In this document: positions 1-64,000 of the stretch, piece after piece
Layout of the letters: each line of letters opens with the position of its first letter
How positions within the stretch are numbered: the first letter of the stretch is position 1
The notes under the pieces: model-generated
The model's database searches: none
What the model saw: the letters and a program-made list of their open reading frames with translations, nothing else
What the model was told of the DNA's origin: nothing
Position numbers and translations under genes: made by a program
NCBI RefSeq assembly: GCF_000526495.1
Contig: NZ_JAGE01000002.1
Coordinates: 186,001 to 250,000, forward strand
DNA: 64,000 nt
Origin: Ruminiclostridium josui JCM 17888
GTDB lineage: Bacteria > Bacillota > Clostridia > Acetivibrionales > DSM-1351
Reading direction: 5' to 3'

Positions 1-22
1 ATAAGGAGGTAGTATTCAGATA

Positions 23-619
23 ATGAAAAAAGAAAAACATCCTAAGGATGAAAATGAAAACACTAAGGAAATGAATTCTGAAGAAATCAACAAAGGAGAA
101 GAAAATCAGGAAGCATCGAAGACTTCTGATGTGAATGGTGATGAAGCAGTAAATGCGGAAATTCAGGATTTAAAAGCAAAGTTGGAAGAAAAGGCGAAGC
201 AATGTGAAGATTTAAAAAATATGGTTCAGCGTACAGCAGCAGAGTTTGACAACTATAAAAAAAGAACAATCAAGGAAAAGGAAGCTCTTAGCCTTGATAT
301 AGCAATAGACACTGTAAATACCTTCCTTCCGGTAGTAGATAACTTGGAAAGAGCTTTAAAAGCCGCAGAAAACACTGAAAGCAATCCATTGAAGGAAGGC
401 GTTGAAATGGTTATGAGACAGTTGAAGGATTGTCTCGACAAATTAGGTGTAGAAGCAATAGAAGCAGTTAATAATCCTTTTGACCCTGAATTACACAATG
501 CCGTTATGCATGAAACCAATGACGAAATTGGTGAGAACATTGTGGTAGAAGAATTTCAAAAAGGTTATACAATGAAGGGAAAAGTAATCAGACATAGTAT
601 GGTAAAGGTAGTAAACTAA
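23..619 (+). CDS. grpE: GrpE, nucleotide exchange factor of DnaK
   Basis: Co-chaperone that releases ADP from DnaK during the cytosolic folding cycle. The first 45 or so residues are acidic and low in complexity, as usual for GrpE. They are followed by a long coiled coil (about 47-85, with the FDNYKKR signature) and a C-terminal beta-wing domain ending in the conserved GYTMKGKVIRHSMVKV block. At 198 aa it has normal family length. The start has an AAGGAGGT ribosome binding site at 3-10. It lies directly upstream of dnaK and dnaJ; hrcA, the usual first gene of this operon, would lie beyond the left edge, so no CIRCE operator is visible. Identification is secure. Confidence 0.97.
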   Translation: MKKEKHPKDENENTKEMNSEEINKGEENQEASKTSDVNGDEAVNAEIQDLKAKLEEKAKQCEDLKNMVQRTAAEFDNYKKRTIKEKEALSLDIAIDTVNTFLPVVDNLERALKAAENTESNPLKEGVEMVMRQLKDCLDKLGVEAIEAVNNPFDPELHNAVMHETNDEIGENIVVEEFQKGYTMKGKVIRHSMVKVVN

Positions 620-637
620 CACAGTAGTTTAAAATAA

Positions 638-2518
<1,881 letters not shown>

Positions 2519-2531
2519 ATATATAATAATG

Positions 2532-2614
2532 TATAGGGGCTTAAAAGCCCCTATAGCATTAACAGCATAAGGTTTTTATTAAAAACGCCAAAGCTTACAT
2601 AATACAGCTCTGGC
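2532..2614 (+). other. Two intercistronic hairpins between dnaK and dnaJ
   Basis: A perfect 10-11 bp inverted repeat (TATAGGGGCT with its complement) at 2532-2555 lies just after the dnaK stop but has no T-run. A second, weaker stem (GCCA-AGC with GCT-TGGC) at 2587-2614 is followed by a short TTATTTTA. Neither is a strong intrinsic terminator. They could protect the dnaK message end or partly attenuate read-through into dnaJ. The function is inferred. Confidence 0.5.
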
Positions 2615-2663
2615 TTATTTTAGGTTGCTGGTTTGCTGTGTAATGAGACAGGAGTTGAATTCG

Positions 2664-3803
2664 ATGGCAGAAAAGAGAGATTATTACGAGGTATTAGGCG
2701 TTGATAGGAACGCTAGTGATGCTGAACTAAAAAAAGCATATAGAAATCTTGCGAAAAAGTACCATCCGGACGTCAATCCAGGAGATAAGGCTGCAGAAGC
2801 GAAGTTCAAAGAGGTAAATGAGGCCTATGAGGTTCTTAGTGATTCTCAGAAAAGGAGCAGGTATGACCAGTTCGGTCATGCGGGAACAGACCCTAACGGA
2901 TTTGGTGGTGCAGGAGGCTTCTCTTCAGATTTTGACTTTGGTGGAATAGGAGATATATTTGAAACTTTCTTTGGAGGCTCAGGCTTTGGAGGAAGAAGTA
3001 GAACAAGAAGAGGCCCTCAGAAGGGTGCAGACATTAAATATTCTATGGAAATCAGCTTTGAAGAAGCTGCATTTGGTATTGAACGAGAAATAAATGTTAG
3101 CAAAATGGAAGTATGCTCCAAATGTTCCGGTTCAGGGGCCAAACCAGGAAGTAATGTAACAACCTGCAGCCGCTGTAACGGAACAGGACAGATTCAAATA
3201 AAGCAAAGCACCCCATTCGGACAATTTATAAACACCAAAACATGTGATGCATGTAAAGGTGAAGGAAAGATTATTACAGAGCCTTGTCCTGCATGTAACG
3301 GAAAAGGTAGACTCAGAAGTACAAAAAAAATAAAAATAGATATTCCTGCGGGAATAGATGACGGTCAGACCATTTCATTAAGAGGTGGTGGGGATCCGGG
3401 AGTAAAAGGAGGTCCAAACGGAGATTTGTATGTAAATATCCATGTAAAACCTCACCCGCTATTTTCCAGACAGGGAAATAATGTTATATGTGATGTACCT
3501 ATTACATTTACACAAGCAGCATTAGGTGCTGAATTAGAAGTACCTACTCTTGACGGAAAAGTAAAATATACTGTACCTGAAGGAACTCAAACCGGTGCTG
3601 TTTTCAGATTAAAGGGCAAAGGAATCCCTTATTTGAGAGGAAATGGTCGTGGAGACCAGTATGTTAAGGTAAATATTGAAGTTCCGAAAAAACTCAATGA
3701 CAAACAAAAAGCATTGCTGAGGGAATTTGCTGAAATCAGCGGCGATGAATCCCACGAGCAGAGAAAAGGCTTTTTTGACAAAATGAAGGATGCATTTAAA
3801 TAA
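2664..3803 (+). CDS. dnaJ: DnaJ, Hsp40 co-chaperone
   Basis: Delivers substrates to DnaK and stimulates its ATPase. An N-terminal J domain with the HPD motif (YHPDVN) is followed by a Gly/Phe-rich stretch. Then come four CxxCxGxG zinc-binding repeats ([32 protein letters not shown]) and two C-terminal beta domains. The start at 2664 is chosen because an AGGAG site sits at 2650-2654 and the product begins [12 protein letters not shown], the normal family start. An upstream in-frame ATG at 2625 would add 13 unconserved residues. The product is 379 aa, normal for the family. Confidence 0.97.
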
Positions 3804-3841
3804 TTAAGAATTTTACTGCTCATGGAGGCAAAAGTAAATAT

Positions 3842-4792
3842 ATGAAATGGTATGAAATACGGATAAGTACTACTGATGAAGCAAGTGATGCGGTTTCCGA
3901 AATGCTTACGACAATGGGAGCTGGTGGCGTAGCTATCAAAGACCCTTTTGACATAAAAAAAGAGATATTAAAGCCAAATACTCTGGACTATGCTGATGAT
4001 GATTTTCTTGAATCATTAGGAGAGGATGTTATTATACAAGCATATTTCCAGAGCGGAAATAATATAGACGAGCTATTGAAGGAAATAAATGACGGCTTGG
4101 GAAATATATCCCAATTTTTAAGTATTGGAAAAGGTATAGAGGGATACGGCGAAGTAGATGATGAGGATTGGTCTACAGCTTGGAAAAAGTATTATAAGCC
4201 CCTTCAGCTTACAGAAAGAATAGTAATAAAGCCAACATGGGAGGATTACAGTCCCAAAGGTGATGAAATAATAATACAAATGGACCCAGGAATGGCCTTT
4301 GGAACAGGTACTCACGAAACCACACAAATGTGCTCTGTGTTGCTTGATAAGTATATGAGAGATGATACAGAGGTTCTTGATATTGGTTGTGGAACAGGTA
4401 TTCTTTCAATAATAGCAGCGAAGCTGGGTGCAAAAAAAGTTGAAGCTATTGATATAGATGAAGTTGCAGTGAAAGTTGCAAAGGAAAATATCGAGCTAAA
4501 TCGGGAAATATCAAAAGTATCTGCACATAAGGCTATATTGTCTGATTTAAAGCAGGAAGAACATAAATACGATATAATTGTAGCTAATATAATAGCTAAT
4601 GTAATTATTGACTTGTCTTCGCTTATACCTTATTATTTAAAAAAGGAATCTTTGATTATTACTTCGGGTATTATTAAAGAAAGGAAACAGGAAGTAATAG
4701 ACGCATGCGAAAAAAACGGGATGTCACTAATAGAAACTCTTGAAATGGGAGAATGGGTGGCAATGGTGTTTAAATGTCAAGATACTTTGTAG
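3842..4792 (+). CDS. prmA: Ribosomal protein L11 methyltransferase PrmA
   Basis: Trimethylates ribosomal protein L11 using S-adenosylmethionine. The N-terminal substrate-recognition domain (about 1-110) begins MKWYEIRI. The Rossmann methyltransferase core carries motif I LDIGCGTG at about 179-186, the acidic end of strand 2 (AIDID) and the VANIIANVI segment that forms the post-I active-site loop. At 316 aa it is family length. It follows dnaJ by 38 nt with a weak-to-fair GGAGG site and overlaps rsmE by 19 nt, implying translational coupling. The dnaJ-prmA-rsmE order is common in Firmicutes. Confidence 0.96.
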   Translation: MKWYEIRISTTDEASDAVSEMLTTMGAGGVAIKDPFDIKKEILKPNTLDYADDDFLESLGEDVIIQAYFQSGNNIDELLKEINDGLGNISQFLSIGKGIEGYGEVDDEDWSTAWKKYYKPLQLTERIVIKPTWEDYSPKGDEIIIQMDPGMAFGTGTHETTQMCSVLLDKYMRDDTEVLDIGCGTGILSIIAAKLGAKKVEAIDIDEVAVKVAKENIELNREISKVSAHKAILSDLKQEEHKYDIIVANIIANVIIDLSSLIPYYLKKESLIITSGIIKERKQEVIDACEKNGMSLIETLEMGEWVAMVFKCQDTL

Positions 4793-5526
4793 AAGAAGCA
4801 CAAATAGCTAACGGAAGAATTAACATAATAGGTGAAGACTTTCAGCATTTAAAAAAAGTGTTAAGGGCCCAGATAAAGGATGAAGTAATTGTATGCTGTG
4901 GAGGATTTGACTACACAGCTGAAATAGAAAAAATAAATGATAGTTCAATTATATGTGTAATAACGGATATAAATAAAAATTTTACTGAATCACCTTTAAA
5001 AGTTACTTTGTACCAGGGATTACCGAAGTCGGACAAGATGGAGTTAATTATACAGAAATGTGTAGAACTTGGAGTTTGGGAAATAGTTCCGGTAATCACA
5101 GAACGTTGTGTTTCGAGGATAAATACTGATAAAGATGCAAAAAATAAGCTTGCGAGATGGCAAAAGATAGCAAGAGAGGCATCAAAACAGTGCAATAGGG
5201 GAATAATTCCCAATATTCTGTACCCTGTATCTTTTAAAGAAGCCGTTGAAATGGCATCTAAAGCTGAACTGGCAGTTATTCCTTATGAGAAGGAAAGTGC
5301 AGTTGGACTTAAAAATATTGTATCCCGGTATCAAGGAATTACCAGTGGAAGTATTATCATTGGTCCTGAAGGAGGGTTTGAAGAAAAAGAAGTCCAAATG
5401 GCAGAAGACAGAGGGGTTAAGAAGATATCTCTGGGGCCAAGAATCCTACGCACGGAAACTGCCGGAATGGTAGCTTTATCACTTTTGATGTATGAATTAG
5501 GAGATGTGTCTAATGGGAGAACTTAA
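4774..5526 (+). CDS. rsmE: 16S rRNA m3U1498 methyltransferase RsmE
   Basis: SPOUT-class methyltransferase that methylates N3 of U1498 in 16S rRNA. The N-terminal PUA-like region (about 1-70) precedes the trefoil-knot domain. The knot signatures IGPEGGFEEKEV (about 197-208) and LGPRILRTETAG (about 216-227) form the cofactor pocket. At 250 aa it is normal. The start lies inside the 3' end of prmA, and its own 3' end overlaps the following response regulator by 14 nt, so three genes are stacked with overlaps and are probably co-translated. Confidence 0.95.
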   Translation: MSRYFVEEAQIANGRINIIGEDFQHLKKVLRAQIKDEVIVCCGGFDYTAEIEKINDSSIICVITDINKNFTESPLKVTLYQGLPKSDKMELIIQKCVELGVWEIVPVITERCVSRINTDKDAKNKLARWQKIAREASKQCNRGIIPNILYPVSFKEAVEMASKAELAVIPYEKESAVGLKNIVSRYQGITSGSIIIGPEGGFEEKEVQMAEDRGVKKISLGPRILRTETAGMVALSLLMYELGDVSNGRT

Positions 5527-5884
5527 ATTTGTTGTTGTTGATGATGCAGTGTTTATGAGAACATTAATTAAGAGAATGATTGAAGAAAATTCAAACTATC
5601 ACGTTGTAGGTGAAGGAGCAAATGGCCGTGAAGCTATTGAACAAGCAAAGCGTAATCAACCTGATATAATGACTCTTGATATTACAATGCCAGAGATGGA
5701 TGGAATTATGGCAATAAAGGGAATATTGGAAGTAAGCCCAGCTACCAAGATAATAATGGTTTCTGCAATGGGACAGCAGGCTATGGTAATAGATGCAATT
5801 AAAATGGGAGCTAAAGATTTTATTGTTAAACCCTTTGATAAAACCAGGGTTCAACAGGCAATAGAAAATGTTTTAAATCTCTGA
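5513..5884 (+). CDS. Stand-alone CheY-like response regulator
   Basis: Single receiver domain of 123 aa with no output domain. Key residues are intact: acidic pair D10-D11, phospho-acceptor D56 (TLDITMPEMDG), S84 in place of the usual Thr, and K106 (VKP). It therefore should be phosphorylated and signal by protein contact. The start at 5513 is preferred over ATG 5504 because the GGAG site at about 5500 directly abuts the first ATG but sits at proper distance from the second. It overlaps the end of rsmE and is closed by a terminator. No histidine kinase or chemotaxis gene is near, so the partner is unknown. Confidence 0.9.
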   Translation: MGELKFVVVDDAVFMRTLIKRMIEENSNYHVVGEGANGREAIEQAKRNQPDIMTLDITMPEMDGIMAIKGILEVSPATKIIMVSAMGQQAMVIDAIKMGAKDFIVKPFDKTRVQQAIENVLNL

Positions 5885-5901
5885 TAATATGTCTATTATA
5901 T

Positions 5902-5933
5902 AAATGGGGGATAATTCCTCCATTTTATTTTTT
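5902..5933 (+). terminator. Intrinsic terminator of the grpE-to-cheY block
   Basis: Stem AAATGGGGGA paired with TCCTCCATTT (one G-U), loop TAAT-like, followed by a run rich in T (TATTTTTT). It closes the dnaJ-prmA-rsmE-response regulator transcription unit. Confidence 0.85.
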
Positions 5934-6014
5934 ATAGGGAATAGTGCAACAAATTAAAAACATTAGTAAATTGAAGAAAATTGATAAAAATATATGAAAA
6001 GTAGTAATTTATCC

Positions 6015-6042
6015 TTTAAATTCTGCAAATATGTGTTATAAT
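6015..6042 (+). promoter_or_regulatory. Promoter of the yicC-remA-gmk-rpoZ-glyS operon
   Basis: A perfect -10 TATAAT at 6037-6042 is preceded by TG (extended -10, TGTTATAAT). A weak -35 TTTAAA at 6015-6020 gives a 16 bp spacer. It lies 60 nt upstream of yicC and just after the previous terminator. Confidence 0.7.
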
Positions 6043-6102
6043 ACTAAGCGGGATTAATAGTATATTTTGGGTTAAATTTTATCCCAGTAACCGGAGGCAT
6101 AT

Positions 6103-6984
6103 ATGGTTAGAAGTATGACAGGTTTCGGTAGAGGAACCTTTAGTGATAATGGCAAAGAATTTACGGTAGAAATAAAAACTGTAAATCACCGCTATATAGA
6201 TTTTTATATAAAAATACCGAGACAGATTGGTTATCTTGAGGAAAGAGTCAGAGAAGTAGCTTCTAAAAGTCTTTTTCGCGGTAAAGTTGATATATTTATA
6301 TCATTTGAAGATCGTTCCGACAATTCCAGAAGTGTGACACTTGATGAGCCATTAGCAAGTGCTTACATACAGGCAGTTGAAAAGCTCAAAGAAAAATATA
6401 GCTTGAAGGATGACTTGAGTGTATCGCTTATTTCACGTTTCCCGGATGTTTTAAGAATAGAGAAAAATGAAGATGATGAAGAACATTTGTGGTCTGTTCT
6501 TAAAAGAGCATTGGACTTGGCAATAGATTCGCTTCTCCAAATGAGAGAAAAAGAGGGAAATGAATTAAGAAACAGCCTGCTTCAGAAAGCCGATTATATG
6601 GAAACCATTATATCAGATATTTCTCAAAGAAGTCCCCAGGTTGTCACTGAATATAAGCAAAAGCTTGAATATAGGATAAAAGAATTATTAAATCAGCAAA
6701 CTATTGATGAAAACAGGATTGCAATGGAAGTAGCAATATTTGCTGACAGGTGCGGCATAGATGAGGAATTGGTAAGACTGGGAAGTCATTTAACACAGTT
6801 AAGAGATATATTAAACATAAAGAAACAGCCTATTGGAAGAAAACTTGATTTTTTGGTTCAGGAAATAAACAGGGAAATAAATACAATCGGCTCAAAATCA
6901 AATGACATAATTATTACAAAAAATGTTCTGGAACTAAAAAGTGAAGCAGAAAAAATAAGAGAACAAATTCAGAATATGGAATAG
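6103..6984 (+). CDS. YicC/YloC family endoribonuclease
   Basis: Cytosolic protein of the YicC family; E. coli YicC and B. subtilis YloC are reported to be endoribonucleases. Visible family marks are the N-terminal [26 protein letters not shown], and the C-terminal [23 protein letters not shown] block. At 293 aa it is typical. The ATG at 6103 has a CCGGAGG site. It is the first gene of an operon with remA and gmk, the usual Firmicutes order. A role in RNA turnover is family knowledge; the target here is unknown. Confidence 0.92.
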
Positions 6985-7000
6985 ATATCAGGAGGAGTGT

Positions 7001-7279
7001 ATGAAGCTTATAAATATTGGCTTTGGGAATATTGTTTCCGCTAACAGACTCGTGGCAATTGTAAGTCCGGAATCAGCACCGATTAAAAGAATTATTCAGG
7101 AAGCAAGGGACAGAGGTATGTTGATTGATGCAACATACGGAAGAAGAACAAGAGCAGTAATAATTACTGACAGCGACCATATAATTTTATCAGCTGTACA
7201 GCCAGAAACAGTAGCCCACAGATTAAATACCAAGGACAACGATGACAGTGAAGCTGATGAAGATTCAGTTACTGAATAG
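7001..7279 (+). CDS. remA: RemA, DUF370 DNA-binding regulator
   Basis: Small DNA-binding protein; in Bacillus subtilis RemA activates biofilm matrix and osmoprotection genes. The protein (92 aa) contains the conserved core [30 protein letters not shown] and the arginine-rich [11 protein letters not shown] segment needed for DNA binding in RemA. The tail is acidic ([10 protein letters not shown]). It has an AGGAGGAG site and sits 16 nt after yicC and 9 nt before gmk. Matrix genes are not in this window, so the regulon here is unknown. Confidence 0.92.
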
Positions 7280-7288
7280 GAGGAAATC

Positions 7289-7894
7289 ATGCAACAAAAA
7301 GGCCTATTAGTTGTAGTGTCCGGACCTTCAGGAACAGGAAAGGGTACGGTATGCAAAAAGTTGTTGTCCCAAAGGAATAATGTAAGATATTCTGTATCAG
7401 CTACTACAAGAAAGCCACGTGAAGGTGAAATTGAGGGTCAGAGCTATTTCTTTGTTTCAGAAAGCAAATTTTTGGATATGATAAAGAATGATGCTCTCAT
7501 TGAGTGGGATAAGTACTGCGACAATTACTATGGTACACCAAAGTCATATGTTGATTCTTGTGTGGAAAACGGTATGGACATAATATTGGAAATAACCGTG
7601 GAAGGGGCTCTTGAAATAAAGCAAAAGTACCCTGATTCCGTACTTATATTTATTCTGCCGCCATCCTTTGAAGAATTAAGAAGGAGAATAGAGTGCAGAG
7701 CTACAGAGTGTACTGATGTTATAGAAAAAAGATTGCAAAAGGCTGTCAGTGAAATTAAATATGTATCAAAATATGATTATTTAATTTTAAATGACAGTGT
7801 TGATGAAGCTGTTTTAAATATAGAAAAGGTTCTAGATAGCGAGCGGTTAAAGCCGTTCAGAAATACTGAATTGATAGAGAATTTATTCAAGTAA
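7289..7894 (+). CDS. gmk: Guanylate kinase
   Basis: Phosphorylates GMP to GDP with ATP in purine nucleotide metabolism. The P-loop SGPSGTGKGT lies near the N-terminus (about 9-18). The GMP-binding segment SATTRKPREGEIEGQSYFFV and the lid arginine stretch ELRRRIECRATE follow. At 201 aa it is standard length. The ATG follows a TAGGAGG site. Its position between remA and rpoZ is the conserved Firmicutes arrangement. Confidence 0.97.
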   Translation: MQQKGLLVVVSGPSGTGKGTVCKKLLSQRNNVRYSVSATTRKPREGEIEGQSYFFVSESKFLDMIKNDALIEWDKYCDNYYGTPKSYVDSCVENGMDIILEITVEGALEIKQKYPDSVLIFILPPSFEELRRRIECRATECTDVIEKRLQKAVSEIKYVSKYDYLILNDSVDEAVLNIEKVLDSERLKPFRNTELIENLFK

Positions 7895-7914
7895 TACGGG
7901 AGGTACTATATAGT

Positions 7915-8121
7915 ATGATTTATCCTTCAATCAATGAATTGATGAAAAAAGTAGACAGCAGGTACACTTTAGCAGTTGAAGCTGCAAAAAGAGCAAGACA
8001 ATTAGTAGACGGAGCAACTAAAATGACTAAGTTTAACTCCGATAAAGAAGTTACAATTGCTATACATGAAATAGCAGAGGATAAGATAACATATGTTAGA
8101 ACAAAGAGCGGGATAAAATAG
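7915..8121 (+). CDS. rpoZ: RNA polymerase omega subunit
   Basis: Small RNA polymerase subunit that helps fold and assemble beta-prime. The 68 aa protein carries the family core [17 protein letters not shown] followed by [23 protein letters not shown] site precedes the ATG, 20 nt after gmk. The short length is normal for Clostridia. Confidence 0.94.
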
Positions 8122-8134
8122 GGGGGGTTGTAAA

Positions 8135-9523
8135 GTGGCAACTGAAAAGACAATGGAAAAAATAGTTGCATTAGCTAAAAACAGAGGTTTTGTTTACCCT
8201 GGTTCCGATATATACGGAGGACTGGCAAATGCATGGGACTACGGTCCTCTTGGAGTAGAGCTTAAAAATAACGTAAAAAAAGCTTGGTGGCGTAAATTTA
8301 TACAGGAAAGTCCGTACAATGTAGGAGTTGACTGTGCGATACTTATGAATCCTCAAGTATGGGTGGCTTCAGGTCATGTAGGTGGTTTCAGCGATCCTTT
8401 GATTGACTGTAAGGATTGTAAAACACGTCATAGAGCAGATAAGCTTATTGAAGACTGGAATGCAGAAAATAATATTGAATTCAAAGTTGATGGTCTTAAA
8501 AATGAAGAGTTAATGCAATACATAAAGGATAAAGGTGTAAAATGTCCTGAATGTGGTTCTACAAACTTCACTGAAATCAGAAAGTTTAACCTTATGTTTA
8601 AGACTTTCCAAGGTGTTACTGAAGACTCAAAAGCTGAAATATATTTGAGACCAGAAACTGCACAAGGTATTTTTGTTAATTTCAAGAATGTACAGCGTAC
8701 AACCAGAAAGAAAATACCTTTTGGTATAGGACAGATAGGTAAATCCTTTAGAAATGAAATAACACCTGGTAATTTTACATTCAGAACCAGAGAATTTGAA
8801 CAGATGGAACTTGAATTCTTCTGTGAACCTGGAAAAGACCTTGAATGGTTTAAATACTGGAAGGATTTTTGTTATAACTGGCTTTTAAGCTTGAATATGA
8901 CAAAGGAAAACCTAAAGCTTCGTGACCACGAAAAGGAAGAACTTTCACACTACAGTAATGCAACTACTGATATTGAGTTCCTTTTCCCATTTGGTTGGGG
9001 AGAACTTTGGGGAATTGCGGACAGAACTGATTTTGACTTAAAACAGCACATGATTCATGCAAAAGATGACTTGTCATACTTTGATCCTACTACAAATGAG
9101 AAGTATGTTCCATATTGTATAGAGCCATCTTTGGGTGCTGATAGAGTTACTTTGGCTTTCCTTTGTGATGCTTATACCGAAGAAGAAGTTGCAGAGGGTG
9201 ACGTAAGAACTGTTTTGAAGTTCCATCCAGCTCTAGCACCTGTAAAGATAGCTGTTCTTCCGCTCTCAAAGAAATTAGGCGAAGAAGCAGAGAAGATTTA
9301 CCATATGTTAACTAAGACATATAATTGTGAATATGATGAAACAGGAAGCATAGGTAAGAGATACAGAAGACAGGATGAAATAGGAACACCATATTGTATC
9401 ACATTTGACTTTGATTCACTTGAAGACAAGAGTGTTACTATAAGAGACAGAGATACAATGCAGCAGGTTAGAATTAAAATTGAAGATCTTCCAGCATATT
9501 TTGAAAATAAATTTGAATTTTAA
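8135..9523 (+). CDS. glyS: Glycyl-tRNA synthetase, dimeric class II type
   Basis: Charges tRNA-Gly with glycine. This is the single-chain alpha2 enzyme (glyQS type), 462 aa, not the E. coli alpha2beta2 type. Visible parts are the N-terminal [12 protein letters not shown], a zinc-binding insertion with CKDCKTRH and CPECGS, class II motif 2 ([23 protein letters not shown], about 207-229), motif 3 near GADRVTLAF, and a C-terminal anticodon-binding domain. The start codon is GTG at 8135 with a GGGGGG-rich site 7-8 nt upstream. It ends the yicC operon and is followed by a strong terminator. Confidence 0.97.
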
Positions 9524-9540
9524 TAACTGAAATGTGCAAA

Positions 9541-9570
9541 AAAACAGGCATTTTACAATGCCTGTTTTTT
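9541..9570 (+). terminator. Intrinsic terminator after glyS
   Basis: Perfect 12 bp stem AAAACAGGCATT / AATGCCTGTTTT with loop TTAC and a continuing T-run (positions 9565-9570). Confidence 0.93.
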
Positions 9571-9677
9571 ATGACTCTAAATTATCCCCAAATGTTGGAA
9601 GACTTATTATGGGTAATAAATATTTTACATATGGTAATTTTTATAAAATAAACTGTATTTATGATATTTGTAAGAGG

Positions 9678-9706
9678 TTGACAAGCACACATCGAAAAAG
9701 TATATT
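9678..9706 (+). promoter_or_regulatory. Promoter of the pantothenate operon
   Basis: Consensus -35 TTGACA at 9678-9683, 17 bp spacer, -10 TATATT at 9701-9706. The predicted start is about 50 nt upstream of the first gene (ATG 9763). No riboswitch-like structure is seen in the short leader. Confidence 0.85.
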
Positions 9707-9762
9707 TATACATGTAGTAAAGTCGGGTGTTTATTCAAATATACTTATCGAGGTTACTTACA

Positions 9763-10608
9763 ATGAAAGTAGGATTTATTGGAGCAGGAAAAGTCGGCAA
9801 TACTCTTGGAAAGTACTTTGAGCAAAACAATATTGAACTGACGGGGTATTTTGATACTGATATATCCGCCGCAAAGGAAGCTTCGGATTTTACAATGTCG
9901 GTGGTATATACATCATTAGAGGAGCTTGTTAAATTAAGTGATATTATTTTTATTACAACCACTGATAACGCTATACAATATGTATGGGAAGACATAAAAG
10001 AACTAGCTATTGAAGGCAAAATAATCTGTCATTGCTCAGGAGCCTTGTCTTCGGATATATTTAAGGGAATTGGCAAAAAAGGAGCATTTGGTTATTCTGT
10101 TCATCCTCTTTTTTCCTGCAGCAGTAAAACTTCCTCATATAAAAAGCTATATGATGCATTGATAACAATTGAAGGAAGCCGAGCTCGACTACAGGAAGTT
10201 GAAGAATTATTCAAAAGTCTTGGCAACAGTACCAGAATAATTGATTCATCACAAAAAATTATATATCATGCTGCTGCTGTTTTTGCCAGTAATCAGGCCA
10301 TTGCTCTTGCCGGGCAGGGAATAGACCTTCTGAAGAAATGTGGTTTTACCCGGGATGAAGCTATAAAGTCCATTCTTTTTCTAATGGGTAATGCAATTGA
10401 AAATATAAAAAAACAGGGATTGGAAGAAGCGTTAACAGGGCCTGTGGAGCGCAATGATATAATGACTGTACGAAAGCACCTTCAGGCTTTATCAGAAGAA
10501 GAAAAAAATATATATATTTCGTTATCCAGTAAATTAGTAAAAATAGCTAAAATAAAGAACCCTGAAAAAGATTATATTGAATTAGAAAACCTTTTAAGGG
10601 GAATTTGA
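9763..10608 (+). CDS. Rossmann/DUF2520 dehydrogenase, probable alternative ketopantoate reductase (PanG-like)
   Basis: The N-terminal NAD(P)-binding Rossmann fold starts MKVGFIGAGKVG, with a GxGxxG nucleotide loop at residues 6-11. It is followed by the helical DUF2520 half (HAAAVFASNQAIALAGQG, GPVERNDIMTVRKHL). It is first in an operon with panB, panC and panD, and no panE is visible. DUF2520-type proteins beside pan genes, including Francisella PanG as I recall, have been assigned ketopantoate reduction, so that is the best guess here. The start at 9763 is chosen for its GAGGT site; a GTG at 9727 would add 12 unconserved residues. Length is 281 aa. Confidence 0.8.
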   Translation: MKVGFIGAGKVGNTLGKYFEQNNIELTGYFDTDISAAKEASDFTMSVVYTSLEELVKLSDIIFITTTDNAIQYVWEDIKELAIEGKIICHCSGALSSDIFKGIGKKGAFGYSVHPLFSCSSKTSSYKKLYDALITIEGSRARLQEVEELFKSLGNSTRIIDSSQKIIYHAAAVFASNQAIALAGQGIDLLKKCGFTRDEAIKSILFLMGNAIENIKKQGLEEALTGPVERNDIMTVRKHLQALSEEEKNIYISLSSKLVKIAKIKNPEKDYIELENLLRGI

Positions 10609-10632
10609 GTAAATAACGGGGGCGTTAATGGA

Positions 10633-11496
10633 ATGACGATAGAAGAAAATAGAGTAAAAAATACGGCTGCGTCTATTCAAAATCAGAAAAGAATAGGCGA
10701 TAAAATTAGTATGCTAACAGCATATGATTATTCTACAGCAAAATTGATGGATGAAGCAGGAGTTAATTGCATTCTTGTTGGGGACTCCTTGGGAATGGTT
10801 ATGCTTGGATATGAAAATACTTTATCAGTTACTATGGAGGACATGATACACCATACAGCGGCAGTAGCAAGAGGAAGTAAATATGCATTTATTGTTGCAG
10901 ATATGCCGTTTATGTCTTATCATACTTCTGTTTATGATGCTGTTGTAAATGCAGGAAGATTAATAAAAGAAGGAAATGCTCATGCAGTAAAACTGGAAGG
11001 TGGTAAGGAAGTATGTCCACAGATAAAAGCAATTGTAGATGCAAAAATACCTTTAGTAGCACATTTAGGTATGACACCCCAGTCAATAAATTCTTTCGGT
11101 GGTTTTAAAGTACAGGGAAAAGATGAGGCAGCAGCCATGAAATTAATTGATGATGCCAAAGCTGTTGAAGCTGCCGGTGCAACTGCTGTTGTGCTTGAAT
11201 GTGTTCCAGCAGAGCTTTCAAAAATTATTACAAATAAGCTTTCTATACCAACAATCGGAATAGGTGCAGGAAAATACTGCGACGGGCAGGTTCTTGTTTA
11301 TCAAGATATGTTGGGTATATATTCGGATTTTACTCCCAAATTTGTGAAAAAGTACGCTAATATAGGTTCGGATATGAAAGCGGCATTTAGAAGATATATT
11401 AGTGAAATAAAGGATTCAACTTTTCCAGAACAAGAACATTCTTATAGCATAGATGCAGCGGTTATTGAAAAGTTGATTTCGGAGGATAAGGTATGA
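10633..11496 (+). CDS. panB: Ketopantoate hydroxymethyltransferase
   Basis: Transfers a hydroxymethyl group from methylene-tetrahydrofolate to ketoisovalerate, the first step to pantoate. The TIM-barrel core shows [17 protein letters not shown], the metal- and substrate-binding [20 protein letters not shown] (about 117-120), AHLGMTPQS and the IGIGAG loop. The length, 287 aa, is slightly above the usual 265-280 because of an N-terminal extension of about 18 residues. A GGGGGCG stretch 8-10 nt upstream serves as ribosome binding site. It overlaps panC by 4 nt (ATGA). Confidence 0.96.
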
Positions 11497-12338
11497 AAGT
11501 AGTTAAGACGATAAATGAAGTAAAAAATATAGTAAATGATTGGAAAAAACAAGGTTTATCAATCGGCTTTATTCCTACTATGGGATATTTGCATGAAGGC
11601 CATGGAAGCCTTATTATAAAAGCTCGTGAAAATTCAAAAGTAGTTGTAAGTATTTTTGTTAATCCCATGCAGTTTGGACCTGCAGAAGATTTGGACAAGT
11701 ATCCCAGAGACTTGGAAAAGGATTCAAAATATTGTGAGGAGTTAGGCGTAGATTTAATATTCAACCCTGAACCGGAAGAAATGTATCCTGAGGGCTTCTG
11801 TACTTCTGTGAATATGTCAGTTCTTAGCGAGGAATTATGCGGGCTTAGCCGTCCAGTGCATTTTACGGGAGTATGTACTGTTGTAAATAAGCTGCTCAAT
11901 ATTGTTAATCCTGACAAGGCTTATTTTGGAGAGAAGGATGCACAGCAGTTAGCTATAATAAGGAGAATGGTAAAGGACTTAAATATGGATGTTGAAATTG
12001 TTGGTTGCCCCATTATCCGAGAAGAAGACGGTCTTGCAAAAAGCTCTCGAAATACTTACTTAAACAGTGAAGAAAGAAGAGCTGCATTAGTATTAAGTAA
12101 ATCAATTTTTGCAGGTAAAAAAATGGTTGAAGAAGGTTGTAGGGAAGTAGATGTTCTTTTAAAGAAAATGAAAGATATCATAGAACGGGAGCCATTAGCA
12201 AGGATAGATTATTTAAAAGTTGTAGACGCAATGACAATGCAGCAGGTTAATACCATAGACAGACCTGTTTTGGTAGCAATGGCGGTTTATTTAGGAAATG
12301 TAAGACTAATCGACAATTTTTCTTTTATACCCGAATAA
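11493..12338 (+). CDS. panC: Pantothenate synthetase
   Basis: Joins pantoate and beta-alanine using ATP via a pantoyl-adenylate. The nucleotidyltransferase HxGH-like motif is HEGH at residues 34-37 within [12 protein letters not shown]. The family blocks [27 protein letters not shown] and the KSSRNTYL (KMSKS-equivalent) loop are present. At 281 aa it is normal. A CGGAGGA site lies within the end of panB, and the two genes overlap by 4 nt. Confidence 0.97.
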
Positions 12339-12380
12339 ATAATTTCATTGATATTAATTGATATTATAAGAGGTGCATGA

Positions 12381-12767
12381 ATGAATATTACATTATTAAG
12401 TGGAAAAATCCATAGAGCTACAGTTACACAGGCGGAGTTAAACTATGTAGGAAGTATTACCATAGATGAAGAACTCTTGGAAGCGGCGGGTATTATGGAA
12501 TATGAGAAAGTTTGCGTAGTAAATATTAATAATGGCAAAAGACTGGAAACATATACGATTGCAGGAGAGAAGGGTTCAGGTGTGATTTGTCTAAATGGTG
12601 CAGCTGCCAGATACGCGCAAATAAATGATAAAGTTATTATCATGGCTTATGCACAAATGACCAGGGAAGAGGCTCAGAATCATAAACCTAATGTAGTATT
12701 TGTTGATGATAATAATCGTATAACATGTAAAACAAATTATGAAAAGCATGGCCAGATAGTAGAATAA
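12381..12767 (+). CDS. panD: Aspartate 1-decarboxylase proenzyme
   Basis: Makes beta-alanine from aspartate, supplying PanC. The proenzyme self-cleaves between Gly24 and Ser25 (sequence [10 protein letters not shown]) to create the pyruvoyl group; both residues are present, as are the downstream NGAAAR segment and the catalytic-pocket Lys9 and Tyr22. At 128 aa it is standard. An AAGAGGTG site precedes the ATG. It completes a full ketoisovalerate-to-pantothenate operon and is followed by a terminator. Confidence 0.97.
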
Positions 12768-12845
12768 TGATTTAGGCCGTTTACATTTACGTTGATTTTG
12801 GTATTAAGTTACATGTTTGGAAATATTTTAAAATATTGAAAGATA

Positions 12846-12876
12846 ACCCCCTTATTGAATAAGGGGGTCTCTTTTT
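12846..12876 (+). terminator. Terminator after panD
   Basis: 10 bp stem ACCCCCTTAT / ATAAGGGGGT with a 3 nt loop, then CTCTTTTT. It lies between panD and the convergent L,D-transpeptidase gene; on the minus strand the T-run is lacking, so it mainly serves panD. Confidence 0.88.
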
Positions 12877-12891
12877 GGGATATGTCTAAGG

Positions 12892-13602
12892 TCATTCAAA
12901 TTCCGAATAACCCATTGCATTATAGTCTGGGGTTGAAATGGTAACTTTTATTTTAAGATTATGGTCTTTTTGAAATTGAATGAGAGCCTCTTTCAAATCG
13001 TCCTCATATATACCTGATTCATAACCATTAAAATATCCCAATTGTTTTAGCCTTTCTTGAACTGCCAGAACATCTGCCCCTCTGTCTCCAGGTTTCAAGT
13101 TTCTGAATCCCATTCCAAAGGGCCCGAATGGACCGTTGCGAATAACAACAGCTGTCCCCAATGGCACTAGATTATATAGCTCTTTTATGTCCCTATTATA
13201 CATACGTATGCATCCATGACTTGCAGACCTTCCAATTGATGCTTCATTTGTTGTACCATGAATACCATAATTACCCCATCTGACATTTAAGCCCAACCAT
13301 CTTCCACCGAATCCCTTTCCCCATTGGCTCTTTTCAACTATTTTCCATTCTCCTATTGGAGAGGGCCATCCTGGTTTTCCTGATGAAATAGGATATTTTT
13401 TTATACATTTATCGCTTTCAAATAAATAAAGTGTTTTTTCATCTATATGTATCAATATCAGAAATTGCTGTTGGTTATTTGCTGCATGCCTTGTGAAATT
13501 CCCTTTAAAAACACAAGTATTAGCTGCAAAAAAGAGAGCAATGGATAGTATAAAAATTGCAATGATATAGAATATTTTGTTCCTTTTTATCAAGATAAAC
13601 AT
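12892..13602 (-). CDS. L,D-transpeptidase with C-terminal peptidoglycan-binding domain
   Basis: Cell-wall enzyme of the YkuD family that forms or edits 3-3 peptide crosslinks or attaches proteins to peptidoglycan. One N-terminal membrane anchor or signal (residues 9-27) leads to the catalytic domain, with H115 (GIHGTT) and the nucleophile motif S128-H-G-C131-IRM. A helical peptidoglycan-binding repeat follows (about 170-216: LKPGDRGADVLAVQERLKQLGY). The start at 13602 follows a strong GGGAGGT site; an open frame continues upstream to 13728 but is not preceded by one. Length is 236 aa. It is divergent from the gerAB gene, so a spore-wall role is possible but unproven. Confidence 0.93.
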   Translation of the reverse strand: MFILIKRNKIFYIIAIFILSIALFFAANTCVFKGNFTRHAANNQQQFLILIHIDEKTLYLFESDKCIKKYPISSGKPGWPSPIGEWKIVEKSQWGKGFGGRWLGLNVRWGNYGIHGTTNEASIGRSASHGCIRMYNRDIKELYNLVPLGTAVVIRNGPFGPFGMGFRNLKPGDRGADVLAVQERLKQLGYFNGYESGIYEDDLKEALIQFQKDHNLKIKVTISTPDYNAMGYSEFE

Positions 13603-13746
13603 GATTAACCTCCCTCTAAAGAAATATATGCTGAAATGTTTAATGTAAGAATGGGAGTCTGAAATATTAGTAATAACCACCACTGCATACACATTAATAC
13701 AAATGCACATAATATTGAAATAAAACATACGAATGAGTGGTTTATA

Positions 13747-14859
13747 ATGGAAAAAATAAGTAAGAACCAGCTATTCTGTTTGATAATGATGGGACAAATT
13801 GGAAGCACCAATCTATGGGCCTTAGGCATTGAAGCTAAAAGAGATGCCTGGATTGTTGATATAATTTCAACAATTGCCGGAATGGGCTTGGTCTGGTTGT
13901 ATACATCAATATATAGTAAGTATCCTGAAAAAAACATTGTGGGAATAACCCAATCTATTCTTGGTAAGGTCTTGGGATGGCCATTGGGATTTGTTTATTT
14001 TATGATATATACTTTTAATGCTACCCGAACAACAAGTGAATTTGCTGATTTAATAAATGTTACATTTTTACAAGATACACCCAATTTTGTAATACAGATT
14101 ATCTTTTATATAGCAATTATTTACGTTCTTTTTTTAGGAATAGAGACTTTGGGGCGTATTGCTGAAATAATATTTCCAATAGTTATGTTCTTAATAATAT
14201 CTATTTATATTATGATAATTGCATCAAAACAGATAGATATGAAAGAGCTGCTGCCTGTATTTCAAGATGGGTACAAACCTATATTAAAGGCTTTTTATCC
14301 AATAGGAATTAACTTTCCTTTCGGTTTGGTTTATGTTTTTTTTCAGTTCTGGAAGTATAATGGCTCGGTACAGGAAGTAAAAAAAACAACTTACTGGGCA
14401 CTTATAGTGACAGGGATTAATCTGACAGTTTCTTTAATAATAATGGTTACAACATTGGGTACTAATTATACTTCCAATGCTACAATACCATTTCTAGAGG
14501 TAATCAAACTTATTAGTGTCGGCGATATAATTACTAACCTTGACGCAATAGGAGTTATTCTGGTATTTATGGGTGGATTCTATTTAACCATATTTTTTTA
14601 CTATTCGGCAGTTTTAATCTTTTCAGAATTATTTAATATAAAAGATTACAGATGGGTGCTAATTCCATTGGCTGTTTTCATTATGTGGTATTCAAAAGTA
14701 TATGAGCCAAATTATCCGTTTCATGTAAAATACCTAGTACCCCAGTACTGGCAGCAATGGGTACCAGTTAGCAATGTAATTCCCGCTATGCTTTTATTAA
14801 TATTTCATCTTAAAAAATACTGCAATAAGAATCTAAATATTCAAAACAATAAAAGTTAG
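13747..14859 (+). CDS. GerAB-type spore germination permease
   Basis: Inner spore membrane subunit of a Ger-type nutrient germinant receptor (GerAB/ArcD/ProY family). The 370 aa protein is almost wholly hydrophobic, with about ten membrane helices. It starts with the family pattern EKISKNQLFCLIMMGQIGSTN and has the GIETLGRIAEI block around residue 135. The ribosome binding site (GAGTGG) is weak. In most genomes A, C and B subunits are one operon. Here the B gene is on the plus strand and faces gerAC-gerAA, which are on the minus strand. Germinant specificity cannot be read from sequence. Confidence 0.92.
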   Translation: MEKISKNQLFCLIMMGQIGSTNLWALGIEAKRDAWIVDIISTIAGMGLVWLYTSIYSKYPEKNIVGITQSILGKVLGWPLGFVYFMIYTFNATRTTSEFADLINVTFLQDTPNFVIQIIFYIAIIYVLFLGIETLGRIAEIIFPIVMFLIISIYIMIIASKQIDMKELLPVFQDGYKPILKAFYPIGINFPFGLVYVFFQFWKYNGSVQEVKKTTYWALIVTGINLTVSLIIMVTTLGTNYTSNATIPFLEVIKLISVGDIITNLDAIGVILVFMGGFYLTIFFYYSAVLIFSELFNIKDYRWVLIPLAVFIMWYSKVYEPNYPFHVKYLVPQYWQQWVPVSNVIPAMLLLIFHLKKYCNKNLNIQNNKS

Positions 14860-14876
14860 GAAAGAAGAAGAGAAAT

Positions 14877-15041
14877 ATGATAAAGTTTATCACTAAAATA
14901 ATAAATGACACAATAGAGACAGGGATAGGACAAAGTATAATAGCATTTTCGGCATGGGGATATGCTTTTCTTTTAGTAGCGGTAGCTTTGTACTATGCGG
15001 TACTATCCCTGATAAAGTTGATTTTTGGTAAGAAAAACTAA
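14877..15041 (+). CDS. Small single-pass membrane protein in germination locus (54 aa)
   Basis: Open frame MIKFITKIIN... of 54 codons starting 17 nt after gerAB, with a purine-rich AGGAAAGAAG site upstream. An N-terminal amphipathic stretch (1-20) is followed by a hydrophobic segment (about 27-50, WGYAFLLVAVALYYAVLSLI) and a basic tail GKKN. It ends 9 nt before the convergent gerAC stop codon. Small hydrophobic D subunits have been described in some Bacillus ger operons; this one has one clear helix rather than two, so the relationship is only a suggestion. No known family is recognised. Confidence 0.65.
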   Translation: MIKFITKIINDTIETGIGQSIIAFSAWGYAFLLVAVALYYAVLSLIKLIFGKKN

Positions 15042-15049
15042 AGGCTTCT

Positions 15050-16258
15050 TTACTTATCAATCTTTTTAGCATTGAGTGGTTTTAAAGTTAGTCCGGTTCT
15101 GTTGAGACAAGTATCTACTTTAAGTGTATATGATACATTTGGGAATATTTCATCATTCCATTTATTTTTTATTTTACTCCAGGTTTTAGGGTACTTTATT
15201 TCAAAAGCTCTTCCAAAACCTAATACATCTGTTTTCATATTTTCCTGTATATTCTTTATTGTTTTATCAGTTAAAAGTTTTATATAATTTGAAAATTTGT
15301 TGTTAATTTGCTCAAATAGCTGTAGGTTAGTCACATCTAGATCTTGATCGACTTCGGTCATATTTCCTTCTGCTTTTATTGAAATATTGAATAATATATT
15401 ACCTTTATCATTTATGGAAGGTTTGATAGAACATTTAATTTTTATCAGTTCAATTGTAACTTTACTGCTGGAATTATCCTTAAGTGCTTCTACATTGATG
15501 GATGTCTTGCTGCATTTACCAATCAAAATATTCAGACCAAGAGTTTCTTTGTAATCCAGAAAGCCTACTAGTTTATCTTTCTTAAATAATGCTGCTCCGT
15601 TAAGTTCTAAACCTTTGCGCTCTTCCGGCTCTGTTCCTTCTATAGGAACACTTTTAACATTAATTAACTTAAAAACACCGGTAATAGGGTTTTTTCCTTC
15701 ACCGGGCATTGTCTTAATAAAATCAATTACTTTTGAGACTGCAGAACTTGAATCTATCTTTTGAGATTTGAGTATGCCTTCCATGTAGTTTGCCTGTATT
15801 TTTTCAAGGCCATGCTTAACACCAAGTACTTCGGCGGCTTTACAGTCAGAAGTAACAACAAGCCATGTTGTTTTTCTTAATTCATGACTGCGGGTTATAA
15901 AATCAATAGTGTCTCCAAGACCTTCTCGTGCATAATCCTCACCAACGACTATTACTTTAATATGAGAGAAAAAGCTTCTTCTGTCAAATTCTTTTATTGT
16001 TCGTCTGATTGCTTCAAATATTGAGTCACCTGACGAAATGACCAACTCGTAAGGAGGTTCGTTTCCACCGCCTTGCTTTTCCATGGCTGCAGGACGTACT
16101 ATTTGACTTGTTAATTGAACTCTGCCGTCTGCTCCTTTATCAAACCCTATAGCCATTGCAATACCCAATTGATTCAGCTCTTTGCGATCCCAGCAGCCTG
16201 TCAGGAGCATTGAAAAAAAAGTAATGATAAATATTACCACAACAGTTTTTTTATTCAA
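15050..16258 (-). CDS. GerAC-type germination receptor lipoprotein
   Basis: Ger(x)C family subunit of a spore germinant receptor, anchored as a lipoprotein on the outer face of the inner spore membrane. The signal peptide ends in lipobox LLTGC with the lipidated Cys at residue 22, followed by the family start WDRKELNQLGIAMAIGFD. C-terminal family features include DVLGFGRAFEIKYPKTW and the ending YTLKVDTCLNRTGLTLKP. At 402 aa it is normal. It overlaps gerAA by 4 nt and is translated after it. Confidence 0.93.
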   Translation of the reverse strand: MNKKTVVVIFIITFFSMLLTGCWDRKELNQLGIAMAIGFDKGADGRVQLTSQIVRPAAMEKQGGGNEPPYELVISSGDSIFEAIRRTIKEFDRRSFFSHIKVIVVGEDYAREGLGDTIDFITRSHELRKTTWLVVTSDCKAAEVLGVKHGLEKIQANYMEGILKSQKIDSSSAVSKVIDFIKTMPGEGKNPITGVFKLINVKSVPIEGTEPEERKGLELNGAALFKKDKLVGFLDYKETLGLNILIGKCSKTSINVEALKDNSSSKVTIELIKIKCSIKPSINDKGNILFNISIKAEGNMTEVDQDLDVTNLQLFEQINNKFSNYIKLLTDKTIKNIQENMKTDVLGFGRAFEIKYPKTWSKIKNKWNDEIFPNVSYTLKVDTCLNRTGLTLKPLNAKKIDK

Positions 16259-17898
16259 TAGTTTTTTCCTCCTTTCTTCTTATTAGGCTCATTAGGTTTA
16301 TTAGGCATCTGTTTTGATGCTTGCCTGCCAGACTTTTTCCAGGTAATAACTTTAGGTCGATTTCTCATAATCCAGAGAGGAAATCTGATAATGCTGTCTT
16401 TCATATCGCTCCAATTTATGGGAGCTAGAGGTGACATAAATGGAGTTCCGAAGGTTCTAAGAGAACACATATGTGCCAATATACAGAACATACCTACAAT
16501 TACGCCAAAAAGTCCAAAAGCACTGCTAATAAAAATCATAGCAAATTTTAGAATTATTATTGCATCATAAATTGAAGGGAGTATAAAGCTTGTAATAGCA
16601 GACAAAGCTGTGATAATAACCATGGGGGCACCGATTATTCCTGCTTCAACAGCGGCTTGTCCTATAACAAGAGTTCCAACAATACTTACTGCAGTACCAA
16701 CAGCTTTAGGCATCCTTATTCCGGATTCACGCAGTAGTTGAAATATAATTTCGCTTATAAGTGTCTCAATTAGAACAGGAAAAGGAATTCCTTCTCTGGC
16801 AGCAGCAAAAGTTACAAGAAGGACAGTAGGGACCATTTCCTGATGGAATGTGGTAAGGGAAATATACACAGCAGGAAGGGTAAGGGTTACAAATAATGCA
16901 AGAACCCTTAGTATCCTCACCAAGTTAGTCAGGTACGGTCGGGAAAAATAATCTTCAGGTACCTGGAGCGACTCAACAAAAGTATAGGGTACTGTCAATA
17001 CAATAGGTGTTCCTCCGCACAAAATTGCAACTCTTCCTTCAAGGAGTTTTGCACAAACCTTGTCTGGCCTTTCACTGTTTCCTATTGTTGCAAAAGGGGA
17101 TAAGGGATTATCTTCAATAAACTGCTCAATATAACCGGATTCCAGTATGACATCGGTATCTATACGGTTTATTCTGTCACGTACTTCTTGAATAACCTTG
17201 TCGTTGGCAATACCCTGAATGTATGCAATACAAACGTCAGTTCTTGTTTGCTTTCCTACTACAAGAGTTTCAAAAATTAGGTTAGGGTTTTTAATTGTTT
17301 TACGTATTAGAGAAGTATTAACCCTGATTGTCTCTACAAAAGACTCTCGTGAGCCACGTATAACAACCTCAGTTTCTGGCTGTTGAATACTTCTGCTTTC
17401 TCCACCTTTTGCACTTACGGCAAATCCTTTTTTACATCCGTCTATAAGCAGAAGTGTATTACCTGATAAAATTGTGTCTATGGCCTCATCCATGTTTTTT
17501 ACTTCTGTTGCTTCCACTATATTTAGTATGTTTTTTTGTATATCATCAAATAGGTTCTCTTTGTCCACAAGTTTACCGTGGGGGTCTGTAATATGGATGT
17601 TAACCATAAGAGATTTAACAACATACTCAAGTATCAGCTTTTTATCTCCCAATCCGTCAATAAAACCGATTAGAGCTTTAGTCTGATGCTTTACACCAAA
17701 ATGAAATTCTCTAAAAATAATATCATCACTTTTGCCTAAGATATTTTTTAACCTCTGGGCATTTTTATCCAAAGAATAATCAAAGTCTTGCTGACCGCCC
17801 ACATAAGATACTTTATCAGGTGAAGGTGTGTTATAATCTTTTTGCTTGCTTTTCACATCTTTAACAAATTTTATAAATTTAGATAGTTTATTAATCAA
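16255..17898 (-). CDS. GerAA-type germination receptor subunit
   Basis: Large subunit of the germinant receptor (GerA family, 547 aa). A cytosolic N-terminal domain of about 300 residues contains the family motifs DGLGDKKLILEYVVKSL, IIRGSRESFVETIRVNTSLIRKTIKNPNL and IQEVRDRINRIDTD. It is followed by FVESLQVPEDYFSRPY and about five membrane helices (residues 320-480). The C-tail is very basic (KKSGRQASKQ, NKKKGGKN). The best start is TTG at 17898 with a GGAAGG site 8 nt upstream; the nearby ATG at 17903 is out of frame. It is the first gene of a two-gene unit with gerAC. Confidence 0.93.
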   Translation of the reverse strand: MINKLSKFIKFVKDVKSKQKDYNTPSPDKVSYVGGQQDFDYSLDKNAQRLKNILGKSDDIIFREFHFGVKHQTKALIGFIDGLGDKKLILEYVVKSLMVNIHITDPHGKLVDKENLFDDIQKNILNIVEATEVKNMDEAIDTILSGNTLLLIDGCKKGFAVSAKGGESRSIQQPETEVVIRGSRESFVETIRVNTSLIRKTIKNPNLIFETLVVGKQTRTDVCIAYIQGIANDKVIQEVRDRINRIDTDVILESGYIEQFIEDNPLSPFATIGNSERPDKVCAKLLEGRVAILCGGTPIVLTVPYTFVESLQVPEDYFSRPYLTNLVRILRVLALFVTLTLPAVYISLTTFHQEMVPTVLLVTFAAAREGIPFPVLIETLISEIIFQLLRESGIRMPKAVGTAVSIVGTLVIGQAAVEAGIIGAPMVIITALSAITSFILPSIYDAIIILKFAMIFISSAFGLFGVIVGMFCILAHMCSLRTFGTPFMSPLAPINWSDMKDSIIRFPLWIMRNRPKVITWKKSGRQASKQMPNKPNEPNKKKGGKNY

Positions 17899-17986
17899 AG
17901 CATTTACCTTCCCAATAAAAATTATTATTATTAAATTATTATTTGGTTTTATTCGTTATTCTATGTAACTTTAAACGTGGGAAAAT

Positions 17987-18541
17987 TTATGGTTTTCTAC
18001 GTTTTTGAGACTCATTTTTTCCTTTTTCTCTTACTTGGATAAATTGCTCATTTTCATATTTTTTAAGAACTTGGGTTAAGTGTTCGGAATGCTCTTTTTC
18101 ATCATCAATTATGGACTGTATTGCTGTTTTTATATCTTTGTAGGAAGAATAGGCCTCAATTTCTTCCTCATAAAGGATTACGGCTTCCAATTCTCCCTTA
18201 ATATCTTCTCTAATATTATTAAGGATTATCTGCTTGTCATAAGATGGATTATATAATTGCATGGTGGATTTGGGTTTATGATAATCTTCGTGTTGTTCTA
18301 AAGAAGCTTTATATTGGACAGGGTCATACTTTCTCAGAAGGTTGAGAACAGTTTCATAGTGTCTTTTTTCATCCTGCATTATATGATACCAGACTTCATT
18401 TACATTTATCATGTTGGAATTAGCAATGTGGTTTTGGTATCCGTTTATTGCTATTAATTCTGCAATCATTATTTCTCTCAGTCGGTTGGTAACTTTACGT
18501 GCAGTACCTTGAGGCTGACCAGATGGATATGTATAACTCAT
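17987..18541 (-). CDS. Ferritin-like di-iron domain protein
   Basis: Protein of 184 aa with two ferritin-like half-repeats. Carboxylate and histidine ligands are seen as AELIAINGYQNHI, DEKRHYE, GELEAVILYEEEI and DEKEHSEHL, i.e. two ExxH-type pairs typical of rubrerythrin or ferritin-like folds. There is no rubredoxin Cys motif. The C-tail is highly basic. The start at 18541 is fixed by a GGAGGTAATA site; an ATG at 18553 falls inside that site. Possible roles are oxidative-stress defence or a spore coat component; neither is proven. It sits upstream of gerAA on the same strand, 88 nt apart. Confidence 0.8.
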   Translation of the reverse strand: MSYTYPSGQPQGTARKVTNRLREIMIAELIAINGYQNHIANSNMINVNEVWYHIMQDEKRHYETVLNLLRKYDPVQYKASLEQHEDYHKPKSTMQLYNPSYDKQIILNNIREDIKGELEAVILYEEEIEAYSSYKDIKTAIQSIIDDEKEHSEHLTQVLKKYENEQFIQVREKGKNESQKRRKP

Positions 18542-18628
18542 TATTACCTCCATAAATATGTAAAAGGGAATACTGTTTATATTCTATGTTTTTCATTTGT
18601 ATTTGGTGAAAAATTTTTCAAATCAATC

Positions 18629-18659
18629 TTGACATTTACGTAGCGTAAAGGTGTATATT
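18629..18659 (+). promoter_or_regulatory. MerR-type promoter with operator palindrome
   Basis: -35 TTGACA (18629-18634) and -10 TATATT (18654-18659) are separated by 19 bp, the over-long spacing typical of MerR-activated promoters. The perfect palindrome TTTACG-TAG-CGTAAA (18635-18649) lies exactly inside the spacer. The inverted repeat can be extended outward (ACATTTACG / CGTAAAGGT) with one mismatch. It sits 25 nt upstream of the MerR gene, so autoregulation is expected. Confidence 0.9.
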
Positions 18660-18683
18660 TATCCTGTCAGGAGGTTTAAAGCT

Positions 18684-19451
18684 ATGGAATACACAATAAA
18701 AAAACTGGCTCAATTAGCCGGTGTAAGCACAAGGACACTTAGGTACTATGATGAGATAGGCATTCTCAAGCCGGCGAGAATAAATTCATCAGGATACCGT
18801 ATTTATGGTCGGAAGGAAGTAGACAGACTTCAGCACATTTTGTTTTATCGGGAACTGGGTGTGGAACTGGATAAAATAGGAGAATTTGTGAATAATCCTG
18901 CTTACGACTGTATTTCTGCTTTACAAAACCACCGAGAAAAGCTTTTAGAAAAGAAAAAGCAGCTAGAGCAGTTAATTAATACTATTGATAAAACAATAGC
19001 TGCTAATGAAGGGAGAATTAAAATGACAGATAGAGAAAAGTTTGAGGGCTTCAAGCAAAAGATTTTGGATGAAAATGACAAAAAATATGGAGAGGAAATT
19101 CGTGAAAAGTACGGGGAAGACACTGTGAATCAATCATACGATAAATTAATGGGGATGTCAGAGGAACGATATAAGGAATTTGAAAAACTTACAGAACTTG
19201 TCTTAGATACATTAAAGCAAGCCTATAAAACGGAAAATCCGGCAGGGGAGCTTGCACAGAAAGCCGCTGACCTGCATCGTCAATGGCTTAGCTTTTCCTG
19301 GCCTAGTTACAGCGGTGAAGCCCATGCTGGGCTTGCGCAAATGTATGTAGATGACGAAAGATTCAGAGCATATTACGATAAGGAACAACCGGGTATGGCA
19401 GAATTCTTGAGAGATGCAATTCTTATCTACACCGGGAAAACAGACAAATAA
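18684..19451 (+). CDS. MerR-family regulator with TipAS antibiotic-recognition domain
   Basis: DNA-binding activator (255 aa). The N-terminal winged helix-turn-helix is YTIKKLAQLAGVSTRTLRYYDEIGIL (residues 3-28), then SGYRIYG and a dimerising coiled coil (about 75-115). The C-terminal half matches the TipAS ligand domain (LAQKAADLHRQWLSF, GLAQMYVDDERFRAYYD, FLRDAILIYTG), which in Streptomyces TipA traps thiopeptide antibiotics. The start at 18684 follows a CAGGAGGT site; an in-frame GTG at 18651 lies in the promoter. An operator in its own promoter suggests autoregulation. No drug transporter is adjacent, so other targets may be elsewhere. Confidence 0.92.
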   Translation: MEYTIKKLAQLAGVSTRTLRYYDEIGILKPARINSSGYRIYGRKEVDRLQHILFYRELGVELDKIGEFVNNPAYDCISALQNHREKLLEKKKQLEQLINTIDKTIAANEGRIKMTDREKFEGFKQKILDENDKKYGEEIREKYGEDTVNQSYDKLMGMSEERYKEFEKLTELVLDTLKQAYKTENPAGELAQKAADLHRQWLSFSWPSYSGEAHAGLAQMYVDDERFRAYYDKEQPGMAEFLRDAILIYTGKTDK

Positions 19452-19456
19452 TAAAT

Positions 19457-19545
19457 AAACGGGGGTGCTGCAAAACAGAAAGTTTAATACCTGTACTTGC
19501 GTACAGGTTAAGAATATAAGAAATAGTTTTGCAACAGCCCCGTTT
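19457..19545. repeat. Foldback repeat element, short copy
   Basis: 89 nt imperfect palindrome. The outer arms AAACGGGGG... and ...CCCCGTTT pair at 18 of 20 positions, and an inner perfect 8 bp stem ACCTGTAC / GTACAGGT closes on loop TTGC. It shares the blocks AAAACAGAAAGTTT, CCTGTACTTGCGTA and GGTTAAGAATATAA with the reverse complement of the element at 23276-23421. It lies between merR and the convergent CBS gene, where it could also act as a terminator. No transposase is nearby. Confidence 0.8.
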
Positions 19546-19561
19546 AAACTACCTCAATGCT

Positions 19562-19987
19562 TTATTGAGGTTTTGAAGGCCTTGATATTTCAGTGAGAGT
19601 GTCGGCAACTTCAGTGTCATATTTAGCATCGGTTGCCACATCACCTAGTGCTACAATACCTACAAGGTTGTTATGATCAACAACGGGTACTCTTCTTATC
19701 TGGCTGTCAGCCATCATTTTGGTAACTTGTGACATTTCCATGTCAGGGCTGACAGAAGTTATACCGGTTGTCATAATTTCTCTTACAGGTGTTTGCTGTG
19801 GATTTTTACCTACAGCAATGTTTCTAACAACGATATCTCTGTCAGTTACTATACCTACAACACTTCCCTTGTCACAAACAGGGATTGATCCTACATTATG
19901 CTGCTGCATTAATTTTGCAGTGTCAACAATAGAAGCATTTGGTTCAACATAGGTTACATTTGTAGTCATTATATCTTTTACTTTCAT
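19562..19987 (-). CDS. Tandem CBS-domain protein
   Basis: 141 aa cytosolic protein made only of two CBS domains, which usually bind adenine nucleotides or similar ligands as a sensor pair. Repeat 1 is VKDIMTTNVTYVEPNASIVDTAKLMQQHNVGSIPV with GIVTDRDIVVR. Repeat 2 is VREIMTTGITSVSPDMEMSQVTKMM with RRVPVVD and GIVALGD. The start at 19987 is chosen because the AAAGGA site is at good distance; an ATG at 19996 abuts it. Its partner protein is unknown. The stop overlaps a small hairpin (19552-19570). Confidence 0.9.
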   Translation of the reverse strand: MKVKDIMTTNVTYVEPNASIVDTAKLMQQHNVGSIPVCDKGSVVGIVTDRDIVVRNIAVGKNPQQTPVREIMTTGITSVSPDMEMSQVTKMMADSQIRRVPVVDHNNLVGIVALGDVATDAKYDTEVADTLTEISRPSKPQ

Positions 19988-20059
19988 CGTAATCATCCTT
20001 TCATAATGATTTCAAAATTATTGTTTCCGAAAGGAATGATTAAAGTCGTGGAAATTTTT

Positions 20060-20986
20060 TTATTTAAAATATTTCATATTTTCATTTATATACTGTTCGG
20101 CAGTGTAGGCTGCGGAAGCTCCGTCAGCAGCAGCCGTAATAATCTGTCTCAGGTACTTTTCACGCAAATCTCCGGCTGCGAAAACACCTGGAATATTGGT
20201 TCTCATTCTATCATCTGTTATAACATAACCATCCTTGTTAAGTTCTACCTTATTCTTTACAAGTGAGGTATTGGGATTTAAACCAATTGCTACAAACAAG
20301 CCATCTACACTTATGGAATTTAGTTTTCCTGTTTTAACATTCTTAATTTTCAAGCCTTCAACACCAAATTTACCTTCAATTTCTTCTACTACAGAGTCCC
20401 ATAAAAACTCAATTTTTTTGTTGCAACATAGCTCGTTTTGAAGGAGCTTTGTGGCTCTCATTGCATCCCTTCTGTGAATTATATAAATTTTGGGACAGAA
20501 TCTTGCCAAATAAAGAGCATCCTCGGCAGCTGTATCACCGCCTCCAACAACTGCAACTGTTTTTCCGCGGAAAAAAGCACCGTCACAAACAGCACAGTAG
20601 GAGACGCCAGAACCTCTTAATTTCTCTTCATTTGGCAAGCCAAGCATTTTGGGCGATGCTCCCATACAAAGAATTATTGTTTTACTTTCAAAAGTATTGT
20701 TTTTAGTTTTTACTTTTTTAATATGTGAATCCAGATCAAGCTCAAGTACTTCATCATTTAATACTACCGTACCGAATTTTCTTGCCTGTTTTTCCATTCT
20801 CAATGCAAGGTCGGAGCCTCCTATAGGTTCTTCAAAGCCGGGGTAGTTTTCCATTACATCAGCTGTAGCCATTTGTCCGCCTGAAAACATTTTTTCAATA
20901 ACCAGGGTGTCAAGTTGTGCCCTGGAACTATAGAGAGCAGCTGTATAACCTGCCGGACCTCCGCCTATTATTATAACGTCATTCAT
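20060..20986 (-). CDS. trxB: Thioredoxin-disulfide reductase
   Basis: FAD enzyme that reduces thioredoxin with NADPH. The N-terminal FAD loop is IIGGGPAGYTAAL (residues 6-18). The redox-active pair is C131-A-V-C134 in the NADPH domain, the NADPH loop is VGGGDTA (147-153), and the C-terminal FAD motif is GVFAAGDLREK. The length, 308 aa, is normal. A TGGAGGC site precedes the ATG. Thioredoxin itself is not adjacent. Confidence 0.95.
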   Translation of the reverse strand: MNDVIIIGGGPAGYTAALYSSRAQLDTLVIEKMFSGGQMATADVMENYPGFEEPIGGSDLALRMEKQARKFGTVVLNDEVLELDLDSHIKKVKTKNNTFESKTIILCMGASPKMLGLPNEEKLRGSGVSYCAVCDGAFFRGKTVAVVGGGDTAAEDALYLARFCPKIYIIHRRDAMRATKLLQNELCCNKKIEFLWDSVVEEIEGKFGVEGLKIKNVKTGKLNSISVDGLFVAIGLNPNTSLVKNKVELNKDGYVITDDRMRTNIPGVFAAGDLREKYLRQIITAAADGASAAYTAEQYINENMKYFK

Positions 20987-21111
20987 AACTATGCCTCCAA
21001 GAATAAATGTTATATTATATGAATTCCCAAACTAAAATAAAATAAAACACAAAAAAATACTACTTTTCATATAAATAATTAGAAGTACTATTACATAGAT
21101 AGAGAGTGCAT

Positions 21112-22803
21112 ATGTTTTGTCCAAATTTTCTTTATTCTAAAGAACCAAGACCTCCACAACCTGATAATCCATCATTTGAAGAACGTCAGACTATGGCAAA
21201 ATATGCATTATACAGAACTTGCCATCTGGAAGACTATGGCAATATTTTGAATGCATTTTCACCATCTGAGAATATTACATCCATAGCCAAGCCTGGTCAC
21301 TTCAAAGGAAAAAGTGTGGGCATTATAGGCGGAGGCCTTGCAGGAATGGCTGCAGCCTTTGAACTTCGAAAGCTTGGATTTGATATTACAGTATTAGAGG
21401 CATCAGAGGAGCGGATAGGTGGTAGAGTTTATACATATTATTTTGATAGAGAAAAAAAACTTTATGGCGAACTGGGGCCTATGAGAATACCTGTCAACCA
21501 TGAGACTGTTTGGCATTATATCAATTTATTCAAGTTGAATACAAGACCATTTATACAAAGTGACCCGGGTACCTTCATATATCTTCATCAAAGAAGAGCA
21601 AGAAATGATCCTTACGGAAAAAATGTTATGAAGTACATTTATCCTACTTACGACCTTACCTCATGGGAAGCAAAAACACCGTGGCAGGAATTAGGTTATT
21701 ACGGTATAGAAGCGCCTGTACTTGAAGCACCTCCGGCTGCAAGAATTGAAGTAATTCAGGTAAAACCACGATACAGCAGGCAGTTGCTTTTCTGGGACAG
21801 CCTTAGTACTAGACAGATGTTTGAATATAAAAACCTCAGTCAGGGTGCCATTAACCTTCTCTCAAACCTATTTCCGGTAGCAGGAGAGTTACTGTATCAC
21901 AATTATGTGGATTTAGTACAGGAATACTTCCCTGTGAACTTCTGGTTTCTGTATGAAATAACAGGAGGAATGGTAAATCTACCTTTAGCATTTCATAGAT
22001 CATTTACAACTAATTCCCCTTGGGAGTATTATCCGGATATACCGGCTGAACTTCTTGGTAAAGTTACATGGAAGCAGGGAATAAAGGTAAAAGGAATATA
22101 TAAATGCCTTGAAAACGGCAAAGTAACCCTAGCATATGACAGCAAAAAACTCATGGAAACAGGGTATGAGAATTTTGATTATATTGTATGTACAGTTCCA
22201 TTCTCTGTTTTAAGAACCTTTGAAATAGCCCCAATGTTCAGCAGTTTAAAAATGCAGGCAATAAAGGAAGTAACCTATACTAACGCCCAAAAGACTCTCC
22301 TTAACTGCAACAAGAGATTCTGGGAAGAGCAAGGGATATTTGGAGGCGGTTCATATACAGATCTGCCTGTAACTGGTATATGGTATACTTCTGGTCGAGG
22401 ACAAAAAAGTACGGAAGATGTACCCGGTGTAATTGTTGGCTCCTATAATTTTAACCTGGATGCTGTAAGGTTAGGTAATATGACTGACGAGGACAGATTT
22501 GAAAAAATAAAAAGAAATGTTGAAGAAGTCCACGGATTTTCTAAGGGATATCTCAATGATATTGCTACAGACTTTAAAACACAGGTTTGGGATAATGATC
22601 CTCTTTTTAGAGGAGCATTCTGCTATTTTACACCACAGCAGAAAAAATTATTTTCATGGGCAATGACTTTGCCAGAATATGGGGATAGAGTCTACTTTGC
22701 AGGTGAACATGTATCTGCAATACACAGATGGCAGCAAGGGGCGCTCAAAAGCGGTATGGAAGCTGCAAACGCTATAGCACGTACAAATCTGTATACACGC
22801 TAA
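21112..22803 (+). CDS. Flavin amine oxidase family protein (L-amino-acid-oxidase-like)
   Basis: FAD-dependent oxidase of about 563 aa. The dinucleotide-binding motif IIGGGLAGMAAAFEL starts near residue 71 and runs to the acidic strand end VLEASEERIGGRV. The substrate-domain landmark GELGPMRIP is present, and the C-terminus has the flavin signature VYFAGEHVSAIHRWQQGALKSG. This fits the L-amino-acid oxidase / tryptophan monooxygenase branch of the monoamine oxidase superfamily. The exact amine is unknown. Oxygen-using oxidases are unexpected in a strict anaerobe, so another acceptor or an oxygen-scavenging role is possible. The start is uncertain: ATG 21112 with a weak AGAGAG site, or GTG 21106. 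Confidence 0.82.
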   Translation: MFCPNFLYSKEPRPPQPDNPSFEERQTMAKYALYRTCHLEDYGNILNAFSPSENITSIAKPGHFKGKSVGIIGGGLAGMAAAFELRKLGFDITVLEASEERIGGRVYTYYFDREKKLYGELGPMRIPVNHETVWHYINLFKLNTRPFIQSDPGTFIYLHQRRARNDPYGKNVMKYIYPTYDLTSWEAKTPWQELGYYGIEAPVLEAPPAARIEVIQVKPRYSRQLLFWDSLSTRQMFEYKNLSQGAINLLSNLFPVAGELLYHNYVDLVQEYFPVNFWFLYEITGGMVNLPLAFHRSFTTNSPWEYYPDIPAELLGKVTWKQGIKVKGIYKCLENGKVTLAYDSKKLMETGYENFDYIVCTVPFSVLRTFEIAPMFSSLKMQAIKEVTYTNAQKTLLNCNKRFWEEQGIFGGGSYTDLPVTGIWYTSGRGQKSTEDVPGVIVGSYNFNLDAVRLGNMTDEDRFEKIKRNVEEVHGFSKGYLNDIATDFKTQVWDNDPLFRGAFCYFTPQQKKLFSWAMTLPEYGDRVYFAGEHVSAIHRWQQGALKSGMEAANAIARTNLYTR

Positions 22804-22891
22804 TCACAATTACCGTTTTATAATTTAATTAGGTGGTATACTAAATAATAGATAGATTTTAAACAATATAGGATAGAAAGGAATAAATTGT

Positions 22892-23266
22892 ATGACTGAA
22901 GAACAAATGCTTGAAAAAAAGGTATGGGCTGTAGTAGGTGCAAATCAGGATCCTGAAAAGTATGGAAATAAAATATATAAGAAGTTGAAAAATAGCGGAT
23001 ATGAGGTTTATCCTGTCAACCCAGGATATGAGACTGTAGAAGGGGACAAATGTTATAAGGACTTATCTTCCCTTCCCAAAAAACCAGAAGTAATTGATAT
23101 GGTTGTTTCACCTAAAATAGGGAAGAGTGTCATAGAAGAAGCCGCAAAATTAGGTATCAAAAACATATGGCTTCAGCCCGGAACATATAATGATGAATTG
23201 TTAAAAAGAATTAACGAGCTTGAACTTGATACAGTTATGGCTTGTGTACTTGTAGCTTTGAGATAG
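22892..23266 (+). CDS. CoA-binding Rossmann-fold protein (YccU type)
   Basis: 124 aa single-domain protein with the CoA-binding fold found at the N-terminus of succinyl-CoA synthetase alpha. Recognisable parts are VWAVVGANQDPEKYGNKIYKKLKNSGYEVYPVNP, the central LSSLPKKPEVIDMVV and the end IKNIWLQPG. A GAAAGGA site is 9 nt upstream of the ATG. The cellular role of this family is not established. It is followed by the longer foldback repeat. Confidence 0.88.
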   Translation: MTEEQMLEKKVWAVVGANQDPEKYGNKIYKKLKNSGYEVYPVNPGYETVEGDKCYKDLSSLPKKPEVIDMVVSPKIGKSVIEEAAKLGIKNIWLQPGTYNDELLKRINELELDTVMACVLVALR

Positions 23267-23275
23267 AAAATAAAT

Positions 23276-23421
23276 AAAGGGAGTTGTTGTAAATTAAGTT
23301 TTATATTTCTTAACCGTACTTAAGGAGTATAAATTATATCAATGGAAGCAATCATTGATATAATTTTATACGTAAGTACAGGTGGTAAGAAAAAACTTTC
23401 TGTTTTACAACAACTCCCTTT
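23276..23421. repeat. Foldback repeat element, long copy
   Basis: 146 nt palindrome with perfect 18 bp terminal inverted repeats (AAAGGGAGTTGTTGTAAA at 23276-23293 and its complement at 23404-23421). Inside are nested complementary blocks: AAGTTTT/AAAACTT, TTTCTTA/TAAGAAA, GTACTTA/TAAGTAC and a central stem near ATTATATCAATG / CATTGATATAAT. The whole element can fold into one long hairpin. In reverse complement it matches the short copy at 19457-19545, which lacks the central stem. It lies between the CoA-binding gene and the CPBP gene. Confidence 0.85.
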
Positions 23422-23455
23422 TACATAAAGCATTTCAATGAAAATGAAAAAATAG

Positions 23456-23461
23456 TATAAT
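23456..23461 (+). promoter_or_regulatory. Probable -10 box of the CPBP gene
   Basis: TATAAT 43 nt upstream of the CPBP start, just after the foldback repeat. The best -35 at 17 bp spacing is only TTTCAA, so the promoter call rests on the -10 alone. Confidence 0.45.
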
Positions 23462-23503
23462 TAAGACTATAGCAGCTTTATTATAAAATATTGGAGGGCT
23501 TAC

Positions 23504-24463
23504 ATGTCAATAAAATATCAGGATATGGCAAGAACTGGTAATACTAAACTATCGAGATTTGTAGCATCTGTTTCAGTTATACTATACTTTTATTTTTTAA
23601 TCGGAAGTTTTATAGGCTCAATACCAATAGTATACGCTTTAATCAAAAATAGAGATGCTATTGTGGATTTAACTTATTCAACAGATGTTTATGCATTTAT
23701 GGACGAATATGTAAACCCTTTTACAAACTACATATTTACCAATTTTACAATTTACTTTATGTTAGCGGGTTTATTTATAGCAATAAAGTTTATACATTAT
23801 AGGACCTTTACTTCACTTATAACAACGAAAAGAAAAATCCAGTGGAGCAGATTCTGGATAGGTTTTTTAGTTTACGGCGGGCTTTCTGCTGTCGGGGCTG
23901 TAATAGATTATTTCTTATCGCCTGAAACTTATTCAATCAGTTTTGATGCGTCAAAATTCTGGATTGCTTTGCCTTTTATTCTTATTATGACACCCTTACA
24001 GGCAGCTACAGAAGAATTTGTTTTCAGGGGATACGTAATCCAAAGCTTCGGACTTAAAATAAAAAACGGTATACTGCTTGCGGCTATATCGGGTTTTATG
24101 TTTACGCTTCCGCATCTTATGAACCCTGAAGTAACCGCCTCAAGCACAACAGGTGTTATAGATACTGTTTGCATGGTTTTGAATTATTTTGTTGTTGGAA
24201 TGATTTTTGCTATGGTTACAATAAAAACAAATTCTTTAGAGGCAGCAATAGGAGCTCATGCGGTAAACAATCTTATAGCATTTTTGCTTTTGGGGTATCC
24301 TGATAATGCACTTTCAACAAATACAGTATTTTACACATCCACTTTTAACCCGACAGGAAGTCTTATATCGGTAATAATTACAGGTTTTTTGTTTTACTTT
24401 ATTACAGGATTTTTAATAAAAGAGCCAGTACAGACCGAAGAAGACTTCAAAATTACTTGTTAA
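23504..24463 (+). CDS. CPBP-family intramembrane glutamic endopeptidase
   Basis: Membrane protein of 319 aa with about eight helices, related to CAAX prenyl proteases (ABI/CPBP, M79). Catalytic signatures are E170-E171-FVFR175, a second motif FTLPH204 and a third AH252AVNN. Members cut peptides within membranes or confer bacteriocin immunity; the substrate here is unknown. A TGGAGGG site precedes the ATG. It is followed 25 nt later by addB, but a functional link is unlikely. Confidence 0.9.
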   Translation: MSIKYQDMARTGNTKLSRFVASVSVILYFYFLIGSFIGSIPIVYALIKNRDAIVDLTYSTDVYAFMDEYVNPFTNYIFTNFTIYFMLAGLFIAIKFIHYRTFTSLITTKRKIQWSRFWIGFLVYGGLSAVGAVIDYFLSPETYSISFDASKFWIALPFILIMTPLQAATEEFVFRGYVIQSFGLKIKNGILLAAISGFMFTLPHLMNPEVTASSTTGVIDTVCMVLNYFVVGMIFAMVTIKTNSLEAAIGAHAVNNLIAFLLLGYPDNALSTNTVFYTSTFNPTGSLISVIITGFLFYFITGFLIKEPVQTEEDFKITC

Positions 24464-24488
24464 TAATACATAGGAAAAGGATGAAGTT

Positions 24489-27400
24489 ATGAGTCTTCAA
24501 TTTATTTATGGAAGGTCAGGTTCGGGGAAATCTTTCCATTGCTTGAATTCAATAAAAATTAAACAGAATATGGACAGCAGTAAAAAACTTGTCCTCCTTG
24601 TACCGGAGCAGTATACATTGCAGGCAGAACGTGACTTAATAAAGGTTCTCGGAACAGGAGGAATTTTAAATACTGAAGTGTTGAGTTTCAGGAGAATGGC
24701 CTATAGGGTTCTGAATGATGTTGGCGGAATTACATATCCGCATATACATCCTGCCGGAAAAAACATGATTATATATAGGATTCTGGATAGATTAAAGGAA
24801 GAATTTACTATATTTTACAAATCTGCCAATTGTAAAGGGTTTGTAAATACTTTGTCTACACTGATAACCGAGCTTAAAAGGTATAACGTAAAGGCGGAAA
24901 GCTTCGATGGAGTTTTAGAAGAACTTACTGAGGACAATTATCTTGCACACAAGCTAAAGGAAATAAAGCTCATTTACGGTGAGTTTGACAATATGCTTGA
25001 GAATCGCTACAGAGATACCGATGATGAATTGACATTACTATCATCTAAACTTTACTGTACAGAAATGTACAGTAAATCGGAAATTTGGATTGATGGTTTT
25101 GCAGGATTTACTCCTCAGGAGATTGATGTAATATCCAAGCTAATGCAACAAGCAGAGAATGTTTATATAACTATATGTACCGATGTACTTTTTGACGAGG
25201 TAAAGTCAGATTCTACGGATGTTTTTGCATCAGTAAAGAGATCTATTAAGAAATTTGTAAGTATAGCGGAAGCATGTGGGGTTAAAATACTTCCGCCTGT
25301 GGGCCTGAACAAGGCAATTCTGCCCAGGTTTAAAGACAGCAGAGAACTACAAAGCCTTGAAGCAAATTACTTTTCCTTTCCGTATAGGGCTTATCAGCAG
25401 CCAACAACAGATATAGAGCTTTTTGAATCAGTAAATATTTATGCTGAAATTGAAGAGTGTGCAAGGGATATAATAAGGCAATGCCGTGACAATGGTATGC
25501 AGTTTAAGGACATAACCGTTGCTACAAGAAATCTTGCAGGATACGAAAATCTTATAGAAGTAATTTTTGAACAGTACAACATACCATGCTTTATAGATTC
25601 CAAAACTGAAATATCAAATCATCCTTTGGTAAGGATGGTGCTTTCAATGCTGGAGATATTTACTGAAAATTGGTCCTATGAAGCGGTTTTCAGATATCTT
25701 AAGTCAGGACTTACTGGAATAGATGATACAAAGATAGACTTATTGGAAAACTATGTTCTGGCCTGCGGGATTAGGGGCAGTCGTTGGACTCAAGAGGAGG
25801 ATTGGAATACAAGTATTGAATTCAAACCTGATGATAAACAGAATCCTGAAAATGATGAAATGCTGCTGCAGGTAAATATGACTAGAAACGAAATAAGGGA
25901 ACCTCTTTTGCGTTTTCGAAACAGAACAAAGGGTAGAAGAACTGCAGGGGATTTTTGTACCGGAATTTATGAGTATCTAGTTGAAATCGGTGTAGAAGAA
26001 AGAATACGTAACTATATAGACAGTTTTTCAAAAAGTGGCCAGTTAAGGCTTGCAGGGGAATATCAGCAGGTCTGGAACATACTCATGGATGTTTTTGATC
26101 AGGTTGTAGAAGTAATGGGAGATGAAACCTTTGGGATTGAAAAGTTTGCCAATGTATTCAAAATAGGACTGGCAGAATACAAGATTTCATCTATTCCAGC
26201 ATCACTAGACCAGGTTTTAGTAGGAAGTATTGAGCACTTAAGAAGCCACGAAATAAAAGCTCTATACATTCTGGGAACCAATGACGGAGTATTTCCTTCC
26301 TCAGGGATAACAGAGGGCGTTTTGTCGGATGCTGATAGGGAAGTACTTAATAAAAGTGGCATTGAACTTGCCAGCGATACAAAATCCAGAGCTTTTGATG
26401 AGCAGTACCTTATATATAGAACATTGACTACACCAAAAAACTTCTTGAGAATAAGCTGGCCAATTGCCGACCATGAGGGAAGAACAATGCGTCCTTCCAT
26501 AATAATATCAAGAATGCGGAAGATATTTCCCAATATAACTGAAAAAAATAATATATTAAAACCTTCTGAGGACAAGGAGAATATTGAATTAATAGTATCA
26601 CCTATACCAGCATTTAATCAGTTGGTTTCTGTGCTAAGACAGAAAAATGAGGGAATAGAACCGGGATATATGTGGAAGGAATTATTTGCATGGTTTTCAA
26701 GTCAAGAAGAATGGAAGCAAAAGTGTGATGCAATGATAAGGGCATTGAAATATAGAAATGTAGCTGTTCCAGTGGATAAGTCAAAAATACGTGAGCTGTA
26801 CGGGAATAACCCTTACTTTACAGTTTCAAGACTGGAAAAGTACACTTCCTGTCCCTTTGCATTTTATGTACAGTATGGTCTGGGAGCAAGGGAAAGAAAG
26901 ATATATCGGTTGAGTCCACCGGATGTTGGAACATTTATGCATGCTGTCATAGAAAGATTTTCAAAAATGGTGGATGAAAACAACTATTCATGGAGAGAAT
27001 TTGACAAACAATGGTGCAGTGATGAAGTTTCAAAAATAGTAGATGAGCTTTTAGGTAATATGAAAAACACCATACTTGGAAGCTCAAAAAGGTTTAAGGC
27101 CCTGGCTGTAAGACTAAAACGAGTTGTTACAAGGGCTGTGTGGCTTATTGCGGAGCATATACGCCGAAGTAGTTTTGAACCCATGGGCTACGAGGTTGAA
27201 TTCGGAGAGGGTGGAGAATATCCTCCCATAGTCATTGAATTAGATTCAGGTGAAAAGATTAAGCTTGTTGGCAGAATTGACAGAATCGATACTTTAAGTA
27301 CTGATAACGGAAAATATTTGAGAATAGTAGACTATAAATCCGGTGAAAAGGATTTTAAACTCAGTGATGTTTATTATGGTCTTCAAATGCAGCTTATTAC

Positions 27401-27935
27401 CTACTTAGATGCTTTATGGGAATATTCTGAAAAGAGTGGCCAAAAGGCCTTGCCGGGAGGAATTCTGTATTTCAGAGTTGACGACCCAATGATAAAAGGT
27501 ACAGGTAGCAGTTCACCGGAAGAAATAGAAACAGCCATAATGAAAAAGCTAAAAATGAAGGGGTTGCTCCTTGCCGATGTCCAGCTTATTAAATATATGG
27601 ACAATGCAATTGAAGGGAACTCTATCATTATTCCTGCAAGGATAAATAAAGGAGATGTTTTGGGAAGATCCTCTGCTGCTACTATAGAACAATTTACAGT
27701 ATTAAGAGGTTTCGTAAAGCAGATTTTGAAAGACATGTGCAGTGAACTTATGAAGGGGAATGTTCCTATAAGTCCATACAAAAAAAAGAAAATAACTTCT
27801 TGTAGCTACTGTAATTATTCATCAGTATGCCAGTTTGATCAGAGCCAAAAAGAGAACAGTTTTAGAATGCTCCATGATAGAGAAGATGATGATATTTGGA
27901 AACTTATGGATGAAATTAGTGAAAAAGACAATTAA
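24489..27935 (+). CDS. addB: AddB, helicase-nuclease subunit B
   Basis: Subunit of the AddAB complex that resects double-strand breaks and degrades unprotected linear DNA until it meets a Chi site. The N-terminus has the Walker A loop GRSGSGKS (residues 8-15). The C-terminal nuclease domain shows the RecB-family motif VDYKSGEK. The iron-sulfur cluster cysteines are seen as one upstream Cys in YTSCPFAFYVQYGLG plus the C-terminal CSYCNYSSVC. The length, 1148 aa, is typical. It precedes addA by 26 nt. Confidence 0.96.
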   Translation: MSLQFIYGRSGSGKSFHCLNSIKIKQNMDSSKKLVLLVPEQYTLQAERDLIKVLGTGGILNTEVLSFRRMAYRVLNDVGGITYPHIHPAGKNMIIYRILDRLKEEFTIFYKSANCKGFVNTLSTLITELKRYNVKAESFDGVLEELTEDNYLAHKLKEIKLIYGEFDNMLENRYRDTDDELTLLSSKLYCTEMYSKSEIWIDGFAGFTPQEIDVISKLMQQAENVYITICTDVLFDEVKSDSTDVFASVKRSIKKFVSIAEACGVKILPPVGLNKAILPRFKDSRELQSLEANYFSFPYRAYQQPTTDIELFESVNIYAEIEECARDIIRQCRDNGMQFKDITVATRNLAGYENLIEVIFEQYNIPCFIDSKTEISNHPLVRMVLSMLEIFTENWSYEAVFRYLKSGLTGIDDTKIDLLENYVLACGIRGSRWTQEEDWNTSIEFKPDDKQNPENDEMLLQVNMTRNEIREPLLRFRNRTKGRRTAGDFCTGIYEYLVEIGVEERIRNYIDSFSKSGQLRLAGEYQQVWNILMDVFDQVVEVMGDETFGIEKFANVFKIGLAEYKISSIPASLDQVLVGSIEHLRSHEIKALYILGTNDGVFPSSGITEGVLSDADREVLNKSGIELASDTKSRAFDEQYLIYRTLTTPKNFLRISWPIADHEGRTMRPSIIISRMRKIFPNITEKNNILKPSEDKENIELIVSPIPAFNQLVSVLRQKNEGIEPGYMWKELFAWFSSQEEWKQKCDAMIRALKYRNVAVPVDKSKIRELYGNNPYFTVSRLEKYTSCPFAFYVQYGLGARERKIYRLSPPDVGTFMHAVIERFSKMVDENNYSWREFDKQWCSDEVSKIVDELLGNMKNTILGSSKRFKALAVRLKRVVTRAVWLIAEHIRRSSFEPMGYEVEFGEGGEYPPIVIELDSGEKIKLVGRIDRIDTLSTDNGKYLRIVDYKSGEKDFKLSDVYYGLQMQLITYLDALWEYSEKSGQKALPGGILYFRVDDPMIKGTGSSSPEEIETAIMKKLKMKGLLLADVQLIKYMDNAIEGNSIIIPARINKGDVLGRSSAATIEQFTVLRGFVKQILKDMCSELMKGNVPISPYKKKKITSCSYCNYSSVCQFDQSQKENSFRMLHDREDDDIWKLMDEISEKDN

Positions 27936-27961
27936 TGAATGTACGTAAAGGGGAACAATAG

Positions 27962-30900
27962 ATGTCTGAAACCAAATGGACAAAAGAACAATATGCCGCT
28001 ATAACTCAAAAAGACTGCAACTTGCTTGTGGCTGCAGCAGCAGGTGCAGGTAAAACCGCCGTGCTTGTTGAAAGGATAATAAGAAAAATTACAGATGAAG
28101 AAAATCCGGTGGATATAGATACGTTGCTGGTAGTAACATTTACAAATGCTGCTGCTACAGAAATGAGGGAAAGAATAGGGGCAGCCATATCCGATGCAAT
28201 AGAAAAGAATCCAGAATCAAAAAATATTTCAAGACAACTTGTACTTCTTAATAAAGCTTCTATTACTACAATTCATTCCTTTTGTCTGGAGGTTATAAGA
28301 AGCAACTTTCAGAGTATTGAAATAGACCCTGCTTTCAAGATTCTTGACGAGACAGAAGCTTCTCTATTAAAATCTGAAACCTTGAGTGAGCTGTTTGAAG
28401 AAATTTATGAAAATGTTGAGGAAAACCAAGATTTTCTTGATTTGTTGGAATCCTATGGAGGTAACAAAGATGATGAGAAGATTCAAGACATGGTTCTGAG
28501 TATTTACAGCTTTGTCCAGAGTTATCCATGGCCGGAAAAATGGCTTGAACAACAAGTGGAAAGTTATAATTTCGACGGTACCAATGACTTTGGAGAAACA
28601 CACTGGGGCAAAATCCTTCTAGAAACCAGTCTTATGAAGCTTGAAGGTCTCAGAGATATTATGAATGAAGCATGTGAAAAAATTAAATACGCAGTGGGAT
28701 TAGAAAAATATCTGCCTGTTTTTGTTGAAGATAAGGATAATCTGAATAGGCTTATAGAAGCATGTAAAAAAAGTATAAAATGGGATGAAATGTATAATTA
28801 CATCAATAGCTTTGAATTTCCAACCCTGCCTAGGTGCGGAAAGGATGCTGATAAATCAGTACAGGAAAGTGTAAAGAAAACAAGGGATGAATTAAAGTCA
28901 GTAATTACCGGCCTTAGAAATGAAGTTTTTTTCATGAAGTCGGATGAAATAGCTTCTGACCTAAAAGAAATGTTTCCTATACTGATATGTGTTTCAAAAT
29001 TGGTTATGGATTTTGGCAGACGATATTCACAGAAAAAGAGTCAGAGGGCTTCTGTTGATTTCAATGACCTTGAGCATTTTTGCCTTAATATATTGGCAGA
29101 AACAGATAATGACGGGAACATACGTCCAACAAAAATTGCCCAGTATTACAAGGATAAGTTTTCTGAAATATTAGTGGATGAGTATCAGGATAGCAATTTG
29201 GTTCAGGAAATTATAATCAATATGATTTCAAAAGAGGATAAAGGCAGCCCTAACGTATTTATGGTAGGAGATGTAAAACAGAGTATATACAGGTTCAGAC
29301 AGGCAAAACCAGAGCTTTTTCTTGAAAAATATGATAATTACTCAATTGATGAGGGCAGCAGTTACAGAAAAATACTGTTGTTTAAGAATTTCCGAAGCAG
29401 AAAGGACGTTGTTGACGGAATCAACTATATATTCAAGCAGATAATGTCCCAAAAAGTTGGAGAGCTTGATTACAATGAAATAGAAGAACTGAATCCCGGA
29501 GCTGACTTTCCTTCATGCCAAAATGAAAAAACAGCAGCAGGAGGAGCTATCGAGTTGCATTTGATAGAAACCTCAGCCGGAGATAACAGTGTGCAACCAG
29601 AAAGTAGTGAACCCATGGATGAACAAGATTCAGAGGAAGAAGAAATACTTGATAATATACAGAAGGAAGCTAGAATGGTTGCAAACAGAATAATTGAGCT
29701 GTTTCAACCAGACGCAGACGGAAAGAAATTTGTTGTATATGATAAAAAACTTGGGGCTTACAGGGATATTAGGTTTAATGATATAGTAATACTGCTAAGA
29801 ACTACCAGGAACTGGACTGAGGTATTTTCAGAAGAACTTGCCAAGTCGGAGATACCTGTTTTTGCAGATACAGGAAGCGGATTTTTTAAAACACCAGAAG
29901 TACAGGTAGTATTGTCGTTGCTGCAAATAATTGATAATCCTTATCAAGATATTCCTTTGCTGTCAGTGCTAAGATCACCAATATTCAATTTTAGCACGGA
30001 TGATTTGGCAGAAGTACGCCTTGTGAATCGTAATGCTTCCATATACGAAGCCCTTAAAGAAGTGGCAGCGCAGGACACAGAGGTATCAAAGAAGTCTTCT
30101 GATTTTTTGCAAAAGCTTGCAAAGTGGAGAGAAATGTCACTCTATATGTCCACTCACAAGCTCATATGGCAGCTATATGATGAGACAGGATATTTTAGCA
30201 TAGTAGGAGCAATGCAAGACGGTGAAAGAAAACAGGCTAACTTGAAAATACTTTTTGAACGTGCTTTACAGTTTGAAAATACAAGTTACAGTGGGCTTTT
30301 TAACTTTATAAGTTTCATAGACAAGCTAAAAACAAACAAAGGCGATATGGGCAGTGCAAAGGTTCTTGGAGAAAACGACAACGTTGTCAGGCTAATGAGT
30401 ATTCACAAGAGTAAGGGATTGGAATTTCCTGTTGTATTTTTGTGCGGCTGCGGGAAAAAGTTCAATATGCAGGATATGTATAAAAGTGTTTTACTGCATC
30501 AGGAATTGGGTTTTGGGCCTGACTTTGTTGATTATAGAAAGAGAATAAAGTATCCTTCTATTCCAAAGCAGGCAATTGCTCAGAAAATAAGAGTTGAAAC
30601 CTTGTCAGAGGAAATGAGAATACTCTATGTAGCAATGACAAGGGCCAGAGAGAAGCTGATAATAACCGGGGCGGTTAATAATATTGAAAAATCGGCGTTA
30701 AAATGGTTGAATACAGCACAGAGTAACGGTGATAAATTCCCGGCCAATAACATGCTTAAAGCCCAGAATTATTTGGATTGGATATGCCCTTCAATAATGA
30801 GACACAAGGATTCCGAAATTTTAAGAAAAGCGGCAGGGGTTGGTGTAGACTATAGCGGGCCAGTTATTTCAGATGAATCGTTTTGGAAGATAATTCTTGC

Positions 30901-31705
30901 CAATCATAAGGATATTGCTGTGACAAAGAAGCTGGAGTTAGATAGCAAGGGCAGTGAAGACATATTAAAGTGGCTTCAGCAAAAGGATACTTGTGACAAT
31001 GAATATGCCGGTGAAATTCACCGTCGCTTAGACTGGAAATATGTTTACAGGGATTTTGCACAAATACCTTCTAAAATAACCGTAACAGAGTTAAAAAGAT
31101 ATTTTAATCTTAATAATGATGAAGAAAACAGTCAGCCGGAATACAGAAACATTATCATAAAAAAGCCAGCATTTATGGAAGAAAAGAAAGGGCTAACTCC
31201 TGCAGAAAAGGGAACTGCCATGCATTTTGCAATGCAGCATCTGGATTTTCACAATGAAGATATTTCCGGACAGATTGAAATAATGGTAAAGAAAGAACTA
31301 TTAACTGAAATTCAGGCAAAAAGTATAGATATAAGGAAAATATCTGTTTTTATTAATTCATCCATAGGAAAAAGGATGCTAAAGTCTAGTAAAATGCACA
31401 GAGAGGTTCCATTTAACATTGAATTGGATTACAAGGAAATCTATCCTCAGCTGACTGATGTGACCGGCTATCAAGATAAAATACTGCTTCAGGGTGTTAT
31501 TGACTGCTATTTTGAAGAGGATGATAATCTCGTTCTTATTGACTATAAAACCGACTATGTGCCTAACGGTGATATTGAGGTTATGAAGGAAAAGTACAAA
31601 CTGCAGATTTCTTATTATTCAAGGGCGTTAGAAATGTTGACTTCAAAGCAAGTTAAAGAAAGATACATTTATTTATTTTCAACAGGGGACATAGTAAAAA
31701 TGTAA
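27962..31705 (+). CDS. addA: AddA, helicase-nuclease subunit A
   Basis: UvrD-like superfamily 1 helicase with a C-terminal nuclease, partner of AddB. Helicase motifs: TKEQYAAI (Q-motif), Walker A AAAAGAGKT (24-32), Walker B-type LVDEYQDSN (about 405), VGDVKQSIYRFRQA, VRLMSIHKSKGLEFP, and LYVAMTRAREKL. The nuclease motif is LIDYKTDYV near the end. At 1247 aa it is full length. A GGGGAACA site lies before the ATG. No break is seen. Confidence 0.97.
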   Translation: MSETKWTKEQYAAITQKDCNLLVAAAAGAGKTAVLVERIIRKITDEENPVDIDTLLVVTFTNAAATEMRERIGAAISDAIEKNPESKNISRQLVLLNKASITTIHSFCLEVIRSNFQSIEIDPAFKILDETEASLLKSETLSELFEEIYENVEENQDFLDLLESYGGNKDDEKIQDMVLSIYSFVQSYPWPEKWLEQQVESYNFDGTNDFGETHWGKILLETSLMKLEGLRDIMNEACEKIKYAVGLEKYLPVFVEDKDNLNRLIEACKKSIKWDEMYNYINSFEFPTLPRCGKDADKSVQESVKKTRDELKSVITGLRNEVFFMKSDEIASDLKEMFPILICVSKLVMDFGRRYSQKKSQRASVDFNDLEHFCLNILAETDNDGNIRPTKIAQYYKDKFSEILVDEYQDSNLVQEIIINMISKEDKGSPNVFMVGDVKQSIYRFRQAKPELFLEKYDNYSIDEGSSYRKILLFKNFRSRKDVVDGINYIFKQIMSQKVGELDYNEIEELNPGADFPSCQNEKTAAGGAIELHLIETSAGDNSVQPESSEPMDEQDSEEEEILDNIQKEARMVANRIIELFQPDADGKKFVVYDKKLGAYRDIRFNDIVILLRTTRNWTEVFSEELAKSEIPVFADTGSGFFKTPEVQVVLSLLQIIDNPYQDIPLLSVLRSPIFNFSTDDLAEVRLVNRNASIYEALKEVAAQDTEVSKKSSDFLQKLAKWREMSLYMSTHKLIWQLYDETGYFSIVGAMQDGERKQANLKILFERALQFENTSYSGLFNFISFIDKLKTNKGDMGSAKVLGENDNVVRLMSIHKSKGLEFPVVFLCGCGKKFNMQDMYKSVLLHQELGFGPDFVDYRKRIKYPSIPKQAIAQKIRVETLSEEMRILYVAMTRAREKLIITGAVNNIEKSALKWLNTAQSNGDKFPANNMLKAQNYLDWICPSIMRHKDSEILRKAAGVGVDYSGPVISDESFWKIILANHKDIAVTKKLELDSKGSEDILKWLQQKDTCDNEYAGEIHRRLDWKYVYRDFAQIPSKITVTELKRYFNLNNDEENSQPEYRNIIIKKPAFMEEKKGLTPAEKGTAMHFAMQHLDFHNEDISGQIEIMVKKELLTEIQAKSIDIRKISVFINSSIGKRMLKSSKMHREVPFNIELDYKEIYPQLTDVTGYQDKILLQGVIDCYFEEDDNLVLIDYKTDYVPNGDIEVMKEKYKLQISYYSRALEMLTSKQVKERYIYLFSTGDIVKM

Positions 31706-31785
31706 AAAAAGTTTTAGTAATATTTTACCCGAATTATTGTATTAAATTAGTAGTTAAAAAAATAAAAAAAATACTGAAAAATGTA

Positions 31786-31815
31786 TTGACATAAATATTC
31801 AGGCTGTGCTACAAT
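31786..31815 (+). promoter_or_regulatory. Promoter of tRNA-Gln
   Basis: -35 TTGACA (31786-31791), 18 bp spacer, -10 TACAAT (31810-31815), 19 nt before the mature tRNA start. Confidence 0.85.
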
Positions 31816-31834
31816 ACCTCTTGTTGATGAGCGA

Positions 31835-31908
31835 TGCGGGTTTGTGTAATGGTAGCACAACTGACTCTGGATCAGTTTGTCAGGGTTCGAGCCCTTGACC
31901 CGCAGCCA
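31835..31908 (+). tRNA. tRNA-Gln (anticodon CTG)
   Basis: Cloverleaf built by eye. Acceptor stem TGCGGGT pairs with ACCCGCA, D-stem GTGT/GCAC, anticodon stem ACTGA/TCAGT with loop CTCTGGA giving anticodon CTG. The T arm is CAGGG-TTCGAGC-CCTTG, the discriminator G, and CCA is encoded (31906-31908). The U1-A72 pair fits glutamine tRNAs. It stands alone with its own promoter and terminator. Confidence 0.95.
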
Positions 31909-31952
31909 AAAGTATTTCAGTTTGGTTTTAATCAAATTGAAATACTTTTTTC
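31908..31952 (+). terminator. Terminator of tRNA-Gln
   Basis: Roughly 17 bp stem AAAAGTATTTCA... / ...TGAAATACTTTT (one G-U pair) around a loop GTTTTAAT, ending in TTTTTT. Its first base is the last base of the tRNA CCA. Confidence 0.92.
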
Positions 31953-31984
31953 ATGTGTGCCAATAATTTTATTCTGTATAAATA

Positions 31985-32016
31985 AAAAACAGAAGCCATA
32001 AAACTTCTGTTTTTTA
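31985..32016. terminator. Second, symmetric terminator
   Basis: Perfect 11 bp stem AAAAACAGAAG / CTTCTGTTTTT, 8 nt loop, A-run and T-run on either side, so it can act on both strands. There is no minus-strand gene for it to serve; it backs up the tRNA terminator. The rest of 31953-32236 holds only the promoter of the next gene. Confidence 0.8.
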
Positions 32017-32142
32017 ATAATCTTCTTTGTTAACCGTCCGGGGAAAACAAAAGAGACTGTGTATATTGGTAATAATATTATAGTTTTATTCTATAATGGT
32101 GTCAATTACTTTTTGTGAATAAATTAGCATAAAATGTTTATT

Positions 32143-32171
32143 TTGAAAAAGGCATACCATTATGATAAAAT
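32143..32171 (+). promoter_or_regulatory. Probable promoter of the glycosyltransferase gene
   Basis: -35 TTGAAA (32143-32148), 17 bp spacer, -10 TAAAAT (32166-32171), 65 nt before the ATG. Confidence 0.6.
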
Positions 32172-32236
32172 GATATAGGCTATTTGTAATTTTATGTATA
32201 TACATTATATATCTTCATTGAAAATGAGGAATATTT

Positions 32237-33424
32237 ATGAAAATATTAATGCTTTCGTGGGAGTATCCTCCAAGAATAATTGGAGGTATTTCAAGAGTAG
32301 TGCATGATTTGGCACATAAGTTGGGTCATTGTGGTAATCAAGTTCACGTTGTTACATGCTGGGAAGAAGGTACCCTAGATTTTGAAATTGAAGGTAATGT
32401 AATTGTACATAGAGTCCATGTCAGTGAGGTTTCTACAACAAACTTTATAGAATGGGTTTTACGATTGAACTTTGCAATGCTGGAAACATCAATCAGACTT
32501 TTACAAGAAAGCAAATTTGATATTATTCATGCACATGACTGGCTTGTTGCTAATGCAGCAAAAGTTTTAAAAAACTCGTTTTCGATTCCGTTGATTTCAA
32601 CCATTCATGCAACTGAATTTGGTAGAAATAACGGAATTTACTCTGATATGCAAAAAGCAATTAACGATGTTGAAGTAATGCTTTCAAAAGAATCAAGTAA
32701 ATTAATAGTAAATAGCAAATATATGAAAGATGAAATTAAATCTATATTTAATGTAACTGGGGATAAAATATGTGTAATAAGTAATGGAATAGAGCTAGAC
32801 AAGTTCGATAATATAAAATATGATAGTGACTTCAGAAATAATTATGCTGCTCCTAATGAAAAAATAGTTTTTTTTGTGGGAAGACTTGTAAATGAAAAGG
32901 GAGTTCATGTATTATTAAATGCAATACCTAAAATTATAGGAAGTTATAATGATGTTAAGTTTGTAATTGCGGGCAAAGGACCGTGTTTAAATAGTTTAAT
33001 TGAACAGAGCCGTAATCTTAAAATTCAAAACAGGGTTTATTTTACCGGCTTTGTAGGTGAGGAGGTTTTACTTAAGCTATACAAATGTTCGGATATTGCA
33101 GTTTTTCCAAGTACCTATGAACCTTTTGGAATTGTAGCACTTGAAGGAATGGTTGCAGGCATTCCAGTAGTGGTATCAGATACTGGAGGTTTAGGGGAAA
33201 TAGTGGAGCACAGAGTGAACGGAATGAAATTTTACAACGGAAATTCTAATTCACTGGCAGACTGTATCCTAGAACTGCTTTGTAATGATAATTTAGCGAA
33301 ACAGATTAGTACTAATGCGTTGGAAAATGTACATAGGCTTTATAATTGGAATAGAATAACGGAGCAAATTTTACATGAATATAACTATGTTATTTCTCAA
33401 TACAACAGCTTAAATAGGGATTGA
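32237..33424 (+). CDS. Glycosyltransferase family 4 protein
   Basis: GT-B fold transferase of 395 aa. The N-terminal domain begins MKILMLSWEYPPRIIGGISRVVHDLAHKL, a start typical of starch-synthase-like GT4 enzymes. The nucleotide-sugar-binding C-terminal domain has VFFVGRLVNEKGVHVLL and the E-x7-E motif EPFGIVALEG (about residue 294). No signal peptide is seen, so it acts on the cytosolic side. The sugar donor and acceptor cannot be assigned. It is 33 nt upstream of the RNase J gene but not functionally linked in any obvious way. Confidence 0.85.
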   Translation: MKILMLSWEYPPRIIGGISRVVHDLAHKLGHCGNQVHVVTCWEEGTLDFEIEGNVIVHRVHVSEVSTTNFIEWVLRLNFAMLETSIRLLQESKFDIIHAHDWLVANAAKVLKNSFSIPLISTIHATEFGRNNGIYSDMQKAINDVEVMLSKESSKLIVNSKYMKDEIKSIFNVTGDKICVISNGIELDKFDNIKYDSDFRNNYAAPNEKIVFFVGRLVNEKGVHVLLNAIPKIIGSYNDVKFVIAGKGPCLNSLIEQSRNLKIQNRVYFTGFVGEEVLLKLYKCSDIAVFPSTYEPFGIVALEGMVAGIPVVVSDTGGLGEIVEHRVNGMKFYNGNSNSLADCILELLCNDNLAKQISTNALENVHRLYNWNRITEQILHEYNYVISQYNSLNRD

Positions 33425-33457
33425 TTTTATTATTTAGTTAAAATTGGAGGTTTAATT

Positions 33458-35125
33458 GTGTCAAAAAGTAAAAAGAAATTAAAAGTAATACCACTTGGTG
33501 GATTACAAGAAATAGGGAAAAATATAACGGCTTTTGAATATGGGGAGGACATTCTGGTTGTTGATTGCGGCCTTTCATTTCCTGAAGATGAAATGCTTGG
33601 TATAGATTTAGTAATACCTGATGTTACGTATCTGGTTAAAAATAAAGAAAAGGTAAGAGGAATTGTTCTGACACACGGTCATGAGGACCATATAGGTGCA
33701 TTGCCGTACGTGTTGAGGGAATTAAATGTGCCTATATATGGAACAAAGCTTACTCTTGGATTAATAAAGTGTAAGCTTGAAGAACATGGGCTTCTTGACA
33801 CTGTTCAGATGGAAACGGTTCATCAGGGACAAACACTGGATTTGGGAGCTTTCAAGGTAGAATTTATAAGATCTACTCACAGTATTGCTGATGCCGTAGC
33901 TTTGGCTATTTTTACGCCTGTAGGCACTATAGTTCATACCGGGGATTTTAAAATTGACTATACTCCTATTGAGGGGCAGCCAATGGATTTGGCAAGACTT
34001 GCTGAAATAGGCAAGAAGGGTGTACTTCTGCTTATGTGTGATAGTACAAATGTAGAAAACGAAGGGTATACACTTTCTGAGCGTACTGTAGGAGAGACCT
34101 TTGACGAGATATTTATGGACTGTAAAAGCAGGATTCTGGTTGCAACTTTTGCTTCAAATGTCCACAGAGTTCAGCAGATATTTAATGCTGCTGTTAAATT
34201 CGGACGTAAGGTTACAGTTCTTGGAAGAAGCATGATTAATGTTGTAAATGTTGCAATGGAGTTGGGTTATCTTAATGTGCCAGATGGAGTTCTCATTGAT
34301 TTAGACAACATGGACAAGGTACCAAGAGATAAGCTTGTAATAATAACTACAGGCAGTCAGGGAGAGCCTATGTCAGCTCTTACAAGGATTACATTCAATG
34401 AGCATAAAAAAGTTGAAATAGTTCCTGATGATTTAGTTATTATATCAGCATCTCCGATACCTGGTAACGAGAAATTAATCTCTAAGGTAATAAATGAACT
34501 TTTCAAGAAAGGTGCAAAGGTAATATATGAAGCACTTGCAGATGTCCATGTATCAGGACATGCTTGTCAGGAAGAAATAAAGTTAATTCATAACTTGGTC
34601 AAACCAAAGTTCTTTATGCCGGTACATGGAGAACATAGACATCTTAGACAGCACGCTGAACTTGCCGTAAAAATGGGTATGCCAAGAGAGAAAATATTCA
34701 TAATGGAAATTGGAAAAGTTCTTGAGCTTACCAATGACACTGCTAAAGTAAACGGCTCAGTTACAGCGGGAAAGGTTCTTGTTGACGGATTAGGTGTAGG
34801 AGATGTAGGGAATGTTGTTTTAAGGGACAGAAAGCATCTTTCACAGGATGGTTTAATAGTAGTGGTAATCACTATAGAGGGAGATACAGGAAATGTAGTA
34901 GCAGGTCCTGATATAATTTCAAGAGGTTTTGTATATGTCCGTGAATCTGAAGATTTAATGGAACAGCTTAAAGAAATAGCAAAACAGGCAATATTCAAAA
35001 GTTCTTCTAAAAATCAGGGCGATTGGTCCATAAGAAAGTCGGCTATTAGAGAAGCTTTAAAGGACTGTATTTATGAACGTACAAAGCGTAAACCAATGAT
35101 ATTGCCTATAATAATGGAAATATAA
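33458..35125 (+). CDS. rnj: Ribonuclease J
   Basis: Exo/endonuclease of Firmicutes mRNA decay and rRNA maturation. The metallo-beta-lactamase core carries HGHEDH (residues 73-78), GDFKIDYTP, and STNVENEGYT; the beta-CASP region contains TTGSQGEPMSAL and the C-terminal motif PVHGEHRH. A C-terminal dimerisation domain follows. At 555 aa it is standard. The start is GTG at 33458 with a TGGAGG site. The 3' end has a terminator embedded in the opposite-strand gene. Only one RNase J gene is in the window, so J1 versus J2 is not decided. Confidence 0.96.
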   Translation: MSKSKKKLKVIPLGGLQEIGKNITAFEYGEDILVVDCGLSFPEDEMLGIDLVIPDVTYLVKNKEKVRGIVLTHGHEDHIGALPYVLRELNVPIYGTKLTLGLIKCKLEEHGLLDTVQMETVHQGQTLDLGAFKVEFIRSTHSIADAVALAIFTPVGTIVHTGDFKIDYTPIEGQPMDLARLAEIGKKGVLLLMCDSTNVENEGYTLSERTVGETFDEIFMDCKSRILVATFASNVHRVQQIFNAAVKFGRKVTVLGRSMINVVNVAMELGYLNVPDGVLIDLDNMDKVPRDKLVIITTGSQGEPMSALTRITFNEHKKVEIVPDDLVIISASPIPGNEKLISKVINELFKKGAKVIYEALADVHVSGHACQEEIKLIHNLVKPKFFMPVHGEHRHLRQHAELAVKMGMPREKIFIMEIGKVLELTNDTAKVNGSVTAGKVLVDGLGVGDVGNVVLRDRKHLSQDGLIVVVITIEGDTGNVVAGPDIISRGFVYVRESEDLMEQLKEIAKQAIFKSSSKNQGDWSIRKSAIREALKDCIYERTKRKPMILPIIMEI

Positions 35126-35131
35126 GTTTAT

Positions 35132-36382
35132 TTACCTGCAAATAACAATATTTTGAGTAAATTCTTGCCCGGCTTTTTTAAAAGCCGGGTTTTTATATGC
35201 TAGAACATAAGTATCTGTTGCATGTGCCTCAATCTCAAACATTTTTGAAATCAAATTGTCTGAGAAGGATTTGTAGTTGGATGCCTTGGTTACAACTGGA
35301 ATTGCTGATTTCTTTTTCATAAGGGACAGCAGCTCACGGCCTTTTTCGTTAAATCCTAAAATTCTTGCGTATTGGGGACCACCATGCCTCATGAATCTTT
35401 CCATATCTATCCTTGTAATTCCGGCAAGAAGAGAAATGAGTATTCTTTGTATACGTGTTTTAGGATATCGCTTAGTGCATATATTGGCAAGCAGTTGGTC
35501 AAAGGAGCCGGAATTTTCTGCGGCATTTTTAATTCTATACTCAAGGCCTTCTGAAACGTCCTGAATATTTTCCAACTCTTGTGCTGTTGAGTGACGAAGA
35601 AAGGCCAGTATTATATTTTCAAAGGAATACAGGCTGTTTGGGCCTCTGCCTGCAGAAATTTCCCTTTCCAAAATCTGTTGCGCAAGCTGCGGCAGAGCCT
35701 GCCTACTGGCAGCAAATTCACTCTCGTAAATACTGTTTCTGATAGCAGTTGCACTGGAAATATTGCCGGTAAGCTCTGATGTATTATAGCTGTTAGAGAT
35801 TCTTTTTACTGTAAAGGGCTGTATGGCGCTATTAAGTTTTATAAGGGCCTTTAAATACTCTAAAGCCAGTATATTATTAGAAGTTTCAAGCAAAAAGGAG
35901 AGAGCCTCATTTGAATCATTCTGGAGCTTAAGGTATTTTTCTAAAGCTCTTTGCCTGCAAACAGGGAAGGAGAGCCCTTTCGACAACTGCTTTTTCAATT
36001 CATCCTTATAGCTTTCTGGCTCAGAAACAAGGATTTCAGCTAATTTGGTAAGAGAATGAATGTCCCCTGATTCGCTTCCAAAAGAGATACAATCAACTAT
36101 ACCTATACTGTTCAATATGCTTACTGCGCCGTATGCAAAAAATTCTGCACTGGAAACTGCAAAGGGGACGGGCAGTTCTATGACTAAATCCACACCATTA
36201 CCAAGAGCAATTTCAGTTCGGGCGAATTTATTAATTATAGCCGGTTCTCCTCTTTGTATAAAGTTACCGCTCATTACGCAAACAACTGTATCGCAGCCGG
36301 TGAGTTTTTTTGATTCTTCTATATGATACATATGCCCGTTATGAAAAGGGTTGTATTCAGCAACAATTCCAAGTACCTTCAT
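35132..36382 (-). CDS. tmcAL: TmcAL, tRNA(Met) cytidine acetate ligase
   Basis: Acetylates the wobble cytidine of elongator tRNA-Met using acetate and ATP (formerly YlbM/DUF795). The N-terminal nucleotidyltransferase fold has GIVAEYNPFHNGH (HxGH motif at residues 14-17), VMSGNFIQRGEP and NGVDLVIELP; the later ISSATAIRNSI is also conserved. At 416 aa it is normal. It is convergent with the RNase J gene: the stops are 6 nt apart, and its last 20 or so codons contain the RNase J terminator hairpin. Confidence 0.94.
   Translation of the reverse strand: MKVLGIVAEYNPFHNGHMYHIEESKKLTGCDTVVCVMSGNFIQRGEPAIINKFARTEIALGNGVDLVIELPVPFAVSSAEFFAYGAVSILNSIGIVDCISFGSESGDIHSLTKLAEILVSEPESYKDELKKQLSKGLSFPVCRQRALEKYLKLQNDSNEALSFLLETSNNILALEYLKALIKLNSAIQPFTVKRISNSYNTSELTGNISSATAIRNSIYESEFAASRQALPQLAQQILEREISAGRGPNSLYSFENIILAFLRHSTAQELENIQDVSEGLEYRIKNAAENSGSFDQLLANICTKRYPKTRIQRILISLLAGITRIDMERFMRHGGPQYARILGFNEKGRELLSLMKKKSAIPVVTKASNYKSFSDNLISKMFEIEAHATDTYVLAYKNPAFKKAGQEFTQNIVICR
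35168..35195 (+). terminator. RNase J terminator inside the tmcAL 3' coding end
   Basis: Perfect 10 bp stem CCCGGCTTTT / AAAAGCCGGG with a 2 nt loop, then TTTTTATA. It lies 43 nt after the RNase J stop and within the last codons of tmcAL on the other strand, which read NPAFKKAG. Confidence 0.88.
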
Positions 36383-36452
36383 TTATTCTCTCCATGTAAT
36401 TTAATATGGGTATTATATCAATAATTAATAAAATGTATCAATGGGGATAAAT

Positions 36453-36494
36453 ATAAAAAAGCCACAGTTACAAAAAAACTATTGTAACTGTGGA
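36453..36494 (-). terminator. Terminator of the ABC exporter operon
   Basis: Perfect 11 bp stem CCACAGTTACA / TGTAACTGTGG (36462-36493). On the minus strand it is followed by a T-run (CTTTTTTATAT). It lies 27 nt after the exporter stop codon. Confidence 0.9.
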
Positions 36495-36520
36495 CGAAAA
36501 TGAAAAAGACGTAAGTTAAA

Positions 36521-38353
36521 TTATCCATTATTCAGAACTGCTGCACCAGTTTCTTCCTCAAACTGCTTTTTGTACAGGGAATAATAGTACCCTTTTTGCT
36601 TAAGCAGTTCACTGTGATTTCCGTGCTCAATAATTTTGCCATTTTTCACCACTAGAATAATATCTGCTTTCTTAATAGTAGAAAGCCTGTGAGCAATTAG
36701 AAACGACGTTCTGTTTTCAAGAATATGCATTATTGCTTCTTGAATCATTTGCTCAGTCTGTGTGTCAATAGAGGAGGTTGCTTCGTCAAGGACAAAAATC
36801 CTTGGGTCTGAAATAACCGCACGGGCAAATGATATTAGCTGTTTTTCCCCTGTTGACAGTCGGTCGCCGCCTTCACCAATGTTGGTATCAAGACCGTTTT
36901 CCAGACTGTTTATAACACTGTCTGCAGCCACTATTTTTATGGCGGCTTCTATCTCCTCGTCAGTGGCGTCAAACTTACCGTAGCGAATATTTTCCCGGAC
37001 TGTTCCCGAAAACAGGTGAGGGCTTTGAAGCACATAACCTATGTTGCTGTGCAGCCACAATTGTGAACGCTCTCTGTAATCTCTTCCGTCAATGAGTATT
37101 TGACCTGATGTTGGCTCAAAAAATCTACATGCCAAATTTACAAGAGTACTTTTACCAGCTCCCGTTTCACCAACAATTGCAACAGTTGTTCCTGCGGGTA
37201 TTTTTAGATTGAAATCCGTCAATATATATTCATCACCATCAGGATATTTGAAGGTAACATTTTTAAACTCAATATCACCTACTATTGGCTCCCAATTTTC
37301 TTTTTTGGGGTTGAAATTATCTCCGTATTTTTCAATAACCTCCGGAGTATCTGTAATATCAGGCTCGGTTTCCAGCAAACCCGTAACACGTTCTATATTG
37401 GCCTGGGTAGATACAAAGTCTGCAAATACACGGGCAATTTGCTGTATTGGCTCAAAAATGCTGACAGCATAGGTAATAAATACAGAAAGAGTACCTAATT
37501 CGCTGGGGTTTTTCATTACTATGTAGCCGCCATAGGTCAATACCATTGTTAGAGACGTTGCACTGAAACATAGAATGATTGGTATAAAAACGGCATTCAA
37601 TACAGTTGCTCGCATAGTGGAGGAGTAAAACTTATCTGTAACAACTGAAAAATCCTTTAGGTTGTTGTCCTCAATTACCAGAGTTTTTGAGGTCCTCGCC
37701 CCGGTTATTCCTTCATTGAATGCACCTGTCATGGTTGAGTTGATTTTCCTGATTTTTCTGTTAACGTTTAGAATCTTTTTTTGAAAGTACATAGTTATTA
37801 CAGAAATAAACGGAATAATAGTCATTATCAACAAAGCCAGTTTAACATTAAGGAACAGCATTGCTATGAAAACGCCGATTACATAAATAACAGCCCACAG
37901 CAAATCAATAAGACCCCAGGAAACCATCTGACCTATCCTTCCGGTATCACTCATAACCCTGGCCATCATGTAGCCAACAGGGGTCTTATTGTAATAAGTG
38001 AAGGAAAGCTTCTGCAAGTGTACAAAAAGAGACTTCCTGATGGACTTTGACACATTAAGCTCAACAGCCATTGCATTTCGTATAAAAATAATTACGGATA
38101 TGGCCTGAATAAGTAATACAGAGCAGTTTACTAATGCAAATTTTCCAATTCCGTCAGTTGACTTTGGTGTTATAAAATTGTTTATTGCATACCTTTGAAA
38201 AAACGGATATATAATGTCAATCAAAGAAACAAGTATTAAAAATGACATTGCTATTGCAAAGGCTTTTTTATAAAGCTTTACAAAGGGAATAACATTTTTC
38301 CAGACCTTTATGGAAAAGGGTTTTTTGTAATCTTCTTCTTCATAATATGCCAT
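36521..38353 (-). CDS. ABC exporter half-transporter, canonical Walker B subunit
   Basis: 610 aa fusion of six membrane helices (about 30-310) and an ATPase domain. The ATPase has Walker A GETGAGKST, a changed signature LSTGEKQ instead of LSGGQ, and Walker B FVLDEATSSID with the catalytic Glu intact. Together with its partner gene this makes a heterodimeric exporter of the BmrCD/LmrCD/TM287-288 type, often involved in drug or peptide export. The ATG shares its A with the stop codon of the upstream gene (TAATG), so the two are translationally coupled. The transported substrate is unknown. Confidence 0.92.
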   Translation of the reverse strand: MAYYEEEDYKKPFSIKVWKNVIPFVKLYKKAFAIAMSFLILVSLIDIIYPFFQRYAINNFITPKSTDGIGKFALVNCSVLLIQAISVIIFIRNAMAVELNVSKSIRKSLFVHLQKLSFTYYNKTPVGYMMARVMSDTGRIGQMVSWGLIDLLWAVIYVIGVFIAMLFLNVKLALLIMTIIPFISVITMYFQKKILNVNRKIRKINSTMTGAFNEGITGARTSKTLVIEDNNLKDFSVVTDKFYSSTMRATVLNAVFIPIILCFSATSLTMVLTYGGYIVMKNPSELGTLSVFITYAVSIFEPIQQIARVFADFVSTQANIERVTGLLETEPDITDTPEVIEKYGDNFNPKKENWEPIVGDIEFKNVTFKYPDGDEYILTDFNLKIPAGTTVAIVGETGAGKSTLVNLACRFFEPTSGQILIDGRDYRERSQLWLHSNIGYVLQSPHLFSGTVRENIRYGKFDATDEEIEAAIKIVAADSVINSLENGLDTNIGEGGDRLSTGEKQLISFARAVISDPRIFVLDEATSSIDTQTEQMIQEAIMHILENRTSFLIAHRLSTIKKADIILVVKNGKIIEHGNHSELLKQKGYYYSLYKKQFEEETGAAVLNNG

Positions 38354-40197
38354 TAATTACCACCTCCTGTTTCAGCAGCTAAATCTGAAAGCTCAGTTTC
38401 AAGACTGCTTTGTATATCGTATATTTTTTTGTAGATACCTTTTTCATTGGCAAGTAATTCGGAATGTGAACCGATTTCCACAATTTTTCCGTCATCCAGA
38501 ACCATGATAACATCTGCCTGCATTAATGTAGTAATTCTGTGGGAAATCAGGAGCACTGTACTTTGCCCAGTACTATTTTTTAAAGCATTTCGTATTTTTG
38601 CATCAGTTTCAGAGTCTACAGCAGAAAGGGAGTCGTCAAATATCATTATAGGTGGTTTCTGCATGAGCATTCTTGCAATAGCGACTCTTTGCTTTTGACC
38701 TCCCGAAAGGGTAACTCCACGTTCACCTACAATAGTGTCATAACCTTTTGAAAAATTCATAATGGCATCATCTACTGCAGCAATATCCGCACAATGACGG
38801 ATTTGCTCCAAATCCCCAGTATTACCAAAAATATCTATATTTTCCTTTATGGTTTTTGAAAATAAAAACGGTTCCTGAAGAACAAAACCAATATTCTTGC
38901 GGAGATGTTCAAGCTGTATTTTTCTGATATCCACTCCGCCAATTTCAATTGAACCCTGGCCTTCAGGCAGAGTATATAATCTATCCAGAAGGTATGTTAT
39001 TGTGGACTTACCTGAACCTGTACCTCCTAGTATGCCAAAAGTGGTTCCTGCCTTAATTCTAAAAGAAATATCTTTTAGTACCGGCTTAACACCTTCGTAA
39101 TCAAAATTGACATTCTTAAACTCAATATCACCTGTCATGTCAGGTGTCAGAGCATCTTCACAATCTTTTTCTTCTTCCTCTGCAACTATTTCAAGTATAC
39201 GGTTTAGAGAAACGCTGGTTTTACTAAGTTCTGAAAGAATACGTCCGAAGTTTCTTACCGGCCAAATCAACATGGAATTATAGAAAACAAATACAAGAAA
39301 TTCTCCAAGGGTAATAACTCCATTTGCTGCGTCAATTGAACCCATAATTACTATAAGCGTAACTTGAAGCCCGGAAACAAAATCTCCGATACCCCAATAT
39401 TTACTTAGAAGAAAGCCCAACTTAATCCAATAGTTGGCGAAGTGATCATTTTTACTGTCAAAGTTTTCGATTTCATAGTTCTGTCTTCCGAAGGCACGCA
39501 CTACACGGACTCCCGTGAGGTTTTCCTGTACCATGGCAGACAATGCACCTTCTGCTTCATCAGCAAACTTGAATTTGGCAGCAATTTTATTATAAAAAAT
39601 TGCTGAGTATGCTACAACGATAGGGAAGAAGGCTAATGCAATAAGAGACAGCCTTATGTTCATCGTAAACATAATAGTAAGGGAGAAACCTACTAGAAAA
39701 ACCGTTCTTATCATTTCTATAAGCTGTTGAGATATGAAATTTCTTATAACCTCAACATCAGAAGTACATCTTTGTATTATGTCACCTGTCTGGTTTTTGA
39801 CATGCCAGCTGTAGGGAAGCTTTTGAATATGACTAAACAGGTAGTTTCTCATTTTACGGATTGTACCTTCCGAAGCCTTTGCAATACATATTCTGAAAAG
39901 TAATGTAAACAAACCTGACAAAGCGGCAAGTACAAGAACCATAAGGGCGCAGGCAAGCAGATTGTCCCTCAGCATATCCCTGCCTCCATGGCTATTGATA
40001 TAATTCATAATAAATTTAGGCAGTTTCAGCTCTTCGTTTCCAATAACAGAATCAACAATAATCTTAGTTATTTGCGGCATCAGGTAATTAAATACTATAG
40101 CCAGCATTGTAAACAACACAGCAAGAGCAAATAGCCATTTAAATCCTTCCATAAATGAATAGAGCATTTTAAATCGACCTTTGTTTTTGGATTGCAT
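38353..40197 (-). CDS. ABC exporter half-transporter, degenerate Walker B subunit
   Basis: 614 aa, six N-terminal helices and a C-terminal ATPase. Walker A is GGTGSGKST and the signature is canonical LSGGQKQRVAIARM, but Walker B reads IMIFDDSLSAVD, with Asp in place of the catalytic Glu. Combined with the LSTGE signature of the partner, one of the two ATP sites of the dimer should be non-hydrolytic, as in known heterodimeric exporters. It is first in the operon, with an AAGGAGAA site. Its 225 nt upstream contain a terminator and a short leader ORF. Confidence 0.92.
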   Translation of the reverse strand: MQSKNKGRFKMLYSFMEGFKWLFALAVLFTMLAIVFNYLMPQITKIIVDSVIGNEELKLPKFIMNYINSHGGRDMLRDNLLACALMVLVLAALSGLFTLLFRICIAKASEGTIRKMRNYLFSHIQKLPYSWHVKNQTGDIIQRCTSDVEVIRNFISQQLIEMIRTVFLVGFSLTIMFTMNIRLSLIALAFFPIVVAYSAIFYNKIAAKFKFADEAEGALSAMVQENLTGVRVVRAFGRQNYEIENFDSKNDHFANYWIKLGFLLSKYWGIGDFVSGLQVTLIVIMGSIDAANGVITLGEFLVFVFYNSMLIWPVRNFGRILSELSKTSVSLNRILEIVAEEEEKDCEDALTPDMTGDIEFKNVNFDYEGVKPVLKDISFRIKAGTTFGILGGTGSGKSTITYLLDRLYTLPEGQGSIEIGGVDIRKIQLEHLRKNIGFVLQEPFLFSKTIKENIDIFGNTGDLEQIRHCADIAAVDDAIMNFSKGYDTIVGERGVTLSGGQKQRVAIARMLMQKPPIMIFDDSLSAVDSETDAKIRNALKNSTGQSTVLLISHRITTLMQADVIMVLDDGKIVEIGSHSELLANEKGIYKKIYDIQSSLETELSDLAAETGGGN

Positions 40198-40285
40198 ATA
40201 AATTCTCCTTATATTAATATAATGTTTTTTAAGTAACAGTCACATAAAAACAGGGTGTAATATGAGAAAATTTCGAAAAATGAGG

Positions 40286-40317
40286 AATAAAAAAACACGA
40301 TAACGCAGCATCGTGTT
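40286..40317 (-). terminator. Terminator in the ABC exporter leader (candidate attenuator)
   Basis: On the minus strand, stem AACACGAT / ATCGTGTT with an 8 nt loop GCTGCGTT followed by TTTTT. It lies about 90 nt upstream of the exporter start and about 105 nt downstream of a short leader ORF. The tRNA-Tyr gene further upstream already has its own terminator, so this one is most simply read as part of the exporter leader. Confidence 0.75.
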
Positions 40318-40421
40318 CAATATATTAGTTAACATATTCAACTGTATGACGGTTACTTAAGTGCTGACCTTAAAAAAGTAAAACAAAATAACAAATGCTT
40401 TACATAAGGTCTAATATTAAA

Positions 40422-40457
40422 TTATGGATGAAATACCCCGCTAATTTTATTGTACAT
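40422..40457 (-). CDS. Candidate leader peptide of the ABC exporter (11 aa)
   Basis: Minus-strand ORF ATG...TAA of 11 codons, reading MYNKISGVFHP, preceded by an AAAGGAG site (40469-40475) 11 nt before the ATG. It is too short for homology. The case rests on position: ribosome binding site, short ORF, then a terminator, then a multidrug-type ABC operon. B. subtilis bmrCD is controlled by such a leader (BmrB). Translation is not demonstrated. Confidence 0.5.
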   Translation of the reverse strand: MYNKISGVFHP

Positions 40458-40514
40458 ATTTTTTTACACTCCTTTCACCGTATTTATAATATACAAAAGT
40501 ACATTACCAACATA

Positions 40515-40543
40515 TGTTATTACAGCACGGTAAGTCCTGTCAA
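40515..40543 (-). promoter_or_regulatory. Possible promoter of the ABC exporter leader
   Basis: On the minus strand -35 TTGACA (40538-40543), 17 bp spacer, weak -10 TAACAT (40515-40520); a TAATAA at 40517-40522 gives a 15 bp spacer. A second candidate -10 TATAAA lies at 40483-40488 but would start the RNA almost on the leader ribosome binding site. Confidence 0.45.
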
Positions 40544-40607
40544 TAGCTGTAATATATTTGTAAAATAAAAAAGTAAAAGCACTATGTTCCCTAGTAAATT
40601 GGGACAA

Positions 40608-40648
40608 AGAAAAAACTCCGCACACAGCGTAAACGCGAATGTACAGAG
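40608..40648 (-). terminator. Terminator of tRNA-Tyr
   Basis: On the minus strand, imperfect stem CTCTGTACA... / ...TGTGCGGAG with G-U pairs and an inner GCG-TTTA-CGC, followed by TTTTTTCTTT. It starts a few bases after the tRNA CCA. Confidence 0.75.
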
Positions 40649-40654
40649 CTTTGG

Positions 40655-40739
40655 TGGTGGAGGGAGATGGATTCGAACCATCGAAGTCAGAGACAACAGA
40701 TTTACAGTCTGCCCCCTTTGGCCACTCGGGAACCCCTCC
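40655..40739 (-). tRNA. tRNA-Tyr (anticodon GTA)
   Basis: 85 nt class II tRNA with a long variable arm. Acceptor stem GGAGGGG / TCCCTCC (one G-U), anticodon loop CTGTAAA giving GTA, T arm GATGG-TTCGAAT-CCATC, discriminator A and encoded CCA. It is a single gene with its own promoter (40773-40801) and terminator. Confidence 0.96.
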
Positions 40740-40772
40740 AAAATCAACATGTTGTTTTCAGCAACATATAAG

Positions 40773-40801
40773 ATTATGCACTAAATACTACATCTTGTCA
40801 A
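40773..40801 (-). promoter_or_regulatory. Promoter of tRNA-Tyr
   Basis: On the minus strand -35 TTGACA (40796-40801), 17 bp spacer, -10 CATAAT (40773-40778), 34 nt before the mature 5' end. Confidence 0.85.
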
Positions 40802-40881
40802 CAACTTTTGATAATTTTATTTAATTATATAAGAATACTTTATTTATAAAATAATATCATAATATAAATTGAAGTTATAAA

Positions 40882-40910
40882 TTGCTAACATAAGAAATAT
40901 ATGGTAGAAT
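40882..40910 (+). promoter_or_regulatory. Promoter of the oligopeptide transporter operon
   Basis: -35 TTGCTA (40882-40887), 17 bp spacer, -10 TAGAAT (40905-40910). The predicted leader to the binding-protein start is about 145 nt. Confidence 0.65.
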
Positions 40911-40916
40911 AACAAA

Positions 40917-41063
40917 TAATTACAAACCACAATCTAGATTTAAAACATGCATGTTGAAATTAACATGGATTAATTCTAAATGGAAGCAAGGGGGCTCCAT
41001 GGTGTAGAAATATCTGTGTTTTTTTGTAAGCAAATTGATATTATCATTAAAAGGGGGATTACA
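40917..41063 (+). promoter_or_regulatory. Long 5' leader of the peptide-binding protein gene
   Basis: Non-coding leader of about 145 nt. It contains a small hairpin CATGTT-GAAATT-AACATG (near 40950) and a T-run near 41022. No known riboswitch fold is recognised. An in-frame ATG at 40980 would give a 28-residue extension ahead of an otherwise perfect lipoprotein signal, so it is treated as non-coding. Confidence 0.4.
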
Positions 41064-42818
41064 ATGAGAAAGAAATTAGCAATATTATCAATTGTATTGT
41101 CAATTATATTGACAATACCTGCATGCACCAGTAAATCTGAAAGCGGAAATACATCCGGGAACTCGTCATTAAACAGCTCATCAGCAGGAACAAAAGCAAG
41201 TCAAACAGGTTTTGATTACAAGAAGTACGGTGTTGAATATACTGCCGCTACTGACGTGGGAAAAAGTCCCAAGATTGCCCTTGACAGAAAGGATACATTA
41301 GTTATTGGTTTACCGGATACAACAGGTATTTTTAATTATCTGTACGGTGATAATGCATATGATTGGTATGCTATATATACCATGTTTGATTTCAATATAG
41401 AAGTTGATTTCGATGGAAAGCCAATACCGGGTGCAACGGATTATAAAGTTTCCGATGATGGACTCACATATACTTTTACAATTAAAGACGGAGTCAAGTT
41501 CTGGGATGGAAATCCTGCTACAGCTTATGATTTAGAATTTGCGTACTATCTGGAAGCCGACCCTAAATATGACGGACCGGCAGATATAGCAAAAACCTTC
41601 ATAAAAGGCCTTGATGCATATAAAAATGGAAACGCTGATAAAATCGAAGGAATAAAGGTAATTGATGACAAGACACTGGAAATTACCGTTGACAAAGTAA
41701 GCGGTCCTGCAATTTATGGATTACAGGTTCCGCTACTTGAAAAGAAGTATTATGGTGCTGATTTCAAAAAGGGTGATACTGCAAAGGTCAAGGAAAAAAA
41801 TGGAGCACCAATGGGTACAGGCCAATACAAATTTGTTGAATATAAAGCTGGTCAGGAGCTGAAACTTGTAGCTAATGAAGACTATTTTAAAGGAGCTCCA
41901 AAAATCAAAAATCTAATATTTTCAGTAACACCTACAGGACAGGAACTCCAGAGGGTTATGGCAGGAGAGACGGATATAGATATGGCTGATGTTTCACCTG
42001 ACAATATGAAAGCAGCAAAAGATGCAGAATTCATTGACATTTACAGATTCCCTACCAACGGCTACGGATATGTAGGACTAAATGATGCCGACCCTAAATT
42101 CAGTGATGTGAAAGTACGTCAGGCTTTAATGTATGCATTGAACAGAGCTGCTGTTGTTGAAAAGGTATATGGCGAATATGCAAGAGTAGTGAATATACCT
42201 GAGTCAAATGTATCCTGGGCATACGATGATGAAGGCTGCAATACATATGAATTTAATTTGGATAAAGCAGGACAGCTGTTGGATGAAGCAGGATGGAAGT
42301 TAAATAGTAACGGAAAACGTGAAAAGGATGGCAAAGAGTTTAAAATCAAGTTTACTTGCATGAGTCCTCATCCTGTAACAGACATTATGGTTCCGGTTAT
42401 GAAGGACGATTATGCAAAGCTTGGAATAGACGTTACAGTTGAGAATGCTGACTGGCCTACTCTTCAGCAAAAAGCAACTAAAAAGCAGCTGGAAGCATAT
42501 TTTATGGCTAGTGGACTCACTCCGGATCCTGATAATTCCTTAGCAAATGCATATAAATCAAATGCAACTCAAAATTATTACAATTACAAAAATGAGGAAG
42601 TTGATAGGCTGTGCGAAGAAGGTCTGAATGAAATAAGTACAGAAAAGAGAAAGCCTATTTATAAGCAACTATATAAAATCTTGAATAATGATTTACCTGT
42701 ACTTTTTGTTTATCAGAGAAGTGACATGTGGGTAGCAAACTCCAGAATAAAGAACTATGAACTATCATCTTTCAGGGATTTTTTCTTTAACTTATATAAA
42801 GCGGAAATTGCAAATTAA
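41064..42818 (+). CDS. Peptide ABC transporter substrate-binding lipoprotein
   Basis: Extracytoplasmic solute-binding protein of family 5 (OppA/DppA type), 584 aa. The signal peptide ends in a lipobox TIPAC with the lipidated Cys at residue 21, followed by a Ser/Gly-rich linker. The mature part has LTYTFTIKDGVKFWDGNPATAYDLEFAY and DVKVRQALMYALNRAAVVEKVY, both family landmarks. The start at 41064 has an AAGGGGGAT site. It is the first gene of a complete importer operon and is followed by a stable hairpin that may raise its level relative to the permeases. Confidence 0.93.
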   Translation: MRKKLAILSIVLSIILTIPACTSKSESGNTSGNSSLNSSSAGTKASQTGFDYKKYGVEYTAATDVGKSPKIALDRKDTLVIGLPDTTGIFNYLYGDNAYDWYAIYTMFDFNIEVDFDGKPIPGATDYKVSDDGLTYTFTIKDGVKFWDGNPATAYDLEFAYYLEADPKYDGPADIAKTFIKGLDAYKNGNADKIEGIKVIDDKTLEITVDKVSGPAIYGLQVPLLEKKYYGADFKKGDTAKVKEKNGAPMGTGQYKFVEYKAGQELKLVANEDYFKGAPKIKNLIFSVTPTGQELQRVMAGETDIDMADVSPDNMKAAKDAEFIDIYRFPTNGYGYVGLNDADPKFSDVKVRQALMYALNRAAVVEKVYGEYARVVNIPESNVSWAYDDEGCNTYEFNLDKAGQLLDEAGWKLNSNGKREKDGKEFKIKFTCMSPHPVTDIMVPVMKDDYAKLGIDVTVENADWPTLQQKATKKQLEAYFMASGLTPDPDNSLANAYKSNATQNYYNYKNEEVDRLCEEGLNEISTEKRKPIYKQLYKILNNDLPVLFVYQRSDMWVANSRIKNYELSSFRDFFFNLYKAEIAN

Positions 42819-42840
42819 GAAATTTTCACATTTTGTTTTT

Positions 42841-42878
42841 GAGAATGTCCGTCATCATTAAAATGCACGGACATTCTC
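42841..42878 (+). terminator. Hairpin between binding protein and permease genes
   Basis: Perfect 12 bp stem GAGAATGTCCGT / ACGGACATTCTC with a 14 nt loop and a short TTT tail. The weak T-run suggests partial termination or 3'-end protection of the binding-protein message, a common way to over-produce the binding protein. Confidence 0.6.
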
Positions 42879-42915
42879 TTTAACGAAAATAAACAAACGA
42901 CAGGAGAGTTATAAC

Positions 42916-43881
42916 ATGTGGAATTACTTAGCTAGAAGAATCCTTCAGATGATACCGATTATAATTGGAGTTTCCATAATATTGTTCTTAATAATAAATC
43001 TTGTTCCGGGAAATTTTATTGATTCAAAAGTTTCATCTACTCATATGACACCCCAACAGATTCAACATCTTAAAGATATTTACGGGATTAATGACCCCAT
43101 TTATCTCAAGTATTTAAAATGGATTAAGGGTGCTGTTCATTTTGACTTCGGTGATTCATTTACATACCAGAAGCCTGTTTCTACTGTAATCAATACATAC
43201 GTATGGAATTCATTCAGTATAGCACTTGTGGCCTTTATTTTGGAGCTGCTTATTGCCATTCCAATAGGAATTATTTCTGCCACAAGGCAATACTCAAAAA
43301 CAGATATGATTTTTACATTTTTAGCATTAATAGGGATTTCTTTCCCTTCTTTTTTCCTTGGATATATATTAATAAAAATATTTGCCGTAGACCTCCATAT
43401 TCTGCCGCTGGCGGGTTTAAATACTCCGGGTTCCAGCTATGTAGGATTTGCGTTTATTGTTGACCGGCTAAAACATATGGTATTGCCGGTTATAGTGCTT
43501 GCATTAATAAGTGCCGGCTCTATGATGAGATACACAAGAACTGCTGTCCTTGAAATAGTAAAACAGGATTATATAAGGACTGCCAGAGCAAAAGGCCTCA
43601 GTGAAAAGGTTGTTATATATAAACATGCACTAAGAAATGCACTGATTCCTATTGTTACTCTCATTGGTCTTTCACTTCCTGGATTATTTTCAGGTGCAAT
43701 TATTACAGAGAGTATATTTGGTATTCCAGGTATAGGGAAAATTGCACTGGAAGCGGTGACAAAAAGGGATTATCCTCTTTTGATGGGATTTTCTTTATTT
43801 GTTGCCGTACTTACTCTACTGGGAAATCTGCTTTCGGATATTTTATATGCAATTGTTGATCCCAGAGTTAAGTTAAAGTGA
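42916..43881 (+). CDS. Peptide ABC transporter permease, OppB/DppB type
   Basis: 321 aa inner-membrane permease with about six helices. N-terminal MWNYLARRILQMIPIIIGVSIILFLIINLVPG is typical of DppB. The EAA loop that docks the ATPase is seen as YIRTARAKGLSEKVVIYKHALRNALIPIV (about 216-244). A CAGGAGAG site precedes the ATG. It pairs with the next gene to form the channel. Family-level assignment is firm; specificity (di- or oligopeptide) is not. Confidence 0.94.
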   Translation: MWNYLARRILQMIPIIIGVSIILFLIINLVPGNFIDSKVSSTHMTPQQIQHLKDIYGINDPIYLKYLKWIKGAVHFDFGDSFTYQKPVSTVINTYVWNSFSIALVAFILELLIAIPIGIISATRQYSKTDMIFTFLALIGISFPSFFLGYILIKIFAVDLHILPLAGLNTPGSSYVGFAFIVDRLKHMVLPVIVLALISAGSMMRYTRTAVLEIVKQDYIRTARAKGLSEKVVIYKHALRNALIPIVTLIGLSLPGLFSGAIITESIFGIPGIGKIALEAVTKRDYPLLMGFSLFVAVLTLLGNLLSDILYAIVDPRVKLK

Positions 43882-43894
43882 GGTGGAAAGAAAA

Positions 43895-45301
43895 ATGAAG
43901 ATAAAAATTTTTACGATTATATCATTGATTGCAGCAGTTTTGTGTTATATATTCCCATTTCTCACATTTAAGGATTATAAATCAATAAACGGGTTTTATC
44001 TTATAACGTCACTGTTCAAAAGAAAAGAGCTTCACAAGCTTACTGAAAATATACAGACTTATGTATTTACAAGTACTTCTGTTCCACTGCTGGTAACATT
44101 TTTATTGTTTATTACTGCTATTGCTTTAGTAGTGTATTATCACTTCGGTAAAAGCAGTAAAGCACTTTCAGGTGCTTTGGGGGCGGTTATATGTGCTGTA
44201 ATATCTTATGGAATTCAGCTATCCAACAGTCAGACTTCAATAACTGATTTTTTTGGTACCATACTACTTGAATTAAAAACAGGTGATGGGAATACAATAT
44301 TTAAAACAAGTGATATTACATCTCAGACCGGTCTGGGTGCAAAGCTTCTGGTTATTGTTTCTTTTGTTTCGTTGATTTTTGTGGCTGTACTTAAAATAAT
44401 GGATACTCGAGAAAGAAACAAAGGTGATAATATTCAGACACCTTGGACTATGGCTATTAAGCAATTTAAAAGAAATAAACTGGCAATAGTTGGATTGTTT
44501 CTTATATCTTTTCTAATTATCATATGTTTTTACGGGCCGGTATTTTCTAAATATCCTTTACTGAAAACAGACATAATTATGGCAAAGCTTAAACCGGGAC
44601 CTGGGCATTTGTTGGGTACTGACAGTAGCGGACGTGATATTTTAACACGTTTGATGTATGGAGGGAGAATCTCCATAACAGTAGGCTTTGTTGCCGTATT
44701 GCTGGAAATACTTTTGGGTACTGCTATAGGAGGCTTGGCAGGCTATTACAGCGGTAAAATTGATAATATGCTTATGAGGCTTGTTGATATATTTCTTAGT
44801 ATTCCGTTTTTGCCTGTTGTAATAATAATAGGAGCAATAATGTCTGATTTAAATATACCGCCAGAGCGTAGGATATACTTCGTAATGCTCATAATAGGAG
44901 TTCTTAGTTGGCCTGTAATGGCAAGATTGGTCCGCGGACAGATTCTTACCTTGCGAGAACAGGAGTATATGATTGCAGCAGAAGCACTTGGACTAAAGGA
45001 CAGGCGAAAAATAGTAAGACATCTTATTCCTAATGTTATACCCAGTATAATTGTATCAGCCACTCTTGGAATAGGTGATGCCATATTGATGGAATCAGCA
45101 TTGTCTTTTCTTGGGCTTGGTGTGGCTATGCCGTTCCCTTCTTGGGGAAATATGGTGCAGGCAGTAAGGGATACCAACGATTTCATCCTCCGCTCTTGGC
45201 TTTGGATACCACCTGGAATATGTATCTTTAGCATAGTTCTTGCAATAAATTTTGTAGGTGATGGCCTGAGGGATGCCTTTGACCCTAAAATGAAAAAGTA
45301 G
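43895..45301 (+). CDS. Peptide ABC transporter permease, OppC/DppC type, with N-terminal extension
   Basis: The last 290 or so residues are a normal OppC permease: KRNKLAIVGLFLISFLIII, LLGTDSSGRDILTRLMYGGRISI, and the EAA loop EYMIAAEALGLKDRRKIVRHLIPNV. Ahead of it is an extra region of about 180 residues with an N-terminal helix, a short outside loop and two or three more helices, so the protein is 468 aa instead of about 300. The start at 43895 is chosen for its GAGGTGG site; GTG 43883 lies in that site. The extra domain has no family I recognise. Confidence 0.9.
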   Translation: MKIKIFTIISLIAAVLCYIFPFLTFKDYKSINGFYLITSLFKRKELHKLTENIQTYVFTSTSVPLLVTFLLFITAIALVVYYHFGKSSKALSGALGAVICAVISYGIQLSNSQTSITDFFGTILLELKTGDGNTIFKTSDITSQTGLGAKLLVIVSFVSLIFVAVLKIMDTRERNKGDNIQTPWTMAIKQFKRNKLAIVGLFLISFLIIICFYGPVFSKYPLLKTDIIMAKLKPGPGHLLGTDSSGRDILTRLMYGGRISITVGFVAVLLEILLGTAIGGLAGYYSGKIDNMLMRLVDIFLSIPFLPVVIIIGAIMSDLNIPPERRIYFVMLIIGVLSWPVMARLVRGQILTLREQEYMIAAEALGLKDRRKIVRHLIPNVIPSIIVSATLGIGDAILMESALSFLGLGVAMPFPSWGNMVQAVRDTNDFILRSWLWIPPGICIFSIVLAINFVGDGLRDAFDPKMKK

Positions 45302-45316
45302 GAGGAAGAAGCATTT

Positions 45317-46294
45317 ATGTCTGAAAAACTTTTGGAAATTAAAGATTTACATACATTTTTTTATACAGATGCAGGTGTTGTTAAAGCAGTAAACGGTGTT
45401 TCCTTTCAGGTAAATAAGGGACAAACGATAGGAATAGTAGGTGAATCCGGCTGCGGAAAGAGTGTCATGTCTCTTTCCATTATGCGATTACTGCAGGAAC
45501 CGGGAAAAATAGTTGGGGGACAGGTAATTTTTAATGGTCAGGATCTTGTAAAACTATCTCAGAGTGAAATGAGGAAAATAAATGGAGATAGGATTTCAAT
45601 GATATTTCAGGAGCCTATGACTTCATTGAATCCTGTTTTTACAGTTGGTAATCAAATAGCAGAGTCACTTATACTTCATGAAAATTTAACAAAAAAACAG
45701 GCAAGGGAAAAAGCAGTTGAAATGATTTCAACTGTTGGAATTTCTCGTGCAGAAGGTATATATGATTCGTATCCCCATGAATTATCAGGAGGTATGAGAC
45801 AGAGAATAATGATAGCAATGGCACTTTCCTGTAATCCTGAACTTTTGATTGCAGATGAGCCCACCACTGCTTTAGATGTTACAATACAAGCACAAATACT
45901 AGATTTACTTAAAGAAATAAAGAGAAAATTCGGAACTTCCATAATGCTGATTACACACGATCTCGGAGTCGTAGCCGAAATGGCAGATTACGTAATTGTA
46001 ATGTATGCAGGAAGAATAATTGAACAGGGAAATGTAAACGACATTTATCTTAATCCCATGCACCCTTATACAATAGGACTCCTTAAATCTAAGCCCAGCA
46101 TAACTACTGTGAGTGAAAGGCTTTATACAATACCGGGACAGGTACCGAACCTTATTGATTTACCTGAAAGCTGTTACTTTTCAGACAGGTGTAAAATGTG
46201 CAAGGATGTCTGCAAACAAGGTTTTCCAAAGCTGATTGATATGGGAAATGAACATTTCGTTGCATGTACATTGTTTGAGGAGGTGACAAAATGA
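45317..46294 (+). CDS. Peptide ABC transporter ATPase, OppD/DppD type
   Basis: 325 aa ATPase that powers the importer. Walker [10 protein letters not shown] (about 40-48), signature [15 protein letters not shown], Walker [13 protein letters not shown], switch His in LITHDLGVV. The C-terminal peptide-transporter extension holds four cysteines ([14 protein letters not shown]), which in related ATPases bind an iron-sulfur cluster. An AGGAGGAAG site precedes the ATG. It overlaps the next ATPase gene by 4 nt. Confidence 0.94.
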
Positions 46295-47256
46295 GTGAAG
46301 CTTTACTTGAAGTGAAAAATCTGAAAAAATACTTTCCCATAAAAGGAGGAGTATTTCAAAGGACAGTGGGACACGTAAAAGCAGTGGAAGATATATCCTT
46401 TGAAATAAATAAGGGTGAAACCCTAGGCTTGGTAGGAGAATCGGGGTGCGGGAAAAGCACTGTAGGCCGTACAATTCTAAGGCTCCATGATAAAACCGGA
46501 GGAGAGGTTTTATTTAAGGGGACAGAAATTTTTAATTTAAATAAACAGGAAATGCAAAAGCTGAGACCCAAAATTCAAATTGTCTTTCAAGATCCGTACA
46601 GTTCATTGAATCCTAGACTTACGGTTGGTGAAATTATTGGTGAAGCACTACTCGAACATGGATTTTGTGAAAAAAAGAATTTAAAACAGCGTGTATTAAA
46701 AGTTATGGAGCAATGCGGACTGCGTACCTTTCATATTGACAGATACCCTCATGAATTTTCAGGAGGGCAGAGGCAGAGAATCGGTATTGCAAGGGCTTTA
46801 GCTTTAAATCCTGAATTTATTGTATGCGATGAGCCTGTTTCGGCATTGGATGTATCAATTCAATCCCAGATAATAAACCTATTATCTGATCTTCAAAAAG
46901 AATATGGATTTTCCTACTTGTTTATATCACATGATTTAAGCGTGGTTAAACATATATCACATCGGGTGGCTGTAATGTATCTTGGTTGCCTTGTTGAGAT
47001 TGCTGACAAAACAGAGCTTTACGACAATCCTCTGCATCCGTATACAAAGGCTCTTTTATCGGCAGTTCCATTGCCGGACCCGAGACTTAAAAGGGAAAGA
47101 ATAATTTTATCTGGGGATTTACCCAGCCCTGCAAATCCTCCGTCAGGCTGCCGTTTTCATACAAGATGCCCTAAGTGCAGTGATATTTGCAAACAACAAA
47201 TACCTGAATTAAAAGATGTGGGACAAAACCATAAAGCTGCCTGTCATTTTGTTTGA
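46291..47256 (+). CDS. Peptide ABC transporter ATPase, OppF/DppF type
   Basis: 321 aa second ATPase of the importer. Walker [10 protein letters not shown] (about 50-58), Q-loop [14 protein letters not shown], signature [15 protein letters not shown], Walker [13 protein letters not shown], switch [10 protein letters not shown]. The C-terminal Cys cluster ([14 protein letters not shown]) mirrors that of OppD. The first residues overlap the previous gene (ATGA), with a GAGGAGG site inside it. Confidence 0.94.
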
Positions 47257-47286
47257 TAGTTACCATAGAGTGTAGGGAGTAAAAAT

Positions 47287-47427
47287 ATGAAACTGATGCA
47301 AAAAGAATCCTTAAAAGACATTCTAGCTATTGTTATAGCTGTTTTTCAGGTTGTTTGGCCTTATATTTTAATAAGTATAGGAGTGTATTTGTTTCTTGTG
47401 GTGTTTTTAACAAAGACATGGCTTTGA
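47287..47427 (+). CDS. Small membrane protein at end of peptide-transporter operon (46 aa)
   Basis: 46-codon ORF with a good GTAGGGAG site 8-9 nt before the ATG, 30 nt after the OppF-type gene and just before the operon terminator. A charged N-terminus (MKLMQKESLKD) is followed by one or two tightly spaced hydrophobic stretches (about 12-43) and the end TKTWL. It is probably a single-pass protein. No family is recognised. Position suggests it may modulate or stabilise the transporter. Confidence 0.65.
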   Translation: MKLMQKESLKDILAIVIAVFQVVWPYILISIGVYLFLVVFLTKTWL

Positions 47428-47431
47428 AACT

Positions 47432-47472
47432 AAAAAAGAATTTTTCGTATCAATGACGAAAAATTCTTTTTT
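47432..47472. terminator. Bidirectional terminator between opp operon and tRNA genes
   Basis: Perfect 17 bp stem AAAAAAGAATTTTTCGT / ACGAAAAATTCTTTTTT with a 7 nt loop. T-runs on both strands let it end the importer operon and the tRNA-Phe transcript. Its last base is also the last base of the tRNA-Phe CCA. Confidence 0.92.
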
Positions 47473-47547
47473 GGTGCCCAGAGCCGGAATCGAACCAGCG
47501 ACACGGGGATTTTCAGTCCCCTGCTCTACCGACTGAGCTATCTGGGC
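47472..47547 (-). tRNA. tRNA-Phe (anticodon GAA)
   Basis: 76 nt. Acceptor GCCCAGA / TCTGGGC, D arm GCTC...GAGC, anticodon loop CTGAAAA giving GAA, T arm CTGG-TTCGATT-CCGG, discriminator A, encoded CCA. It is second in a two-tRNA transcript. Confidence 0.97.
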
Positions 47548-47580
47548 AAGCTGTTAGTGCTTGTGAAAACACTAACAAAT

Positions 47581-47657
47581 TGGTGGGCCTTCAGGGACTC
47601 GAACCCCGGACCAACCGGTTATGAGCCGGTTGCTCTAACCAACTGAGCTAAAGGCCC
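47581..47657 (-). tRNA. tRNA with CAT anticodon, probably tRNA-Ile2 (lysidine type)
   Basis: 77 nt. Acceptor GGGCCTT / AAGGCCC, D arm GCTC...GAGC, anticodon stem ending CGG-CTCATAA-CCG (anticodon CAT), discriminator A and encoded CCA. CAT can mean Met or, after C34 is changed to lysidine by TilS, Ile(AUA). The C4-G69 and C5-G68 pairs and the overall likeness to the B. subtilis Ile2 gene as I recall it favour Ile2. It lacks the mismatched first pair of initiator tRNA. Confidence 0.75.
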
Positions 47658-47674
47658 TCAAAAGGACGAGTTTT

Positions 47675-47703
47675 AGTATAATAAAAAATTTATATTAAGT
47701 CAA
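47675..47703 (-). promoter_or_regulatory. Promoter of the two-tRNA operon
   Basis: On the minus strand -35 TTGACT (47698-47703), 17 bp spacer, -10 TATACT (47675-47680), 18 nt before the first tRNA. Confidence 0.85.
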
Positions 47704-47841
47704 TAGTAATATTATAAATTTGCTAATAAAAATTTATTTAGTGCTTTAAGATTTGCAATTCTCTAGGAAAATCTATGATTTTTTGCTAGTATTATATAAA
47801 AGGTTATTAACAGATTAAATAAAATAGGGGAATAAAGAAGA

Positions 47842-48900
47842 ATGGAAATAGCAAAAAGTTTGGAGTACTTGTCAGGACTTGTGGCTGTAGCAGGCTTTGA
47901 AGAAAATACTGCTGCAAAAATAGCTGAAACCTATAAGGATTACTGCGATGAAGTCCAAATAGATAAGTTTTTTAATGTAATTTTTATGAAAAAGGGATTT
48001 AATAAGTCTGCAAAAAAGATTTTGATTACCGCACACAGCGATGAAATAGGATTTTTGGTCAACTCCATAGATGATAATGGCTTTATCGGTATAAGCTCAA
48101 TTGGAGGTATAGACAGCAAAATACTACTGGCACAGGAAGTTATTATACACGGAAGAGAGGATATCCCCGGCATAATAGGGGCAATGCCGCCACACTTGAT
48201 GAAGCCGGGAGAGGCCGGAAAGGCAGTAAAAATAAAGGATTTACGTGTGGATACTGGATTAAAAGGAGAAGAACTTAGAAAAATAGTTTCAATAGGTGAC
48301 GTTGTATCCTTTAAATCTAGCTTTTCCTTAATGAATAAAAACAAAGCCAGCGGAAAGTCTTTTGATAATCGTGCAGGTATTGCTTGTATGATGGAAATAT
48401 TGCAGTCTCTAAAGGATATAAAACATGAGAATGATATCATATTTATGGCTTCAACTCAGGAAGAAACAAGCCTTGCAGGTATTACGACTGCAGCCTTTGC
48501 CCTTAAGCCGGATGCTGCAATAGTAATTGATGCATGTCACGGTGACATACCTGATCTTTCAAAGGATGTTTCTTCAACCGTCGGAAAAGGACCTGAAATA
48601 TCAATAGGTCCCAATCTCCATCAAGGAATGGTTGAAAAGCTTTTTGAGATTGGTAAAGATATATGCATTCCTTTTCAGAAAATGGTTGAATCAGGAGATA
48701 CAGGAACTGAAGCATGGGCAACTCAGGTCAGTGGCTGCGGAATACCTACTGCATTGCTTTCAATACCTGTCAGATATATGCATACTGCTGTAGAAACTGT
48801 TAATTTGGAAGATATAAAGTATACAGCCAGAATAATAACTGAGTTTTTGAGACTGAGCAGTGAGAAGTTAGAAAAAGTTTTGGAATGGAAGATAATATGA
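47842..48900 (+). CDS. M42 family metallo-aminopeptidase, copy 1
   Basis: 352 aa cytosolic zinc/cobalt peptidase of the TET/FrvX/CelM family. Metal ligands are visible as ITAHSDEIG (H65, D67), KSFDNRAG (bridging Asp), the catalytic pair STQEET, the Asp of VIDACHGD and the C-terminal His of PVRYMHTAVE. A weak purine stretch (AGGGGAAT) precedes the ATG. It heads a cluster of three paralogues, 53 nt before the next one. This copy is the most divergent around the EE motif (QEETSLAG versus QEEVGLRG). Confidence 0.9.
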   Translation: MEIAKSLEYLSGLVAVAGFEENTAAKIAETYKDYCDEVQIDKFFNVIFMKKGFNKSAKKILITAHSDEIGFLVNSIDDNGFIGISSIGGIDSKILLAQEVIIHGREDIPGIIGAMPPHLMKPGEAGKAVKIKDLRVDTGLKGEELRKIVSIGDVVSFKSSFSLMNKNKASGKSFDNRAGIACMMEILQSLKDIKHENDIIFMASTQEETSLAGITTAAFALKPDAAIVIDACHGDIPDLSKDVSSTVGKGPEISIGPNLHQGMVEKLFEIGKDICIPFQKMVESGDTGTEAWATQVSGCGIPTALLSIPVRYMHTAVETVNLEDIKYTARIITEFLRLSSEKLEKVLEWKII

Positions 48901-48953
48901 TTAACTCATATCATGAATAAATATTTGCGGCAGTAGAGTTTGTGGAGGATTGT

Positions 48954-50000
48954 ATGACGTTGATAAAAGAACTAACAGATTTAAATGGTGTATCTGGAAA
49001 TGAAAATGAAGTTAGGGAATATATTAAACATAAAATTAATGGATTGTGTGATTCTATAGAGGTTGACACAATTGGAAATATTATTGCACATAAAAAAGGA
49101 AGCAGCGGCAAGTTTAAAGTTATGCTTTCAGCTCATATGGATGAAGTAGGATTCATGGTTTCGGGGTATATGGAAAAGGGATTTTTAAAATTCAAGCCTG
49201 TTGGAGGCATTGACAGTAGAATCCTACCCGGCAAAAGAGTAGTAATCGGTAAAAAAAGACTAAAAGGTGTAATTGGTGCAAAACCACTACATCAGCAAAG
49301 TGCTGATGAACGTGTGAAGATAGCTAAAATAAAGGACTTATATATAGATATTGGAGCAGAAACAAAGGAAGAAGCTGAAAAATTGGCTCCTTTGGGAGAG
49401 TTTATAGCCTTTGACAGTGATTATGTAGAACTTGGAAGAGACTGTATAAAGGCAAAAGCACTGGACGATAGAGTAGGTTGTGCAGTACTTATGGAGGTTT
49501 TTAAGTATAACTTTGATTTTGATTTGTATGCTTGTTTTACAGTGCAGGAAGAGGTTGGACTTAGAGGGGCACAGGTAGCAGCATTTAAAATTATGCCGGA
49601 TATAGCCCTTGTTCTGGAAGGAACTACTTGTGCAGATGTACCTGAGGTAAAACCTTTTGATTATTCCACAGAACTTGGTAATGGAGCGGCCCTTACATTG
49701 GTAGACAGAACCTGTTATAGCGACAGGAAGCTGGTACAATTCTTATATGATACGGCAGTTAAAAATAGAATAAAAGTCCAATTTAAGCAGACCACAACAG
49801 GTGGAAATGATGCTGGACAGATACAAAGAACGGGCAACGGCGTTAAAACTGCTTCAATTTCAGTTCCATGCAGATATATACATTCTCCTGTATCCGTTAT
49901 GAGCAGAAGTGACTTTGAATGTGTAGAAAGACTTACACTTGCGGCATTAAATGAAATAAACAGAGATAAGGATTTCATGAAAAAAATTGCAGCAATATAG
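48954..50000 (+). CDS. M42 family metallo-aminopeptidase, copy 2
   Basis: 348 aa. Ligands: LSAHMDEVGFMV (His, Asp), KALDDRVGCAV (Asp), the catalytic VQEEVGLRGAQ, EGTTCADVPE, and the C-terminal PCRYIHSPVSV. The start is ATG 48954 with the GTGGAGGA site directly upstream; a GTG at 48942 is part of that site. Members form large hollow complexes that trim short peptides. It fits downstream of an oligopeptide importer. Confidence 0.92.
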   Translation: MTLIKELTDLNGVSGNENEVREYIKHKINGLCDSIEVDTIGNIIAHKKGSSGKFKVMLSAHMDEVGFMVSGYMEKGFLKFKPVGGIDSRILPGKRVVIGKKRLKGVIGAKPLHQQSADERVKIAKIKDLYIDIGAETKEEAEKLAPLGEFIAFDSDYVELGRDCIKAKALDDRVGCAVLMEVFKYNFDFDLYACFTVQEEVGLRGAQVAAFKIMPDIALVLEGTTCADVPEVKPFDYSTELGNGAALTLVDRTCYSDRKLVQFLYDTAVKNRIKVQFKQTTTGGNDAGQIQRTGNGVKTASISVPCRYIHSPVSVMSRSDFECVERLTLAALNEINRDKDFMKKIAAI

Positions 50001-50034
50001 AGACCCATGAATAATAAAATTGGAGGGATTTAAA

Positions 50035-51021
50035 ATGCAGGAAACATTAAAAAAAGTTACTCAGGCCTTTGGTGTGTCCGGTAATGAAGAAGATATCAGA
50101 GAGATTATTACTACTGAAATAAAAAAATATGTTGATGAAATAAAAGTTGATGCAATGGGAAATCTAATTGCAGTAAAAAAAGGCAAAAAGAAGAAAATTC
50201 TATTTGCAGCCCATATGGATGAAATAGGGGTTATAGCCACATTTATTGATGATAATGGCTTTATAAGGTTTTCAAATTTAGGTGGAGTATCTGCTTTCAA
50301 TTCTCTTGCACAAAGAGTAAGGTTTAAAAACGGAACAGTGGGTTGCATAAGTGCAGAAGATAAACTTGAAAGTATGAAAGATTTAAGACTTGGAAAAATG
50401 TATATTGATATTTGCTGCACCAGCAAAGAAGAAGCAGAGAAATATGTAAAGGTTGGAGATACAGCAAGTTTTATTGGAGATTTTCATGTACAGGGAGATT
50501 TTGCAGTTTCAAAGGCAATGGACGACAGAAGCGGCTGTGCAGTGCTTGTTGAGCTTATAAAAACTATGCCTAAAACAGACAATGAAATATACTTTGTTTT
50601 TACTACTCAGGAAGAATTGGGACTAAGAGGTGCAAAGACCGCATCTTTCGGAATTATGCCAGACTGTGCCATTGCAATTGATGTTACCCTTACAGGTGAC
50701 ACACCTGAATGTAATAATATGGAAGTAAAGCTTGGCAAGGGTCCTGCAATAAAAGTAAAAGATTCTTCTTATATAGCTCATCCACAGATTCGTAGAACAT
50801 TACAGGATTTGGCACAGGAAAACGGAATACCTTATACATTGGAATTACTGGAAAGAGGAGGAAGTGATCCCGGTGCAATGCAGACATCTGGAAGGGGGAT
50901 ACCATGCGGAGGTATATCAATTCCATGCAGGTATGTTCACACCCCATGTGAAATGGTGAGTATTCAGGATTTAAATAATTGTGTTAAACTGGCAGGTCTA
51001 TTTATGAAACATTACAAGTAA
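50035..51021 (+). CDS. M42 family metallo-aminopeptidase, copy 3
   Basis: 328 aa. Ligands: FAAHMDEIGVIA, KAMDDRSGCAV, TTQEELGLRGAK, AIDVTLTGDTPE and PCRYVHTPCEM, all intact. A TGGAGGG site sets the start at ATG 50035. It is somewhat shorter than the other two in the middle domain. The three genes read in one direction with 34-53 nt gaps and no terminator between, so they are likely one operon arising by duplication, then diverged. Confidence 0.92.
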   Translation: MQETLKKVTQAFGVSGNEEDIREIITTEIKKYVDEIKVDAMGNLIAVKKGKKKKILFAAHMDEIGVIATFIDDNGFIRFSNLGGVSAFNSLAQRVRFKNGTVGCISAEDKLESMKDLRLGKMYIDICCTSKEEAEKYVKVGDTASFIGDFHVQGDFAVSKAMDDRSGCAVLVELIKTMPKTDNEIYFVFTTQEELGLRGAKTASFGIMPDCAIAIDVTLTGDTPECNNMEVKLGKGPAIKVKDSSYIAHPQIRRTLQDLAQENGIPYTLELLERGGSDPGAMQTSGRGIPCGGISIPCRYVHTPCEMVSIQDLNNCVKLAGLFMKHYK

Positions 51022-51137
51022 ATGTAAGTTGCAATCTGAAAATATGAAAAAATTCAACAAGGAATTTTTGTACTAAAGATAGAAATTAGTATTTGCAGAG
51101 AGTAAGACTTAATTTATTTGTCGAATGGAGGTCTGCT

Positions 51138-52769
51138 ATGAATATATCATTTCTTGGAGCAGCAAAAACCGTTACAGGCTCATGTTACTTGGTAGAGACA
51201 AAGGAAACAAAATTTTTGGTTGATTGTGGAATGTTTCAGGGAAAAGCAAATGAAGTTTTATTGAATGATGACCCTTTTCCATTTAATCCTGAAGAATTGG
51301 ACTTCATGCTTTTGACCCATGCTCATATTGACCACAGTGGTAGAATACCAAAGCTTTATATGGACGGATTCAAAGGAACTGTTTATGCTACCAAACCTAC
51401 TGTACAACTTTGTGGTATAATGCTTCCCGACAGCGGACACATTCAGGAAATGGAAAATGAATGGACCAACCGAAAGAGGCAAAGGGCCGGAAAATCTCCA
51501 ATTAAACCGCTATATACACTTGAAGATGCTACTGATTGTCTTAAGATTTTTAAAGGTGTTTCATATGATGAAGTAATATACGTTTCGCCAGATGTAAGAG
51601 TTAGATTCAATGATGCAGGACATATTCTTGGTTCGGCAATAGTGGAAATTTGGATAAGAGAAAATAACCAGGATACAAAGATTGTTTTTAGCGGAGATCT
51701 TGGGAACAAGGGAATGCCTATTCTCAGGGATCCCAGCATAATAGGTGATACCGATTACCTTATAGTTGAATCTACATACGGAGACAGGCTACATACACTA
51801 AAAAAAGAGACTGATAAAATTGAAAAATTTATAAATATAATATCAGAAACAATCTCAAAGGGTGGAAATGTAGTTATTCCATCTTTTGCGGTGGGAAGAA
51901 CACAAGAACTCATATATGATTTAAACAAGCATATGGATGTTTTCGGTGACAAGGTAAATGAGATATTGAATGTTCCTGTATATGTTGATAGTCCCCTTGC
52001 AACATCAGCAACACAAATATTTAGGGAAAACCTTGATTGCTTTGACGAAGAGGCAAAGGAATATATTGCTAACGGAGACAATCCTCTTGACTTTCCGTCA
52101 CTAAAATTTACACAATCTCCAGAGGAATCAAGGAAACTTAATGAAAAAGCAGAAAGCATGATAATTATATCAGCCAGCGGCATGTGCGATGCAGGCAGAG
52201 TAAAACATCATCTCAAACACAACCTATGGCGCGAAGAATCAACAATTCTTTTTGTGGGTTATCAGGCAGAAGGCACTCTTGGTCGTAAAATACTGGATGG
52301 GGCTAAGAAGGTAAAACTATTTGGTGAAGAAATATCTGTAAATGCGCGAATAGAAAGTATCGACGGCTTTTCGGGACATGCGGACAAAGCAGGACTTCTC
52401 ACTTGGATAAGAAGCATTGGAAGAAAGCCAAAGAAGATATTTGTTGTCCATGGAGAAGAGGGAGTTGCTGCTTCATTTGCACAGACTGTAACAGATGAAC
52501 TTGGTATACAGTGTATAGTTCCTTCAAGGGGAGAGAGTTTTGTCATAAGCGGAGGAAACATTTACGAACATATTCCAAGTACAAATGCCAAAAAGAGATT
52601 TAAACGTCTGGCGGTGGTTGAAATGCTTGAAACCTTGAAAGAAGAGTTTGAAGAATTATCAGAAATACTTAAAAATGATTTAAAGCAAGAAAAAACGGAT
52701 GTGGAAATAGACGAAATTGCTGCCAAACTAAAAATGGTTGAAAAATCCATTATAGAAGCATTAAAATAA
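51138..52769 (+). CDS. MBL-fold RNA-processing (beta-CASP) hydrolase
   Basis: 543 aa protein of the CPSF/beta-CASP group. The metallo-beta-lactamase motif is THAHIDHSGRIP (H61, H63, D65, H66), then FNDAGHILGSA and FSGDLGNKG. The beta-CASP part shows SASGMCDAGRVKHH and the last motif DGFSGHADK. The C-terminal extension (from about 480) is a long charged helix. Such proteins are predicted exo- or endoribonucleases; the target RNA is unknown. The ATG at 51138 follows a TGGAGGT site. A strong terminator follows. Confidence 0.9.
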   Translation: MNISFLGAAKTVTGSCYLVETKETKFLVDCGMFQGKANEVLLNDDPFPFNPEELDFMLLTHAHIDHSGRIPKLYMDGFKGTVYATKPTVQLCGIMLPDSGHIQEMENEWTNRKRQRAGKSPIKPLYTLEDATDCLKIFKGVSYDEVIYVSPDVRVRFNDAGHILGSAIVEIWIRENNQDTKIVFSGDLGNKGMPILRDPSIIGDTDYLIVESTYGDRLHTLKKETDKIEKFINIISETISKGGNVVIPSFAVGRTQELIYDLNKHMDVFGDKVNEILNVPVYVDSPLATSATQIFRENLDCFDEEAKEYIANGDNPLDFPSLKFTQSPEESRKLNEKAESMIIISASGMCDAGRVKHHLKHNLWREESTILFVGYQAEGTLGRKILDGAKKVKLFGEEISVNARIESIDGFSGHADKAGLLTWIRSIGRKPKKIFVVHGEEGVAASFAQTVTDELGIQCIVPSRGESFVISGGNIYEHIPSTNAKKRFKRLAVVEMLETLKEEFEELSEILKNDLKQEKTDVEIDEIAAKLKMVEKSIIEALK

Positions 52770-52805
52770 AAATTACTATATTGTAATTTTGAATATTATA
52801 CTATT

Positions 52806-52855
52806 AAAAATAGACAAAAAAGAATGGGTATGCACCTGGTTTTTTGTCTATTTTT
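52806..52855 (+). terminator. Terminator after the MBL gene
   Basis: 16 bp stem AAAAATAGACAAAAAA / TTTTTTGTCTATTTTT with an 18 nt loop; symmetric, so it can work on both strands. Apart from this and the promoter at 52990-53018 I see nothing else in 52770-53093. Confidence 0.85.
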
Positions 52856-52989
52856 ATGCCTTAAAACCTTAGAGAATGAGGACTTTGAGCAATTTTGCAA
52901 ATGAGCTAGGAAAACATACCTTTTAGCAAATAAAGAGATTTATATGACGGTAACGGATAACACTTAATGTTTTTAGTAAAATAGAATAA

Positions 52990-53018
52990 TTGACATTTCT
53001 TTTATAAATATGTATAAC
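52990..53018 (+). promoter_or_regulatory. Promoter of the exported lysozyme-like protein gene
   Basis: Consensus -35 TTGACA (52990-52995), 17 bp spacer, -10 TATAAC (53013-53018), 75 nt before the ATG. Confidence 0.8.
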
Positions 53019-53093
53019 AGATAAGGATATTGACTAAAAGCTGAATACTTGAGTTATTGTGCCTGATATAATCGGTGCAAGGAGGAAAATCAT

Positions 53094-54083
53094 ATGAAAA
53101 CAGCTAAATTAAAGAAAAAAATTACTTTTTCTTTAATTATAATAATGACATGTTTTACGTTGCTTAATTATGCAAACGGATATATACATATAAAAGATGA
53201 CTTTGGAAAGATATATGTAAAAATAAAAGAAAAAGAAATGAAGTATATGTATGGTGAACTGACATCACAGGGAGACCGATATACGGGGGGCCTTAATGAC
53301 CTAAGTGGAGATAGCGTTGCATATGACTTAAATAGTACATATGATGATAAAAACCTTAACAGTTTAATTAGCAACAGCAATGGATACATGTACCTTCAAG
53401 AGCAAAATGCAAAAAGTTCCGGAAGGGATTTTAAATTTAGTGATTTTATGTACAAACCTGAGGTTAAAAGTATTACTCAACAGTTAAAAAGTCAGGTTGA
53501 ATCTGATTCTTACAGAGATAAAAAGCTTGGTTTTTATTATATAAATGATTTTGAGTATACTTTTGAGGCTTTAAAAGAACTTGAGCCTGTTATTGAAAAA
53601 ACTGCAAAAGCCCAAAAGATGCCTAAGGCCTTTTTGTCATCAGTTTTATTTAGAGAAATGATGTTTCTTGGGCAGGAGGATATTCTTGATGGAATTCCTT
53701 TTCTAGGAGGGAAATCCATAGGTATTTGTCAGATTGGTATAGATAATGTCCGTCTTAATGAACAGATTGTACACGGGGAAAGTTCTTTGATTGTTAATTA
53801 TTCAGATAAACATATCAAGGAAATGTTGGAGACCCCGGAACTGGCAGTATATTTTTGTGCTGTTCAGCTAAAAGCAAGGGCAATCCAAATTACGGGAAAC
53901 CAAAACGTAGACCTTAATAATCTTAAAAAGGAGCAGCTAATTAAAGTATTGGCTGAATACAATCAGTCAAAGATTTCAAAAAACATCGGACCTATTAAGA
54001 CAAAAGAAAAATATGCAGAGGAGACATATACATACTACCAGCTATTCTCAAAATATTATTCTTCTGAAGAATTCTCCAAATAA
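53094..54083 (+). CDS. Exported protein of unknown function, possible lysozyme-like fold
   Basis: 329 aa. A basic start (MKTAKLKKK) and one hydrophobic segment (10-28) mark export or membrane anchoring. Residues about 30-140 are low in recognisable motifs and rich in Asn, Asp and Tyr. From about 160 a helical region has AKAQKMPKAFLSSVLFREMM (Glu188), then GGKSIGICQIGID, which recalls the catalytic Glu and the S-x-G-x-x-Q-I motif of SLT/lysozyme-like transglycosylases. The match is by eye and weak. It has an AAGGAGGAA site and its own promoter. I do not recognise a named family. Confidence 0.7.
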   Translation: MKTAKLKKKITFSLIIIMTCFTLLNYANGYIHIKDDFGKIYVKIKEKEMKYMYGELTSQGDRYTGGLNDLSGDSVAYDLNSTYDDKNLNSLISNSNGYMYLQEQNAKSSGRDFKFSDFMYKPEVKSITQQLKSQVESDSYRDKKLGFYYINDFEYTFEALKELEPVIEKTAKAQKMPKAFLSSVLFREMMFLGQEDILDGIPFLGGKSIGICQIGIDNVRLNEQIVHGESSLIVNYSDKHIKEMLETPELAVYFCAVQLKARAIQITGNQNVDLNNLKKEQLIKVLAEYNQSKISKNIGPIKTKEKYAEETYTYYQLFSKYYSSEEFSK

Positions 54084-54201
54084 TTCTTTATTTTTGTAGA
54101 AGTTTGTAATAAAATATTATTGCAGCAATTGTATTAGCATAAGTAGGTTAGTAGAATGGGTTTTTAAATTAATTTATTTTAGTTTTGTGGAGGACGGTAG
54201 A

Positions 54202-55797
54202 ATGGTAGGGTCACTAATTTTGACTTTATTACCAATTTTGGTAATAGTTTGTATGCTTGTAATTTTTAAGAAGTCAGCTGATATCAGTGGTATTATAGGC
54301 TGGCTTTGCGTATCTGTTGTAGCATTTCTATTCTTTAAAACATCTTTGCCGGTTATTTTCCGGTCAACTATTTCTGGATTTATTCGTTCATTTCCGGTTT
54401 CAATGATAGTACTGACATCGTTATTTATGATGGCTTATATGGAGAAAACCGGTGCTCTTAAAAGAATAATTATATTTATAAAGACAATAGCAAGTCATAA
54501 TAAAGCAGTTCAGATTATGATGATTAACATAGGATTTGGTACATTAATGGTAGCTGTGGGTGCTACACCTGTATCCATACTTCCGCCAATACTATTGGCA
54601 ATGGGGTATTCTACATATGTTTCAATTGCACTTCCTTCTATAGGATATGATTCACTTTGTACATACTCCCTTCTTGGTGCCCCACTTGTGGCATTTCTAG
54701 ATTTTGCAAACAACTTTTTGGGACAGGGGAATGAAATATCACCTTCACAGGCAGGAAGAGTATTTTTCATGTTTTTGCCTTTGGTTTCAACTTTAATTGG
54801 TTTCTGTATGCTGTATATCGTTGACAAATGGAATGGAATAAAGAAGGGCTTTCTACCCTGTATAGTTACAGGTGGGGTCATAGCAATTGTAGCATTTTTC
54901 ACAAATAAGGTTGATAATCTGGTAACTTTGACCGGAGTATTAAGCGGGATTGCGGTAATAGTAACAATGGCACTGTACCTTAAACTTACCGGTAAAAAAG
55001 TAATTGATAAAAGTATTTTGACTGATGAAGAAAGAGAGTATGAAAAGAAGTACCCTCTTTGGAAGGCATTAAGTCCTTGGATTATTCTCATAGGTTTCAT
55101 ACTTGTATTGAATCTTCCAAAGCCTATTTATGATTACCTTTATAATTTAGCGCTGCCTATAAAAGGGATAGCTGTTGATGGAAGGCCTATTGCAACAAGA
55201 GCACTATGGAATGCATATACTTGGATTGCAGTTGCTGTAGTTGTGTCAATGCTTGTAATACAACCTAAAAAATCAGAATTAAAAGAGTCTGTGAGAGTAT
55301 GGATTAAAAGAGCCCCAAGACCTGTGTTTTCGGCTGCAATATTCTTTGCAATAGGTGAAGTAATGAATTATTCGGGCTGGAGTCTTGATGCTATGGCATA
55401 CCAAACCGAAAGTATGATAAAAGTCTTGGCAAGTTCATCAGCAGATGCTTTTAGCGGAGCATATGGTTTTATAACCGGTTTTGTTGGTTTGTTCGGAGGT
55501 TTTGTAACGGGAAGTGAAGCCTCAACCATTGCTATGTTTGCAAACTATACAATGCAGACAGCTAATAAACTGAATTTGGGACTTGACGGACTTATAATTG
55601 TTACTGCGGCACTTGCGTTTGGAGGTGGCCTCGCAAGCGTAATTTCTCCTGCAAAGCTTCAGAATGCAGCAGCATCAATAGATAAGCTTGGTGAAGAAAA
55701 TAAAGTAATTAGGATAGCCTTTGTTTTCGCATTAATTTTGACATTTGTAACATCTGTGTACGCAATGGTGTTACTTAAAATAGGATTAAAAATATAA
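54202..55797 (+). CDS. Lactate-permease-family transporter
   Basis: 531 aa membrane protein with about 13 helices. The family marks are VAVGATPVSILPPILLAMG near residue 115 and, near the end, GFVTGSEASTIAMFANYTMQ and LAFGGGLASVISPAKLQNAAAS, which match the LctP/LldP carboxylate permease signature region. The start at ATG 54202 follows a TGGAGGAC site. It is 21 nt upstream of a phenylacetate-CoA ligase gene, so its substrate may be an aryl- or other organic acid rather than lactate. That is an inference from context. Confidence 0.82.
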   Translation: MVGSLILTLLPILVIVCMLVIFKKSADISGIIGWLCVSVVAFLFFKTSLPVIFRSTISGFIRSFPVSMIVLTSLFMMAYMEKTGALKRIIIFIKTIASHNKAVQIMMINIGFGTLMVAVGATPVSILPPILLAMGYSTYVSIALPSIGYDSLCTYSLLGAPLVAFLDFANNFLGQGNEISPSQAGRVFFMFLPLVSTLIGFCMLYIVDKWNGIKKGFLPCIVTGGVIAIVAFFTNKVDNLVTLTGVLSGIAVIVTMALYLKLTGKKVIDKSILTDEEREYEKKYPLWKALSPWIILIGFILVLNLPKPIYDYLYNLALPIKGIAVDGRPIATRALWNAYTWIAVAVVVSMLVIQPKKSELKESVRVWIKRAPRPVFSAAIFFAIGEVMNYSGWSLDAMAYQTESMIKVLASSSADAFSGAYGFITGFVGLFGGFVTGSEASTIAMFANYTMQTANKLNLGLDGLIIVTAALAFGGGLASVISPAKLQNAAASIDKLGEENKVIRIAFVFALILTFVTSVYAMVLLKIGLKI

Positions 55798-55818
55798 GAT
55801 AATTAGGGGGAAGTAAAA

Positions 55819-57117
55819 ATGATTTGGAATACTCAGGTTGAGTGTATGACAAGAAATTCTATGAAAGAGCTTCAGTTGGAACGTTTGAAGAATATCGTAA
55901 GAGTTGCTTATGAAAATGTTCCAATGTATAAGAAAAAATTTGACGAAATAGGCCTGAGGCCTGAGCATATCCAAACGTTGAAAGATATAGAGAAGATTCC
56001 ATTTACAACAAAGAATGACTTAAGAGATAATTATCCTTATGGACTTTTTGCAGTACCTTTAAAGAAAATAGTAAGACTTCATGCGTCATCTGGTACAACA
56101 GGTAAGCCAATAGTTGTTGGCTATACAAAAAAAGATATGGATAATTGGTCTGAAAACATAGCAAGACTTGTACTTGCAGCAGGTGGAAGAGAAGAGGACA
56201 TAGCACAGGTTGTTTTCGGATATGGTCTTTTTACAGGTGGTTTTGGACTACATCAAGGCCTTGAAAAGGTTGGAATTACAGTTGTTCCATCTTCCAGTGG
56301 CCATTCGGAAAGACAGCTTATGCTTATGCAGGACTTTGGGACTACTATTCTCGTAGGAACACCATCGTATGCGCTTTATTTAGCAGAGATTGCTGATGAA
56401 ATAGGTCTGGACAAGAGCAAGCTTAAGCTAAGGTTGGGCTTATTCGGAGGAGAAGGACATACTCCTGAAATGAGAGCTGAAATAGAAAGAAGATGGGGAA
56501 TTAAGGCTACAGAAAATTATGGACTAAGTGAAGTTCAGGGGCCTGGTGTTTCCGGTGAGTGTCATTGCCAGTGTGGTATGCATATCAATGAAGATCATTT
56601 TTATCCTGAAATAATTAATTCAGAAACAGGGGAAGCTCTTGACTATGGTAATAAAGGAGAACTTGTACTTACAACCTTGACTAAAGAAGGAATTCCGATG
56701 CTTCGTTACAGAACAAAGGATATAACCATACTGAATCCTGAAAAATGTGAGTGCGGAAGAACTACCGTCAGAATGAATAAGGTGCTTGGAAGAACTGATG
56801 ATATGCTAATAATTAGAGGTGTTAATGTATTTCCTTCACAAATCGAAAGTGTACTTGTAGGTATGGAAGGAATCGGACCTCATTACCAGATAATTGTTAC
56901 AAAAAACGGGTATATGGATGCAATTGAAGTACATGTTGAGTTAATAGACGGAAAGTTGCTGGAAAAGTTCAGTGAATTAGAGAAGCTTGAGAAAAAGATA
57001 CGTCATGAATTAAAAGTTGTTCTTCAAATAGATGCAAAGGTTAAGCTTGTAGAGCCAAAATCAATTGAAAGAACAACAGGAAAAGCAAAGCGTGTTATTG
57101 ATATGAGAAACCAATAA
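55819..57117 (+). CDS. paaK: Phenylacetate-CoA ligase family protein
   Basis: 432 aa adenylate-forming enzyme that makes an aryl-acetyl-CoA from the acid, ATP and CoA. The AMP-binding motif is SSGTTGKP (90-97). PaaK blocks such as FGYGLFTGGFGLHQGLE, YGLSEVQGPGVSGEC, LTTLTKEGIPMLRYRTKD and LGRTDDMLIIRGVNVFPSQIE are all present, with the zinc-site-like CECGR. In anaerobes this family also activates indole-acetate or phenylacetate during amino acid fermentation. A TTAGGGGGA site precedes the ATG. Downstream is a terminator; no ferredoxin oxidoreductase (ior) genes are adjacent. Confidence 0.92.
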   Translation: MIWNTQVECMTRNSMKELQLERLKNIVRVAYENVPMYKKKFDEIGLRPEHIQTLKDIEKIPFTTKNDLRDNYPYGLFAVPLKKIVRLHASSGTTGKPIVVGYTKKDMDNWSENIARLVLAAGGREEDIAQVVFGYGLFTGGFGLHQGLEKVGITVVPSSSGHSERQLMLMQDFGTTILVGTPSYALYLAEIADEIGLDKSKLKLRLGLFGGEGHTPEMRAEIERRWGIKATENYGLSEVQGPGVSGECHCQCGMHINEDHFYPEIINSETGEALDYGNKGELVLTTLTKEGIPMLRYRTKDITILNPEKCECGRTTVRMNKVLGRTDDMLIIRGVNVFPSQIESVLVGMEGIGPHYQIIVTKNGYMDAIEVHVELIDGKLLEKFSELEKLEKKIRHELKVVLQIDAKVKLVEPKSIERTTGKAKRVIDMRNQ

Positions 57118-57138
57118 TAAATTCCTTTTAATTTATTG

Positions 57139-57170
57139 TGGCACAGTACTAATAGTACTGTGCCATTTTA
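57139..57170 (+). terminator. Terminator after paaK
   Basis: Perfect 12 bp stem TGGCACAGTACT / AGTACTGTGCCA, 3 nt loop, followed by TTTTA. Confidence 0.85.
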
Positions 57171-57210
57171 ACTAAATTGTTGATTTACTTTTCAAATCCT
57201 TTTTATAGGA

Positions 57211-57216
57211 TATAAT
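57211..57216 (+). promoter_or_regulatory. -10 box upstream of proC
   Basis: TATAAT 46 nt before the proC start. No good -35 lies at normal spacing (TTTTCA at 16 bp is the best). Confidence 0.5.
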
Positions 57217-57262
57217 AGTAGTATTGATAAAAACGGAAAATTATATGAATGGAGGAAACTTT

Positions 57263-58075
57263 ATGAAAAAAATAGGTTTTATAGGTACCGGTACCATGGG
57301 AACAGCAATGATAAAAGGTATAATAGGGGCACAGATTGTCAACCCTTCAAATATTCATGTTTTTGATTTGGATAAGGCAAAGCTTGAAGTATTATGTAGC
57401 GATTTGGGAGTAAATGCAGAGGAAAATTCGCGTGAAATTGTAAAGAAATGTGATTTTGTTTTTCTAGCAGTTAAGCCAAATGTCGTAAAGACAGTTTTGG
57501 AAGAAATAAAGGATGTATTTTCAGATGAAAAGATTTTTATAAGTATTGCTGCGGGTATTCCTCTTAAAACCTACAAGAACACACTTGGGGAAAACAAAAA
57601 AATAATCAGAGCTATGCCAAATACTCCGGCTGTAATAGGTGAAGGAATGACTCTGATAAGCTTTGATTCCTGTGTTCAAGATAGTGAAGTTAAGGAAGCC
57701 ATGAGTCTTCTTGGTTCACTTGGTAAAGTAGAATGTATGGAAGAAAAACTCATGAATGAGGTTGTGGCACTAACCGGCAGCAGTCCTGCATATATTTTTA
57801 TGCTGATAGAGGCAATGGCAGATGCGGCTGTTTTATCAGGTATTCCAAGGCAGACGGCCTACAGGCTTGCTTCACAGGCGGTGGCAGGAAGTGCAAAGAT
57901 GGTAGCGGAGACAGGTAAGCATCCAGGGGAATTAAAAGATCAGGTTTGCTCACCTGCAGGAACTACAATTGAAGCGGTTGCGGCTTTGGAGAAATATGGG
58001 TTTAGAAACTCTGTAATTGAAGCTATGAACGAGTGTACAAAAAAAGCAAGAGAGCTTGGTAATATTTACGGATAA
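57263..58075 (+). CDS. proC: Pyrroline-5-carboxylate reductase
   Basis: Last step of proline synthesis, reducing pyrroline-5-carboxylate with NAD(P)H. Rossmann loop IGFIGTGTMGTAMI (residues 3-16), then FLAVKPNVV, IRAMPNTPAVIGEG and the C-terminal LTGSSPAYIFMLIEAMADA and CSPAGTTIEAVAALE signature. At 270 aa it is normal. The ATG at 57263 is set by a TGGAGGAA site; an in-frame ATG at 57224 overlaps the promoter region. Confidence 0.96.
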   Translation: MKKIGFIGTGTMGTAMIKGIIGAQIVNPSNIHVFDLDKAKLEVLCSDLGVNAEENSREIVKKCDFVFLAVKPNVVKTVLEEIKDVFSDEKIFISIAAGIPLKTYKNTLGENKKIIRAMPNTPAVIGEGMTLISFDSCVQDSEVKEAMSLLGSLGKVECMEEKLMNEVVALTGSSPAYIFMLIEAMADAAVLSGIPRQTAYRLASQAVAGSAKMVAETGKHPGELKDQVCSPAGTTIEAVAALEKYGFRNSVIEAMNECTKKARELGNIYG

Positions 58076-58102
58076 AGAATTTGCTGGTTATCAGGAGGCG
58101 AA

Positions 58103-58540
58103 ATGAAGCAGGTAGAAATATATACCGATGGTGCTTGCTCAGGAAATCCCGGTGCAGGTGGTTGGGGAGCGGTGCTCATATATGGTGAACATAAAATTGA
58201 AATATCCGGATTTGAAAAGAGTACAACAAATAATAAAATGGAGCTGACGGCAGCATATGAAGCTCTGAAAAGACTAAAAGAACCGTGTAAAGTAAATTTA
58301 TACAGTGATAGTGCCTATCTTGTAAATGCCTTTTCACAGGGCTGGCTGGATAAATGGATAAAAAACGGATGGAAACGAAATAAAAATGAGGAAGTAAAAA
58401 ACATAGAATTATGGAAGGAACTTGTCAGACTTGCAAGTATTCATGAAATAAAATGGATAAAGGTTAAAGGCCATGCAGATAATGTATTTAATAATCTATG
58501 TGACAAGCTTGCAACAGAAGAAATAAAGAAAAACAGCTAG
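58103..58540 (+). CDS. rnhA: Ribonuclease HI
   Basis: Degrades RNA in RNA-DNA hybrids. The four catalytic carboxylates are present: D9 (IYTDGACSGNPG), E47 (NNKMELTA), D69 (LYSDSAY) and D134 (NLCDKLA), as well as H124 in VKGHADN. At 145 aa it is standard for the bacterial type, including the basic protrusion WIKNGWKRNKNEEVKN. A CAGGAGGC site precedes the ATG. It is between proC and nudF in a same-strand run. Confidence 0.97.
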   Translation: MKQVEIYTDGACSGNPGAGGWGAVLIYGEHKIEISGFEKSTTNNKMELTAAYEALKRLKEPCKVNLYSDSAYLVNAFSQGWLDKWIKNGWKRNKNEEVKNIELWKELVRLASIHEIKWIKVKGHADNVFNNLCDKLATEEIKKNS

Positions 58541-58553
58541 GAGGAATTGAAAT

Positions 58554-59096
58554 ATGGATTATAATGAAAAAACACTGAAAACAGAAGATATTTATAAAGG
58601 GAACATAATTAAAGTGCAAAATTTAACTGTCAGTCTCCCAAACGGAAAGGAAGCTACAAGAGATATAGTATTACACCCAGGAGCTGCAGTAGTTGTTCCA
58701 ATAAATGAAAAAGGTGAATTGTACATGGTTAAGCAATTCAGAAAACCTCTTGATATGACAACCCTTGAGTTGCCAGCGGGTAAACTTGATTCAGCTCAGG
58801 AAGACCCAAAACTATGCGCAGAAAGGGAGTTAATGGAAGAGACTGGACTTCGTGCGGGAAAGATAGAGCATTTGATAAGCATACATACAACACCTGGTTT
58901 TTGCAATGAGGTTATTCATATGTATGTAGCAACTGAGCTAACTCAAGGGGATTCATGTACTGACGAAGACGAATTTTTGGATGTAGAAAAAATTCATGTT
59001 TCAAAACTGGTTGACATGATTCTAAATCACGAAATAACAGACGCAAAAACTATTATAGGAGTTATGATGGCAGAAAAAATATTGCGTGAAAAGTAA
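58554..59096 (+). CDS. Nudix hydrolase, ADP-ribose pyrophosphatase type
   Basis: 180 aa enzyme expected to cut ADP-ribose into AMP and ribose-5-phosphate. The Nudix box runs AGKLDSAQEDPKLCAERELMEETGL; the REL-EE core is intact, though the loop between the first Gly and Glu has one extra residue compared with the textbook spacing. N-terminal VVPINEKGELYMVKQFRKPL and TLELPAGKLD fit the ADPRase subgroup. A TAGGAGGA site lies just after the rnhA stop. In Clostridia this gene often precedes spoIIM and xerD, as here. Confidence 0.93.
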   Translation: MDYNEKTLKTEDIYKGNIIKVQNLTVSLPNGKEATRDIVLHPGAAVVVPINEKGELYMVKQFRKPLDMTTLELPAGKLDSAQEDPKLCAERELMEETGLRAGKIEHLISIHTTPGFCNEVIHMYVATELTQGDSCTDEDEFLDVEKIHVSKLVDMILNHEITDAKTIIGVMMAEKILREK

Positions 59097-59196
59097 TGTA
59101 AAAAATTATTTAGTTATAGTAATATCTTATGTTTATCCGGCATATATATTTAATAAGTAACAAGGGTTAATTAATTTGACGCCGGGGGATAAAATT

Positions 59197-59832
59197 GTGA
59201 TTTGCAAAACAGCCAATGTAGTAAAAGAACACATAAGAGATAATAAATACACGTACCTTAGTTTGTTTATTTTTTATATAATCGGAATAGTGGCCGGTGC
59301 ATTATCTGTAAATGAGTTGGACTACCGCCAAAAAACCGAAATGACTACATTTTTCAATGACTTTTTAAAACTGCTAAACAGTGATAATGTAAATGGAATA
59401 TCTTTACTGAAGATGTCTATGCTAGACAGTATAAGAATTATAATATTTTTTTGGCTGCTTGGAGTTACAGTAATAGGATTACCTGTTTATTACCTGACCT
59501 TGGGAATGAAAGGTTTTAGCACCGGATTCAGTTCAGGGATTGTAATGGCAGTTTTGGGGGGGAAAGGAATGCTGGTATCAGTTTTCTGTTTTCTCCCAAA
59601 AGAAATTTTGACAATTCCTTTTATTATTGCCCTTGGAGTAAATGGTATAAGATTAACAAAAGGGATATTTAAAAATTGGATTAAAAAACCCGTTAAAAAA
59701 GAAGATACATTAAAATTTAAATTTCTGCCTTACTGTTTTGTTACTGTATTCTTTTCCTTATTTATACTGGTTATGACAATAATGGATGCTTTTGTAGCTC
59801 CATTTACCTTAAGATTATTGACATTTGTATAA
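59197..59832 (+). CDS. spoIIM: Stage II sporulation protein M
   Basis: Membrane protein of the SpoIIDMP complex that thins septal peptidoglycan and drives engulfment. Five or so helices are visible, with the family pattern YTYLSLFIFYIIGIVAGAL, the middle GVTVIGLPVYYLTLGMKGFSTGFS and the end TIMDAFVAPFTLRLL. The start is uncertain: GTG 59197 has a GGGGGA site 7 nt upstream (211 aa), while TTG 59176 has an AAGGG site 9 nt upstream (218 aa). Length is near that of the family either way. Confidence 0.9.
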   Translation: MICKTANVVKEHIRDNKYTYLSLFIFYIIGIVAGALSVNELDYRQKTEMTTFFNDFLKLLNSDNVNGISLLKMSMLDSIRIIIFFWLLGVTVIGLPVYYLTLGMKGFSTGFSSGIVMAVLGGKGMLVSVFCFLPKEILTIPFIIALGVNGIRLTKGIFKNWIKKPVKKEDTLKFKFLPYCFVTVFFSLFILVMTIMDAFVAPFTLRLLTFV

Positions 59833-60010
59833 TTACGTTAGAAAAGTTTGTTAAAAAATGATAAAAATCCTAAATAATCCTTTCAAAATTACATAATTTG
59901 TATTAGAATAATATTAGAAAACCATTCCAGATTATAAAATGGTTTCGTATAATTATCCATTTACATAAACATAAAGATGGATAAATAGATAATAAAGGAG
60001 TCGTTGTTTG

Positions 60011-60895
60011 ATGGAAGCTAATGTTGAAAAGTTTATTAATTTTCTAGAGAGAGATAAGCGTTTATCGCTTAATACGCTTCAGTCCTATAAACGGGACATA
60101 GAACAATACATTACATACTTAAAAGAAATTAACGTAACCAACATCGCGAATACTAATAAGACAACAGTAATTGCCTACTTATTACATTTACAGAAAAAAG
60201 GTAGAGCTACATCTACCATATCAAGGAACCTTGCGTCAATTAGGTCCTTTTATCAATTCCTCTATAAGGATAAAGTAATAGACAATGACCCTACCTCCGA
60301 GTTGGAATCACCTAAAGTCGAAAAAAAGCTTCCTCAGATATTATCAACCCAAGAGGTTGAGTTGTTGCTTGATCAGCCTAAGTGCCTTGATCTTAAAGGA
60401 ATCCGTGACAAGGCTATGCTGGAATTATTATATGCAACAGGTATTCGTGTTTCAGAACTTATATCACTAAACTTGGAAGATATTAATTTTGAACTGGGGT
60501 TTATAAAGTGTAATAAAGGGACACGTGAAAGGACAATTCCAATCGGCTCTATATCAATGGCTGCAGTGCATGAGTATCTTGATAAGTCCCGTAACTTTTT
60601 GATTCAGGACAGCCAAGAAAAAGCACTTTTTGTAAATGTAAACGGTAAACGTCTTACCAGACAGGGATTCTGGAAAATTATTAAACATTACAAAAATCAA
60701 GCAAAAATTAATAAGGACATAACTCCACATACATTGAGACATTCCTTTGCAGCACATTTGCTTGAAAATGGTGCAGATCTTAGGTCAATACAGGAAATGC
60801 TTGGTCATTCAGATATTTCATCGACTCAGATATATGCACAGATTGCTAAAAATAAAATTAAAGATGTTTACAAAAAAACTCATCCCAGAGCATAA
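60011..60895 (+). CDS. xerD: Tyrosine recombinase XerD
   Basis: Resolves chromosome dimers at dif with XerC. The N-terminal core-binding domain (about 1-90) includes LSLNTLQSYKRDIEQY. The catalytic domain has R146 (ATGIRVSEL), K169, H240-TLR243, H266 (LGHSDISST) and the nucleophile Y275. At 294 aa it has normal length. ATG 60011 has an AAAGGAG site; TTG 60008 is less likely. The location between spoIIM and pdp matches the chromosomal xerD neighbourhood in Firmicutes and argues against a mobile-element integrase. Confidence 0.93.
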   Translation: MEANVEKFINFLERDKRLSLNTLQSYKRDIEQYITYLKEINVTNIANTNKTTVIAYLLHLQKKGRATSTISRNLASIRSFYQFLYKDKVIDNDPTSELESPKVEKKLPQILSTQEVELLLDQPKCLDLKGIRDKAMLELLYATGIRVSELISLNLEDINFELGFIKCNKGTRERTIPIGSISMAAVHEYLDKSRNFLIQDSQEKALFVNVNGKRLTRQGFWKIIKHYKNQAKINKDITPHTLRHSFAAHLLENGADLRSIQEMLGHSDISSTQIYAQIAKNKIKDVYKKTHPRA

Positions 60896-60906
60896 TTTTG
60901 ATGTAT

Positions 60907-60943
60907 AAAGGGACACTCATTTATAGTGAGATGTCCTTTTTTT
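60907..60943 (+). terminator. Terminator after xerD
   Basis: Imperfect stem AAAGGGACACTCA / TGAGATGTCCTTT followed by TTTTTTT. Confidence 0.82.
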
Positions 60944-61004
60944 ATGATAAAATGCTACATATAAGATTCATTTTAACCAAAGGAAGTCTCATGGAGGTTA
61001 TATT

Positions 61005-62327
61005 ATGAGAATGTACGAAATAATTGAGAAAAAACGAGATGGTTTAGAACTCAGCCTGGATGAAATAAATTTCTTTATTACGGAATATTGCAATAATCAT
61101 ATTCCTGACTACCAGGCGTCTGCACTTCTAATGGCTATATTTCTAAAAGGGATGAACGAAAGGGAAACGGCTGATTTAACAAATGTAATGGCAAATTCAG
61201 GGGATAGGATAGATTTATCTTCCATAACAGGTATAAAGGTTGATAAACATAGTACAGGAGGTGTAGGGGACAAAACTACGCTTATCCTTGCTCCTATTGT
61301 AGCTGCCTGTGGAATACCCGTTGCAAAAATGTCAGGCAGAGGCCTTGGTCATACAGGAGGAACAATAGACAAGCTTGAGTCAATACCTGGATTTAATACA
61401 AACCTTTCAACTGAGCAGTTTATAAATAATGTTAAAAGCATAGGCATTTCAATTGCAGGGCAAACAGGTAATCTAGCTCCTGCTGATAAAAAAATATATG
61501 CTTTGAGAGATGTGACTGCAACCGTAAATAATATTTCCCTTATAGCAAGTAGTATTATGAGCAAGAAGCTTGCTTCCGGTGCTGACAGGATTGTCCTGGA
61601 TGTAAAAACAGGAAGCGGAGCATTTATGAAAACCTTTGAGGATTCTGTTGAACTTGCAAAGGCTATGGTAAAGATAGGCCACAATACAGGTAGAAAAACA
61701 GTCGCTGTTATTACAGACATGGATATACCTCTTGGTTATGCAGTAGGGAATTCACTTGAAATAATTGAGGCCATTGATACACTAAAAAACAAAGGGCCGG
61801 AAGATTTGAAAGAGGTTTCATTTGAACTTGCTGCCAGAATGCTGGAACTCAGCGGTATAGGCAAGCTTGAAGAATGTAGAAAAAAAGTTGTTGATGCAGT
61901 TGAAAGCGGAAAGGCGTTGTCCAAATTCGCTGAACTGATTGAAAATCAGGGAGGAAAAAAAGAAGTTATAAATGACTATACGTTGTTTGAGCAGCCTGCT
62001 TATAAGATGAGTTTTATATGCGAAAAACCAGGCTATATACAGTCTATGCAAACTGATAAAATTGGAATGGCTTCTCTGGTTCTTGGTGCAGGAAGAGAGA
62101 CAAAGGATAGTAAAATTGACTACAGTGCAGGTATCATGTTTAGTAAAAAAACCGGCGACAGGGTTGAAGTTGGGGATTGTATTGCAGTTCTGTATACCAA
62201 TAGGGAAGATACCCTTTTACAAGCTGTTTCCATTTTAAAAGAAGCTGTTGTAATAAGTGAATTGCCTTATGAAAGAAAACCGCTGATTCTAGCGTATATC
62301 GACAGTGAAGGAAACATAAAAAAATAA
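61005..62327 (+). CDS. pdp: Pyrimidine-nucleoside phosphorylase
   Basis: Splits uridine or thymidine with phosphate into base and sugar-1-phosphate. The family signature SGRGLGHTGGTIDKLESIPGF is present in pieces around residues 109-129, after KVDKHSTGGVGDKTTL (phosphate binding) and before DVKTGSGAFM and SKKLASGADRIVLD. At 440 aa it is full length. ATG 61005 has an ATGGAGGT site. In Clostridia it often sits between xerD and a D-Ala carboxypeptidase gene, as here. Confidence 0.95.
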   Translation: MRMYEIIEKKRDGLELSLDEINFFITEYCNNHIPDYQASALLMAIFLKGMNERETADLTNVMANSGDRIDLSSITGIKVDKHSTGGVGDKTTLILAPIVAACGIPVAKMSGRGLGHTGGTIDKLESIPGFNTNLSTEQFINNVKSIGISIAGQTGNLAPADKKIYALRDVTATVNNISLIASSIMSKKLASGADRIVLDVKTGSGAFMKTFEDSVELAKAMVKIGHNTGRKTVAVITDMDIPLGYAVGNSLEIIEAIDTLKNKGPEDLKEVSFELAARMLELSGIGKLEECRKKVVDAVESGKALSKFAELIENQGGKKEVINDYTLFEQPAYKMSFICEKPGYIQSMQTDKIGMASLVLGAGRETKDSKIDYSAGIMFSKKTGDRVEVGDCIAVLYTNREDTLLQAVSILKEAVVISELPYERKPLILAYIDSEGNIKK

Positions 62328-62420
62328 ATTTTTACTAGAATATCCTAATGTTGTCCCGCATAACAATTAACTAGGACGAATTGTGTTTTGAATAACGAAT
62401 AGTTAACTGGAGGGACATAA

Positions 62421-63647
62421 GTGAAAAGAAACTCTGTTTTAGCTTTTTCTTTGATTATAGCTATAGTTACAACTATGTTGCCAGCTGCGGTATTGGCAGA
62501 TACAAATGAAGCAGCAGTTGAGGCATCGGTAAAATATGACGATGTAGCAGTAACAAAATTGGAAACCAAGACTAATGTTCTTGATTTAAAGGCAAAGTCT
62601 GCGGTATTGATGGACGCAGCTTCTGGAAAAGTTCTTACTGAAAAGAATAGCCATGAGAGGCTTGCAATTGCAAGTGTAACCAAGGTTATGACAATGCTTT
62701 TGGTGATGGAGGCTATAGATTCAGGTAGATTAACTTTTGATGATAAAGTAAGCGTATCAGAGTATTCGGCAGGCATGGGCGGTTCTCAAGCTTATTTGGA
62801 GCCGGGAGAAGAATTCACCGTTACTGAAATGATGAATGCTTTAGCAATACACTCTTCAAATGATGTGGCAGTTGCTTTGGCGGAAAAGGTCAGCGGCAGC
62901 GAGGAAACATTCGTAAGTGATATGAATAACAAGGCTCAAGAGCTGGGAATGAAGGATACAAAATTTTTGGATTGTACGGGATTGAACGATGACGGTTACA
63001 GTTCTGCATATGATGTGGCTTTAATGTCAAGAGAATTGATTATAAAACACCCGAAAGTTCTCCAGTTTACTGGTAAATGGCATGACACTTTCAGAAACGG
63101 AACATTTGACTTGTATAATACAAATAAGCTGGTAAAATTCTACGCAAATTGTGACGGACTTAAAACGGGTTTTACAAGCAAAGCAGGATTTAATTTAACT
63201 GCTACTACATGTAGAAATAATTTAAGACTGGTTTCAGTTGTGCTTGGGGAACCCGATTCAAATACAAGGTTTGCTGAGTCAAGGAAACTTATGGATTACG
63301 GTTTTGCAAACTATGAGGTAATAAATCTTGATAAAAGAGGGAACGCTGTAGGCAATATACCCGTAAAAAAGGGAAACAAACTGAGTGTTAGTGCAGTATA
63401 TGGCACTGATACCAGTATAATGGTTTCAAAAGGTCAAAAGGGTAAAGTAGAAAAGGAAGTAGCACTTCTGCCAGGACTTTCTGCACCAGTTGAAATAAAT
63501 CAAAAGGTTGGGGAAGTAGTTTATAAAATAGACGGAAAAGAAGTAGGAAGATTTGATCTTATTGCAAGCGAAAAAATTGATAAAATGACTTACGGCAATA
63601 TTTTTTCTAAACTCATTATAAGGTGGTTCAGTCTTGGGAGAGCATAA
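62421..63647 (+). CDS. D-alanyl-D-alanine carboxypeptidase, DacF-like
   Basis: Low-molecular-weight penicillin-binding protein (peptidase S11) that trims the terminal D-Ala of peptidoglycan stems. The signal peptide (1-26) ends at VLADT. Active-site motifs: S85-VTK88, S145-SN, K248-TG. A C-terminal beta-rich domain (about 310-385) and an amphipathic final helix (FSKLIIRWFSLGRA) for membrane attachment follow. At 408 aa it fits DacF/DacB. The start is GTG 62421 with a GGAGGGA site. The position after pdp resembles spore-associated dacF of other Firmicutes. Confidence 0.94.
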   Translation: MKRNSVLAFSLIIAIVTTMLPAAVLADTNEAAVEASVKYDDVAVTKLETKTNVLDLKAKSAVLMDAASGKVLTEKNSHERLAIASVTKVMTMLLVMEAIDSGRLTFDDKVSVSEYSAGMGGSQAYLEPGEEFTVTEMMNALAIHSSNDVAVALAEKVSGSEETFVSDMNNKAQELGMKDTKFLDCTGLNDDGYSSAYDVALMSRELIIKHPKVLQFTGKWHDTFRNGTFDLYNTNKLVKFYANCDGLKTGFTSKAGFNLTATTCRNNLRLVSVVLGEPDSNTRFAESRKLMDYGFANYEVINLDKRGNAVGNIPVKKGNKLSVSAVYGTDTSIMVSKGQKGKVEKEVALLPGLSAPVEINQKVGEVVYKIDGKEVGRFDLIASEKIDKMTYGNIFSKLIIRWFSLGRA

Positions 63648-63660
63648 ATGCTCTCCTTTT
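63637..63660 (+). terminator. Terminator overlapping the DacF-like stop codon
   Basis: Perfect 8 bp stem GGAGAGCA / TGCTCTCC with loop TAAA that contains the stop codon, then TTTTT. Convergent to the M50 gene, whose stop lies at the end of the T-run. Confidence 0.85.
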
Positions 63661-64000
63661 TATAAAATAATAGCCTTATAGAGGGAAACAAAAATATATG
63701 ATGCTGGAATTCCAACTATTTTATCAAAAACTTTGCTGAATACTAAAAGTATGAAAATAATCATACTATATTGCTCCAATAAAGTAAAAAAACGGTATCT
63801 CCAAGTATTAAATATATTTGAAATAACATGATAACCGTCAAAAAATGGTATTGGAAGAAGGTTCAGCACAAAAAGCACAACATTAATTTGAGCTGAATAA
63901 CTTAACAGATACGACATGTTTTGGTAAACTGCTAAATTATTTGAAAGTAACCCAGTTACTGTTACCAGCTTTAATATTATCAAAAAACCGATTGCTACTA
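63660..64000 (-). CDS. Site-2 protease family (M50) protein, 3' part only
   Basis: The open frame runs off the right end of the window; only the last 113 or so codons are present. The visible C-terminal part has the M50 motif NLLPIPFFDGYHV, equivalent to the LDG metal-ligand motif of intramembrane zinc proteases, and three hydrophobic helices. The HExxH motif would lie beyond the edge. The gene is convergent with the DacF-like gene. In other Clostridia this place is taken by an M50 protease gene followed by scpAB. Confidence 0.85.
   Translation of the reverse strand, partial: VAIGFLIILKLVTVTGLLSNNLAVYQNMSYLLSYSAQINVVLFVLNLLPIPFFDGYHVISNIFNTWRYRFFTLLEQYSMIIFILLVFSKVFDKIVGIPASYIFVSLYKAIIL

Follow-up and report, generated by a model that had tools for sequence, protein, structure and literature searches.

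In the genome of Ruminiclostridium josui, we identified a family of foldback elements whose complete copies hold the TwoAYGGAY RNA (Rfam RF01731) as an apical core. Support in this clade is good for the family, for its core and for its position at hairpin sites 3' of genes, and insertion of the element into a hairpin is likely, although not proved. The explanation that we regard as probable overall is that a non-autonomous foldback element carrying the TwoAYGGAY core takes over terminator hairpins, and that the two palindromes of the window (the whole 64,000-nt stretch of R. josui DNA that was analysed) are remnants of this element that have no core. TwoAYGGAY, an Rfam orphan since 2010, is now tied to a multi-copy foldback and to a specific seat, the presumed intrinsic terminator. 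If the element does insert into terminator hairpins, this would be a neat way to spread without damage to genes, and the idea that TwoAYGGAY binds CsrA would be directly testable in cultured Ruminiclostridium.

Two window palindromes and their family in R. josui

The two palindromes, of 89 nt (19457..19545) and 146 nt (23276..23421), were both recovered where the initial annotation had placed them. With the direction of complete copies taken as plus, the short copy lies on the minus strand, and its left outer arm (19456..19476) pairs with its right outer arm (19526..19546) over 21 nt at 90% complementarity. It starts 6 nt past the last base of a plus-strand gene with MerR HTH and TipAS domains (18651..19451), and the 3' end of a convergent CBS-domain gene (19562..19996, minus strand) is 17 nt beyond it. 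The long copy, on the plus strand, comprises outer and inner arms and is devoid of the ∼163-nt core. The perfect 18-bp ends and the additional inner stem ascribed to it were both found, the former as terminal inverted repeats at 23276..23293 and 23404..23421, and the latter as inner arm halves at 23331..23344 and 23353..23366 that pair over 14 bp at 100%. It starts 10 nt past the last base of a CoA-binding-domain gene (22892..23266, plus strand), and an Rce1-like gene (23504..24463, plus strand) follows downstream in tandem. The blocks that the two palindromes were said to share in opposite orientation were also detected by the repeat finder, which paired 19457-19485 with 23393-23421 (29 nt, 83% complementary) and 19484-19503 with 23369-23388 (20 nt, 85%).

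With the 146-nt copy as the query, 60 matching pieces including the query itself were found in the R. josui genome (4.47 Mb, two contigs), the second-best match having an E-value of 6e-26. The 89-nt copy returned 11 pieces, again including itself, and a complete element at least 77. The end motif GGGCTGTYGCAAAA occurred 37 times with up to one mismatch, as compared with 0 occurrences of a reversed-pattern control, so that both palindromes have further copies and similarity above chance. The family occupies at least 57 distinct places, of which 9 are end-motif matches judged by eye. The proposal of a dispersed, non-coding, MITE-like foldback family with inverted ends in 3' intergenic space is therefore supported, and, like MITEs, the family has terminal inverted repeats, is present in many copies and lacks coding capacity. 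Overlap with an ORF of 73-102 aa was seen in six of the 45 copies examined, which we took as chance and set aside.

The pieces matched by the 146-nt copy often came in pairs, one stopping at query position 74 and the other resuming near position 68, with extra sequence in between. The 146-nt copy is itself incomplete, complete copies holding ∼163 nt more between these two query positions. Complete copies are ∼315 nt long and are built of outer arms (with ends like GGGGYTGTYGCAAAA), inner arms and the apical TwoAYGGAY core, which displays one or two GGA loops; the smallest forms are palindromes of 20-26 nt consisting of the ends alone. In the long window copy, the motif TGGAAGC (23343..23349, plus strand) marks the point at which complete copies hold the core, and a near repeat of TGGAAGC is found on the core flank of complete copies. 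The short copy had been taken for a deletion derivative of the long one; it is a deletion derivative, but both copies stem from the ∼315-nt element and neither from the other. One R. josui copy (L032) has its core turned round with respect to the inner arms, unlike the other R. josui copies.

Identity and conservation of the TwoAYGGAY core

The core of complete copies is the TwoAYGGAY RNA. At the three loci tried, RF01731 matched the complete copies end to end with 45.2 (L043), 42.7 and 36.7 bits, where the Rfam gathering cut-off is 43 bits. A search of the R. josui genome with RF01731 listed three matches of 51.1, 48.7 and 32.5 bits, two of them above the cut-off, and an Rfam search at the gathering score gave no match at the two window copies, both of which are without the core. 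A covariance model built from 16 R. josui cores had 24 matches in R. josui and detected matches in 10 of 11 genus genomes, including 47 in genome G001 and 49 in genome G010. Across the order, RF01731 was found in 29 of 58 genomes, above the cut-off in 19, with up to 19 matches per genome.

Conservation changes in a step along the element. Among 17 complete or nearly complete R. josui copies, sequence identity was 0.86 in the core and 0.85 and 0.90 in the inner arms, and fell to 0.50 and 0.48 in the outer arms of ∼40 nt. The structure of the core is also conserved. In 28 cores from nine genus genomes and one other genome of the order, whose alignment was fitted to the covariance model and hence leans towards structure, 41 of the 51 core pairs were altered on both sides, as compared with 24.0 ± 1.8 in shuffles and 12-17 in a slid-partner control, and 94.4% of the pair cells were paired, as compared with 75.2% in shuffles and 36-44% in slid controls. 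In the 16 R. josui cores alone, RNAalifold showed changes on both sides in just 4 of 51 pairs. All 28 genus-type cores have GGA in loop 2 and 15 have it in loop 1; the two hairpins are present in the R. josui cores, of which 5 of 16 carry GGA in loop 1 and 11 do not. Outside the genus, GGA was found in both loops at 13 of 15 RF01731 loci.

The surroundings of the core vary more widely. In G001, G003, G004 and G011, palindromic arms with a different end sequence were seen by eye around the core. Outside the genus, 18 RF01731 loci were chosen, of which 3 were too short and 15 were scored; the flanks of six loci paired better than every swapped control and those of nine did not, which does not establish the foldback as a general setting of RF01731.

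Several further forms were observed. G001 has a longer relative (L163-L170, L244-L263), estimated by eye at ∼430 nt, whose ends are of another kind, the TTTAACSYGTTGTGC type. Outside the genus, some TwoAYGGAY cores (L132, L139, L143, L153) are followed by another hairpin and a block like CTGCTTTAGACGGC, and these may be a type of RNA gene that stands alone. Single exact matches to an 18-mer from the core, possibly due to chance, were also found in records of Verrucomicrobiaceae, a Geobacter MAG and Hoeflea (L195, L198, L200).

Genomic seat and the same sites in related species

Based on simple ORF calls, 29 of 45 R. josui copies, both window copies included, lie in convergent gaps, 15 in tandem gaps and 1 in a divergent gap, and in most cases a stop codon is no more than 70 nt away on one or both sides. 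By a similarly rough gene call, only 3 of the 38 window gaps with a length of 20 nt or more are convergent, and the preference for convergent gaps is clear (Fisher p = 7.5e-8). In tandem gaps, 11 copies are sense and 4 antisense in R. josui. The corresponding counts for G001 are 4 sense and 3 antisense, with 10 of its 26 loci left unclassified. The copies have an outer stem, A- and T-tracts and a position 3' of genes, and a simple terminator scan limited to loops of 3-8 nt flagged neither window copy. The transcript-ending role that had been suggested for the family is likely. A T-box leader (RF00230, 123.9 bits) was found close to one family copy (L020:3101-3344).

We then compared 16 sites with 48 stretches from relatives by eye, namely the two window copies aligned with four related species and 14 further sites with 40 stretches. 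The 14 sites were drawn from 20, the six omitted having flanks that lay apart, a single matching flank or element-sized gaps in relatives; some of these six were read separately. Several relatives with element-sized gaps were also left out within the 14 sites, and plain hairpins are therefore over-represented in a tally that is no estimate of frequency: 34 stretches hold plain hairpins, 10 hold family members and two are without a clear hairpin (both at L052, where neither relative read has one), the remaining two being L024, a plain terminator that bears the stub of an arm, and an ambiguous case (L038 in G002). At 13 of the 16 sites, a plain hairpin occupies the place of the R. josui element in one or more related species, and the element thus stands in place of the plain hairpin of relatives at most of the compared sites. 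At the short-copy site, all four relatives have a plain hairpin, the same one in three of them, flanked by similar A-/T-rich tracts. At the long-copy site, another plain hairpin is found in three relatives, and G005 has a short family member.

At none of the 13 sites did the stem of the relative occur in R. josui within 150 nt beside the element, where three scattered matches with two mismatches formed no stem, and 12 of the 13 R. josui flanks have no other hairpin, the exception being a small one to the right of the short copy that is also present in relatives. At L048, the element sits within the host stem GTGCAG...CTGCAC. Bases of the host stem also appear to be kept on both sides of the element at L020 and L028, whereas at L051 they appear on a single side. 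Host-stem strings, which were picked by eye, matched their own sites with a summed score of 95 as compared with 83.0 ± 5.7 for swapped sites (P = 0.028), a result driven by these four sites; many swapped pairs scored at least as well as the other nine. Most of the 13 sites do not preserve the host stem.

At six sites (the two window copies, L035, L028, L056 and L026), the same plain hairpin, unrelated to the family, was seen by eye in three or four relatives, which favours a gain in the R. josui lineage. Gene trees of five species placed G000 as basal for one gene and G002 as basal for the other, and parsimony alone therefore leaves gain versus loss unsettled. In a comparison of G001 with G010 for clean empty sites, three shorter G010 sites have family stubs and no plain terminators, as read by eye from poor alignments. 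The element in G001 and G010 also has other ends, so that replacement of the presumed terminators is shown in a single clade.

At orthologous sites, the interior of the element was inverted in L029 relative to G006 (L270), in L043 relative to G002 (L280) and in L048 relative to G005 (L238), where the G005 copy is without the core. The orientation was kept in L029 relative to G005, in L031 relative to G005 and in L032 relative to G007 and G005. The interior behaves as if flipping between its arms, which ill suits a fixed strand-specific role. The G007 orthologue of the L029 site (L269) contains an inserted transposase-like coding sequence, IS3-like by eye.

A sequence of events can be proposed in which the plain hairpins of relatives would be intrinsic terminators and new copies would enter such hairpins, splitting or replacing the tip. 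Transcription from either side would still end at the outer stem and its A- and T-tracts, and later deletions from the centre outward would give the 146-nt, 89-nt and ∼20-60-nt forms. More tentatively, the core at the 3' end of neighbouring mRNAs may be kept for putative CsrA binding. A bolder version, which we regard as unlikely, is a terminator-homing palindrome that would target terminator hairpins, swap their tip and keep termination, and would thereby give dozens of mRNAs a putative CsrA-binding RNA at their 3' ends, a dispersed CsrA sponge that leaves the host unharmed.

Candidate movers, rival explanations and known systems

ORFs were listed at L083 and L091, two places with a pair of inverted end motifs spaced 1.6-1.7 kb from each other. 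At L083:1973-3587, an IS256/Mutator-type (Transposase_mut) IS lies inside the outer arm of a foldback copy. As we read them, the ends of this IS are its own, they fall within the foldback arm and they are accompanied by an 8-bp target duplication (CGCAAAAC); its transposase was therefore rejected as a partner and the IS regarded as a passenger. At L091:4972-6702, a second Transposase_mut gene is found between two motifs that resemble the family ends, with 1 and 2 mismatches and a spacing of 1.7 kb, and this ORF has inner inverted ends of its own, unlike those of the family, with no obvious duplication. Its transposase may be either a passenger or a partner. The ends of the element itself presumably resemble those of the IS6 family (GGNNCTGTTGCAAA). 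No target-site duplication around the foldback, one of the marks that the initial annotation proposed to look for, was visible by eye at the 16 compared sites. Y1_Tnp had 0 matches in the R. josui genome, and matches, some of them fragments, in 10 of the 11 genus genomes.

These observations bear on how the family spread. It is possible, at a modest probability, that the family is an ordinary MITE that a DDE transposase inserts preferentially into AT-rich 3' intergenic DNA, and that the adjoining old terminators decayed because the element itself terminates. The IS-like inverted ends common to the copies, the varying presence and absence between species, the nested insertions and the L091 ORF between its end motifs are all in line with this, and the presumed likeness of the ends to those of the IS6 family is a further lead. 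On the other hand, target-site duplications were not seen at the compared sites, the L091 ORF with its differing inner ends may be a passenger, the ends around the same core differ between lineages, and at 13 of 16 sites it is the plain hairpin of relatives that is missing, with the element in its place. Alternatively, the family could consist of ancient 3' hairpins inherited vertically, in which case relatives would have collapsed elements as their plain hairpins and nothing would be moving at present. Sites common to two or more species, graded deletion forms down to ∼20 nt, the stubs at the three G010 sites and the ambiguous tree root agree with such a history, but the plain-hairpin stems at most sites are unrelated to the family ends, which recognised deletion forms keep, and six sites share an unrelated hairpin among three or four relatives (by eye). 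We therefore think vertical descent improbable. A REP-like element moved by a RAYT (Y1 transposase), also raised by the initial annotation, would account for a palindromic, intergenic repeat 3' of genes at which duplications are not seen, but with 0 Y1_Tnp matches in R. josui against at least 77 element pieces, and with elements far longer than REPs, this origin is highly improbable.

A further possibility, compatible with takeover of terminator hairpins by a foldback, is that the elements form a dispersed family of putative CsrA-binding RNAs whose spread was selected for CsrA titration. CsrA prefers GGA in hairpin loops, and such a role would fit the GGA in loop 2 of all 28 cores and in both loops at 13 of 15 loci outside the genus, as well as the compensatory stems. 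Arguing against it, loop 1 is degenerate in most R. josui cores, many copies have no core, and there is no association with the presence of csrA. A csrA gene was found in R. josui, but csrA occurs in 25 of 29 genomes with RF01731 matches and likewise in 25 of 29 without, or in 28 of 32 versus 22 of 26 when G002, G006 and G007 (positive by model R1 only) are moved; co-occurrence thus gave no signal. In the accessible text of PMC4333381, CsrA binding is proposed for TwoAYGGAY and a match to the CsrA motif is published. CsrA binding by the core is thus a hypothesis with mixed evidence, and selection for titration appears doubtful. Weighing these readings, we retain takeover of terminator hairpins by a non-autonomous foldback as the probable explanation.

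Among known repeats, REP/BIME sequences with RAYT are likewise palindromic and 3' intergenic, but they are shorter and have their own end motif, whereas the present family is much longer, has another end motif and has no Y1 transposase in R. josui. CsrB/RsmZ-type RNAs that sequester CsrA have many GGA-loop hairpins in one RNA. The family resembles them in hairpins exposing GGA loops, a likeness partly drawn from the accessible portion of PMC4333381, but its hairpins, putative sites of CsrA binding, number at most two per copy over many loci.

TwoAYGGAY itself corresponds to the core of complete copies, with two hairpins, GGA-type loops and, for some R. josui copies, scores above the gathering cut-off, although the RF01731 RNA is lacking in both window copies. 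It was listed by Weinberg in 2010 as probably an RNA and not cis-regulatory (PMC2864571, in the part available), and its structure is treated in the accessible sections of PMC7657543 and PMC11701678. Within the portions available of PMC2864571, PMC4333381, PMC7657543 and PMC11701678, it appears as a structured RNA or candidate sRNA, and repeats or a foldback at terminators are not mentioned. The literature matches listed, which do not extend to subscription journals, include neither an earlier description of the family in this genus nor terminator-targeting elements of this kind.

SPRITE, RUP and BOX of Streptococcus pneumoniae, which we compared by description only, are also small interspersed repeats. 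In the accessible text of a review of prokaryotic MITEs (PMC10969869), SPRITE is a terminator-like repeat and a possible T-box motif is mentioned for BOX, but neither terminator replacement nor such an Rfam RNA is mentioned for these elements. The family is like MITEs in being short, non-coding, intergenic and present in many copies with inverted ends and internal deletion forms. It differs from them in having no visible target-site duplication or established parent IS, in a core that is more conserved than its ends, and in standing in place of plain hairpins.
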